Assembly (NCBI GenBank): GCA_024653305.1
Contig: JANLFW010000009.1
Location: 23,129 to 62,251 of the forward strand
DNA length: 39,123 bases
Direction: 5' to 3'
From: Candidatus Acetothermia bacterium
Lineage (GTDB): Bacteria; Bipolaricaulota; Bipolaricaulia; Bipolaricaulales; Bipolaricaulaceae
Shown here: piece by piece, positions 1 through 39,123 of the stretch
Numbering within the stretch: position 1 is the first letter of the stretch
How the letters are laid out: each line of letters begins with the position of its first letter
Program-made: the position numbers and the translations under genes
The notes under the pieces: model-generated
What the model was told of the DNA's origin: nothing
The model's input: the letters and a program-made list of their open reading frames with translations, nothing else
Database searches by the model: none

Positions 1-2
1 AG

Positions 3-194
3 CAGATGCGGTACTACAACATGAAGCGGAGGGACTCCGGGGTGGGGTACGTGCCGCCTGTGGAGTGCCTTCGAGCACGGGGGATCCACCCGCCGGTCTT
101 AGTCGAAACCGGCCCTCCAAGTGGTTCCGTTTCCGGGGCGCAGGTCCGACACCACCTGACCGATGAAATTAAGCAATGTGTTCTTAGCCAATAG
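3..194 (+). pseudogene. 3' end of an IS transposase (integrase-core type), cut by the window edge
   Basis: The reading frame is open from the window edge to a TAG at 192-194. Its first residues (RYYNMKRRDSGVGYVPPVE) match the end of DDE/integrase-core transposases of the IS3/IS481 type, whose last catalytic-domain segment reads like YN..RPH..LGY.TP.E. The 40 residues that follow resemble nothing I recognise. The catalytic triad would lie outside the window, so I cannot say whether the element is intact. No terminal inverted repeat is obvious after the stop. It borders a region rich in broken genes, as expected for an accessory island. Confidence 0.5.
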
Positions 195-224
195 CCGGCC
201 GCTGAGCTCTAAGTGTGCCACTCT

Positions 225-626
225 CTATCCCTCCAATAAATCTTTCGGTGTCTTGCGGCCTCTTGCAGTCCGCTCGAAGTCGTCGTCGAAGCTGATGATC
301 GTAAGTCCATAGCGCTCTGCAACCACATATTGATAGGCATCGTCAAAATCAAGGCCGAACCGCTGTGCGATCTGAGCTAACTCCCTCGCATCCTTAGCGG
401 ATAGCCTCAGCAGACGGACTCCACCAGTTATGATGAGGTCCTCCACAAATCGTACAAAGACGTCAAAGAGCTTACAGCGAAACAGGACAATGCCCACAGA
501 GTAAAGTGAGAACTCCGAGATGTGGAGCCTCTCCCTGGGAATGGATCGCAAGAGCCTCTCAACCTCATCCGCCCTATCCTGATCAAGGAGGAGTTCCAGA
601 AAGATGTTGCTGTCAAGCAAATACAT
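225..626 (-). CDS. PIN-domain ribonuclease toxin (VapC-like)
   Basis: About 133 residues from an ATG at 626 that overlaps the antitoxin stop as TGATG. An in-frame ATG at 641 lies inside the antitoxin gene and is less likely. PIN toxins are small metal-dependent RNases. The N-terminus MYLLDSNIFLELLL carries the first conserved Asp, LDFDDAYQYVVAE carries the central acidic pair, and TIISFDDDF is the C-terminal acidic motif. The protein looks full length with all acidic residues present. The coupling to the upstream gene is typical of a type II toxin-antitoxin operon. Its RNA target cannot be read from sequence. Confidence 0.82.
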   Translation of the reverse strand: MYLLDSNIFLELLLDQDRADEVERLLRSIPRERLHISEFSLYSVGIVLFRCKLFDVFVRFVEDLIITGGVRLLRLSAKDARELAQIAQRFGLDFDDAYQYVVAERYGLTIISFDDDFERTARGRKTPKDLLEG

Positions 627-844
627 CAGTCTCCCCACCACTCAAGAATCTTGTGTTGGAGCTCAACAGAGGTGTATTTACCCCGCAAATCGCGCAGCGC
701 TCCCCTCCAGTCGAGCTTTAGCTCGCCCTTCTTTTCCGCTTTAAACCCAGCGACTCGCCTCTCCAGGAGGAACTCCACGAAGTCCCGCACCTGCTGCTGG
801 AGTTCGGGCGGCAGTTGATCGACCAGCTCCTTCAGCGTCTGCAT
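626..844 (-). CDS. DUF2281-type antitoxin partner of the PIN toxin
   Basis: A 72-residue protein with a helical N-terminus (MQTLKELVDQLPPELQQQVRDF, then VEFLLERR), the pattern of DUF2281 proteins found beside PIN toxins. The central segment is rich in Lys and Glu, and the C-terminus is hydrophobic (ILEWWGD), probably the toxin-binding tail. The start ATG at 844 has a strong ribosome site, GGGAGGTGA, 5 nt upstream. The stop overlaps the toxin start, so the two are translationally coupled. By analogy it neutralises the toxin and represses its own promoter. Confidence 0.75.
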   Translation of the reverse strand: MQTLKELVDQLPPELQQQVRDFVEFLLERRVAGFKAEKKGELKLDWRGALRDLRGKYTSVELQHKILEWWGD

Positions 845-904
845 GGTTCACCTCCCCCTTGCACTACGCGGGATGTTCTCACTACCCAAATCGGGCCTTC
901 CGCC

Positions 905-1114
905 TTATTTCTTACCCAGGCTTTTGATCTCTTCCACCACATCGTGAACGGTCAGCCCCTTGAGCCACTCTTCCCGATCCCGGGTATAGTCGCCGCTCCC
1001 CGTTTCGAACTGCTGGAGGAACCGCACCATCCCGATAGGCCCCAAGGCCTTGGCCAGTGCCTCAATACCCTGCTCCCTAATCTGAGCTGGGGTTGCCTTT
1101 GGAATAGCCGTCTT
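905..1114 (-). pseudogene. Start-lost small partner of the broken PIN gene
   Basis: A frame with no usual start codon encodes about 66-69 residues ending in TAA at 905-907, including PKATPAQIREQGIEALAKAL and FLQQFETGSGDYTRDREEWL. I recognise this as a small protein family found next to PIN-domain genes of the NRPFDDQ type. A good ribosome site (GGAGG) lies 6 nt before an AAG codon at 1114-1112, exactly where the start should be. This looks like an ATG to AAG mutation. Translation from the ATT codon at 1105 is the alternative. The partner PIN gene upstream is also broken, so the pair is probably dead. Confidence 0.6.
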
Positions 1115-1461
1115 CCGTCACCTCCATAAGCCATAGGATAGGGTTCTCAACTCTTACATGCAAGCTGCTCTGAAGTTCTTTAGCTTTAGCCAGCATTCGG
1201 TCATCGGTGGTGAGCAACACATCAGCACCCCTGCTTCGGCACAGGCGATATGTAAAGCGTCGAGGGCTTTGAAACCAAGCCGTTCGAGCTCCTCGGCTCG
1301 AACCTGCACCGATTCGGTCACGCTCTGCTTCACTTGGGCCATGAACGCCAGGGACCGAAAAAGCGGGGGAGCAGAGGAGACGGGGGGCATGGGAGCGTAC
1401 CTTCTTCGGACTGGTCATCAAAGGGCCTGTTCAAGCAACATACGTCAAGATAGATGAGCAT
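1077..1461 (-). pseudogene. PIN-domain toxin, broken by a deletion and a frameshift
   Basis: It opens with an ATG at 1461 inside the end of the epimerase gene and reads MLIYLDVCCLNRPFDDQ, a very characteristic PIN N-terminus with the first catalytic Asp. After about residue 20 roughly 30-40 residues expected in this family are missing. The middle part (AEELERLGFKALDALHIACAEA) continues in a second frame. Near 1235 a one-base loss in a G run moves the rest (GADVLLTTDDRMLAKAKELQ, then VENPILWLMEV) into a third frame. All pieces align in order to one PIN protein, so this is a decayed toxin gene. It directly precedes its start-lost partner. Confidence 0.8.
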
Positions 1462-2671
1462 CCTCCCCTAGGCTGAACAGCACGCAAAGAACAGCCCTCT
1501 CCGCCGCGTGACCATCGCCGTAGGGCCACCCTAATTCCACCCCAGGCCGAGCCTCTAAGGCCGCCTGAACAATCCGCCCCGGGTCGGAGCCCACGAGGGT
1601 GTTCCACCCTGCCTCCACCGTCTCCACCCATTCCGTCTCCTCCCGCAGGGTCACACAAGGCACCCGAAAGAAAAAGGCCTCCTTCTGGACCCCGCCCGAG
1701 TCGGTGAGGATCACCCGGGCGTTCTTCTCCAAAATCAGCATGTCCAGGTAGGAAACCGGATCAAGCACTTGTACATCCATTGGGCGAAGACCTATCGCAT
1801 CCAATTGCTTCCGCGTGCGAGGGTGAACGGGAAGGATCACAGGAAGGACCTCCCGCGCTATTTGCTCCAGGCCCTCAAAAATGGCCCGCAGCCGTTCCGG
1901 CTGGTCGGTGTTCTCCGACCGGTGGACGGTGGCCAGGGCATAGCCCTTGGGCTCAAGGCCGAGCTCCCCGAGTATCCGGGACTTGCGCTCGGCAAGCTCC
2001 CCGTAGAGGAGCACGGCGTCGTACATGACGTCGCCGGTGTTGGCTACTACGGGTCCGTGGTGCGTAGTCCGTGGTGCGTAGTGCGCTGTGCGTGGTCCGT
2101 TGTGCGTGGTCCGTGGTCCCATAGTCTGCGGTGCGTCGTCAAGGGGGAGGAGGTGGCCGGCGTTGAGGATGTTGGTGAAGCCTTCGCGGCGGAGGTTTTC
2201 CACAGCGGTCTTGGTCGGGCAGAAAAGAAGGCTTGAGACATGGTCGGTGAGGAGCCGGTTGATCTCCTCGGGCATCCGCCGGTTGAAACTGCGCAGGCCC
2301 GCCTCCACGTGGGCTACGGGGATGTGGAGCTTGGCTGCGGCCAGGGCTCCGGCCAGGGCAGTGTTGGTATCCCCGTAGACCATCACCAGGCCCGGCTTCT
2401 CCTTGAGGAGCACTTCTTCAACGCGTTTTAGCATCTCGCCGGTTTGGCAGCCATGCGTGCCGGAGCCCACGCCCAGGTGGTAGTCCGGGGCCTTCAAACC
2501 CAGCTCATCGAAGAAGACCTGGGACAGCTCGTAATCGTAATGCTGGCCGGTGTGGAGCAGAACTTCTACGAGCTGATCACAACGCTCCTCATTGTAATGG
2601 GCGATTGCGCGAAGAATTGGGGCAGCCTTAATAAATTGAGGCCTGCAACCGACAACGTCAATAATCTTCAT
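1445..2671 (-). CDS. wbpI: UDP-N-acetylglucosamine 2-epimerase, non-hydrolysing (WbpI/WecB family)
   Basis: It inverts C2 of a UDP-2-acetamido sugar. With the neighbouring wbpA/B/D/E-type genes the probable product is UDP-2,3-diacetamido-2,3-dideoxy-D-mannuronate for a surface polysaccharide. About 408 residues from ATG 2671, which follows GAGGAG; the upstream in-frame GTG at 2704 is less likely. Typical motifs are GCRPQFIKAAP at the start, HTGQHYD, VYGDTNTALAGALAA, HVEAGLRSF, PEEINR, TVHRSENTD and LTDSGGVQKEAFF. The gene is unusual in carrying about 35-40 extra residues near the centre (GPRTTHNGPRTAHYAPRTTHHGP). These are encoded by a degenerate heptamer array at 2053-2136 that keeps the frame. 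WecB (UDP-ManNAc) is the alternative function. Confidence 0.88.
   Translation of the reverse strand: MKIIDVVGCRPQFIKAAPILRAIAHYNEERCDQLVEVLLHTGQHYDYELSQVFFDELGLKAPDYHLGVGSGTHGCQTGEMLKRVEEVLLKEKPGLVMVYGDTNTALAGALAAAKLHIPVAHVEAGLRSFNRRMPEEINRLLTDHVSSLLFCPTKTAVENLRREGFTNILNAGHLLPLDDAPQTMGPRTTHNGPRTAHYAPRTTHHGPVVANTGDVMYDAVLLYGELAERKSRILGELGLEPKGYALATVHRSENTDQPERLRAIFEGLEQIAREVLPVILPVHPRTRKQLDAIGLRPMDVQVLDPVSYLDMLILEKNARVILTDSGGVQKEAFFFRVPCVTLREETEWVETVEAGWNTLVGSDPGRIVQAALEARPGVELGWPYGDGHAAERAVLCVLFSLGEDAHLS
2053..2136 (+). repeat. Degenerate heptamer array (GTSCGTR) inside the epimerase gene
   Basis: Contiguous 7-nt units on the plus strand include GTCCGTG, GTGCGTA, GTCCGTG, GTGCGTA, GTGCGCT, GTGCGTG, GTCCGTT, GTGCGTG and GTCCGTG, then two eroded units and a phase-shifted one. 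Three units are 21 nt, so the minus-strand translation repeats every seven residues (about TTHHGPR). The array is in frame inside the coding sequence, at a point where homologues go straight on to the GDVMYDA motif. Confidence 0.9.
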
Positions 2672-2798
2672 GTGCTCCTCGCTTATTCGCCGCACAATCC
2701 GCACTTGCGAGTCTACTTTCCTTATCTAATGCCACTTTGCCAAGTACTTCGACGTCCGCAACGGAATGAGCATCCATTCTCGAGGGTCATTCGGTGCC

Positions 2799-3123
2799 CT
2801 ACGGCTGTCGTTCATAGATCACCTTCCCTTCCTGTAGAGCGGTCCTGTAGATGAGACCGATTGAGTCCTTATAACGCTCAAGATCTTCCGAGGTGGCCAC
2901 CACCACATCCACCGCCTGACCTACCCCGATCAGATTCATGTAGATGCGCTGAGCCAAATGTCTTTGATGAACACCAGATTTAACGACTAACAGGTCTAAA
3001 TCGCTGTTTGGGACCATTCTCTCGCGTGCTGCGGAGCCAAAGAGTCTTATCGGGGTCCGCAACTTCCACAATCCGTCGTACAATCTCATCGAGCACGCGA
3101 GGGGACACCGTGCGCACACTCAT
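2799..3123 (-). pseudogene. MNT-type nucleotidyltransferase, frameshifted
   Basis: From ATG 3123 the frame reads MSVRTVSPRVLDEIVRRIVE then VADPDK, the usual N-terminus of a minimal nucleotidyltransferase. About 5 nt appear to be missing near 3045, and the rest (LFGSAARERMVPNSDLDLLV, then IGVGQAVDVVVAT) continues in another frame. The GS...DLDLL metal-binding motif survives in the second half. MNT proteins usually act with HEPN proteins as toxin-antitoxin pairs, but no HEPN gene adjoins this copy; the HEPN gene of this window is near 9 kb. The in-frame GTG at 3119 would give an unrelated N-terminus, so a broken gene is the better reading. Confidence 0.75.
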
Positions 3124-3199
3124 CGCCCATCAACCTCCCCTGGACCTTCGGCCCTCAATTCTACTCCTCTGGCGCCTGAACGGCTCCACGTCTTGACCA

Positions 3200-4369
3200 T
3201 CAACGATGACGGCTCGCGCCAAAGAATGCTCGTATGCTATGGACCACGTACTCTTGCTCATCCTCGGTGAGCTCGGGGAACATGGGAAGGGAGAGGACCT
3301 CGCGGCTCGCCCGCTCGCTCTCCGGAAGGTCCCCCTCATGGTAGCCGCGGCCCTTAAAGCAAGGTTGCAGATGGAGCGGCAGAGGGTAGTAGACCTCGGT
3401 GCCGATCCCATGCTGCTTGAGGTGCTCCCGCAGGGCGTCGCGACGGCCATCTTCGACACGGATTGTGTATTGATGAAAGATGTGGGTGCGATCCGGAGCC
3501 CTGTAAGGTAGCACAATCCCTGGCAGGCTGCCGAGGAGTTCATCATACCGATCGGCGATCCGCTGGCGGGCGGCCGTCCACTCCGCCAGGTGGGGCAGTT
3601 TAGCCCGGAGGATCGCGGCCTGGAGGGCATCGAGGCGGGAGTTGTAGCCCACCATGTGGTGGTAGTACTTGGGCTTTGAGCCGTGGACCCGAAGCAGCCG
3701 AACCCGCTCGGCAAGATCGTCGTCGTTCGTCACTACCATCCCGCCATCGCCATAGGCCCCGAGGTTCTTGGTGGGGAAGAAGCTGAAGCAACCGAGGTGG
3801 CCAATCGTACCCGCTTTGCGGGTTGGTCCGTGGTGCGTAGTGCGTTGTCCGGAGTATTCGGCGCCAATGGCTTGGGCGGCGTCTTCGACCACGTAGAGGC
3901 CGTATTCCTTGGCCAGGGCCATGATCTCGTCCATGTCGGCCATCTGGCCGTAGAGGTGGACGGGGATCACCGCCTTCGGCGGAGTCCGTGGTCCGGAGTC
4001 CGTGGTCAAAATACGCCTTACATCGGCGGGGTCGAGATTGAAGGTGTGGGGGTCGATGTCCGCAAACACCGGGGTGGCCCCCAAGTTGTGCACCACCCCG
4101 GCGGTGGCGAAGAAGGTGAAGCTCGGGACAATCACCGCATCGCCGGGGCCGATCCCGAGCGCCCTGAGGGAAAGGAGAAGGGCGTCGGTGCCGCTCGCCA
4201 CGCCGATGGCGTGCTTGACCCCACAGAACTCGGCGACCTCCCGCTCCAAGGCCTCCACCTCCGGGCCCATGATGAATCGCCCCGAGGCCACCACCCGGCC
4301 GATGGCGGCGTCGATTTCGGGCTTGATGGCCTGATACTGACGGGTTAGGTCAAGAATGGGAATGTGCAT
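3200..4369 (-). CDS. wbpE: DegT/DnrJ/EryC1 sugar aminotransferase (WbpE type)
   Basis: A PLP-dependent aminotransferase of 389 residues that would transfer an amino group to C3 of the 3-keto UDP-sugar made by the WbpB-type enzyme. The start ATG 4369 follows AAAGGAGATGA. Motifs include DLTRQY, GVASGTDALLLSLRALG, VEDAAQAIGA (PLP-binding Asp), FSFFPTKNLGAYGDGG (Schiff-base Lys in PTKNLG) and VGYNSRLDALQAAIL. Two short insertions relative to homologues, GQRTTHHGP and TDSGPRTPP, are encoded by heptamer repeats at 3826-3853 and 3984-4004 and do not break the frame. The preceding four-helix-bundle frame overlaps the start by 25 nt. Confidence 0.9.
   Translation of the reverse strand: MHIPILDLTRQYQAIKPEIDAAIGRVVASGRFIMGPEVEALEREVAEFCGVKHAIGVASGTDALLLSLRALGIGPGDAVIVPSFTFFATAGVVHNLGATPVFADIDPHTFNLDPADVRRILTTDSGPRTPPKAVIPVHLYGQMADMDEIMALAKEYGLYVVEDAAQAIGAEYSGQRTTHHGPTRKAGTIGHLGCFSFFPTKNLGAYGDGGMVVTNDDDLAERVRLLRVHGSKPKYYHHMVGYNSRLDALQAAILRAKLPHLAEWTAARQRIADRYDELLGSLPGIVLPYRAPDRTHIFHQYTIRVEDGRRDALREHLKQHGIGTEVYYPLPLHLQPCFKGRGYHEGDLPESERASREVLSLPMFPELTEDEQEYVVHSIRAFFGASRHR
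3826..3853 (+). repeat. Heptamer repeats in the aminotransferase gene, site 1
   Basis: Four contiguous units, GTCCGTG, GTGCGTA, GTGCGTT and GTCCGGA, encode RTTHHGP-like residues on the minus strand. They fall where homologues have a short loop before the GTIGHLGCFSFFPTKNLG block. Same unit and orientation as the array in the epimerase gene. Confidence 0.85.
3984..4004 (+). repeat. Heptamer repeats in the aminotransferase gene, site 2
   Basis: Exactly three units, GTCCGTG, GTCCGGA and GTCCGTG (21 nt, seven codons), encode the TDSGPRT insertion just before KAVIPVHLYGQ. A 21-nt insertion is frame-neutral. Confidence 0.8.
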
Positions 4370-4791
4370 GCCTCATCTCCTTTTGTCCGTGGTGCGTGGT
4401 GCGTGGTCCGTGGCCCACAGCGTGACCGCAGCTTGCTCTGAAGGTAGCGGATGAAACCGTTGAGAAGCTTCTTCACGCCAACGGCTTCAGTATACAGCTG
4501 GTCGAACTGCTCTTGGCTAACGTACCCCTGGTCGAGAGCGATGTAAAGATGGGATTGGAGCTCGGATGCAGACCTGAAGGCATAGCTTAGAAAGCGGATG
4601 AACTCTTGGTCTGACCGACTGTCGAACCCCTCGGCGATGTTTGCCATGATGGACACAGCGGCTCGCTGCAACTGGTCCTTCAGCCCGAAATCCTTGGCAA
4701 GGTCGGTCTTCTTGGACACCGCGTACACGGAACCAGCCAAGCTCCTGGCCGCCTTCCAAGCTTCGATGTCCTCGAACCGCTCAATGGCCAT
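4345..4791 (-). CDS. Four-helix-bundle protein (S23 / bAvd-like family)
   Basis: About 148 residues from ATG 4791; a GTG codon directly before it is also in frame. FEDIEAWKAARSLA at the start, LKDQLQRAAVSIMANIAEGF in the middle, then EFIRFLSYAFRSASELQSHL and ALDQGY are diagnostic of the family first named for proteins in 23S rRNA intervening sequences. The family also includes Avd, the accessory protein of diversity-generating retroelements. The core is intact. The last 25 or so residues (CGPRTTHHAPRTKG onward) come from a heptamer array and run into the next gene. The gene lies between wbpD- and wbpE-type genes and is bracketed by heptamer arrays in opposite orientation. No reverse transcriptase is visible. 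Function unknown. Confidence 0.85.
   Translation of the reverse strand: MAIERFEDIEAWKAARSLAGSVYAVSKKTDLAKDFGLKDQLQRAAVSIMANIAEGFDSRSDQEFIRFLSYAFRSASELQSHLYIALDQGYVSQEQFDQLYTEAVGVKKLLNGFIRYLQSKLRSRCGPRTTHHAPRTKGDEACTFPFLT
4385..4412 (+). repeat. Heptamer array at the 3' side of the four-helix-bundle gene
   Basis: Four units, GTCCGTG, GTGCGTG, GTGCGTG and GTCCGTG, read on the plus strand, so the gene's sense strand reads CACGGAC. They replace the natural C-terminus of the four-helix-bundle protein with a GPRTTHHAPRT tail. The orientation is opposite to the array upstream of the gene at 4832-4909. Confidence 0.88.
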
Positions 4792-4831
4792 CACTCACCG
4801 CTCCCAGCACAGGGCGCTGGGGTCTGAGACC

Positions 4832-4909
4832 CACGGACCATGCACTTACGGACTATGCACCATGGACTATGCACTATGCACCTCGGACCACGGACAACGC
4901 ACTACGGCC
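4832..4909 (-). repeat. Heptamer array at the 5' side of the four-helix-bundle gene
   Basis: Eleven degenerate units, one of them 8 nt. On the plus strand they read CACGGAC, CATGCAC, TTACGGAC, TATGCAC, CATGGAC, TATGCAC, TATGCAC, CTCGGAC, CACGGAC, AACGCAC and TACGGCC. On the minus (sense) strand this is the GTCCGTG orientation. The array fills the gap between the acetyltransferase gene and the four-helix-bundle gene. The TAG stop of the acetyltransferase (4902-4904) lies inside its first sense-strand units. Confidence 0.9.
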
Positions 4910-5486
4910 CCCCCTCCAACTCCACCCGGTCACCGCTCTTTCGGTAGCGGCGGCCGCAGGCACTGCACACAGCCGCATCGCCCTCGAACCGAAGGCTAAC
5001 CCCACATTGGCAGGCCCACCCGATTTGCCTTGCCGGCACCCCGGCCACCAGGGCGTAGCGGGGTACGTCCTTGGTCACCACCGCCCCTGCGGCCACGAAC
5101 GCCCACTCCCCGATCGTCACCCCGCACACGATGGTCGCATTGGCCCCGATGGACGCCCCGTACTTCACATGGGTGGGAAGGTAGTCCTCGCTGCGGTTGC
5201 GGGGGAACGCGGAACGGGGCGTCTTGACGTTGGTAAAGACACAGCTTGGACCACAGAACACGTAATCTTCGAGGATCACGCCCTCGTACACCGACACGTT
5301 GTTCTGGATCTTCACGTGGTTGCCGATCTTCACATTCTTGGCCACGAACACGTTCTGGCCGAGGGTACAGTCCTCCCCAATTTCCGCCCCAGCCATCACG
5401 TGGGAGAAGTGCCAGATCTTCGTGCCTCGGCCGATCTTGGCCCTGGGGTCCACGTAGGCCGACTCGTGCACGAAGTGGTCGCTCAT
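4902..5486 (-). CDS. wbpD: UDP-sugar N-acetyltransferase, left-handed beta-helix (WbpD type)
   Basis: It acetylates the 3-amino group added by the aminotransferase. About 194 residues from ATG 5486, which overlaps the stop of the upstream gene as ATGA; the longer in-frame start at 5585 lies inside that gene. Hexapeptide repeats run through most of the protein ([69 protein letters not shown]). The C-terminus holds a small Cys cluster, CQCGVSL then CSACGRRY, as in some WbpD-like proteins. The stop codon lies in a heptamer array, so the original end may have been slightly different. Confidence 0.9.
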
Positions 5487-6427
5487 CTCGCCTCCGAAAG
5501 CTGTCGGGTCGCCTCCTCCAACACCCGCACCACCGGCACTGCGCTTTCCCCATCGGAGAGAGGCCGTTTCCCTTCGGCTACGCACTCCAGGAAGTGGGCT
5601 AGCTCAAGCTTTAAGGGCTCCCCGTGGCCCTGGAAGACGACCTCGGCCCCTTCGTCTCGGCTGGTGAGCTGAGGGGTGATGGCCTTCCGGTGAAACGTCA
5701 CGGTCTGCTCCACCTCATCGTACACCAGCATTCCTGCCTCCCCGATGACCGTGAGCCTCCGCCGCTTCTCCGGCCACAGCCAGGACGCGTGCAGGTGGGC
5801 CCGGATGCCCCCAGGGAACCGTAAGTGCAGGTACACATCGTCCTCAACATTTGGCTGGAGCGCAGCCTGCCCCACCACCCTCACCTCGCCAGGCTCACGC
5901 CCAACAAGGTACAAGACGACAGCCACGTCGTGAACCCCGAGGCTCCACAAGGCGTTCTCCACCGACCGGGCGCGGCCCAGGTTGAGCCGTTCCTGGTGGA
6001 GGCTCCAGATTTCGCCGAGGGCCCCCGAGTCCAGGAACTCCTTGATCCAGCGGACGGCCGGCTGGTAGAGGAGGAGGTGCCCCACCATGAGCACCCGCCC
6101 CCGCTTTCTGGCCAGGGCCACGAGCTCTTCGGCCTCGTGAGTGGCCAGGGCTAGGGGCTTCTCCACGAACACGTGCTTTCCGGCAAGGAGGGCCTCCTTG
6201 GCCAAGGCGGAGTGGGTTGCCGCGGGGGTGGCAACGGCCACGGCCGGAAGATCGGACTCGAGGAGAGCATAGTGGTGGAGGTAAAGGGGCACATCGGGGT
6301 AAAGGATGCTCAACTCGGCCCGCAGATCGGGGCGGATCTCGGCGATTCCGCCAAGGGCCCCAAGCTCGTGAAGCGTGCGGGCCAGATTCTTGCCCCAGCC
6401 CCCGGCGCCGATCAGTCCGACCTTCAT
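5483..6427 (-). CDS. wbpB: Gfo/Idh/MocA-family UDP-sugar 3-dehydrogenase (WbpB type)
   Basis: An NAD-dependent oxidoreductase of 314 residues that would oxidise C3 of UDP-N-acetylglucosaminuronate, making the keto sugar for the aminotransferase. The Rossmann motif [14 protein letters not shown] is at the N-terminus, VFVEKPLA carries the conserved EKP motif, and [13 protein letters not shown] holds the likely catalytic His. Start ATG 6427 overlaps the stop of the wbpA-type gene as ATGA, and its own stop overlaps the wbpD-type start in the same way. The three genes are therefore translationally coupled. Confidence 0.9.
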
Positions 6428-7740
6428 AACAGGGTGATCCGCTCCCGGTGCTCCCGCACGTTTCGGGTGGCGTTGCGGGTGTCCAGCACGTGCTTGGCGT
6501 GGGCCACCAACCAGGCGTAGTCGATGCTAGTATGGTCGGTGGCGATCACCACCAGGTCCTGGGCGCCGACGAGGTCGGCGGTGAGGGGCTGGCTTTGCAT
6601 TGCCAGGGCTCCGTCGCGGAAGCTCGGCACATAGGGGTCGTGGTAGGTCACCTCCGCCCCATCCGCCTGAAGGAGCCGGATCACGTCGAGGGCCGGTGAC
6701 TCCCGGTAGTCGTCGATGTCTCGCTTGTACGCCACCCCAAGGACGAGGATCTTGGCGCGCGATGGCGCCACCCCGAGCCGATTGAGTACCCGATGCGCCT
6801 TCTCCCGCACGAACTCCGGCATCCTCCGGTTAACTTCCCCGGCCAGGGCGATGAAGTGGGTGCTGAAGTTGAGTTCCTTCGCCTTCCACTCCAAGTAGTG
6901 AGGATCCACAGGGATGCAGTGGCCGCCCACACCTGGGCCGGGCCAGAAGGGCATGATCCCAAAGGGCTTGGTGAACGCCGCCTCGAGCACCTCCCACACG
7001 TTGAGGCCCATCCGGTCGCAAAGGAGCGCGAGCTCGTTCACAAGGGCGATGTTCACCGCCCGGAACGTGTTCTCGAACACCTTCACCAGCTCTGCCACCT
7101 TGGCGCTGGAGACGGCCACTACCTGCTGAACGGTCTGGGAGTAAAATGCCATCCCGATCTCTAAGGACTCCGGACCTACTCCCCCGACCACCTTGCACGT
7201 GTTCTGCGTGGTGTACCGCTTGTTGCCGGGGTCCACCCGCTCGGGCGAATGCACAAGGTAAAAGTCCTGTTCCACTCGGAGACCGGAGCTCTCCAAGATG
7301 GGGAGCATGAGTTCTTCGGTGGTGCCGGGATAGGTGGTGGACTCCAAGCTCACGAGTTGGCCGGGCCGCAGGCCGGCGGCGATCTCCCGGGTGACCCGCT
7401 CCACGTACTGCAGGTCCGGGGTGAGATTCTTGGTGAGGGGAGTGGGCACACAGATCACGACCACGTCCATTTCGGGAACACGGGCGAAGTCGGTCTCCGC
7501 ATGGAGGAGCCCGCGGGCCACAAGGTCGCGGAGCTCCTCGTCCCGAACGTCGCCGATGTAGTTCTCACCGTGGTTCACCTTATCTGCACGCACTGGGTTC
7601 TGCTCCACTCCAAGCACCCGGAACCCCACCTTCGCCTTCTCCACGGCGAACGGGAGGCCCACGTACCCGAGCCCTACCACGCCGACCACGGCTGTGCGCT
7701 CTCGGATCTTGCGCAAGAGCTTGGCCTTATGGTTGGTCAA
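6424..7740 (-). CDS. wbpA: UDP-N-acetyl-D-glucosamine 6-dehydrogenase (WbpA type)
   Basis: It oxidises C6 of a UDP-N-acetylhexosamine to the uronate, the first step of the pathway encoded downstream. 438 residues with all three UDP-sugar dehydrogenase domains: GVVGLGYVGLPFAVEKAKVG (NAD fold) at about residue 20, the central domain with ENTFRAVNIALVNELALLCD, and PGPGVGGHCIPVDPHYLEWK with the catalytic Cys. A C-terminal UDP-binding domain (VLGVAYKRDIDDYRESPALD) follows. The start is a TTG at 7740 preceded by GGAGG at 6-nt spacing. It heads a run of coupled genes. A UDP-ManNAc dehydrogenase (WecC) is the main alternative, but the wbpB/D/E partners favour WbpA. Confidence 0.9.
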   Translation of the reverse strand: MTNHKAKLLRKIRERTAVVGVVGLGYVGLPFAVEKAKVGFRVLGVEQNPVRADKVNHGENYIGDVRDEELRDLVARGLLHAETDFARVPEMDVVVICVPTPLTKNLTPDLQYVERVTREIAAGLRPGQLVSLESTTYPGTTEELMLPILESSGLRVEQDFYLVHSPERVDPGNKRYTTQNTCKVVGGVGPESLEIGMAFYSQTVQQVVAVSSAKVAELVKVFENTFRAVNIALVNELALLCDRMGLNVWEVLEAAFTKPFGIMPFWPGPGVGGHCIPVDPHYLEWKAKELNFSTHFIALAGEVNRRMPEFVREKAHRVLNRLGVAPSRAKILVLGVAYKRDIDDYRESPALDVIRLLQADGAEVTYHDPYVPSFRDGALAMQSQPLTADLVGAQDLVVIATDHTSIDYAWLVAHAKHVLDTRNATRNVREHRERITLL

Positions 7741-7741
7741 T

Positions 7742-7813
7742 CTAGACCTCCTTCGCCTTGCTTAGCGGGCATATAAGCCCCACGTAGCCTGTGCCCACGA
7801 CCGCCAAGCACAT
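7742..7813 (-). pseudogene. Short remnant of a second UDP-sugar dehydrogenase N-terminus
   Basis: A 23-codon frame from ATG 7813 reads MCLAVVGTGYVGL and then ICPLSKAKEV before TAG. The first 13 residues are the NAD-binding start of UDP-glucose 6-dehydrogenases (LAVVGTGYVGL); the rest does not continue the fold. It differs in wording from the neighbouring wbpA-type gene, so it is not a simple local copy. A TATAAT hexamer at 7824-7829 lies just upstream. The match is short, so confidence is limited. Confidence 0.4.
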
Positions 7814-7824
7814 AGGTTCGGCCA

Positions 7825-8256
7825 TTATAACACCTCGTTCGTTGGGTTCATTGGGTTCCGGGTTCTTTGGGTACGTTGAGTTCGTTGGGTTGGTTGGGTT
7901 CGTGGGGTGCGTTGGGTTTCACGGCCGAGGAGATACGTGATGAGGGCGGCGACCTGGCGGGCCCAACCGTCCAGCTGGTCGTAGACCCTCTGGAACTCTT
8001 CGCGGGTGATGTATCCCTGGTCGAGCGCCACGTACAGGTGACTCTGAAGCTCTGCTCCGAGCTCTTGGCCATGAACAAGCACTGCGTGAACTCCCAGCGT
8101 GTTTGCCATCATAGACACCGCGGCCCTGCGCATCTGATCGCAGAGCGCGTAGTCCCTCCTGCTTTCACCCTTGCCTGAGATGTCATACACAACTCGCGCG
8201 GTCTCTCTGGCCACCTGCCAGACTTTCAGATCCTCAAACCGCTCCGCCTTCGCCAC
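7825..8256 (-). pseudogene. Second four-helix-bundle (S23 / bAvd-like) gene, core damaged
   Basis: From GTG 8256 (after GAGGGGG) the protein starts AERFEDLKVWQVARETARVV and DQMRRAAVSMMAN as in the family. The conserved NIAEGF segment and about eight following residues are missing. A stretch of about 12 residues (VHAVLVHGQELG) is then read out of frame: the alternative frame there gives EFTQCLFMAKSS, the expected sequence. The frame is restored near 8058 (GAELQSHLYVALDQGYITRE). The frame stays open but the protein has lost its signature loop, so it is probably not normal. The C-terminus is QRT/NPT repeats from a 9-mer array. A degenerate 9-mer array in opposite orientation lies upstream of the start. 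Confidence 0.7.
7837..7915 (+). repeat. Degenerate nonamer array (GTTCGTTGG) at the 3' side of the second four-helix-bundle gene
   Basis: Units on the plus strand are GTTCGTTGG, GTTCATTGG, a 7-nt GTTCCGG, GTTCTTTGG, GTACGTTGA, GTTCGTTGG, GTTGGTTGG, GTTCGTGGG and GTGCGTTGG. Nine nucleotides are three codons, so the minus-strand translation is a run of QRT/NPT-like tripeptides that forms the protein tail. Confidence 0.9.
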
Positions 8257-8283
8257 GATGTGCCCCCTCAAACGGCGCCACCC

Positions 8284-8310
8284 AATAAACTCAAGGAACT
8301 CAACAACGCC
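8284..8310 (-). repeat. Short inverted nonamer array at the 5' side of the second four-helix-bundle gene
   Basis: On the plus strand the units read AATAAACTC, AAGGAACTC and AACAACGCC. On the minus (sense) strand this is the GAGTTCCTT, GAGTTTATT orientation, matching the GTTCGTTGG unit of the 3' array but inverted relative to it across the gene. Only two units are clear and the third is eroded. Confidence 0.55.
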
Positions 8311-8386
8311 GAAGGCTGGTCCTCTCCGTCTCTATGTGCTCGGCGGTGAGCGTGGTGGCGATGCGCAAAATCTGGGTTTATGGTGC

Positions 8387-8643
8387 TTACGCCTCGGAGA
8401 TTTCGATCGTGGCTCGATATCCCAGGCGTTCGAGGAGATCCTCACAATCGTCCCAGGTCAGCCCGAAGGCACGCACATCGGCCAGCCCAACCGCGCGATT
8501 ACATCGCGAACACTTTCAAAATGAGCTTCTTCAAATTCCCCCTCCCTCATGGCCTCCTCAGCCCAATGGACGAGCCCCTCCAAGCCGATGCGATGGCTGA
8601 GGTACTCCTTGATCCGTTGCACAACGTCCTCTCGAGTGATCAT
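8387..8643 (-). pseudogene. Small hypothetical protein, frameshifted
   Basis: It starts at ATG 8643 (MITREDVVQRIKEYLSHRIG, then LVHWAEEAMREGEFEE and VRDVIARLG). One base is missing after the RLG codons near 8485. The expected continuation, LADVRAFGLTWDDCEDLLER then LGYRATIEISEA, follows in the next frame to TAA at 8387-8389. Joined, the product is about 85 residues, acidic and mostly helical. It resembles a family of small proteins next to toxin-antitoxin-like genes, whose function I do not know. The gene sits a few nt after the HEPN gene, so the two were probably one operon. Confidence 0.65.
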
Positions 8644-8649
8644 GTCGCC

Positions 8650-9114
8650 TCACCTCTCCCCCACGATCTTCCGATGGTCCTTATCAACGGCGATCTCGAT
8701 CGTATACCCAAACGGCTTCGGCCAACACTGTCGCTCCAAAACGGCCCTGCGCCGTGAGATCTTTCCATTGCGGATCGCCTCCTCGCTTTGCAGCGGGCCG
8801 TAGTGTTCATACGGCGCACCGAAGGGATGAGCATTCGGACACCGGGAGGGAATGTAGAAGTTGTCCAACACCTTGCCCTTTTCAACCAGATCTTGGGGAA
8901 CCCCTGCCGTTGGGGGAAACTCGGAAAGGAGCTTGGCCACCACGTGTCCCCACGCTTCTTGACCTAGAGAAAGATGCAACGCCTTGACCGCCTTCTCCGC
9001 TGCTTGATGGGCCGCAAAGCATGCCCATTCGTGCCGGCCCGCCCGCCGCGAGTCCGCAGCCTGCTCGAAGTCCCGCTCCGCCTGAGCCAACCAGTCCCGA
9101 GCACGGTTCCCCAT
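8650..9114 (-). CDS. HEPN-domain protein with an unusual C-terminal tail
   Basis: 154 residues from ATG 9114. Residues 1-105 match the HEPN family found with MNT nucleotidyltransferases: RDWLAQAERDFEQA, HEWACFAAHQAAEKAVKALH, LDNFYIPSRCPNAHPFGAPYEHYGPLQSEEA. HEPN proteins are often RNases acting as toxins. After SEEAIRNGK the sequence departs from the usual end and continues for about 45 residues (RRRAVLERQCWPKPFGYTIE, then IAVDKDHRKIVGER). This suggests that a deletion fused the HEPN gene to the 3' end of another gene. No intact MNT partner is adjacent; a broken one lies at 2.8-3.1 kb. Confidence 0.75.
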   Translation of the reverse strand: MGNRARDWLAQAERDFEQAADSRRAGRHEWACFAAHQAAEKAVKALHLSLGQEAWGHVVAKLLSEFPPTAGVPQDLVEKGKVLDNFYIPSRCPNAHPFGAPYEHYGPLQSEEAIRNGKISRRRAVLERQCWPKPFGYTIEIAVDKDHRKIVGER

Positions 9115-9182
9115 GGGCTCACCCTACTCCATTGTACCTACCCGACCCCGAGGATCCCTGCCATGGGTCCATTCCCACCACT

Positions 9183-9318
9183 TCACCGGACATCGGGCGC
9201 CCGCGCTCGTTTGCACATCCAGGCCCAGGCCGTCTCCACGATCGGCTCAAGCGCTGTGTACCCCGGCTCCCAGCCAAGCTCCCGCCGGGCCCGGCTGGGG
9301 TCGGCCACGAGGACTGCA
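9183..9318 (-). pseudogene. 3'-end fragment of a galE-like gene
   Basis: A frame without a start encodes AVLVADPSRARRELGWEPGY then LEPIVETAWAWMCKRARAPD and TGA. This matches the last 40 residues of the intact galE at 10,074-11,048 (LVADPSRARRELGWEPKF, IVETAWAWMQRARR). At DNA level two blocks of about 27-29 nt are identical and the rest has diverged. The fragment and galE are direct copies flanking the intact HicBA genes. Confidence 0.8.
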
Positions 9319-9333
9319 AGAGCCCCGCTCAGC

Positions 9334-9561
9334 TCACTGCCACGCCCCAAGCCATTCCTCTCGAGAGATGCCTCCTTGCTTCAAAATCCGTCTCAACAGA
9401 TCGACGCTGACCGTCTCACGGTGAGGGTTGGGAAGGGTGAGGACCACGTCTCCCTTCACCATATACGGGTGCTTCCCGCCTCGGTAAGGGCCATCAAACC
9501 CGAGTTTTCGGAGCACCCCCACCAGGTCGCTCCACGAAACCGGCGCGAGCCTAGCCTCCAA
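9334..9561 (-). CDS. hicA: HicA mRNA interferase toxin
   Basis: 75 residues of the YcfA/HicA dsRBD-like fold: VSWSDLVGVLRKLGFDGPYR, then GGKHPYMVKGDVVLTLPNPH with the conserved His, and VDLLRRILKQGGISREEWL. It cleaves mRNA when free of HicB. The best start I can see is a TTG at 9561 overlapping the end of hicB; no ATG or GTG lies nearby and there is no ribosome site, so translation probably depends on coupling. The gene looks intact. Confidence 0.85.
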   Translation of the reverse strand: MEARLAPVSWSDLVGVLRKLGFDGPYRGGKHPYMVKGDVVLTLPNPHRETVSVDLLRRILKQGGISREEWLGAWQ

Positions 9562-9805
9562 TTTCGAGCCCTTCGGGCTCCTCGATGCGGTGCCCCCCTA
9601 CAGGAGGAATGGCTAACCCTCGCCTCAACCGGACAAGGATCCACCCCTCAAGCACCTCTTTCAGGTTCTGCCGACACTCCTCCAACGTCCTCCCCGTAGC
9701 CCACACCCCACCGAGCCCGGGGATCTCCCCATAGTACGGCTCCTCGTCCTGAATGAGCTCGTACCGTGCGCCGGAGAGCGCCGCTTCAATATACTCCGTA
9801 ATCAT
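9551..9805 (-). CDS. hicB: HicB antitoxin
   Basis: 84 residues from ATG 9805, placed 5 nt after AGGAGGTGA; the upstream in-frame GTG at 9814 lies in that ribosome site. The partial RNase-H-like HicB fold is seen in ARYELIQDEEPYYGEIPGLG then GVWATGRTLEECRQNLKEVL. No separate DNA-binding domain is visible, as in short HicB proteins. It overlaps hicA by 11 nt and would neutralise it. The pair lies between the galE fragment and intact galE. Confidence 0.87.
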   Translation of the reverse strand: MITEYIEAALSGARYELIQDEEPYYGEIPGLGGVWATGRTLEECRQNLKEVLEGWILVRLRRGLAIPPVGGHRIEEPEGLEIGG

Positions 9806-9847
9806 TCGCCTCACCTCCTGGGAGGCATGTGAGCCAGAATGGGATCC

Positions 9848-9961
9848 TCAGTTGACCAGCTTGTCCATCAAGTCCTCAACCGTGTCGTGGCGAACTTCAC
9901 CCCATTCGTAGGCGCCCCAGTCCCTCGACCACCTCCGCCTTTCGGCCCCCCGATGTTGCAT
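9848..9961 (-). pseudogene. Possible remnant of a small gene
   Basis: In the 260-nt gap between hicB and galE one minus-strand frame encodes about 37 residues from ATG 9961, ending RDWGAYEWGEVRHDTVEDLM then DKLVN. The composition looks like a real protein tail, not a random frame, but I recognise no family, and the frame is open upstream without a start. Nothing else is evident in the gap. Confidence 0.25.
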
Positions 9962-10073
9962 CAACCCACACCGGATGATCCAAGCAACATGAATTGCTCC
10001 TCCGACGGTATCGCCTCCACGACTTCAGTGTACATGAACCAGCCCACGGCCTACAACGCCCCGTCGGCTTGAT

Positions 10074-11048
10074 CTACCGCCTGCGGGCGCGCTGCATCCA
10101 GGCCCAGGCCGTCTCCACGATGGCCTCCAGGTCCGTGAACTTGGGCTCCCACCCCAGTTCCCGCCGGGCCCGGCTGGGGTCGGCCACCAGCGCCGCCGGG
10201 TCCCCCGGCCGCCGGGGGGCTTCCACCGCTGGGATCTTCCGCCCCGTCACCCTCCGGCAGGTCTCCACCACCTCCCGCACCGTGTACCCGCGGCCGATCC
10301 CAAGGTTGTACGCCCCGCCCGCCCCTCCCTCCATCATCCTCTCCAGGGCCAGCACATGGGCCCGGGCGAGGTCGGAAACATGGATGTAGTCCCGCACCGC
10401 CGTCCCGTCCTTCGTCGGGTAGTCGGTCCCGTAGATCTCCAGGTGTGGCCGCTTCCCCGCCGCGGCCTCGAGGACGATCGGGATGAGGTGGGTCTCCGGG
10501 TCGTGGAGTTCCCCGATCTCCCCCTCCGGGTCGGACCCGGCGGCGTTGAAGTACCGGAGGGCGATGTACCGCAGCCCGTACGCCCTGGCGTAGTCGGCCA
10601 GGATCTCCTCGACCACGAGCTTCGTCCGGCCGTACGGGTTCTTGGGCTGGGTGGGGTGATCCTCCGGGATGGGCAACGCCACGGGATCCCCGTACACGGC
10701 GGCGCTGGAGGAGAAGATGATCGCCTTCACCCCGTGGGCGAGCATCGCCTGAAGGAGGTTCAAGGTTCCAGCCACGTTGTTCCGGTAGTACTTCTGGGGG
10801 TCAGCCACCGACTCCGGCACCGAGGTGTGGGCGGCGAAGTGGATCACCGCGCAAATGGGATGCCGGGCGAACGTCCGCTCAACCAGGCACGAATCGGCAA
10901 GGTCGCCCTGGATGAACTGCTCGCACAGGACAAGCTCGCGATGGCCGGTGGAGAGGTTGTCCAGCACCACCACCGGGTAGCCACGCCGGAGGAGCTCCTT
11001 TACCGTGTGGCTCCCGATGTAGCCCGCCCCGCCTGTAACTAGGATCAT
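10074..11048 (-). CDS. galE: UDP-glucose 4-epimerase
   Basis: It interconverts UDP-glucose and UDP-galactose and completes a Leloir route with galT at 24.8 kb. 324 residues, full length for bacterial GalE: VTGGAGYIGSHTVKELLRRG (NAD-binding), HFAAHTSVPESV, FSSSAAVYGDP, NPYGRTKLVVEEIL with the catalytic Tyr and Lys, RYFNAAGSDP and GTAVRDYIHVSDLA. The start ATG 11048 follows GAGGAGGGGAG. A heptamer array (11,061-11,088) lies directly upstream, between it and a dead hicA remnant, and a copy of its own 3' end lies at 9.2-9.3 kb. Confidence 0.95.
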   Translation of the reverse strand: MILVTGGAGYIGSHTVKELLRRGYPVVVLDNLSTGHRELVLCEQFIQGDLADSCLVERTFARHPICAVIHFAAHTSVPESVADPQKYYRNNVAGTLNLLQAMLAHGVKAIIFSSSAAVYGDPVALPIPEDHPTQPKNPYGRTKLVVEEILADYARAYGLRYIALRYFNAAGSDPEGEIGELHDPETHLIPIVLEAAAGKRPHLEIYGTDYPTKDGTAVRDYIHVSDLARAHVLALERMMEGGAGGAYNLGIGRGYTVREVVETCRRVTGRKIPAVEAPRRPGDPAALVADPSRARRELGWEPKFTDLEAIVETAWAWMQRARRR

Positions 11049-11060
11049 CTCCCCTCCTCA

Positions 11061-11088
11061 ATCCGTAATCCGTGACCCGTGATCCGTT
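11061..11088 (+). repeat. Heptamer array (RTCCGTR) between the hicA remnant and galE
   Basis: Four units read ATCCGTA, ATCCGTG, ACCCGTG and ATCCGTT. The unit is the same type as in the arrays around the first four-helix-bundle gene. The TAA of the hicA remnant (11,087-11,089) overlaps its end. No four-helix-bundle gene is adjacent here. Confidence 0.8.
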
Positions 11089-11188
11089 ACAAAAGCTTTG
11101 AGAACTCGTCGGGGGAGAGCTCGGCATCACGCAGGATCTTGCGCAGGAGCCCACGGCCAATCTCTGTACCGGGCCGGAGTCGAGTCAT
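11087..11188 (-). pseudogene. HicA remnant with a large internal deletion
   Basis: A 33-residue frame, MTRLRPGTEIGRGLLRKILR then DAELSPDEFSKLL, starts at ATG 11188 overlapping the end of the HicB-like gene. The first six residues are a HicA N-terminus. The rest is the HicA C-terminus (G..IG.GLL.KILR.A..S..EF). About 40 residues with the catalytic His segment are missing. It cannot be an active toxin. Confidence 0.65.
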
Positions 11189-11404
11189 CCCAGGGTCACG
11201 CGCTGCACACCCACGAACTCCGGCACCAGTACCTCTTCACCCGTCTCCTCAAGGCAAAGCACAATGGCTTCTTTGATGTTCGCCATGAGTTCATCGAGCG
11301 AGCCCCCCCTGAGAGGAGCAGCCCGCCAAGCCCAGCACCTCGCCCACGTAGAAGCCGTCCTCATCCTTCTCGATGACGACGTAGAACTCCTTCCGCACCG
11401 CCAT
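11185..11404 (-). pseudogene. HicB-like antitoxin, frameshifted in a G7 run
   Basis: From ATG 11404 the frame reads MAVRKEFYVVIEKDEDGFYV then GEVLGLAGCSSQG, a typical HicB N-terminus. A run of seven G (plus-strand C7 at 11,303-11,309) has one base too many. The continuation SLDELMANIKEAIVLCLEET then VPEFVGVQRVTLG is in the next frame, ending at 11,185. The start lies inside the end of the nucleotidyltransferase gene. The homopolymer could be a sequencing error or a slippage site, but the paired hicA is clearly deleted. Confidence 0.7.
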
Positions 11405-12470
11405 CACCCCCTTCTATCCCCAGCGAAATCCTTGCCTCATCGCCCACGAAAAGCTTACGGCCGGTCGCCTGTCCGTCCACGATTACGTTGCGACCGATCA
11501 CCGAGCCGGTGATCCCCGTCACCCCCTCGATCCTCGCCCCGTCCATGAGGATGCTATCCGCCACCTCGGCATCGCGGACCACGGCCCGGGGGCCGATGGC
11601 CACGTGCGGGCCCATGGCCGCCCCCTCCACCACCGCCCCCTCGCCGATGACCACTGGCCCCACGATGCGGCTTCCCCGCACCCGGGCCCCGGAGGCCACC
11701 GCCACCGGGCCCTCGATCCGCGTGGCTCGATCCACCTCACCCTCGATCCGAGAGGAGAGCCGATCGAGGAGCAACCGGTTCGCGAGGAGGAGGTCCTCCG
11801 GCCGGCCCACGTCCTGCCACCACCCCTCAATCCGGTACGGCAGCACCCGATGTCCATGGTCGATCAGCCACTGGAGGGCATCGGTCAGCTCCAGCTCCCC
11901 CCGAAACGACGGGCTCACCGCCCGCGCCGCCTGGAACACCCGGGCGTCGAACGCGTACGCCCCCACCACAGCGAGGTTGCTCGGGGGATCGGCGGGCTTC
12001 TCCACCAGCCGCTTGAGCCGGCCTCCCTCCACCACCGCCACCCCGAACCGGCGGGGGTCCTCCACCCGAGCCAGGGCCACGGCCGCCGCCGGCTTCTCCT
12101 CCCGGAACTGCTCGACCAGGCCGGCCACCCCGTGCTCGAGGAGGTTGTCCCCGAGGTACACGTGGAACGGCTCCTCCCCCACGAACCCCTCCGCACACAG
12201 GACGGCGTGGGCAAGGCCCTTGGGCTCGGGCTGCACGATGTACGTGATCTCGATCCCGAACCGCTCCCCGTCCCCAAAAAGCTCGCGAAACTGGCCCTCC
12301 ACGCTGGGGCTGACCACGATCCCCACGTCGGCGATCCCCGCCTCCCGGATCGCCTCCAGGGCGAACGCCACCACCGGACGCCCGGCCACGGGAAGGAGGT
12401 GCTTGGCCAAGGTGTACGTGAACGGCCGCACCCGGGTGCCTCCCCCGCCACACAGGACCACCGCCTTCAT
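11361..12470 (-). CDS. Sugar-1-phosphate nucleotidyltransferase (RmlA-long type)
   Basis: It makes an NDP-sugar from a sugar 1-phosphate and NTP. About 369 residues: MKAVVLCGGGGTRVRPFTYT then LAKHLLPVAGRP is the nucleotide-binding signature, YLGDNLLEHG carries the metal-binding Asp, FRGELELTDALQWLID follows, and a left-handed beta-helix occupies the C-terminal third. It is close to the long form of glucose-1-phosphate thymidylyltransferase. I prefer ATG 12470, because a TAGAAT box ends 7 nt before it and no ribosome site is seen, as for a leaderless message; ATG 12479 is the alternative. The last 15 or so residues overlap the HicB-like gene, so the original C-terminus may have been shorter. 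Sugar specificity cannot be read. Confidence 0.85.
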   Translation of the reverse strand: MKAVVLCGGGGTRVRPFTYTLAKHLLPVAGRPVVAFALEAIREAGIADVGIVVSPSVEGQFRELFGDGERFGIEITYIVQPEPKGLAHAVLCAEGFVGEEPFHVYLGDNLLEHGVAGLVEQFREEKPAAAVALARVEDPRRFGVAVVEGGRLKRLVEKPADPPSNLAVVGAYAFDARVFQAARAVSPSFRGELELTDALQWLIDHGHRVLPYRIEGWWQDVGRPEDLLLANRLLLDRLSSRIEGEVDRATRIEGPVAVASGARVRGSRIVGPVVIGEGAVVEGAAMGPHVAIGPRAVVRDAEVADSILMDGARIEGVTGITGSVIGRNVIVDGQATGRKLFVGDEARISLGIEGGDGGAEGVLRRHREG

Positions 12471-12477
12471 CGAGGGC

Positions 12478-12483
12478 ATTCTA
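12478..12483 (-). promoter_or_regulatory. -10 box (TAGAAT) for a probably leaderless nucleotidyltransferase message
   Basis: TAGAAT on the minus strand ends 7 nt before ATG 12470. No Shine-Dalgarno sequence precedes that start, and the alternative ATG at 12479 overlaps the box. No good -35 is visible. Confidence 0.4.
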
Positions 12484-12550
12484 ATGCGAACCCCCTGTTG
12501 CTTGCCCGTACGCCGCTCCTACCATCACCCGCATAGGGAAAGGAGACCCC

Positions 12551-13355
12551 ATGCGCACCGTGCTGGCCGTGACTTTGGCCGCTTCGTTCGCTTGTGTCGC
12601 GTGCGGGGAGACGGTCGCGGTCCTTCTCGCCCAGGCCGAGGCGTTGATGCCGCTACGATCTTGGGACCCTGGAGACGGCCATCTGCCTCTACGAACAGGC
12701 GTTGGCCCTGGACCCCGGGAACCCAGCGATCCTCACCAAGCTGGCCCAGCTCTGGTACGAGTGGGCGGTGCTCGTGCCCACGGAGCGGGAGGAACCGGGG
12801 CTGCGCAAGGCTGCGGACTACGGATTTCAGGCGATGGGCCTCGCGGGCCTCGCTTCTGCCCAGGCCATGCCCGACGCGGAGTTCCAACGGTTCTTGGCCG
12901 GGGTCGGCGATCCGGCCGCGCTCCTGTGGGCGGCCAATGGGTGGGGGCAGCTCCTCGGGAAGATGAACCCGTTCTCCGCGTTCTTCGCCCTCCCCAAGAT
13001 CCGGGCCATGTACGAACGGCTCCTTGCGGTGGACGAGACGTACTTCGGCGGCTCCCCCCACGAGGCGTACGGATCGCTCTTGGCCAACCTCTCCGACTAC
13101 GGGCTCCTCTTTGGGGTCAAGCTCGCCGACGCCAAACCCCACTTCGAACGGTCCATCGCCCTCGACCCCACGTACCTCGAGGCCTACGTGACCTACGCCA
13201 AGGAGTACGCGGTGCGGGCCGGCGACCGGGCCCTGTTCGAAAAGCTCCTCAAGTACGTGCTGGCAGCGACCATCGGCAACTGGCCGTGCTGGAACGAGCA
13301 CGCCAAGGACAAGGCCCGGGAGTACCTGGCCGAAATCCACCGGTACTTCCCGTGA
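12551..13355 (+). pseudogene. TRAP transporter TatT-like (T-component) gene, frameshifted
   Basis: From ATG 12551, after AAGGAGA, the frame gives an export signal (MRTVLAVTLAASFACVACGE, possibly a lipoprotein) and LLAQAEALM. The rest, RYDLGTLETAICLYEQALAL then DPGNPAILTKLAQLWYEW, is in another frame and continues intact to 13,355. It includes FSAFFALPKIRAMYERLLAV, HFERSIALDPTYLEAYVTYA and EYLAEIHRYFP. The frames break near 12,652, where about two bases seem lost. The helical TPR-like pattern matches TatT proteins that bind ligands with TRAP transporters, but no TRAP permease or DctP gene is nearby. It may be a pseudogene or hold a sequencing error. Confidence 0.72.
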
Positions 13356-14465
13356 AGTGGGTCCTGCTCGTGGCGGTGGTGGGGGCGATGGCGGTGGCCG
13401 GGCGGCCGCCGGAGGTGCGGCCCCTTCCGTTCGGCTCGGCAGCGCGGGCGGTGGGGGAAGTGGCCCGGGCCCTGGGCGGGGCGGGGGCTGTGCGATCCCT
13501 ATCCCGAGGCGGCCGGCCCGTTCCTCGCCCTGTTGCGCCACGTGCCAAGCCCGGTACGGCACGCCGTGATCCAGTGGGGGATGAGCCAGGCGCTGGGCTA
13601 CCCCCTCCGGGCCCTGGCGGGGTTCGACCTCGAGGCGTTCTTCGCCGAGTACACCCGGCGGTATCCGGCGATCGTGCTGGGGTCGCCCGGGGGCGGGGTG
13701 GCCTATCTCGCCGCCCTCCTCGACGCCCCGTTCCTCCCCGCGTGGGCTCGTTGGGGTCCGGCACCGCATGGACCCGGACGACCTGGGGACGTACTTGAGC
13801 ACCGCCCACGGGGCCATGGGGTACCTGCGCCCGGATGGCCGGTTCGAGCTCATCGTCCATTGCGATCCCATCCACGACCGGGACCTGGTGGCCCACGCGT
13901 GCCTGATCCGGGTCCAGCTCCTCGCCCTCCCGGAGGCGTACCGGAAGTTCATCCGCAACCACCTCGCCCCGGGGGGAACGCTCATCCTGGCCGAGGGGAC
14001 CTACCCGTGGCCCCAGGTGGCGCTTGCCCCCGGGGTGTGGCTCCAGGTCGGGGGCCTGGGCGGGATTTCGCCGGAGGAGTACCTGGCCCGGTACCCCCGC
14101 CGGGGCCCCTGAGCCTGCGCCGGGAGTCGGAATGGGGGTGCCCCGAGGGTTTCGCCCAAGATCTGCGCGCGTTCACCCAGTCCGAGGGCATCCCCCTCGT
14201 GGAGATCCCCGCCGACCACCCGGTGGGCCAGAAACTCCTCCTCCACCCCACCTACGCCGCGCCCCCGGATTGGGCATCGCTGGCGGAATGGCGAGAGTCC
14301 CTAGGGGATGGGCTTTCGATCCTGGTGGACGAGCGGTACTGGCCGGACGACCCCTACGCCCCCTTCGCCGTGGCGGCGGAACTGGCCCGGCTGGAGGGGG
14401 AATGGGTGCTCGCCGAGCCGCTTACGCTTTCGGCCTCAGAACTGGTGAGGCTCCTGGCCCGGTGA
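13352..14465 (+). pseudogene. Unknown protein gene with three frameshifts
   Basis: It starts at GTG 13352, overlapping the TatT-like stop as GTGA. The consistent protein is split over frames. One gives a hydrophobic N-terminus (VKWVLLVAVVGAMAVAG). The next gives CDPYPEAAGPFLALLRHVPS then WGMSQALGYPLRALAGFDLE. A third gives MDPDDLGTYLSTAHGAMGYL, FELIVHCDPIHDRDLVAHAC and APGGTLILAEG. The last gives GFAQDLRAFTQSEGIPLVEI then LASELVRLLAR-like residues. The shifts fall in G or C runs near 13,486, 13,756 and 14,110. I recognise no family. It overlaps the convergent ATPase gene by about 110 nt. The gene is either decayed or the homopolymers are misread. Confidence 0.55.
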
Positions 14466-15238
14466 TCCCCGACACGGGGGAGGAACGCCCGGGGGCCCTG
14501 GCCGTCCCCCACCACCTCGAACGGGATCCCGTAGGCGGCGGAGAGAACCTCCGGGGTCAGCACGGCGGCCGGGGCGCCGTCGGCCAGGGAGCGCCCACCG
14601 GCCAATGCCATCACCCGATCGGCGTAGAGGAGGGCATTGTTCGGGTTGTGGGTGGTCACCACAACCCCGATCCCGGCCCGGGCAAGCCCCTGGGCCACCG
14701 CAAGCACCCGGTGTTGGTTGGCCGGATCGAGATGGGCGTCCGGCTCGTCGAGGAGGAGGTACCGCACCCCCTGCGCAAGGCCCCGGGCGATGAGCACCAA
14801 CCGTTGCTCCCCACCGCTCAACGTGGGGAACGTCCGACCGGCCAGGTCCCACAGGCCCAAGGTGCGCAGGGCATCGGCGGCGGCGGCCCGGTCCGCCCGC
14901 CCCGGCCGGGAGAGCCACCCCACGTGGGGAGCTCGCCCCATCAACACCACCTCCCAGGCGCTGAACCCGAACGCGAGCTGGTGGAGCTGGGGCACGTACC
15001 CGATGCTCCGCGCCCGGACGGCGGCGGAACACGACCGCACCGGCCGCCCGTCCACCACCACCTCCCCCTTCGCCGGCGCGCGCAGGCCGCCTAAGCACTC
15101 GATGAGGGTCGTCTTCCCGCTCCCGTTGGCCCCAAGCAGGAACACCACCTCCCCCGGGAAGAGGGCGAACGACACCGCCTGGAGCACCGGCCGACCCGGG
15201 AGGTACGCGTAGGACAACCCACGGGCGGCGAGGGTCAT
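14354..15238 (-). CDS. ABC importer ATPase (FecE/BtuD type)
   Basis: It powers the importer formed with the permease and binding protein encoded upstream. About 294 residues from ATG 15238, which overlaps the permease stop as ATGA. Walker A LLGANGSGKTTLIE, Q-loop YVPQ, signature LSGGEQRLVLIARGLAQG, Walker B YLLLDEPDAHLDPANQH and the switch His in VVTTHNPNNAL are all present. The ATPase fold ends near FLPRVG; the last 30 Ser-rich residues are read through the region antisense to the converging gene and may not be native. Confidence 0.92.
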   Translation of the reverse strand: MTLAARGLSYAYLPGRPVLQAVSFALFPGEVVFLLGANGSGKTTLIECLGGLRAPAKGEVVVDGRPVRSCSAAVRARSIGYVPQLHQLAFGFSAWEVVLMGRAPHVGWLSRPGRADRAAAADALRTLGLWDLAGRTFPTLSGGEQRLVLIARGLAQGVRYLLLDEPDAHLDPANQHRVLAVAQGLARAGIGVVVTTHNPNNALLYADRVMALAGGRSLADGAPAAVLTPEVLSAAYGIPFEVVGDGQGPRAFLPRVGDHRARSLTSSEAESVSGSASTHSPSSRASSAATAKGA

Positions 15239-16230
15239 CGCCACCCCCCTTGCCGCCGGAGAAGCCGCATGAACAGGACCAAGAACACGGGGACGCCGAT
15301 GAGCCCGGTCAGCACCCCGAGCGGGATCTCCGTGGGGAGCGCCGTCCGCGCCAGGGTATCGAGGAGGAGGACCACGCTCGCCCCGAGCCCCGCCGCAGCG
15401 GGGATGAGGTACATGTGGTCCGGCCCAATCAGGGCCCGGGCGGCATGGGGCACGATCAACCCCACCCAGCCGACGACGCCGCTCACCGAGACCGCGGCCG
15501 CGGTGAGGAGCGTCCCCACGGCGATCACCGCCAACCGAAACCGGCCCACCCGAACCCCGAGCGCCGTCGCTTCCCCCTCCCCAAGCGCGAGCAGGTTCAG
15601 CCGCCATCGTACGGGAAGGAGAAAGGCCAGGCCGATCGCGCTGGCCACGCCCAACGGGAGGAGGTCCGCCCACCGCACGGTGGATAGCCCCCCGAGAAGC
15701 CAATAGGTGATGGCGGGAAGGGTTCCCAATGGGTCAGCCACGTACTTGATCAAGCCCAAGATCGCCGAGAGAAACGAATCCACGAGCACCCCGCTCACCA
15801 CCAGGACGAGGAGGCCTCCCCCGAACGCCCACCCGATGAGGGCCACCAGCCCCGCCGCAGAAAGCCCCAGGGCAAACGCGAGCGGCTGCACGATGAGCCC
15901 GCCACCGGCGAGAAGGGCCAGCGCCGCCCCGAGGCCCGCCCCGGAGCTCACCCCGAGGATCCGCGATTCCACGAGGGGGTTCCGGAACACCCCCTGGAAC
16001 GCGACCCCGGCCACGCTCAAGTTCACCCCCACCACGGCCGCGGCCAGGGCCCGCGGCAGGCGCACCCGCAGGATGAGGGCCCGCACCACATCCGGGACAT
16101 CGCCCCCGAACAGGGCCGCCCAGGCACGCCCCGGCCCGATCCCATACCGGCCGAGCGCCAACGACAGGAACAGGAGCGGGACCGGGAGGACGAGGAGCCC
16201 CCACGCCAGGGCCGCCCGGCGCGGGTTCAC
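15235..16230 (-). CDS. FecCD/BtuC-family ABC importer permease
   Basis: About 331 residues from GTG 16230, overlapping the stop of the binding-protein gene as GTGA. It has around nine or ten hydrophobic segments. Diagnostic family stretches are LRLPRALAAAVVGVNLSVAG-like residues near the start, QGVFRNPLVESRILGVSSGA then GLGAALALL, SVSGVVGWVGLIVPHAARAL then IGPDHMYLIPAAAGLGASVV, and PTEIPLGVLTGLIGVPVFLV. These form the channel of importers for iron-siderophores, haem or cobalamin. The substrate cannot be decided. Confidence 0.92.
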   Translation of the reverse strand: MNPRRAALAWGLLVLPVPLLFLSLALGRYGIGPGRAWAALFGGDVPDVVRALILRVRLPRALAAAVVGVNLSVAGVAFQGVFRNPLVESRILGVSSGAGLGAALALLAGGGLIVQPLAFALGLSAAGLVALIGWAFGGGLLVLVVSGVLVDSFLSAILGLIKYVADPLGTLPAITYWLLGGLSTVRWADLLPLGVASAIGLAFLLPVRWRLNLLALGEGEATALGVRVGRFRLAVIAVGTLLTAAAVSVSGVVGWVGLIVPHAARALIGPDHMYLIPAAAGLGASVVLLLDTLARTALPTEIPLGVLTGLIGVPVFLVLFMRLLRRQGGWR

Positions 16231-17231
16231 CGGCCCAGGAACGCCGCCCACTCTTCCGGCGTGAGATTGCACCCGTAGAACTCCGCGTAGAACCGGGACA
16301 CCTCCGCGACCACATCCAGCCCCACCCGGCCCGGATGGAGGAGGTCGGCCATCCACAGGAGGCCGAGGGCCGACTCCGGGACCGGGACGTCCCACGGGGC
16401 GACGAGCCGAGGGAGCTTCCACACCCGGCCCGCCTTCACCGCGGCGATGGCCTGCCAATCCGGGTCGCCGAGGATATCCTCCCGCCGCACGTTCCCGTAG
16501 GAGGGGATGAAGATGACCTCCGGGTTCCAGAGGAGCATCTGCTCCAGGTTCACGTTCTGCCAGGAACCGCGGAGATCGCGGCTCACCGGGATCCCCCCGG
16601 CGAGCTCGATCAGCCGGGCCTGGTACATGTCCCCGCTCGCCACCCGCAGCCGCTCGGTGCCGAGGAAGCAGGCCCGCGGCCGGGCCGCCTCGGGGATGTC
16701 GGCGATCGCCGCAGCCACGGAGAAGAGGATCTGATCGTAGAAAGCGACCAGGGCGGCGGCTTTCTCCCCTACGCCCAGCGCCCGCCCGGTGAGCACGGTC
16801 GCCTCCCGCACCCCGGCGAACGTCTCCGGAGCATAGAGCAAGCACGGGACACCCAGCTCGGCCAACAGCTCGGCAAGCTGCCGGTGCTTGGCCGCCCCGG
16901 CCAGGACGAGGTCCGGGGCCCGGGCCACCACCTCCTCCACCGTGGGCTCGCCGATCAGGATCTTGGCCTCAAGGTCCGGGTCCAGGCAGCCCAGCACCGC
17001 CCGCGACCGGGGGTCGTCGGGGAGCTGACCCACGTAGCGGGCGCCGATCAGGACGTCGGCCTTGCCCAGGGCGTACACGTACCAGGTGGCGATGCCGTAC
17101 GCGCTGACCACCCGCGCCACCGGCGTGGGGACGGTCACCGTCCGGCCGGCCTGATCCACCTGGGTGATCCCTTCCGCCCACCCCACCACCCCCACCGCGA
17201 CGAGCAGCACGAGAAGCTTCACGTAGCGCAT
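16227..17231 (-). CDS. Periplasmic substrate-binding protein (FecB/BtuF family)
   Basis: 334 residues from ATG 17231, after AAGGAGGGGAC. The signal peptide MRYVKLLVLLVAVGVVGWAE is followed by VDQAGRTVTVPTPVARVVSA, the standard opening of periplasmic binding proteins for metal chelates (PF01497 type). Other family features are EPTVEEVVARAPDLVLAG, TGRALGVGEKAAALVAFYDQ and WNPEVIFIPSYG. It captures the ligand in the periplasm, probably a metal chelate or cobalamin. Its start overlaps the padR 3' end by 13 nt, which puts the importer in one transcript with its regulator. Confidence 0.9.
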   Translation of the reverse strand: MRYVKLLVLLVAVGVVGWAEGITQVDQAGRTVTVPTPVARVVSAYGIATWYVYALGKADVLIGARYVGQLPDDPRSRAVLGCLDPDLEAKILIGEPTVEEVVARAPDLVLAGAAKHRQLAELLAELGVPCLLYAPETFAGVREATVLTGRALGVGEKAAALVAFYDQILFSVAAAIADIPEAARPRACFLGTERLRVASGDMYQARLIELAGGIPVSRDLRGSWQNVNLEQMLLWNPEVIFIPSYGNVRREDILGDPDWQAIAAVKAGRVWKLPRLVAPWDVPVPESALGLLWMADLLHPGRVGLDVVAEVSRFYAEFYGCNLTPEEWAAFLGR

Positions 17232-17758
17232 GTCCCCTCCTTTTCCAAGGTCGCCTGACATTCCGCAAGCCAAGTAAGCACGCACTCCACCTGGGCCAGG
17301 CGAAACCGGCGCAAAAGACCGGCGAACCGGTCGGCCGTGGCCTGGCGACCGCTCAGGCGGCGGCGCAGGCGCGAGAGCTCCTGGGCCTCGCGGGCGATGA
17401 GCTCCTCGGCCCGGTCCGGGGCGTAGCGGAGGAGGAAGTACAGCTTGGCCAGGAACTCCACGCGGATGTCCCGCACGTGGCGGACCGGGGCGAGGGCCCA
17501 CCCCCAGAACGCGGCCTCCCCGGCCGGGGTGAGGGCGTACACGTGGCGGGGCGGGCGGCCCGGCTGCTCCTCCACCGACCGCCGGGCGAGCCCGTCCTCC
17601 TCCAGGCGGCGGAGGACGGAGTAGAGCTGGCTGGTGGCGATCCGCCACACCGGGCCCAAGCCTTGGTCCAGCCGGCGCCGGAGCTCGTAGCCATGGGCCG
17701 GTCCGGCCAGGAGTGCCCCGAGCACGGCCTGCTCCACCGGGAACTGGGCGGCCTTCAT
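17219..17758 (-). CDS. PadR-family transcriptional regulator
   Basis: 179 residues from ATG 17758, after GGAGGAACC. The N-terminal winged helix is clear: EQAVLGALLAGPAHGYELRR, then TSQLYSVLRRLEEDGLARRS and the wing with GRPPRHVYALTPAGEAAF. A Vir-like helical dimerisation region follows (VEFLAKLYFLLRYAPDRAEE). PadR proteins are usually repressors released by a small ligand. It heads the importer operon, and a palindrome at its own promoter suggests autoregulation. The ligand is probably related to the imported substrate. Confidence 0.9.
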   Translation of the reverse strand: MKAAQFPVEQAVLGALLAGPAHGYELRRRLDQGLGPVWRIATSQLYSVLRRLEEDGLARRSVEEQPGRPPRHVYALTPAGEAAFWGWALAPVRHVRDIRVEFLAKLYFLLRYAPDRAEELIAREAQELSRLRRRLSGRQATADRFAGLLRRFRLAQVECVLTWLAECQATLEKEGTCAT

Positions 17759-17770
17759 GGTTCCTCCATG

Positions 17771-17784
17771 ATGGATTAGTCCAT
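17771..17784 (-). promoter_or_regulatory. Probable PadR operator
   Basis: An inverted repeat, ATGGA-TTAG-TCCAT, lies 3 nt downstream of the -10 box and 13 nt before the padR start, where a bound repressor would block transcription. Confidence 0.55.
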
Positions 17785-17787
17785 TAA

Positions 17788-17815
17788 AGAATAACCGGCC
17801 AGGCGCGGCCGTCAA
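17788..17815 (-). promoter_or_regulatory. Sigma70-type promoter of the padR-importer operon
   Basis: On the minus strand TTGACG (17,815-17,810), a 16-nt spacer and TATTCT (17,793-17,788) form a good housekeeping promoter. The predicted start of transcription falls within or beside the ATGGA/TCCAT palindrome. Confidence 0.55.
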
Positions 17816-17896
17816 CTCTAGCCCGCCAGGAGAGCGCGGGACAGGAGGGCATGGCCGTAACGGCGTCCGGCGGTGGCCCCCCGGGCCGCCCGCGGC

Positions 17897-17902
17897 TACG
17901 AT
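17897..17902 (+). promoter_or_regulatory. -10 box (TACGAT) for a probably leaderless dinB message
   Basis: TACGAT ends 8 nt before ATG 17911 and there is no ribosome-binding site in between. This fits transcription starting at or next to the start codon. Confidence 0.35.
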
Positions 17903-17910
17903 CACTGGCC

Positions 17911-19068
17911 ATGGGGCGGTGGATCCTGCACGTGGACATGGACGCGTTCTTTGCCGCCGTGGAGCAGCTCGATAACCCGGGACTCCGCGGCCAACCCGTG
18001 ATCGTGGGGGGCCTCGGCCCCCGGGGGGTGGTGTCCACCGCCTCCTACGAGGCCCGCGCGTTCGGGGTCCGCTCGGCGATGCCCATGGCCAAGGCCCGCC
18101 GCCTCTGCCCGCAGGCCGCGTTCCTCCCGCCCCGGTTCGACCGCTACGAGGAGCTGGCCGGCCGGGTACGGGAGATCCTCTCCTCCTACAGCCCCCTCGT
18201 GGAGCCGATCTCCCTCGACGAGGCGTTCCTCGACCTCACCGGCACCGAACGCCTGCACGGCCCTCCGGAACGGGTGGCCGCGGAAATCCACCGCCGCATC
18301 CCGGCCGAGCTCGGCCTCCCCTGCTCGGTGGGCCTTGCCCCCAACAAGCTCCTCGCCAAGCTCGCCTCGGAGGCAGCCAAGCCCGGTGGACTCCGCATCG
18401 TCCGGGAGGAGGAGGTGGAGGGGTTCCTCGCCCCGCTCCCGGTGGACCGCCTGTGGGGCGTCGGCCCCCAGACGACCCGCAGGCTCGCGGAGCGCGGGGT
18501 GCATACGGTGGGGGACCTCCGTCAGGTGGACGCGAGCCCCCTCTGTTCCTGGTTCGGCCCGAACGCCGGGGCCCACCTGTGGCGGCTCGCCCGGGGCCTC
18601 GACGATTCCCCGGTGGTGCCGGTGCGGGAGGCGAAGTCCGTCTCCCAGGAGGTGACCTACCCCGAGGACCTGCACCGCGAGGACGCGATCGCCCAGGAGC
18701 TGCGGCGGCTGGCGCTCGCAGTGGCCGGGCGGCTTGCCGAGGAAGGCCTGCTCGCGACCACGGTGCGCGTCAAGATCCGCTGGTCCGACTTCACCACCCG
18801 CACCCGGCAAGTGCGGCTTCCCGAGCCCACCGACCACCCGGTGCTCATCGCCGACGAGGCGGTGGCCCTGTGGCGCCGCGGGGAGGGCCATGGGGAGAGG
18901 GGGGTGCGCCTGCTCGGGGTCGGGCTCGCCGGCCTGGTCCCGGCCACGTTCCGCCCCTTACACCTGTTCGCCTCCCCCCGCCTGACGGAGGCCATCCACG
19001 AGGTGCGCTCCCGGTATGGCCCATCCTCCCTGTCCCTCGGGTTGGACAAGGGGCAGGAGGCCCGTTAG
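17911..19068 (+). CDS. dinB: DNA polymerase IV (Y-family, error-prone)
   Basis: Translesion polymerase of 385 residues. ILHVDMDAFFAAVEQLDNPG holds the first catalytic Asp and the steric-gate region, VVSTASYEARAFGVRSAMPM follows, and ISLDEAFLDLTG holds the catalytic Asp-Glu. The thumb helix-hairpin-helix (LWGVGPQTTRRLAERGVHTV) and little-finger domain follow. I use ATG 17911 because homologues begin RxILHVDMDAF; the in-frame ATG at 17851 would add 20 unlikely residues. It is divergent from the padR operon. No LexA-type box was noticed. Confidence 0.93.
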   Translation: MGRWILHVDMDAFFAAVEQLDNPGLRGQPVIVGGLGPRGVVSTASYEARAFGVRSAMPMAKARRLCPQAAFLPPRFDRYEELAGRVREILSSYSPLVEPISLDEAFLDLTGTERLHGPPERVAAEIHRRIPAELGLPCSVGLAPNKLLAKLASEAAKPGGLRIVREEEVEGFLAPLPVDRLWGVGPQTTRRLAERGVHTVGDLRQVDASPLCSWFGPNAGAHLWRLARGLDDSPVVPVREAKSVSQEVTYPEDLHREDAIAQELRRLALAVAGRLAEEGLLATTVRVKIRWSDFTTRTRQVRLPEPTDHPVLIADEAVALWRRGEGHGERGVRLLGVGLAGLVPATFRPLHLFASPRLTEAIHEVRSRYGPSSLSLGLDKGQEAR

Positions 19069-19080
19069 AGCCGGCGGGCG

Positions 19081-19089
19081 TGCTATACT
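19081..19089 (+). promoter_or_regulatory. Extended -10 promoter (TGCTATACT) for the secreted barrel-like protein
   Basis: TGC followed by TATACT is a good extended -10 element, 31 nt before ATG 19121. No convincing -35 is present, as expected for this promoter type. Confidence 0.5.
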
Positions 19090-19120
19090 TGAGGCAATCT
19101 GGATACTTGGGGTGGTGAAC

Positions 19121-20218
19121 ATGAAACGTTGGGGGGCCTTGTTCGCGGTGGCGTTCGGGGTGGCGGTGGCCGCCTACCCCATGAGCCTGTGTGAGTACCG
19201 GGCGCCGGCCACGGACCTCGTCAATGGGCGGTTGTCCTTTTACTACCGGCACTTCGACGACCCGGCCACCGTGGGGTCGGACATCAGCTCGGGGCAGTTC
19301 GCGCTCAGCTTCGACCGGCTGTCCGACGCCCCGGGGCAGGGGTTCGCGCTGAGCGGGACCGGGGAGTTCTCCCTGTACAACCTGAAGCTGGCCCGCGCGT
19401 TCGTCCAGGCCTCGGGGACCCAGCGCCAATACCTGGCCCAGAATGCCCCGTACTTCACGTTCGGTGGGTTCGACTTCTCCCTGGACACGGCCCAGGCCCA
19501 GCCGGGGATCGAGGTCCGCGCCGGACTTGGCTACGGGCGGTTCACCGATGTGACCCCCCTCGCCAAGGCGCTCCGCATCGAACGCAAGCTCCTGGAGCGG
19601 GGAGCGATCACCGTGGCCCTGTCCCAGGCCACGTTGATGGCCGTGGCCCAGGAGATCGGGCGCCGGGCGGAGTACGAGCAGCTCGCGGACCTGTTGGCGG
19701 TGGTGGAGAACCTGATCGAGGCCGAGGCCGGCCTTACCCTGAACGCGCGGGCGGTGCTCCTGATGGAGGAGATCATCGCGGAGGTGGGGCAGGAGCGGTT
19801 CTGTGGGTGGACGGCGCAGTTCGGCATGGGCTACGAGCTCCTCGACCCGCGCGGCGGCCCGCGTGATTTCCTGGTCTCGTTCGCCGTGGACGGGGCTATC
19901 GCCCCGGAGCCGGGGTCCCAGCTCCTCCTCCGGGCGTTCCTCTCCGGCCCCTACCGGATCCTGGAGCAGCACTCGTTCACCCTGTCCGCCTCCTACGACT
20001 ACCAGCTCAACGAAACCGTCACCTTCACCGCCCGCTACTCCCTGCGCCAGGTGAAGCCCGCGGGGCAGCTCCCGGCGGGCAACCAGTCCGCCGCGTTTCA
20101 ACTCTCGTTCGAACTCGGGGGCGCCAGCGTGTCGCTGCAGGTGGCGTTTTCCAAGACCGCCGAGGCCCCGGGCTGGACCCAGGACTTCCTGGTGTCGGCG
20201 ACGCTGGATCTGTGGTGA
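19121..20218 (+). CDS. Secreted, probably outer-membrane beta-rich protein of unknown function
   Basis: 365 residues from ATG 19121, preceded by GGTGGTGA. The signal peptide (MKRWGALFAVAFGVAVAAYP) is clear. The mature part alternates polar and apolar residues in amphipathic strands: GRLSFYYRHF, GFALSGTGEFSLYNLKLA, FTLSASYDYQLNETVTFTAR and ASVSLQVAFSKT. It ends LVSATLDLW, with an aromatic last residue as in many outer-membrane barrels. A helical middle segment (residues 160-210, rich in Glu, Leu and Ala) could be a plug or linker. I recognise no named family. It has its own promoter and is followed directly by yidD. Confidence 0.7.
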   Translation: MKRWGALFAVAFGVAVAAYPMSLCEYRAPATDLVNGRLSFYYRHFDDPATVGSDISSGQFALSFDRLSDAPGQGFALSGTGEFSLYNLKLARAFVQASGTQRQYLAQNAPYFTFGGFDFSLDTAQAQPGIEVRAGLGYGRFTDVTPLAKALRIERKLLERGAITVALSQATLMAVAQEIGRRAEYEQLADLLAVVENLIEAEAGLTLNARAVLLMEEIIAEVGQERFCGWTAQFGMGYELLDPRGGPRDFLVSFAVDGAIAPEPGSQLLLRAFLSGPYRILEQHSFTLSASYDYQLNETVTFTARYSLRQVKPAGQLPAGNQSAAFQLSFELGGASVSLQVAFSKTAEAPGWTQDFLVSATLDLW

Positions 20219-20451
20219 AGGACGCTCTCCGACCCATGCCCGTGCGCCGGGCCGCGGTGGTTCTAGTGCGGTTGTACCAGCGGGGGATCTCCCCGGTCCT
20301 GCCCCGACGGTGCCGGTTCTACCCAAGCTGTTCCGAGTACGCCGCCCAGGCCCTCCTCCGCCACGGCCTCGTCAAGGGCGGTGGGCTAGCCCTACGGCGG
20401 CTCCTCCGGTGCGGGCCGTGGCACCCCGGCGGCTACGACCCGGTGCCCTGA
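20215..20451 (+). CDS. yidD: YidD, membrane protein insertion efficiency factor
   Basis: About 78 residues. VVLVRLYQRGISPVLPRRCR then FYPSCSEYAAQALLRHGLVK and RRLLRCGPWHPGGYDPVP match YidD, including the conserved Cys residues and the HPGG motif. YidD helps YidC insert membrane proteins. I chose GTG 20215, which overlaps the preceding stop (GTGA); ATG 20236 would give a family-typical length of 71 and is almost as likely. The usual neighbours (rpmH, rnpA, yidC) are absent. The 3' end overlaps the convergent amidohydrolase gene by 19 nt. Confidence 0.9.
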   Translation: MKDALRPMPVRRAAVVLVRLYQRGISPVLPRRCRFYPSCSEYAAQALLRHGLVKGGGLALRRLLRCGPWHPGGYDPVP

Positions 20452-21602
20452 GCCCGGGCGAACTCCGCCCGTACCTCCCGGAACAGGTCCGGATCGGTCC
20501 ACAGGTCGAGGCAGGTCGCGGCCACCGCCTTGGCCGCGGCGACGGTCGCCCTCCTCGCCGGCTCGGACCGGGCGGCCTCGGCGAACGCCCGGGAGTGGCC
20601 GGGGATCTCCCCGGGGCCGATCCGCACGTAGGGATGAATGGCCGGGACCTCCCACGACACGTCCCCCATGTCCGTGGACCCAACGCCCCCCAGCGGCTCC
20701 TCCACCGGGTACCCCAGGGCCTCGATGTGCCGCCGGAACGCACGGGCCAGGGCCATGTTCGGACGGATCGCCTTGTACTCGTGCCCCACCTTGCGGAACT
20801 CGAGCTCGGCCCCGGTGGCGAGCGCCGCTCCCTCCGCACAGCGGCGGAGTTTATCGACGAGCTCGTCCCGGTACGCATTGTCCGCGGCCCGCACGTAGAA
20901 CTGGGCCGCGGCGTGCTCGGGGACGATGTTCGGCTTCTGCCCGCCGTCGGTGATGATCCCGTGGATGCGGGCCCCGTCCTTGATGTGCTGGCGCAGGGCG
21001 TTCAAGGCGTTGAACGTCTGGATGACCGCGTCCAGGGCGTTGATCCCCTTGTCCGGCTCGGACGAGGCATGGGCGGCCTTGCCGCGGAACTCGATCTGGA
21101 TCTCGGTGATCGCCAGTGACCCGCGATCGACCAGGGTCTGATCCGACGGGTGCACCATCATCGCCGCATCCACGTCCCGAAGGAGGCCGCCCGCGATGAG
21201 CTTGATCTTGCCCCCACCGCCCTCCTCGGCTGGGGTGCCGAGGACGATGAGGGCCCCGGGGAGGTCCTGCTTGAACGGGGCGAGGCCGAGGGCCGCGCCC
21301 ACGGCGATGGCGGCGATCAGGTTGTGACCACAGGCGTGGCCGAGCCCGGGCAGGGCGTCGTACTCAGCGAGGATGGCCAGGCGGGGCCCGGTCTTCTCCG
21401 CGGGGTGCACGGCGCGGAACGCGGTGGGAAGCCCGGCGATCCCCCGCTCCACGCGGAACCCGCCCCGCTCCAGGGCCTCCGTGAGCCATGCCGCGGCCCG
21501 GTGCTCCTGGAACCCAAGCTCGGGATGGGCGTGGATGCGCAGGGCCAGGTCCCATAGCTCCCCCTCGATCTCGTCGATCCTCTGCCAGATCCGGTCCTTC
21601 AT
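20433..21602 (-). CDS. M20-family amidohydrolase / metallopeptidase
   Basis: 389 residues from ATG 21602, after GGAGGG. Zinc-binding motifs of the M20 amidohydrolases are present: GHACGHNLIAAIAVG, TPAEEGGGGKIKL and AAMMVHPSDQT, with the lid domain FRGKAAHASSEPDKGINALD. It resembles AbgB/PM20D2-like enzymes that hydrolyse N-acyl amino acids or small peptides. No signal peptide is seen, so it should be cytoplasmic. It is the last gene of the glgC-to-M20 run, 11 nt after the CtpA-type gene. Substrate unknown. Confidence 0.85.
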   Translation of the reverse strand: MKDRIWQRIDEIEGELWDLALRIHAHPELGFQEHRAAAWLTEALERGGFRVERGIAGLPTAFRAVHPAEKTGPRLAILAEYDALPGLGHACGHNLIAAIAVGAALGLAPFKQDLPGALIVLGTPAEEGGGGKIKLIAGGLLRDVDAAMMVHPSDQTLVDRGSLAITEIQIEFRGKAAHASSEPDKGINALDAVIQTFNALNALRQHIKDGARIHGIITDGGQKPNIVPEHAAAQFYVRAADNAYRDELVDKLRRCAEGAALATGAELEFRKVGHEYKAIRPNMALARAFRRHIEALGYPVEEPLGGVGSTDMGDVSWEVPAIHPYVRIGPGEIPGHSRAFAEAARSEPARRATVAAAKAVAATCLDLWTDPDLFREVRAEFARAQGTGS

Positions 21603-21613
21603 CGGCCCTCCCG

Positions 21614-22756
21614 CTAGCGGGCGCTCACCGGCTGGGCGGCCCGCTCCCGGATCCACGCGAGCGCTGCCCCGAGGTCGGGGTCGTCCCCGTCCGCCGTGGC
21701 CGGGCCCTTCTCCACCGGGATGTCCGGGGTCAGGCCCACATCCTGGACCGGGCGGCCGCTCGGGGTGAAGTACTCCCCGGTGGTGAGCTTGATCGCCCCC
21801 CCGTCCGGGAGGCGCATCACGATCTCCTGGATCAGGCCCTTGCCGAACGTCTTCCGGCCCACCAGGACCCCCATGCCGTGGTCCTGGATCGCCCCAGCCA
21901 TGATCTCGGAGGCCGAGGCGGTGCCCTCGTTGACCAGGACCGCCAGGGGCAGGTTGGGCAGGCCGTTGCCCCGCGAGGGATACGACCGCTCCCCGAACGA
22001 CGGCCCCCGGGTGCGCACGATCGCCCCCTGGTCCACGAAGAAGCTCGCCGCCTCCACCGCCGCGGACAGGATGCCCCCCGGGTTGTTGCGGAGGTCGATG
22101 ACCAGTCCGGAGAGCTCCTGGAGCGGAAACGCGTACAGGGCTTTGCCCAGCAGGGCGGCGGTCTCGAAGTCAAACCGTAGGATGCGGACATACCCGACCC
22201 GTTCCTCCTCGAGGTACCGCGACCGCACCGCCTCCACGTGGATGCGCTGCCGGACGAGGGTGATCTCCTCCACCGTGCCGTCCGGGTGCTGGACGGTCAG
22301 GGTGACGGTGGTCCCCTCCGGGCCGCGGATGCGCATCGACGCCTGCTCCAGCGTCCACCCCTCGGTGGACTCCCCGTCCACAGCCTGGATCCAGTCCCCG
22401 GGCAGGATCCCGGCCGCCTCGGCCGGCGTCCCCGGGAGCGGCGACACCACGGTCACCCGGCCGTCGCGGATGGTGATCTCCATGCCCACCCCGGAGTACT
22501 CCCCGGATAGGGAATCCTGCCACCGCGTGTACTCCTCGGGCGGGAAGAACGTGGAGTACGGGTCGCCCAGGGCGTCGATCATCCCCTGGATCGCCCCGTG
22601 AAGGAGCTGGGTATCCGTGATGTCCGCAGCCCGGTAGTAATGGCTACGGATGATCTGGTAGATCTGGGAAAGCGGGGAGAACAGGGCATCGCCTTGGCTG
22701 CCGCCCACGGCCACGACGCCGATCAGAATCAGACCAAGCAGCGCTCGACGCATCAT
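21614..22756 (-). CDS. ctpA: C-terminal processing protease (S41, CtpA type)
   Basis: 380 residues from ATG 22756, 7 nt after GGAGGTGA. The hydrophobic N-terminus (MMRRALLGLILIGVVAVGGS) is a signal peptide or anchor. A PDZ domain lies around residues 90-170 (YSGVGMEITI, AGILPGDWIQAVDG). The protease domain has IDLRNNPGGIL, the catalytic Ser in VNEGTASASEIMAGA and the Lys in VGRKTFGKG. It trims or degrades envelope proteins. It starts right after the pfkA stop, so it is transcribed with the glycolytic genes although its role differs. Confidence 0.93.
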   Translation of the reverse strand: MMRRALLGLILIGVVAVGGSQGDALFSPLSQIYQIIRSHYYRAADITDTQLLHGAIQGMIDALGDPYSTFFPPEEYTRWQDSLSGEYSGVGMEITIRDGRVTVVSPLPGTPAEAAGILPGDWIQAVDGESTEGWTLEQASMRIRGPEGTTVTLTVQHPDGTVEEITLVRQRIHVEAVRSRYLEEERVGYVRILRFDFETAALLGKALYAFPLQELSGLVIDLRNNPGGILSAAVEAASFFVDQGAIVRTRGPSFGERSYPSRGNGLPNLPLAVLVNEGTASASEIMAGAIQDHGMGVLVGRKTFGKGLIQEIVMRLPDGGAIKLTTGEYFTPSGRPVQDVGLTPDIPVEKGPATADGDDPDLGAALAWIRERAAQPVSAR

Positions 22757-22758
22757 CG

Positions 22759-23835
22759 TCACCTCACCTCCATGTCCCGCGCCAGTTTAAGGAACTCCGG
22801 GCTCACCGGCTTGGGGCACCCCGCCAACACCTGGGCAAGAGGGACGGCAATCACTTCGTGGCCCTGGAGGCCGGTCATGACGTCGAACTTCCCGGCGAGC
22901 GCGAACTCCACCGCCGCCGTCCCGAACCGGGTGGCGAGCAGGCGGTCGAACGGGGTGGCCACCCCGCCGCGCTGGAGGTAGGCAAGCACGGTGACCCGCG
23001 GGGTGAGGGGAAGGCCCCGCTCCTCAAGCCGGTCGGCGAGCCAATAGCCGATGCCGCCGAGCTGGACGTGACCGAACGCGTCCACTTTGCCCTGGACCAC
23101 CTGCTGGCCGCCAAGCTCTTTGGCCCACGCCCCCTCGGCCACCACCACGATCGAGAACCGCTTCCCCCTCTCCAGCCGCCGCGAGATCGCCTCCGCTACC
23201 TCGTCCACCGAGAACGGCTCCTCCGGGGCCAGGATCACGTCCGCCCCACCGGCGAGCCCGCCGAGGATCGCGATCCAGCCAGCGTCCCGCCCCATCACCT
23301 CCACGATCAGCACCCGGTGGTGGGCATGGGCGGTGGTGTGCAGCTTGTCCAGGGCATCGGTGACCACGGCCAGGGCGGAGTGGAAGCCGATCGCGTAGTC
23401 CGTCCCCCCGACGTCGTTGTCGATGGTCTGGGGGATGCCCACCGCCTTGACCCCATGCTTGGCCAGGCGATGGGCCACACCGAGGGTATCGTCGCCCCCG
23501 ATGGGGATCAGGGCGTCCAGCCGGCGCCGGGTGAACGTGCCCAGGATCCGGTCCACCTTGGGGGTAGGCTTCCATTCCCCGGTGGCCTTGTCCTTCTCGA
23601 ACGGGTTGGTGCGCGAGGTGCCGAGGATCGTCCCCCCCACGTGAAGGATCCCGGACACGTCGCTTAGGGTCAGGGGCTGGGCGTCGTCCTCGATCGGCCC
23701 CCGCCACCCGTCCCGGAACCCGATGACCTCGATCCCGGCGGCATGGGCCCGCCGGACGATGGCCCGAATGGCGGCGTTGATCCCCGGGGAATCCCCGCCC
23801 CCTGTCAGCACTCCAATCCGCTTGATGTTAGGCAT
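22759..23835 (-). CDS. pfkA: 6-phosphofructokinase with an unusual phosphoryl-donor signature
   Basis: It phosphorylates fructose 6-phosphate. 358 residues with GVLTGGGDSPGINAAIRAIV, IGGDDTLGVAHRLAKHGVKA, PQTIDNDVGGTDYAIGF and VEVMGRDAGWIA. In ATP-dependent enzymes the two donor-site positions are Gly (GGDG and PGTIDND). In classical PPi-dependent enzymes they are Asp and Lys (GGDD and PKTIDND). Here they are Asp and Gln, so the donor is uncertain. Start ATG 23835 overlaps the aldolase stop by 8 nt (ATGCCTAA), so the two are co-translated. Confidence 0.93.
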   Translation of the reverse strand: MPNIKRIGVLTGGGDSPGINAAIRAIVRRAHAAGIEVIGFRDGWRGPIEDDAQPLTLSDVSGILHVGGTILGTSRTNPFEKDKATGEWKPTPKVDRILGTFTRRRLDALIPIGGDDTLGVAHRLAKHGVKAVGIPQTIDNDVGGTDYAIGFHSALAVVTDALDKLHTTAHAHHRVLIVEVMGRDAGWIAILGGLAGGADVILAPEEPFSVDEVAEAISRRLERGKRFSIVVVAEGAWAKELGGQQVVQGKVDAFGHVQLGGIGYWLADRLEERGLPLTPRVTVLAYLQRGGVATPFDRLLATRFGTAAVEFALAGKFDVMTGLQGHEVIAVPLAQVLAGCPKPVSPEFLKLARDMEVR

Positions 23836-24826
23836 ACAGCGACTTCCCTCCCGATCCCACCTGATTGATCATCTCCGCGGCCACGGCGCGGATCGCCGCC
23901 TGCACCACCTTCCCGACCTCGCGGGGATCGAACAGCTTCTTATCGGGCTTCCAATCGCGGCCACTTGAGTCGAACGTGATCGGGTCGAACGTCGTCCCCT
24001 CCGGGGGGAGGATCGCGGCCCGGTTCACCCGGAAGAAGTCGGCGGCCGCCCGAGCGTACACGTACTGGTAGGTCGTGTCCTTGTTCACCTTGCACACCCC
24101 GGCCGCCACCAGGGCCCGCACCTGCTCGGCGGACAACCCCGATGCCCCGTGCAACACGAGCGGCCGTTCCATGCCGTCCTCCCGCAGCCGCGCGTCGATC
24201 GCCCGGGCCAGGTCCGTACGCAGCGTGAGCTCCCGCCCGGTGGAGACACCGTGCTGGGTGCCCACCGAGATCGCGAGGAGGTCAACCCCGGTCCGCTCCA
24301 CGTACTCCGCGGCCTCGTCGGGGTCGGTGTAGAACGCCTCGTCGGAGGCGATCTCGTCCTCCACGCCCTTGATCTTCCCGAGCTCCCCCTCCACCAGGGC
24401 CCCGTAGGGCCGAGCCAACTCGACCACTCTCTTGGTTGCCGCTACGTTCTCCTCGAACGGAAGCGCCGAGGCATCGATCATCACCGACGCGCACAGCCCC
24501 TCGGCGACCGCCGGGCGGATGAAGTCGTGCACATGGTCCGGGGTCACGTGGTCGAGGTTGACGAACACCCCGACCCTGACTTCGGCGGCGAGGGCCTGCA
24601 CGTAGCGGACGAGGGCCCGCAGGCCGGGGAGGGGCTTCCCGCCGCCGGCGAACTTGGCCGCCCCCATCGACACCTGGAGCAGCAGATCGCTCTTCGCCCC
24701 CTCATAGGCAGCGAGGATCCCTAGGAGCACGTTGGGCTCGGCGAAGTTGTTAGCGATCAGCGCGTACCCATCCGCCTTCGCCCGGCGGTACACCTGAGCC
24801 AGCTCGCGCCCGCTGAGAAACGCCAT
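23828..24826 (-). CDS. fba: Class II fructose-bisphosphate aldolase
   Basis: A zinc-dependent aldolase of 332 residues. IANNFAEPNVLLGILAAYEG, VFVNLDHVTPDHV, SVMIDASALPFEENV, VEGELGKIKGVEDEIASDEA, AISVGTQHGVSTG, LVLHGASGLSAEQV and KVNKDTTYQY are the class II motifs, with the metal-binding His residues and the phosphate loops. The first His motif reads NLDHV, not the common HLDHG. It overlaps pfkA, the enzyme that makes its substrate. A tagatose-bisphosphate aldolase activity is possible given the galactose genes nearby. Confidence 0.9.
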   Translation of the reverse strand: MAFLSGRELAQVYRRAKADGYALIANNFAEPNVLLGILAAYEGAKSDLLLQVSMGAAKFAGGGKPLPGLRALVRYVQALAAEVRVGVFVNLDHVTPDHVHDFIRPAVAEGLCASVMIDASALPFEENVAATKRVVELARPYGALVEGELGKIKGVEDEIASDEAFYTDPDEAAEYVERTGVDLLAISVGTQHGVSTGRELTLRTDLARAIDARLREDGMERPLVLHGASGLSAEQVRALVAAGVCKVNKDTTYQYVYARAAADFFRVNRAAILPPEGTTFDPITFDSSGRDWKPDKKLFDPREVGKVVQAAIRAVAAEMINQVGSGGKSLYA

Positions 24827-24838
24827 GGTCCGCCTCCT

Positions 24839-25870
24839 TCACCCCGGATCGAGCGCCTCCCGCAGGTAACGGGCGGCGTCCTCCGGGGGCATGGGGTTGA
24901 TGTAGAACCCTGTTCCCCACTCAAACCCGGCCACCCGCGTCAGCCGGGGGATGACCTCGATGTGCCAATGGTAATCGTGCTGCAACGTGGCCCAATACCC
25001 AGGCTTGCCGGGACGGGGCACGGGGTTGGGCGCGGTCTGGAGCACGAAGTTGTACGGTGGGTCCCCGAGAAGCGCCTTCAGCGCCCCTAGGGCCTGCCGG
25101 AGTACCCGGGCCAGACCTCGGCGCTGCTCCTCGTTCATGGCGGTGAAGTCGTGGGCGTGGTAGCGGGGATAGATGTGGATCTCGAACGGGAACCGGGAAT
25201 CATATGGGGCGAGGATGACGTACCCGTCCACCTCGGCCACCACCCGCTGCTCCTCGTGCAGCTCCTGGAGGAGCATGTCGCAGAACACGCACCGCTCTTT
25301 GCGGTCGTAGTAGTCCTTGGCCACGTGCAGGCGGGCCCGCACGTCCCCGGGGACAACGGGGGTGGCGATGATCTGGGCATGGGGGTGGGCAAGGGACGCC
25401 CCGGCCCGCGACCCGTGGTTCTTGAACAGGAGCACGTACCTGTGCCAATCGTTCTTCATCAGTTCCCTCAGGCGCAGGGCGTAGGTATCCACCACCACCT
25501 TCAGGTGGTCCGCAGCGAGGTCGGGGAGCTCCTTGTCGTGGTCCGGGGTCTCGATCACCACCTCGTGGGCGCCGACCCCGTTCATGCGGTCGAAGAACCC
25601 GGCCACCCCAGCCCGTCCCAACTCCGGGTACGAGGTGAGGGCAGCGTACTTGTTGGGCACCACCCGCACCCGCCACCCGTTCTTCCCGTCGCCCACCCGG
25701 TACACCTCCGGCGGCGTCATGTGCTCGTGCCCAGGACAGAACGGGCAGTTCTCCAGTGGCTGCCGCAACGCCTCATCTCCGTCGGTGCGGTAATCGGAAG
25801 GCCGCATGGCGCGTTCCGGGGCGATGATGACCCATTTTTGGGTGATCAACCCGCGCCTAAGCTCTGGCAT
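24839..25870 (-). CDS. galT: Galactose-1-phosphate uridylyltransferase
   Basis: It exchanges UMP between UDP-glucose and galactose 1-phosphate in the Leloir pathway. 343 residues, full length: ENCPFCPGHE (zinc-binding Cys pair), VRVVPNKYAAL, FKNHGSRAGASLAHPHAQII with the active-site HPHAQ, CVFCDMLLQE and HDYHWHIEVIPR. The start ATG 25870 lies 3 nt after the glgC stop and fba follows after 12 nt, so it is in the same transcript. With galE at 10-11 kb it links galactose to glucose 1-phosphate, the glgC substrate. Confidence 0.94.
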   Translation of the reverse strand: MPELRRGLITQKWVIIAPERAMRPSDYRTDGDEALRQPLENCPFCPGHEHMTPPEVYRVGDGKNGWRVRVVPNKYAALTSYPELGRAGVAGFFDRMNGVGAHEVVIETPDHDKELPDLAADHLKVVVDTYALRLRELMKNDWHRYVLLFKNHGSRAGASLAHPHAQIIATPVVPGDVRARLHVAKDYYDRKERCVFCDMLLQELHEEQRVVAEVDGYVILAPYDSRFPFEIHIYPRYHAHDFTAMNEEQRRGLARVLRQALGALKALLGDPPYNFVLQTAPNPVPRPGKPGYWATLQHDYHWHIEVIPRLTRVAGFEWGTGFYINPMPPEDAARYLREALDPG

Positions 25871-25873
25871 CGC

Positions 25874-27112
25874 TCACCCTCCACGAAACTCTTCCTTGGG
25901 GATCACCACGATCCCACTTTCGGTGACGAAGAACTTCTTCCTGTCTTCGTCGAGGTTGTAACCGATCTCGATCCCGGGGGGGATGCGGGCCCCCTTGTCC
26001 ACGATCGCCCGGCGGACCCGCGCCCCCCGGCCCACGTCCACCTCGCCGAGGAGGACCGACTCCTCCACGTAGGCGAAGCTATTGACCCGGACCCCCGGGG
26101 AGAGCACCGACCGCACCACGCGCGATCCGGACACCACGCACCCCGGGGAGAGGAGCGAGCTCACCGCCATCCCGGTCCGCCCGGGCTCCTCGTGGACCGT
26201 CTTCGCCGGCGGCCACGGTTCATGGCAAGTATGGATGGGCCACGCCCGGTCGTACAGGTTGAACTTGGGGGTGATCGCCACCAGGTCCATGTGCGCCTCC
26301 CAGTAGGCGTCGATCGTGCCCACATCGCGCCAGTACGGGACGTCGTTGCGGTTCCCGAGCTCGAACGGGAACGCGAACACCTTGTCCTCGCCGACCATGC
26401 GGTTGATCAGGTCCTTGCCGAAGTCGTGGCTCGACGAGGGGTCCTGGGCGTCCTCGACGAGCCGCCGCCACAGCACCTCCGGGCGGAACAGGTAAATGCC
26501 CATGGACGCCAAACACGCGGACGCGTCGTCCGGGGACGGGGTGGGCTCGGCCGGCTTCTCCTCGAACTTAAGCACCCGCCGCTCCCGGTCCACCGCCAGC
26601 ACCCCCAGCTTCCCCGCCGCCTCGGGGAGGGGCACCCGCAGCACCCCTACGGTGAGGTCGGCGCCCCTCTCCCGATGGAAGGCGAGCATCGTCCGGTAGT
26701 CCATCTTGTACACGTGGTCCCCGGCCAGGATGAGGATCGTCTCCGGCGCCCCCCGCTCCAGGGCGAACCGCTCCACCGAGTACCAGTTCTGGTGGATGGC
26801 GTCGGCGGTGCCGAGGTACCAGTGGTTGGCGATGCGCTGCTGCGGGGGGATGGTGGTGATGAACTCTCCCACCGCCGAGCTGAAGATGTCCCAGCCCTGG
26901 TGGATGTGGCGCTCCAGGGAAAGCGACTTGTACTGGGTGAGGACGAACACGTGGCGGAGCCCGGAGTGGAGGCAGTTGGTGAGGGTGAAGTCGATGATCC
27001 GGTACAGCCCGGCGAACGGGACGGCGGGCTTGGCCCGATCCCGGGTCAGGGGATACAGGCGCTCCCCACGGCCACCGGCCAACACGAACGTCAATACCCC
27101 AGCCGTCGTCAT
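25874..27112 (-). CDS. glgC: Glucose-1-phosphate adenylyltransferase
   Basis: It makes ADP-glucose for glycogen synthesis. About 412 residues from ATG 27112; a GTG at 27127 is in frame but no ribosome site supports either. LAGGRGERLYPLTRDRAKPA then VPFAGLYRIIDFTLTN is the catalytic and effector signature, WYLGTADAIHQNW follows, and VGTIDAYWEAHMDL then a left-handed beta-helix form the C-terminus. It is first in the glgC-galT-fba-pfkA-ctpA-M20 run. A TAAAGT hexamer about 43 nt upstream (27,150-27,155) is a weak -10 candidate. No glycogen synthase or branching enzyme is in the window. Confidence 0.93.
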   Translation of the reverse strand: MTTAGVLTFVLAGGRGERLYPLTRDRAKPAVPFAGLYRIIDFTLTNCLHSGLRHVFVLTQYKSLSLERHIHQGWDIFSSAVGEFITTIPPQQRIANHWYLGTADAIHQNWYSVERFALERGAPETILILAGDHVYKMDYRTMLAFHRERGADLTVGVLRVPLPEAAGKLGVLAVDRERRVLKFEEKPAEPTPSPDDASACLASMGIYLFRPEVLWRRLVEDAQDPSSSHDFGKDLINRMVGEDKVFAFPFELGNRNDVPYWRDVGTIDAYWEAHMDLVAITPKFNLYDRAWPIHTCHEPWPPAKTVHEEPGRTGMAVSSLLSPGCVVSGSRVVRSVLSPGVRVNSFAYVEESVLLGEVDVGRGARVRRAIVDKGARIPPGIEIGYNLDEDRKKFFVTESGIVVIPKEEFRGG

Positions 27113-27195
27113 CGCTTGACTGCGCACGGGACCTGCCCCCGCGGGTTAGGGTACTTTACCACAACCCCTTGGGCCTCGCCATTGAGGAGATCCCG

Positions 27196-27344
27196 GGCAG
27201 GTTAAGGAAAACCCTGCTCAAGTTCGGCGGGAGGGGCGCTCCCCTCGGCCACGTACAGGTGGTCGAGGGCCAGGGCCGTCCACGCCCGGTTCTGCGCCGG
27301 ATGCCCGATCCAGGTGCGGAAGTCGGCGTCGATCCACGACCCCG
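27196..27344 (-). pseudogene. Probable remnant of a glycoside hydrolase (GH57-like C-terminal piece)
   Basis: In the 290-nt gap between glgC and the SurA-N gene one minus-strand frame without a start reads PGSWIDADFRTWIGHPAQNR then AWTALALDHLYVAEGS and ends in TAA. The PGSWI...F..WIG....NRAW pattern resembles a segment of GH57-type alpha-glucan hydrolases. Before it another frame ends VVGFKETTASGGKVKRTE. The pieces look like debris of one or two polysaccharide genes next to glgC. The family match is from memory and short. Confidence 0.35.
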
Positions 27345-27404
27345 GCCACCCTTACTCCGTTCGCTTCACCTTCCCGCCGCTGGCCGTGGTCTCCTTGAAG
27401 CCGA

Positions 27405-28091
27405 CTACAGGTTGATCTCCACCTGGGCCCGCTGGCGGACCTCGCTGAGCCAGGCTTGCCAAATGGCGGAGCGCTTTTCGGACAGGATCAGCGCGGCGAT
27501 CTTGTCGTGGACATCGGAAAACGGGGTCTTGTTCCCGCTTGCGTCGGTGAACCGGTCGGGGTTGTTGTCGTAGTAAGCTCGGATCTCCTCCTCGCTCACC
27601 GTGGCCTCGGCCGTGACGTAAGCCTGCAGGGCCTCGATCATGAGCTGCTCCCGCACGTGGCGGGCGATGTCCGCGCGGAACGCGTCGAGGGTCGTGCCTT
27701 GGAGGAGGAGCTGGCTGGCGAGGCCTTCCTCGGTCAGGGAGTACTGGGCCATGATCTGGTTCAGAGTCTCTTCGGTCTCCGCGGCCACGCTTTCTTCGTC
27801 GGGGACGATCCCCAGCGCCCGCGCTTCCTGGAGCTGGATCTTCCGCAGGATGATCTTCTCCAGCATATCCCGCTCGTACCGATCGAGGAACGCCTTGCCC
27901 TCGTGGGTGAGGAGCAGGCTCTGGACGAAGTTTGGGAACTGCTGGTACAGGGTGAGCACGATCCGGGACAGGTCCGTGACCTGGTTCAGCTCATCCCGGC
28001 TAATCGGCTCCCCGTTGACCGTCGCCACCGGTTCTTGCGCCAGGGCGAGGGCGCCGAAGACGACCACCACCGCTACCAAGATCTTCGACAA
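27405..28091 (-). CDS. SurA-N domain periplasmic chaperone-like protein
   Basis: 228 residues from a TTG at 28091, preceded by AAGGTGAT. The signal peptide is MSKILVAVVVVFGALALAQE. Then VATVNGEPISRDELNQ is the typical opening of SurA/PrsA/PpiD-type proteins, followed by a long helical region (ILRKIQLQEARALGIVPDEE, FRADIARHVREQLMIEALQA, SEEEIRAYYDNNPDRF). No parvulin PPIase domain follows: the protein ends soon after the DKIAALILSEKR segment. It is therefore a short, PPIase-less chaperone that probably escorts envelope proteins. It lies 24 nt downstream of the CDC48-type gene. Confidence 0.85.
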   Translation of the reverse strand: MSKILVAVVVVFGALALAQEPVATVNGEPISRDELNQVTDLSRIVLTLYQQFPNFVQSLLLTHEGKAFLDRYERDMLEKIILRKIQLQEARALGIVPDEESVAAETEETLNQIMAQYSLTEEGLASQLLLQGTTLDAFRADIARHVREQLMIEALQAYVTAEATVSEEEIRAYYDNNPDRFTDASGNKTPFSDVHDKIAALILSEKRSAIWQAWLSEVRQRAQVEINL

Positions 28092-28114
28092 CCGGGATCA
28101 CCTTTCCTTAGGGT

Positions 28115-30397
28115 CTATTCGCCCTCCCGGACGAACCCGATCTGCCGTACCGCCCGACGCAGGTTGCCGGCGTACTTCTTGTAGTACTCCTCCGTCCGCG
28201 GATCCACCGAAGGCGGGGTGGCAGAAAGGGCCTGTTCGAAGTGCTTCATCGTCACCTCGCTCGCCTTGATGTCCTCCCGCAGCGCGATGCGGCCGGCCTT
28301 GCGGCATACCTCGGCGATGTCCGCCCCAGTGTAGCGCTCGGTGCGACGGGCGAGGTCGGCGAGGTCCACGTCCTTGGCCAAGGCCATCCCCCGGGTGTGG
28401 ACCTGGAAGATGCTCAACCGCGCCGGCTCGTCGGGCACCGGCACGTAGATGAGCTCGTCGAACCGCCCCGGCCTGAGCAGGGCCGGGTCGATGATGTCCG
28501 GCCGGTTGGTGGCCCCGATCACCACCACGCCCCGTAGCTCCTCCAGGCCGTCGAGCTCGGCCAGCATCTGGTTCACGATGCGTTCGGTGGCATGGGGCTC
28601 CCCGATCGCCGTCCCCCTGCGGGGGGCCAGGGCATCGAGCTCGTCGAGGAAGATCACGGTGGGCGCCACCTGCCGCGCCCGGCGGAACACCTCCGCCACC
28701 CGCTGCTCGGACTCCCCGTACCACTTGGAGAGGAGCTCCGAGCCCTTGGCGGTGATGAAGTTGGCCTGGGACTCGTTGGCCACCGCCTTGGCGAGCATCG
28801 TCTTCCCCGTGCCCGGTGGGCCGTAGAGGAGGATCCCCTTGGGCGGGGTGATCCCGAGCCTCCGGAACGCCTCGGGGTTGGTGAGGGGGAGCTCCACCGC
28901 CTCGCGCAAAAGCTGCTTCACCTCGGCAAGGCCGCCCACGTCGTCCCAGGTCACGGTGGGCACCTCCACCATCACCTCGCGCATCGCCGACGGGCGGACC
29001 TCCTTGAGCGCTCGGTCGAAGTCCTCACGGCGGACGACCAGCTCCTCCACCACCTCCGTGGGGATCCCCTCGTGCTCGAGATCGATCTTGGGGAGGACCC
29101 GCCGCAGCACGTTCATCGCCGCCTCCCGGGTGAAGGCGGCGATGTCCGAGCCCACGAACCCATGGGTCAGGCCCGCGTACTCATCGAGGTCCACGTCCGG
29201 AGCCAGGGGCATACCCCGGGTGTGGATCATCAGGATCTCCTTGCGCCCGTCCCGGTCCGGCACCCGGACCTCGATCTCCCGGTCGAACCGCCCCGGCCGC
29301 CGCAGGGCGGGGTCGATGGCCTCGATGCGGTTCGTGGCCCCGATCACGATCACGTTGCGCCGCTCCTTGAGGCCGTCCATCAGGGTCAGGAGCTGGGCCA
29401 CCACCCGCCGCTCCACCTCCCCCGTGACCTCGGCCCGCCTGGGGGCGATGGAGTCGAGCTCGTCGATGAAGATGATCGCCGGCGCGTTCTTCTCCGCCTC
29501 CTCGAAGATCTCCCGCAGACGCTGCTCGCTCTCCCCGTAGTAGCGGGACATGATCTCCGGACCGGAGATGGCGATGAAGTGGGCATCGGTCTCGTTGGCC
29601 ACGGCCTTGGCGAGCAGGGTCTTCCCCGTCCCCGGGGGCCCATAGAGGAGGACCCCCTTGGGGGGCTCGATCCCGAGGCGCGCGAACAGTTCCGGCTTCT
29701 TGAGCGGCAGCTCCACCATCTCCCGGATCTTCTGGATCACCTCCTTGAGCCCGCCGATGTCCTCGTAGGTGACCTCGGGCACCTCCCGCCCCCGCTCGGC
29801 CACCTCGACGTACTCCGGCTGGAGCTCAACCGCCGTCTCCGGGGTGATGCGCACGAGACCCCCAGGCTGGGTGCCGACCACCTTGAGCAAGATCTCCCCC
29901 AGGCCGAAACTGGGGGCCATCTCGAAGAACTCACGGAAGATGCGCTCGGTGAGGAGGTCGCCCCCGAACGGGCTGCGCTCGGCCCGGGCCGCGGTGGACA
30001 CGACGTCCCCGGTGCGCACCACGCGGCCGACCATGATGTGGCGCAGGCTGTCCGGGGAGGCCACCAGCCGTATCCCGCGCCGGGCCGGGGCCAGGCTCAC
30101 CTGAACGGCCGGCCGCCATCTGGCCTTCCGCACCTCGGCCGCGTCGCCCACCCCGACCCCGGCGTTGGCCCGGATGAGGCCGTCGATGCGGATGATGTCC
30201 AGCCCCGCATCGGCAGGATAGGCCACGGCGGCGATGGCCCCGGTGACCCGGCTGCCCTCGATCTCAAGGGGCTCCCCCGGGGACACCCCCAGCGCGTCCA
30301 TGTGCTGGCTGGTAATGCGGGCGATCCCGCGACCCACGTCCTGCTGATGGGCTTCGGCCACCTTGAGCCTGAGTCCCTTCTCCTCTTCCTTGGCCAT
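28115..30397 (-). CDS. CDC48/VCP-type double AAA+ ATPase
   Basis: A hexameric unfoldase that pulls proteins out of complexes using ATP. 760 residues from ATG 30397, after AAGGAGGGG. The N-domain (residues 1-180) has the CDC48-type double-psi barrel: [20 protein letters not shown] then [14 protein letters not shown]1 and D2 each have Walker A GPPGTGKT and Walker B ([28 protein letters not shown]), with [14 protein letters not shown] and [14 protein letters not shown] arginine-finger regions. The layout is like the archaeal VAT/CDC48 proteins and unlike ClpB or FtsH. It ends FVREGE without a HbYX proteasome-docking motif. Its start region is shared with the divergent RNA-repair operon. Confidence 0.93.
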
Positions 30398-30454
30398 GGC
30401 CCCTCCTTGCGCAGTAATGGTAGCGCCCGCGAGAGCCAGGCTCCACTCGCCGGC

Positions 30455-30460
30455 TATAAT
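30455..30460 (+). promoter_or_regulatory. -10 box (TATAAT) for a probably leaderless thpR message
   Basis: A perfect TATAAT ends 6 nt before GTG 30467, and no ribosome site fits between them. Transcription would start at about the start codon. No good -35 is visible. Confidence 0.5.
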
Positions 30461-30466
30461 CCCGAT

Positions 30467-31015
30467 GTGCGGCTTTTCTTCTGTGTCGAGCTGGACGACG
30501 GCGTACGCCGGACGCTCGCCGAACACGCCGGGCGCCTCCGCCCCCAGGTGGGAGGCGGGACGTGGGTGGCGCAGGACAACCTGCACATCACCCTGCGCTT
30601 CTTGGGCGAGGTGGCCGAGGCGGCCCTGCCGGGACTGGCCGAGGTCGGGCGAACCGCAGCGACCGGGATCGCGCCGTTCACCTTGGCGGTGGACACCTTG
30701 GGCGCGTTCCCTAGCCCCCGGCGGGCGCGGGTGCTGTGGGCCGGCCCAGCCCGGGAGAGCGGGCCGTTCACCGCACTGGCGCTGGCGATCGAGGACGGCG
30801 TCCTACGGCTGGGGTTCCCACCGGAGACGAAACCCGCGCTTCCCCACATCACCCTGGCTCGGTTCCGCTCACCCCGGGACCTCTCGGGCGCCCTGGCCGG
30901 GGCCACGCTCCCCCCGTTGGCCGTGGAGGTGCGCCAGGTCACGTTGATGCGGTCCGAGCTTTGCCCCCAGGGCCCGCTCTACACCTCGCTTTCCCGGTGG
31001 CCGCTTGGGGGGTGA
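30467..31015 (+). CDS. thpR: RNA 2',3'-cyclic phosphodiesterase (2'-5' RNA ligase family)
   Basis: 182 residues from GTG 30467; the ATG two bases earlier is out of frame. It is a 2H phosphoesterase: [12 protein letters not shown] and [12 protein letters not shown] are the two HxT motifs, in tandem half-repeats. [20 protein letters not shown] is the usual N-terminus. It opens 2',3'-cyclic phosphates on RNA ends. It is followed after 5 nt by archease and then rtcB, an RNA end-repair and ligation operon. Confidence 0.92.
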
Positions 31016-31020
31016 CCCGG

Positions 31021-31443
31021 ATGCCGTATGAGATCTTGGACCACGCCGCCGATGCTGGGGTGCGCGGAATTGGGGCCACCCTGGATGAGGCGTTCGCCGA
31101 GGCCGCCCGGGGCATGTTCGCCCTGATGGCCCACCTCGAGCGGGTTCGGCCAGAGCGGACGGTGGACGTCGCGGTGGAGGCGGATACCCTGGAAGGGCTG
31201 CTCGTGGCGTGGCTCGGGGAGCTCCTCGCCCGGCGGGACATCGAGGGGTTGCTCTTCTCCCGGTTCGCGGTGGAGATCGCCCGCGAGGGGAGTGGGTGGC
31301 GCCTCCGCGGGCGGGCCCGGGGAGAAGGGGTGGACCCGGCCCGGCATCGGCTAGGGGTGGAGGTGAAGGCGGCCACGTACTACGGGGTGCGCGTGGGGCA
31401 GGACGGCGACCGGTTCATCGCCCAGTGCGTGGTCGACCTGTAA
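31021..31443 (+). CDS. Archease, activator of RtcB ligase
   Basis: 140 residues from ATG 31021. PYEILDHAADAGVRGIGATL then DEAFAEAARGMFALM is the archease opening with the conserved D-H-x-A-D motif. LLVAWLGELLARRDIEGLLF, VEVKAATYYGVRV and the acidic end FIAQCVVDL also match. Archease speeds guanylylation and turnover of RtcB. It lies between thpR and rtcB, so its partner is the next gene. Confidence 0.92.
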   Translation: MPYEILDHAADAGVRGIGATLDEAFAEAARGMFALMAHLERVRPERTVDVAVEADTLEGLLVAWLGELLARRDIEGLLFSRFAVEIAREGSGWRLRGRARGEGVDPARHRLGVEVKAATYYGVRVGQDGDRFIAQCVVDL

Positions 31444-31477
31444 TGCGGTTGACCGGTTGGGAGGTGGCCTGTGTGTC

Positions 31478-31500
31478 CCCTCTCCCCCGGTGGGAGAGGG
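31478..31500. repeat. REP-like hairpin before rtcB
   Basis: CCCTCTCCC, loop CCGGT and GGGAGAGGG form a perfect 9-bp hairpin in the archease-rtcB gap. The rtcB ribosome site GAGGGGGAG lies just after it and could pair with the same C-rich arm. The sequence looks like repeats dispersed in many bacterial genomes. Confidence 0.6.
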
Positions 31501-31513
31501 TGAGGGGGAGAAC

Positions 31514-32968
31514 ATGGAGCTAAAACGGATCACCGAATACGAGTGGGAGCTTCCCAAGATGGGGGAGATGCGGGTCCCGGGGCGGATCTACATCTCCGCG
31601 GCCCTGCTCAAACCGCTCCTCGCCGAGAGGGGCGAGGGCGGCGGGCACGAGGGGAACGCGATCGATCAGGTGAAGAACGTGGCCTCACTCCCGGGGATCG
31701 TCAAGGCCTCGATCGCCATGCCCGATGTGCACCCGGGCTACGGGTTCCCCATCGGCGGGGTGGGCGCGTTCGACCCCGACGAGGGCGTGGTGGCGATGGG
31801 AGGTGTGGGGTTCGACATCAACTGCGGGGTGCGGGTGCTGGCGACCCCGTTTTCCCGGAAGGAGGTCGAGGCGCGCAAGGAACAGGTGGCCGACGCCCTG
31901 TTTGCCCACGTGCCGGCGGGCCTCGGGTCCGAAGGGAAGCTCCGCCTCACCGTAGCCGAGATCGACGAGGTCCTCAAAAAGGGGGCCAAGTTCGCCCTCG
32001 AGCGGGGGTTCGGGATCCCCGAGGACCTCGAGTACGTCGAGGAGGGCGGGAGGATGGACGGGGCCGACCCGGCCGCCGTCTCCCCAAAGGCCAAGGAGCG
32101 CCAGTTCCGCCAGGTGGGGACGCTCGGCTCGGGCAACCACTACCTCGAGGTCCAATTCGTGGAGGAAGTGTACGATCCTGAGGCCGCTCGGGCCTACGGG
32201 ATCGAACGGGACCAAATCTTGATCGCGATCCACTGTGGCTCCCGGGCCCTAGGCCACCAGATCGGTCAGGACTACCTCCAGGAGCTGGAGCGGGCGAGCC
32301 GCAAGTACGGGATCCCGATCCGCGAGCGGGAGCTCGTCTGCGCCCCGATCAAGTCCCCGGAGGGGGAGCGGTACCTGGCCGCGGTGGCGGCCGGGATCAA
32401 CTGCGCGTTCGCCAACCGGCAGGTGATCGCTCACCTCGTGCGCGAGGCGCTGGCGCCGCTGTTCGCCATCCCCTTGGAGAAGATCCGCACCATCTACGAT
32501 GTGGGCCACAACAACGTGAAGTTCGAGCGGCACCGGGTGGATGGGGCGGAGAAGACGCTCCTCGTGCACCGCAAGGGTTCCACCCGCGCGTTCGGCCCCG
32601 GACGGCCGGAGAACCCGCCAGCGTACCGGAAGGTGGGGCACCCCATCTTCGTCGGCGGGACGATGGGCACCGCCTCCTACATCCTACACGGGACAGAGGT
32701 GGGAATGGACAAGGTGTTCGGTTCCGGAGTCCACGGGGCCGGGCGGGCCATGTCCCGGGTCAAGGCCAAGAAGCGGTGGCGCGGGGACCAGCTGGTGCGC
32801 GAGCTCGCCGGGCAGGGGATCGTCGTCCGCGCCCACTCCCTAGCCGGGGCGGCGGAGGAAGCACCGGGGGCGTACAAGGATGTGGAGCTGGTGGTGGAGG
32901 CGGCGGTGGGGGCCGGCCTCAACACCGTGGTCGCCCGGGTGCGGCCGCTCGTGTGCATCAAGGGCTGA
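31514..32968 (+). CDS. rtcB: RtcB RNA-splicing/repair ligase
   Basis: A GTP- and Mn-dependent ligase that joins 2',3'-cyclic phosphate or 3'-phosphate to 5'-OH ends. 484 residues from ATG 31514. VGFDINCGVR has the metal-binding Cys, TLGSGNHYLEVQFV and IHCGSRALGHQIG have the metal His residues, VHRKGSTRAFGPG is the loop near the guanylylated His, and VFVGGTMGTASYILHGTE with SGVHGAGRAMSR is near the C-terminus. No intein is present. It ends the thpR-archease-rtcB operon and overlaps the convergent symporter gene by 11 nt. The substrate could be intron-containing tRNA or damaged RNA. Confidence 0.95.
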   Translation: MELKRITEYEWELPKMGEMRVPGRIYISAALLKPLLAERGEGGGHEGNAIDQVKNVASLPGIVKASIAMPDVHPGYGFPIGGVGAFDPDEGVVAMGGVGFDINCGVRVLATPFSRKEVEARKEQVADALFAHVPAGLGSEGKLRLTVAEIDEVLKKGAKFALERGFGIPEDLEYVEEGGRMDGADPAAVSPKAKERQFRQVGTLGSGNHYLEVQFVEEVYDPEAARAYGIERDQILIAIHCGSRALGHQIGQDYLQELERASRKYGIPIRERELVCAPIKSPEGERYLAAVAAGINCAFANRQVIAHLVREALAPLFAIPLEKIRTIYDVGHNNVKFERHRVDGAEKTLLVHRKGSTRAFGPGRPENPPAYRKVGHPIFVGGTMGTASYILHGTEVGMDKVFGSGVHGAGRAMSRVKAKKRWRGDQLVRELAGQGIVVRAHSLAGAAEEAPGAYKDVELVVEAAVGAGLNTVVARVRPLVCIKG

Positions 32969-34637
32969 GCCCATCCTGACGAGGCCCCCGCGGACCCGGC
33001 ACGCTGCTGCCGGTCCGAAGGCCGGCGTGCGCAGTGGGCCGGCCCTGGGAGAAGAGCCGGAAGGCCAAGGCCGTGACCACACCCAGCCCGAGGAAGTACC
33101 ACACCCACCAGGGAAAGCCAAGCGGACCCGGGCTCCTGTCCCCCCACGCCCAGAAGTCGTTGCCCAAGAGGAACAGGAGGACGAAACCTAGACCCCACCC
33201 CCACCTGACACGTCCCTTTTCCCGCCCGGCGCATGGGCGGGGCGGGGTGAGAAGGCCCATGCCCACGAGCACAAGGCTCGCCACGGCCACGATGGGGACC
33301 ACGGGGAGGGTCCCAAACCCCGGCAGCAACCGGAAGCGGTAGGCCACCACCAGCCCCTCCCCCACCAGGATGGAGGCGATGGCCCCTGGGGCCGTCGCCC
33401 GCCGCCAGTAGAGGGCGGCCACCACCGTGGGGAAGAGGACGGCCAGTCCGGTGAAGGCCTCGGTGGCGATCTCCAGGAAGGTGGCGGGGGGCCGCCACGC
33501 GATCGCCAACCCCGCCAAGGCGAGCCCGACCACGAACAACTTCCCCAGCCACGGAGAGGCAGGGCGCTTCGTTAGCGGCTCCCAGAGATCCCTGGTGAGC
33601 ATGGAGGAAAGGGTGAGGAGCTGGGAGTCCAAGGTGGACATGAGGGCGGCGAGGGCCGCGGCGAGGACCAGGGCCTCCAGGACGGGTGGGGCGTAGCGGG
33701 AAAGGAGCAGGGGGAGGATCCGGTCGGAGGCGATCCCACTCGGAAGCTCAGGGAACGCGAGCCGTCCTACCACCCCGATCGCCACCGGAAGCAAGAACAG
33801 GATCCCGGTGACCAGGGGGTACAGAAGCATCGTGGTGGACAGGGCCCGCTCGTCCCGGGCGGCATAGAAGCGCTGGAAGAGCTGGGGGAACATGGGGTCG
33901 CACAGCAGCCACAGGAGCATATACCCAAACCAGATCCCCGGCGGGAAGGCCCCGCCCAGCCCGGGACGGGAGAAGAGCCCTGGCCAGGCCGAGGCCGCGG
34001 CCCGGTTGGCCGCCGACAGGCCCCCAAACGGGGCCGCCACCACCCCCAGGGCCACGAGGAGCAGGACCAGCATCATCCCCCCCTGCACCACGTCGGTCCA
34101 CGCCACCCCCCGCATCCCCCCAAGGAACGTGTAAAAGAGCACCACGGCGGTGACCAGGGCCGCCCCAGCAAAATAGGGGAGCCCTAAAAGCTCCTCCAGG
34201 GCGTACCCGGCGGCCATGGGCTGCATGGCAAGGTACGGCAGGGTGAAGACGGCCATCACGGCGAGGAAGAGCAGCCGCAAGGTCGGGCTCCGGAACCGGT
34301 CGAACACGAGCTCCGGCGGGGTAAGAAGCCCCTTCTCCCTCCCCAGCCGCCACACCGGAAAGCCGATGAAATAGAACGAGATGGCCATGAACCCTGTGCC
34401 AAAGGCCATGATGGGGTAGAACGCGTACCCGATCCGCCACCCGGCCCCGGAGAACCCGAACACGGTGAAGGCGCTGAAGTTGGTGGCGGCCATGGTGAGG
34501 AACAGGACCCAAGGGGAAAGGGTACGCGAAGCCACGAAGTAGTCCTCCAGGCTGCGCCGGGCACGCCTCCTCGCCCAAAGCCCAATCCCCGCAAGCACCG
34601 CGAGGTACCCACCTACCACGAGCGACTTCTCCCACAT
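32958..34637 (-). CDS. Sodium:solute symporter family transporter
   Basis: 559 residues from ATG 34637, preceded by GAGGAGGAGG. It has about 13 hydrophobic segments with SSS-family stretches: EDYFVASRTLSPWVLFLTMA then ATNFSAFTVFGFSGAGW, GGMRGVAWTDVVQGGMMLVL, and AALMSTLDSQLLTLSSMLTR with the Na-site Ser/Asp region. It imports an organic solute with sodium; the solute is unknown. The C-terminal 25 residues are hydrophilic and Gly/Pro-rich. A perfect hairpin lies 18 nt upstream of the start. The gene is separated from yvcK by about 155 nt, so it probably has its own control. Confidence 0.9.
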   Translation of the reverse strand: MWEKSLVVGGYLAVLAGIGLWARRRARRSLEDYFVASRTLSPWVLFLTMAATNFSAFTVFGFSGAGWRIGYAFYPIMAFGTGFMAISFYFIGFPVWRLGREKGLLTPPELVFDRFRSPTLRLLFLAVMAVFTLPYLAMQPMAAGYALEELLGLPYFAGAALVTAVVLFYTFLGGMRGVAWTDVVQGGMMLVLLLVALGVVAAPFGGLSAANRAAASAWPGLFSRPGLGGAFPPGIWFGYMLLWLLCDPMFPQLFQRFYAARDERALSTTMLLYPLVTGILFLLPVAIGVVGRLAFPELPSGIASDRILPLLLSRYAPPVLEALVLAAALAALMSTLDSQLLTLSSMLTRDLWEPLTKRPASPWLGKLFVVGLALAGLAIAWRPPATFLEIATEAFTGLAVLFPTVVAALYWRRATAPGAIASILVGEGLVVAYRFRLLPGFGTLPVVPIVAVASLVLVGMGLLTPPRPCAGREKGRVRWGWGLGFVLLFLLGNDFWAWGDRSPGPLGFPWWVWYFLGLGVVTALAFRLFSQGRPTAHAGLRTGSSVPGPRGPRQDGLSP

Positions 34638-34654
34638 GCCCTCCTCCTCAAGGG

Positions 34655-34687
34655 AAGCGGCCACCCGCTGAGGCTGGGTGGCCGCTT
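34655..34687 (-). promoter_or_regulatory. Perfect 12-bp hairpin in the symporter leader
   Basis: AAGCGGCCACCC, a 9-nt loop and GGGTGGCCGCTT form a GC-rich stem ending 18 nt before the symporter start codon. No U-run follows on either strand, so it is not a standard terminator. It could be a protein-binding site, an mRNA stabiliser or a block to translation. Confidence 0.5.
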
Positions 34688-34767
34688 GGCCTAGCATGCC
34701 TCGCCCGGCTGGGGGTCCGGCCTGCCGCCTTCCCCATCGGGGCAAACCGGCCCAAAAAGTTGGGGCT

Positions 34768-34779
34768 AGATCATGATCT
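34768..34779. promoter_or_regulatory. 12-bp palindrome downstream of yvcK
   Basis: AGATCATGATCT is a perfect palindrome in the yvcK-symporter gap, about 130 nt before the symporter start, and may be an operator. The following AACTTTTTGG on the minus strand could be part of a weak terminator for yvcK. Both are guesses. Confidence 0.25.
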
Positions 34780-34792
34780 TAACCTCCCCGGC

Positions 34793-36106
34793 CTAGGGGC
34801 TGAACCAACGGGTCCAGGAGTGCCTGAGGGCCCGGCTCTCCCGGGCAAGAAGCCTCGCGAGCTTCTGGGGATCATGCTTCACCGTGGCCTTGCCCTCCAG
34901 CTCCACCACCTGGAGGAGCGGGGCCCGGACCACCCGGAGGCCAAAGGTCTTCGCCCCTTTGAGGTCGTCCCGTACCGGCTCGCTCCCCTCCGCTCTGTAC
35001 CGGGCCAGGATCTCCGGAGGCGGGGGGGCGCTGTTCACCACCACCGCGTGGAACCGACGCAGGTCCACGTGCTTGGCCAAGGCCGCGAGGTGATCGGAGG
35101 CCGTGTACCCGTCCGTCTCCCCGGGCTCGGTCATCAGGTTCATGATCACCATCTTCTCCGCCCGGGCCCGGGTGATGGCGCCGGCGATCCCGTCCACGAG
35201 GAGGTTGGGGATGATGCTCGTATAGAGGCTCCCCGGCCCGAGCAGGATCAGGTCGGCCTCGGCAATCGCGGACAGGGCCCGCTCGTACGCCTTGGCCGGG
35301 TGGGACAGCCACACCCGACGGATGGCCGCGGGGTCGGCGACGATCTCCGCCTCCCCGACCACCTCCCGGCCGTCGGCGAGCTCGGCCACGAGGTCCGTCC
35401 GGTCCAGGGTGGACGGGACCACCTGCCCGCGCACGGACAGGAAACGGCTCGCCTCCTCCACCGCCCGGTCGAACCCGCCCACCGCCTGCTCCATCCCGGC
35501 GAGGAGGATGTTCCCCAGCGAGTGCCCGGCCAACCCTTCGCCGGATTGGAACCGGTGCTGCATGAACTTGGCCATCCTTTCTTCGTCCTCGGCCAGGGCG
35601 AGGAGGCAGTTGCGCACGTCCCCAGGGGGGAGGACATCGAGCTCCATCCGGAGGCGGCCGGAGCTGCCGCCGGTGTCCATCATCGTGACCACCGCGGTGA
35701 GGTTGGCGGTGTACGCCTTGACGCCGCGGAGCAGGGTCGAGAGCCCGGTCCCCCCGCCCACCGCCACCACGTGCGGGGCGGCGCGGAGGATCCGGCCCTG
35801 GTAGAGGGCCTCGGCCAACGATCCCCCGCGATGTGGGGAAACGGCGTGCAGGACCGCCCGTACGGCCAGCGCCGTCCCCAGCACCGCTCCGGCCAGCCCG
35901 AGGGCGACCACCGCCGCCCCGAACACCGGCCGCCACAGGAACGGGAAGTGCCGCAGAAGCAAGGTATACAGGCCACGCATCCCGTCCTCTCCCACCAGGC
36001 ACAGGGCGCCGAACGCGACGAGCGCGATCGACCCCAGGGCCAGGAAGAACCAGCGCTTCACCCCCATCCCGGGGAGGAACAGCTTCAAAAACGACGGGAC
36101 CTTCAC
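34793..36106 (-). CDS. yvcK: YvcK/CofD-like protein with an N-terminal membrane domain
   Basis: 437 residues from GTG 36106, overlapping the dnaE stop as GTGA. YvcK binds UDP-GlcNAc and affects growth on gluconeogenic carbon and cell-wall synthesis in other bacteria. VVAVGGGTGLSTLLRGVKAY, VVTMMDTGGSSGRLR, PPGDVRNCLLALAEDE, LLGPGSLYTSIIPNLLVDGI and MNLMTEPGETDGYTASDHLA are the family motifs. It is longer than the usual 310-330 residues. The extra N-terminus has two membrane segments (RWFFLALGSIALVAFGALCL and FGAAVVALGLAGAVLGTALA), so the enzyme is membrane-anchored. Translational coupling to dnaE is unusual. Confidence 0.9.
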   Translation of the reverse strand: MKVPSFLKLFLPGMGVKRWFFLALGSIALVAFGALCLVGEDGMRGLYTLLLRHFPFLWRPVFGAAVVALGLAGAVLGTALAVRAVLHAVSPHRGGSLAEALYQGRILRAAPHVVAVGGGTGLSTLLRGVKAYTANLTAVVTMMDTGGSSGRLRMELDVLPPGDVRNCLLALAEDEERMAKFMQHRFQSGEGLAGHSLGNILLAGMEQAVGGFDRAVEEASRFLSVRGQVVPSTLDRTDLVAELADGREVVGEAEIVADPAAIRRVWLSHPAKAYERALSAIAEADLILLGPGSLYTSIIPNLLVDGIAGAITRARAEKMVIMNLMTEPGETDGYTASDHLAALAKHVDLRRFHAVVVNSAPPPPEILARYRAEGSEPVRDDLKGAKTFGLRVVRAPLLQVVELEGKATVKHDPQKLARLLARESRALRHSWTRWFSP

Positions 36107-39100
36107 GACCACTCCACGCGAACGCCCGGGCCGAGCTTGATCAGGTCCCGCACGAGCTCCGGACACGGCTGTACCGCATACCGCCGGCCGGCGATCACGG
36201 TCAGGCTCTGATCCCCGTCCTGGAGCTCAAGCCAGGTCGGCACCGGGCCGGGGTGGTCGGAGAGCACCGCCGCCAACCTGGATACCGCGGATGGAGTCGC
36301 CAGATCCACCGGGAGCCGGATCAGGCAGTGGGCAGGCCCGTTCTTCTCCGACCCGGCCAGGGGCTCGATCTCCAGGGCGAGAAGCCGCCGCGCCCCGTTA
36401 CGCTCCGACCACCGCACCTGCAGGAGGGCCAGGGCGTCTGCCTTGAGCCACTCCGCCGCCTCGTACTGCTTGGGGCGGATCACCACCTCCACCTCGCCGG
36501 TCTTGTCCTCGACGGTTAGAAACGCCATCCGCCCTTCTTGGGTCCCCACGGGTTTGATCGCCTTGACCCGCCCGGCCACGGTGAACGTGGTGGTGCGGGC
36601 CGGGGCCTCGGCGATGGGCACCGCCCCCCGCGCGGCGAGCCGCTCCGCGTGCCCGTCCAGGGGATGCCCGGAGAGATAAAGCCCGAGGAGCTCCTTCTCG
36701 AACCGGAGCAGGGTCTCCCGCGGGAACTCCGCTGTGTCCACCGGAAGCTTGGGCACGAGCTCCTCGGTGTCGAAGAACGACTGCTGGCCGGTGACCCGCT
36801 CGCGGCGGGAGAGTTGGCTCAACCGCAGCCCCTCGTCCACCAAGGCCATCAGAGCCTTGCGGGGAGATCCAAACCGGTCCATCGCCCCGGCCTTGATCAG
36901 GCACTCCACCGTCTCCCGGTTCACCCGCTCCGGGTCGATCCGCTGGCAGAAATCGAAGAAGCTTTTGAACCCCGAGCCGCGCACGGCGAGGATCGACTCC
37001 ACCGCCCCTTCCCCGACGTGCTTGATCGCCCCAAGGCCGAACCGGATCTTGCCCTCCCCGACCGGGGTGAACCCCACCGCCGACTCGTTCACATCGGGCG
37101 GCAGGACCTCGATCCCCATCCCCCGGCACTCCTCGATGTAGGCCGCGATCTTGTCCGTGTTCTCCTGCACCGAGCTCAAGAGGGCGGCCATGAAGTCCGT
37201 GGGGTAATGGGCCTTGAAATAGGCGGTCCAATAGGTGATGAACGCGTACGCCGCGGCGTGGGCCTTGGCGAACCCGTAGCGCGCGAACTTCTCGATGTCG
37301 GCGAAGATCGCCCGCGCCTCGTCTTCGGAAAGGCCGCTTTTGACGCATCCGGCCACGAAGCGGGCCTCCATCTCCGCCATCACCTCGGGCTTCTTCTTGC
37401 CCATCGCCTTGCGCAGGAGGTCGGCCTCGGCCAGGGTGAACCCGGCGAGCTTCTGGGCCATGAGCATGACCTGGTCTTGGTAGATGGGAAGGCCGTACGT
37501 CTCCTCGAGGATCTCCCGCACTGCGTCGTGGGGGTAGGTCACCGATTGCCGCCCGTGCTTGCGCTCGATGTAGTCGTCGGCCATCCCCGACTCCAAGGGG
37601 CCGGGACGGTACAACGCCAGGATGGCGATGAGGTCCCGGAACTCCGATGGGGCAAGCCTCCGGATCAGGGCCCGCATCCCCGCCGATTCCAGCTGAAACA
37701 CCCCGGTGGTGTGGCCGGAGCGGATGAGCTCATACGTGGCCGGATCATCGAGCGGGATCCGCGACAGGTCCACCTCCACCCCCACGCGCTCCCACACCAA
37801 GCGGCCCACATCGTCGAGCAGGGTCAGGTTCCTGAGGCCGAGGAAGTCCATCTTGAGGAGCCCGAGCGCCTCCAGGTCGTGCATGTCGAACTGGGTCACG
37901 AACTGGCCGTCAGTGAGACGCAGCAAGGGCACATACCGCTCCAACGGCTCGGGGGCGATCACCACCCCCGCGGCGTGGGTGGACGCGTTGCGCAGGAGCC
38001 CCTCCAGCCGCTGGGCGATGGCGAACAGCTTCCTCACCTCCTCGTCGTCCTCGATCATCGCCCGCAGGGCCGAGATCTGCTCCAGGGCCTGGGGGAGGGG
38101 CATCCCGAATGGGACGAGCTTCGCGATCCGATCCGCCTTCTCGTAGGGGAGCCCGAGCACCCTCGCCACGTCCCGCACCACCGACCGGGACGCCATCCGG
38201 TCGAAGGTGGCGATCTGGGCCAGGTGATCGCGGCCGTAGCGGTCGGCGGCGTAGCGGATCACCTCGTCACGTCCCCGCACGCAGAAGTCGATGTCGATGT
38301 CGGGGAGGCTGATCCGGTCCGGATTCAGGAACCGCTCGAACAGGAGGCCAAACCGGAGGGGATCGACGTCGGTGATGCCGAGGGCATAGGCGACCAGCGA
38401 CCCCGCTGCCGATCCCCGCCCCGGCCCCACCGGGATCTTTCGCCGCCGCGCGTAACCCACGAAGTCGGCCACGATGAGGAAGTACGGGGCAAGGTCCATC
38501 CTTCCGATGACGGAGAGCTCGTACTCCAGGCGCTCACGGACCTTGTCGGGAAGGGGGTCTCCGAACCGGGCCACGGCCCCGGCCCAGGCACGGCTCTCCA
38601 GCTCCGCCTGCGGAGAACCCGCGGCGTCCGGAAACCTGGGGAGCAAGTGTTGACCGAACTGCAACTTGAGCTCACACGCCTCGGCGATGGCCAGGGTCAC
38701 GTCCACCGCCTGGGGGACCTCGCGAAACCGGGTCCGCACCTCCTCCTCGGTGAGGAAGTGGAAGCCGTCGCCGTCGAAGCTGCGGGCGTCCGGGGTCCCC
38801 AGGCGCTTGCCCCCCTGGATGTTGATCAGCACCTGGTGAGGCTCGCGGTCGTCCGGGGAGAGGTAGTGGACGTCGGCCGTGGCCACCACCGGCAGGCCGA
38901 GCCGGCGGGCCAAGGTGAGCTCCTGGGCGATGAGCGTCCGGCTGCGGTCAAGGCCATGGTCCTGAAGCTCCAAGTAGAATCGGCCGGGGAAGATCTCGCT
39001 CAAGCGCCCGGCGGCGTGGGCCGCCTCGTCCACGCGGCCCTGAAGGAGGAGCTTTTGCACCTCGCCCGACTCGCAGGCGGACAGGGCGACCAGCCCGTCC

Positions 39101-39123
39101 GCGTGCTCCGCCAGGAGCGGGAG
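36103..39123 (-). CDS. dnaE: DNA polymerase III alpha subunit, N-terminus beyond the window
   Basis: The main replicative polymerase; about 1006 residues are visible, the frame being open to the window edge. The visible start lies in the PHP domain (LVALSACESGEV, VVATADVHYLSPDD). The palm follows with GPGRGSAAGSLVAYALGITD and PDIDIDFC, which carries catalytic Asp residues. Then come the fingers (YGLPIYQDQVMLMAQKLAGF, FAKAHAAAYAFITYWTAYFK), a helix-hairpin-helix region and the OB fold (TFTVAGRVKAIKPVGTQEGR then AFLTVEDKTGEVEVVI). It is of the DnaE1 length and type, not PolC. Stop TGA 36103 overlaps the yvcK start. Confidence 0.96.
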   Translation of the reverse strand, partial: LPLLAEHADGLVALSACESGEVQKLLLQGRVDEAAHAAGRLSEIFPGRFYLELQDHGLDRSRTLIAQELTLARRLGLPVVATADVHYLSPDDREPHQVLINIQGGKRLGTPDARSFDGDGFHFLTEEEVRTRFREVPQAVDVTLAIAEACELKLQFGQHLLPRFPDAAGSPQAELESRAWAGAVARFGDPLPDKVRERLEYELSVIGRMDLAPYFLIVADFVGYARRRKIPVGPGRGSAAGSLVAYALGITDVDPLRFGLLFERFLNPDRISLPDIDIDFCVRGRDEVIRYAADRYGRDHLAQIATFDRMASRSVVRDVARVLGLPYEKADRIAKLVPFGMPLPQALEQISALRAMIEDDEEVRKLFAIAQRLEGLLRNASTHAAGVVIAPEPLERYVPLLRLTDGQFVTQFDMHDLEALGLLKMDFLGLRNLTLLDDVGRLVWERVGVEVDLSRIPLDDPATYELIRSGHTTGVFQLESAGMRALIRRLAPSEFRDLIAILALYRPGPLESGMADDYIERKHGRQSVTYPHDAVREILEETYGLPIYQDQVMLMAQKLAGFTLAEADLLRKAMGKKKPEVMAEMEARFVAGCVKSGLSEDEARAIFADIEKFARYGFAKAHAAAYAFITYWTAYFKAHYPTDFMAALLSSVQENTDKIAAYIEECRGMGIEVLPPDVNESAVGFTPVGEGKIRFGLGAIKHVGEGAVESILAVRGSGFKSFFDFCQRIDPERVNRETVECLIKAGAMDRFGSPRKALMALVDEGLRLSQLSRRERVTGQQSFFDTEELVPKLPVDTAEFPRETLLRFEKELLGLYLSGHPLDGHAERLAARGAVPIAEAPARTTTFTVAGRVKAIKPVGTQEGRMAFLTVEDKTGEVEVVIRPKQYEAAEWLKADALALLQVRWSERNGARRLLALEIEPLAGSEKNGPAHCLIRLPVDLATPSAVSRLAAVLSDHPGPVPTWLELQDGDQSLTVIAGRRYAVQPCPELVRDLIKLGPGVRVEWS

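Follow-up and report, generated by a model that had tools for sequence, protein, structure and literature searches.

In the 39,123-nt stretch of DNA analysed here (the window), the IVP2 locus is probably a degenerating copy of a very small mobile (selfish) element that resembles an IVS and is terminated on both sides by tandem arrays in inverted orientation. Genes bracketed by such arrays occupy positions that relatives leave empty, which makes the unit look like a minimal mobile element. Transcript folding, the Coxiella intervening sequence (IVS) and the matches of the protein fold point to a selfish element of the IVS type, which would be processed by RNase III where transcribed. The initial annotation had paired two helix-bundle loci by their repeat layout; we add to it the disruption of the IVP2 copy, the existence of mini-elements that lack the IVP gene, and the likely mobility of the element.

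The IVP2 locus and its arrays

The focal locus comprises three features.

7825..8271 (-): IVP2, a disrupted four-helix-bundle gene (PF05635/TIGR02436) with a 148-aa open frame; NIAEG...GS core lost
7837..7918 (+): IVP2 3' array, nine recognisable 9-mers GTTCGTTGG (CCAACGAAC on the gene strand), overlapping the 3' end of the ORF
8280..8306 (-): IVP2 5' array, three degenerate inverted 9-mers immediately upstream of the ORF

IVP2 is a PF05635/TIGR02436 member by profile matches above the curated cut-offs, scoring 58.8 bits against PF05635, in two pieces (cut-off 33.8), and 48 bits against TIGR02436 (cut-off 24), in agreement with its previous assignment as a four-helix bundle. The nonamer array that had been placed at its 3' side was recovered by TRF at 7837-7918 with period 9, 9.3 copies and the consensus GTTCGTTGG, one unit being disturbed at about 7853-7861. 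However, this array does not flank the gene as had been stated, but lies inside the ORF at 7825-8271 (-), where it codes for the C-terminal tail ...RTPRTQPTQRTQRTQRT. In the 200 bp upstream of IVP2, the best 27-base match to (TCGTTGGGT)3 was 21/27, located at 8280-8306 and found on the minus strand only, that is, inverted. This score was reached by none of 1000 first-order shuffles (maximum 20) and by none of 191 other 200-bp pieces of the window (maximum 19), which rules out chance similarity of the 5' units and upholds the short, degenerate, oppositely oriented set described before. By pattern search of the whole genome (G000), the IVP2 nonamer arrays occur at this one place only; in sequence they most resemble the nonamers of three loci that belong to other families within the window's phylum, L053, L047 and L067.

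The helix-bundle gene is the only gene between the arrays, and no transposase or recombinase is encoded there. The locus lies between protein genes, outside any 23S rRNA helix. A known RNA family was rejected as its identity, as the Rfam search of the window gave no match. In the draft genome of the congener G001, the interval from UGDH to HEPN, in which IVP2 lies, has no match to the family.

The same layout had been claimed for the first locus, IVP1, and it is indeed present there, with heptamers on the 3' side and inverted heptamers on the 5' side of an intact gene.

4345..4794 (-): IVP1, intact four-helix-bundle gene, the comparison locus; PF05635 120 bits, TIGR02436 116 bits
4388..4413 (+): IVP1 3' heptamer array, GTSCGTG (repeat search)
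4832..4900 (-): IVP1 5' heptamer array, inverted (repeat search)
2052..2140 (+): solitary heptamer array with the IVP1 unit in a UDP-GlcNAc 2-epimerase-like gene, read through in frame
3826..3846 (+): solitary heptamer array with the IVP1 unit in a DegT/DnrJ aminotransferase gene (pattern search)
3980..4007 (+): second solitary heptamer array in the DegT/DnrJ aminotransferase gene (repeat and pattern search)

The array at 2052-2140 is an in-frame insertion relative to orthologues of the epimerase gene. Across the whole genome, pattern search confined IVP1-type heptamer arrays to ~3 kb around IVP1. The AlphaFold2 model of IVP1 has four helices (pLDDT 91) and in Foldseek matches 2gsc and 2rld and, more weakly, Avd 4dwl and 8ub7.

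Decay of the IVP2 copy

The N- and C-terminal parts of the IVP2 protein match the family, and NTLGVHAVLVHGQELGAELQ stands between them. Translated in the +1 frame, that stretch of the DNA gives EFTQCLFMAKSS, for which the relatives have the corresponding EFVQFLFVAKGS. Residues E54, G55 and S74, invariant in 40 homologues, are absent from IVP2, and the intact core (N-I-x-E-G and S-x-x-E), kept in IVP1, is missing. Because the +1 frame still matches the relatives, a deletion of ~30 nt and a second small shift must have taken out the invariant core, and the frame stays open despite this loss. Judged by its reading frames, IVP2 is a relic, a decaying copy of the element.

Another family relic, further decayed, is L002 (G000:C1). 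Its apparent counterpart, L004 (G001:C88), still has remnants of AAGTCAA-type arrays. In both members of the genus the relic adjoins an apparent tRNA-Ser gene (tRNA read by eye), and an SRP-RNA-like stretch, also judged by eye, lies upstream of L004 in G001.

Inverted array flanks across the family

Inverted flanks were detected by local alignment of two sequences per family gene, the upstream flank, reverse-complemented, and the downstream flank. The cut-off, a score of at least 30, was fixed on the first locus set and then kept unchanged for the other sets. The 158 family loci comprised 65 from the window's phylum, 13 from plasmids (mostly cyanobacterial) and 80 from named contigs spanning Bacteroidota, Proteobacteria, Acidobacteria, Cloacimonadota, Patescibacteria, Chloroflexi and other phyla. 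Among these loci, which are the best-scoring matches rather than a random sample and come in many cases from draft MAGs, 101 of 158 scored at least 30, compared to about 1 of 1,400 control places. The cut-off was reached by 60% of the 65 loci from the window's phylum (0/513 random places of equal geometry), by 10 of the 13 mostly cyanobacterial plasmid loci, and by 62.5% of the 80 loci on named contigs (1/891 control places). These counts reject the possibility, raised in the initial annotation, that most homologues lack flanking repeats; about 36% of the family loci fell under the threshold. One archaeal-labelled contig, from Methanophagales, scored 29, just under the cut-off, and inverted array flanks probably extend to some archaea.

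Direct repeats between the flanks were much rarer (28/158 loci), and none of the 30 HEPN control loci had inverted array flanks when tested both ways, the gene being off-centre in some of them. The arrays are two-sided, with periods of 7-9, and are not found at the HEPN control genes, so terminator hairpins were rejected as their cause. The unit length was 7 nt in 86 loci, 8 in nine and 9 in five, with the same period on both sides in 82 of 83 loci. The 5' flank was G-rich in 90% of the loci and the 3' flank C-rich in 69%. A phage origin was likewise rejected, because tblastn found no family match in phage records.

Occupied and empty sites

At the B|C junction of a four-gene operon on Nostoc plasmids, five plasmids have a 3-nt gap and three others carry an element of ~420 nt or longer, which consists of a AATCAGGAGTCAG array, the gene and a CTGACTTCTGGATT array. 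This element has a possible target duplication of 3-5 bp, CTA or TTCTA, and other sites have imprecise boundaries; a consistent target-site duplication was not found across the occupied and empty sites compared. The C|D junction of the same operon is empty in most plasmids, and in L094 it is occupied by another family member, whose unit also differs. Further occupied/empty pairs were seen in cyanobacteria, with imprecise ends. L105/L201 was rejected as a clean empty-site pair, since another repeat occupies the site. In the window's operon, the AcT|DegT junction measures 39 nt and is empty in G020, and it is filled in G000, G004, G007, G010 and G009/G006 by family members of differing clades and units. 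In G002, the same junction is occupied by a nucleotidyltransferase-like gene.

The comparison of occupied with empty sites suggests that the element is mobile. Against mobility, the IVP protein has no known catalytic fold, and the insertion boundaries are imprecise.

Array pairs without the gene were also found. At the A|B junction of L187 and L190, 60-140 nt without coding sequence lie between inverted arrays of the AGTCAGG unit, and a mini-element of this kind interrupts the IVP gene of L191. In the mini-elements at the L190 A|B junction and in L191, the inverted heptamer arrays enclose a hairpin of the CACCACTAAATCGGAGATTTAGTGGTG type. Two in-frame insertions, of 87 and 132 nt, are present in the G009 aminotransferase gene; both are IVP-less inverted arrays with the unit of the neighbouring element and are absent from three orthologues.

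The family gene was also observed between CRISPR genes (cas10|cmr3, cas6|cas4) on the cyanobacterial plasmids L098, L099 and L105, and in L095 it separates the genes for ribonucleotide reductase subunits.

Solitary arrays around the gene

The frequency of heptamer arrays was 17.4 per 10 kb within 300 bp of the gene, and then 4.8, 1.8, 1.8, 1.4 and finally 0.5 at 5-9 kb, compared to a background of 0.1 per 10 kb in 400-kb samples of two complete genomes. Among 85 solitary arrays, 68% matched the unit of the nearest gene, versus 22% for units of other genomes. Orientation was also biased, with 46 of 58 solitary arrays in that of the 3' array. This holds on both sides of the gene, and side-dependent orientation was therefore rejected; avoidance of stop codons in coding sequence may lie behind the bias. 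In L046, L055, L058 and L048, CGTCACG arrays lie at near-equal distances from the gene (about 420, 845, 1720 and 3500 bp), as if most junctions between the genes of a conserved multi-gene locus were marked by them.

These frequencies bear on an explanation in which the arrays come first: the heptamers would arise by slippage or through another spreading agent, and the gene would just insert into or between them. Heptamer repeats are common in bacteria without a known cause (PMC4692102, PMC4679880), and short repeat-like stretches are present in two empty sites (L197, L199), both of which would fit this explanation. However, the background frequency is low, the pattern searches of G000 place arrays only near IVP1 and IVP2, the empty sites in G020 and at Nostoc B|C have no array, and a gene landing in a direct array would be expected to have direct rather than inverted flanks. 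We consider this explanation improbable.

Repeat unit and protein phylogeny

Array similarity was correlated with protein identity (Mantel r 0.38, reached in 0/500 permutations; 0.37 after GC correction). Above 70% protein identity, arrays were common to 92-100% of homologue pairs, while diverged copies within one genome (<70% identity) had related arrays in 0/10 pairs. The proposed pairing of every gene copy with a repeat unit of its own thus holds for the sequence of the unit, but not firmly for its length, which is weakly clade-bound: we counted 10 changes of length, against a shuffled mean of 13.7 and a minimum of 11 in 300 shuffles, and about 3 origins of 9-mers against 4.9 in shuffles. 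On the coding strand, the heptamer 3' arrays have the common core N-N-A-C-Y-N-N (55 non-redundant arrays), and the ACY core gave an EM score of 97.6, compared to 75.1 ± 3.5 for column-permuted units.

A conserved ACY core at a fixed 7-nt spacing, a unit that tracks the protein clade and arrays that closely flank the gene would also be expected from autoregulation. TRAP binds regularly spaced triplets. In a TRAP-like manner, an oligomeric protein would bind the tandem units in its own mRNA, the inverted arrays being a stable regulatory structure that undergoes ordinary horizontal transfer with the gene; pentameric relatives of the protein are known (PMC4990558). We consider autoregulation unlikely, given that gene-less mini-elements with the same ends lie inside other genes (two of them in one enzyme gene), that solitary arrays extend up to 9 kb from the gene in a distance-dependent manner, and that the sites differ among closely related plasmids.

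Proposed element and mechanism

In the mobile-element reading, which we prefer, an intact element would comprise one four-helix-bundle gene (product of ~120 aa) between two inverted arrays built of short tandem units, of which the 5' one is G-rich (RGT core) and the 3' one C-rich (ACY core). In the transcript, the two arrays are predicted to pair as a terminal stem, like the ends of 23S rRNA intervening sequences. Folding of the predicted transcripts placed both arrays in the terminal stem, with a clear excess over shuffled flanks in Nostoc L187 and a modest one in GC-rich elements, IVP2 among them. By predicted folding, the IVP ORF is thus enclosed by terminal inverted repeats that can pair as a stem. 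RNase III could cut this stem, as is known for rRNA IVSs only, and such cutting would make the element tolerated in operons and rRNA. The protein, likely a pentameric ring related to Avd, would bind the arrays or the stem and take part in the spread of the element. Loss of the gene would leave solitary arrays, in the form of STRR-like heptamers.

The resemblance of the fold to Avd 4dwl and to the DGR RNP chains 8ub7/8ubb, together with arrays that look like templated short-unit synthesis, would also fit a retroelement-type system, in which a reverse transcriptase, with the Avd-like protein as its partner, would add telomere-like arrays to the ends of targets. This we regard as very unlikely. 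No reverse transcriptase adjoins the window loci, and an RVT_1 match is absent from G000, G001 and the complete genome G006, which has four family genes; reverse-transcriptase dependence was rejected on the lack of an RVT_1 match in the G000 genome.

Relation to known systems

Two components of this picture are already known, separately: heptamer repeats (PMC4692102, PMC4679880, PMC2700814) and rRNA IVSs (PMC4990558). The 23S IVS of Coxiella burnetii contains the S23p ORF, a 28-bp terminal stem cut by RNase III, and tandem heptamers in variable number beside the ORF (PMC4990558). The origin of S23p-encoding IVSs has been termed unclear, and a mobile-element hypothesis has been cited (PMC4990558). 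Like the 23S rRNA IVS, the elements described here encode a PF05635/TIGR02436 protein, measure ~0.4-0.5 kb and have terminal inverted repeats predicted to form a stem. Unlike it, they are located between protein genes of operons and plasmids instead of in rRNA, their ends are whole tandem arrays whose unit varies by copy, and IVP-less derivatives exist.

STRR or heptameric simple repeats have been reported in cyanobacteria, Xanthomonas, Beggiatoaceae and Geobacter (PMC4692102, PMC4679880, PMC2700814), and no transfer mechanism was evident for heptamer repeats (PMC4679880). They share with the array elements short tandem units, often 3-6, in mainly intergenic positions. The STRR heptamer TAACTGA is compatible with the ACY core, and AGTAGGG- and GGAACAG-type heptamers flank the family gene in Nostoc. 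Unlike the array elements, STRR heptamers have been described as repeats without a source. Term searches of PMC4692102 and PMC4679880 found no mention of the family gene, and in the literature searched, mostly open-access, no paper ties the family to heptamer repeats or reports inverted tandem arrays around the family gene outside rRNA.

The four-helix-bundle fold is shared with Avd of diversity-generating retroelements (4dwl, 8ub7; TM-score 0.8 by target length), but identity is about 12%, and Avd needs a reverse transcriptase and a template RNA, neither of which was seen here. REP/REPIN are similar in combining short non-autonomous DNA with inverted ends and a related full-length gene copy. 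They are mobilised by RAYTs, which are Y1 transposases. In contrast, the elements described here have tandem arrays as ends, and their only protein is a helix bundle that does not look like an enzyme.

We regard it as an evenly balanced question whether the array elements and their gene-less derivatives form a widespread minimal mobile class that is the source of many STRR-type heptamers, with rRNA IVSs as one special case. The gene family is known mainly from insertions in rRNA genes, and such an element could explain short repeats scattered in many bacterial genomes. One type of element that has a defined gene, defined ends, gene-less derivatives and both occupied and empty sites would link the origins of heptamer repeats and S23p IVSs, and both questions could then be tested in cyanobacteria that can be cultured. 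In addition, a large family of 'function unknown' with solved structures would gain a biological context.

Other features of the window

The sugar-nucleotide region of the window also contains an MntA-like nucleotidyltransferase fragment (2799-3119) and a HEPN-domain gene (8650-9114), homologues of which recur at shifting positions in related operons. At 9201-9326, 41 aa repeat the C-terminus of another epimerase, the one encoded at 10074-11048, with 79% identity, representing a duplicated gene fragment.
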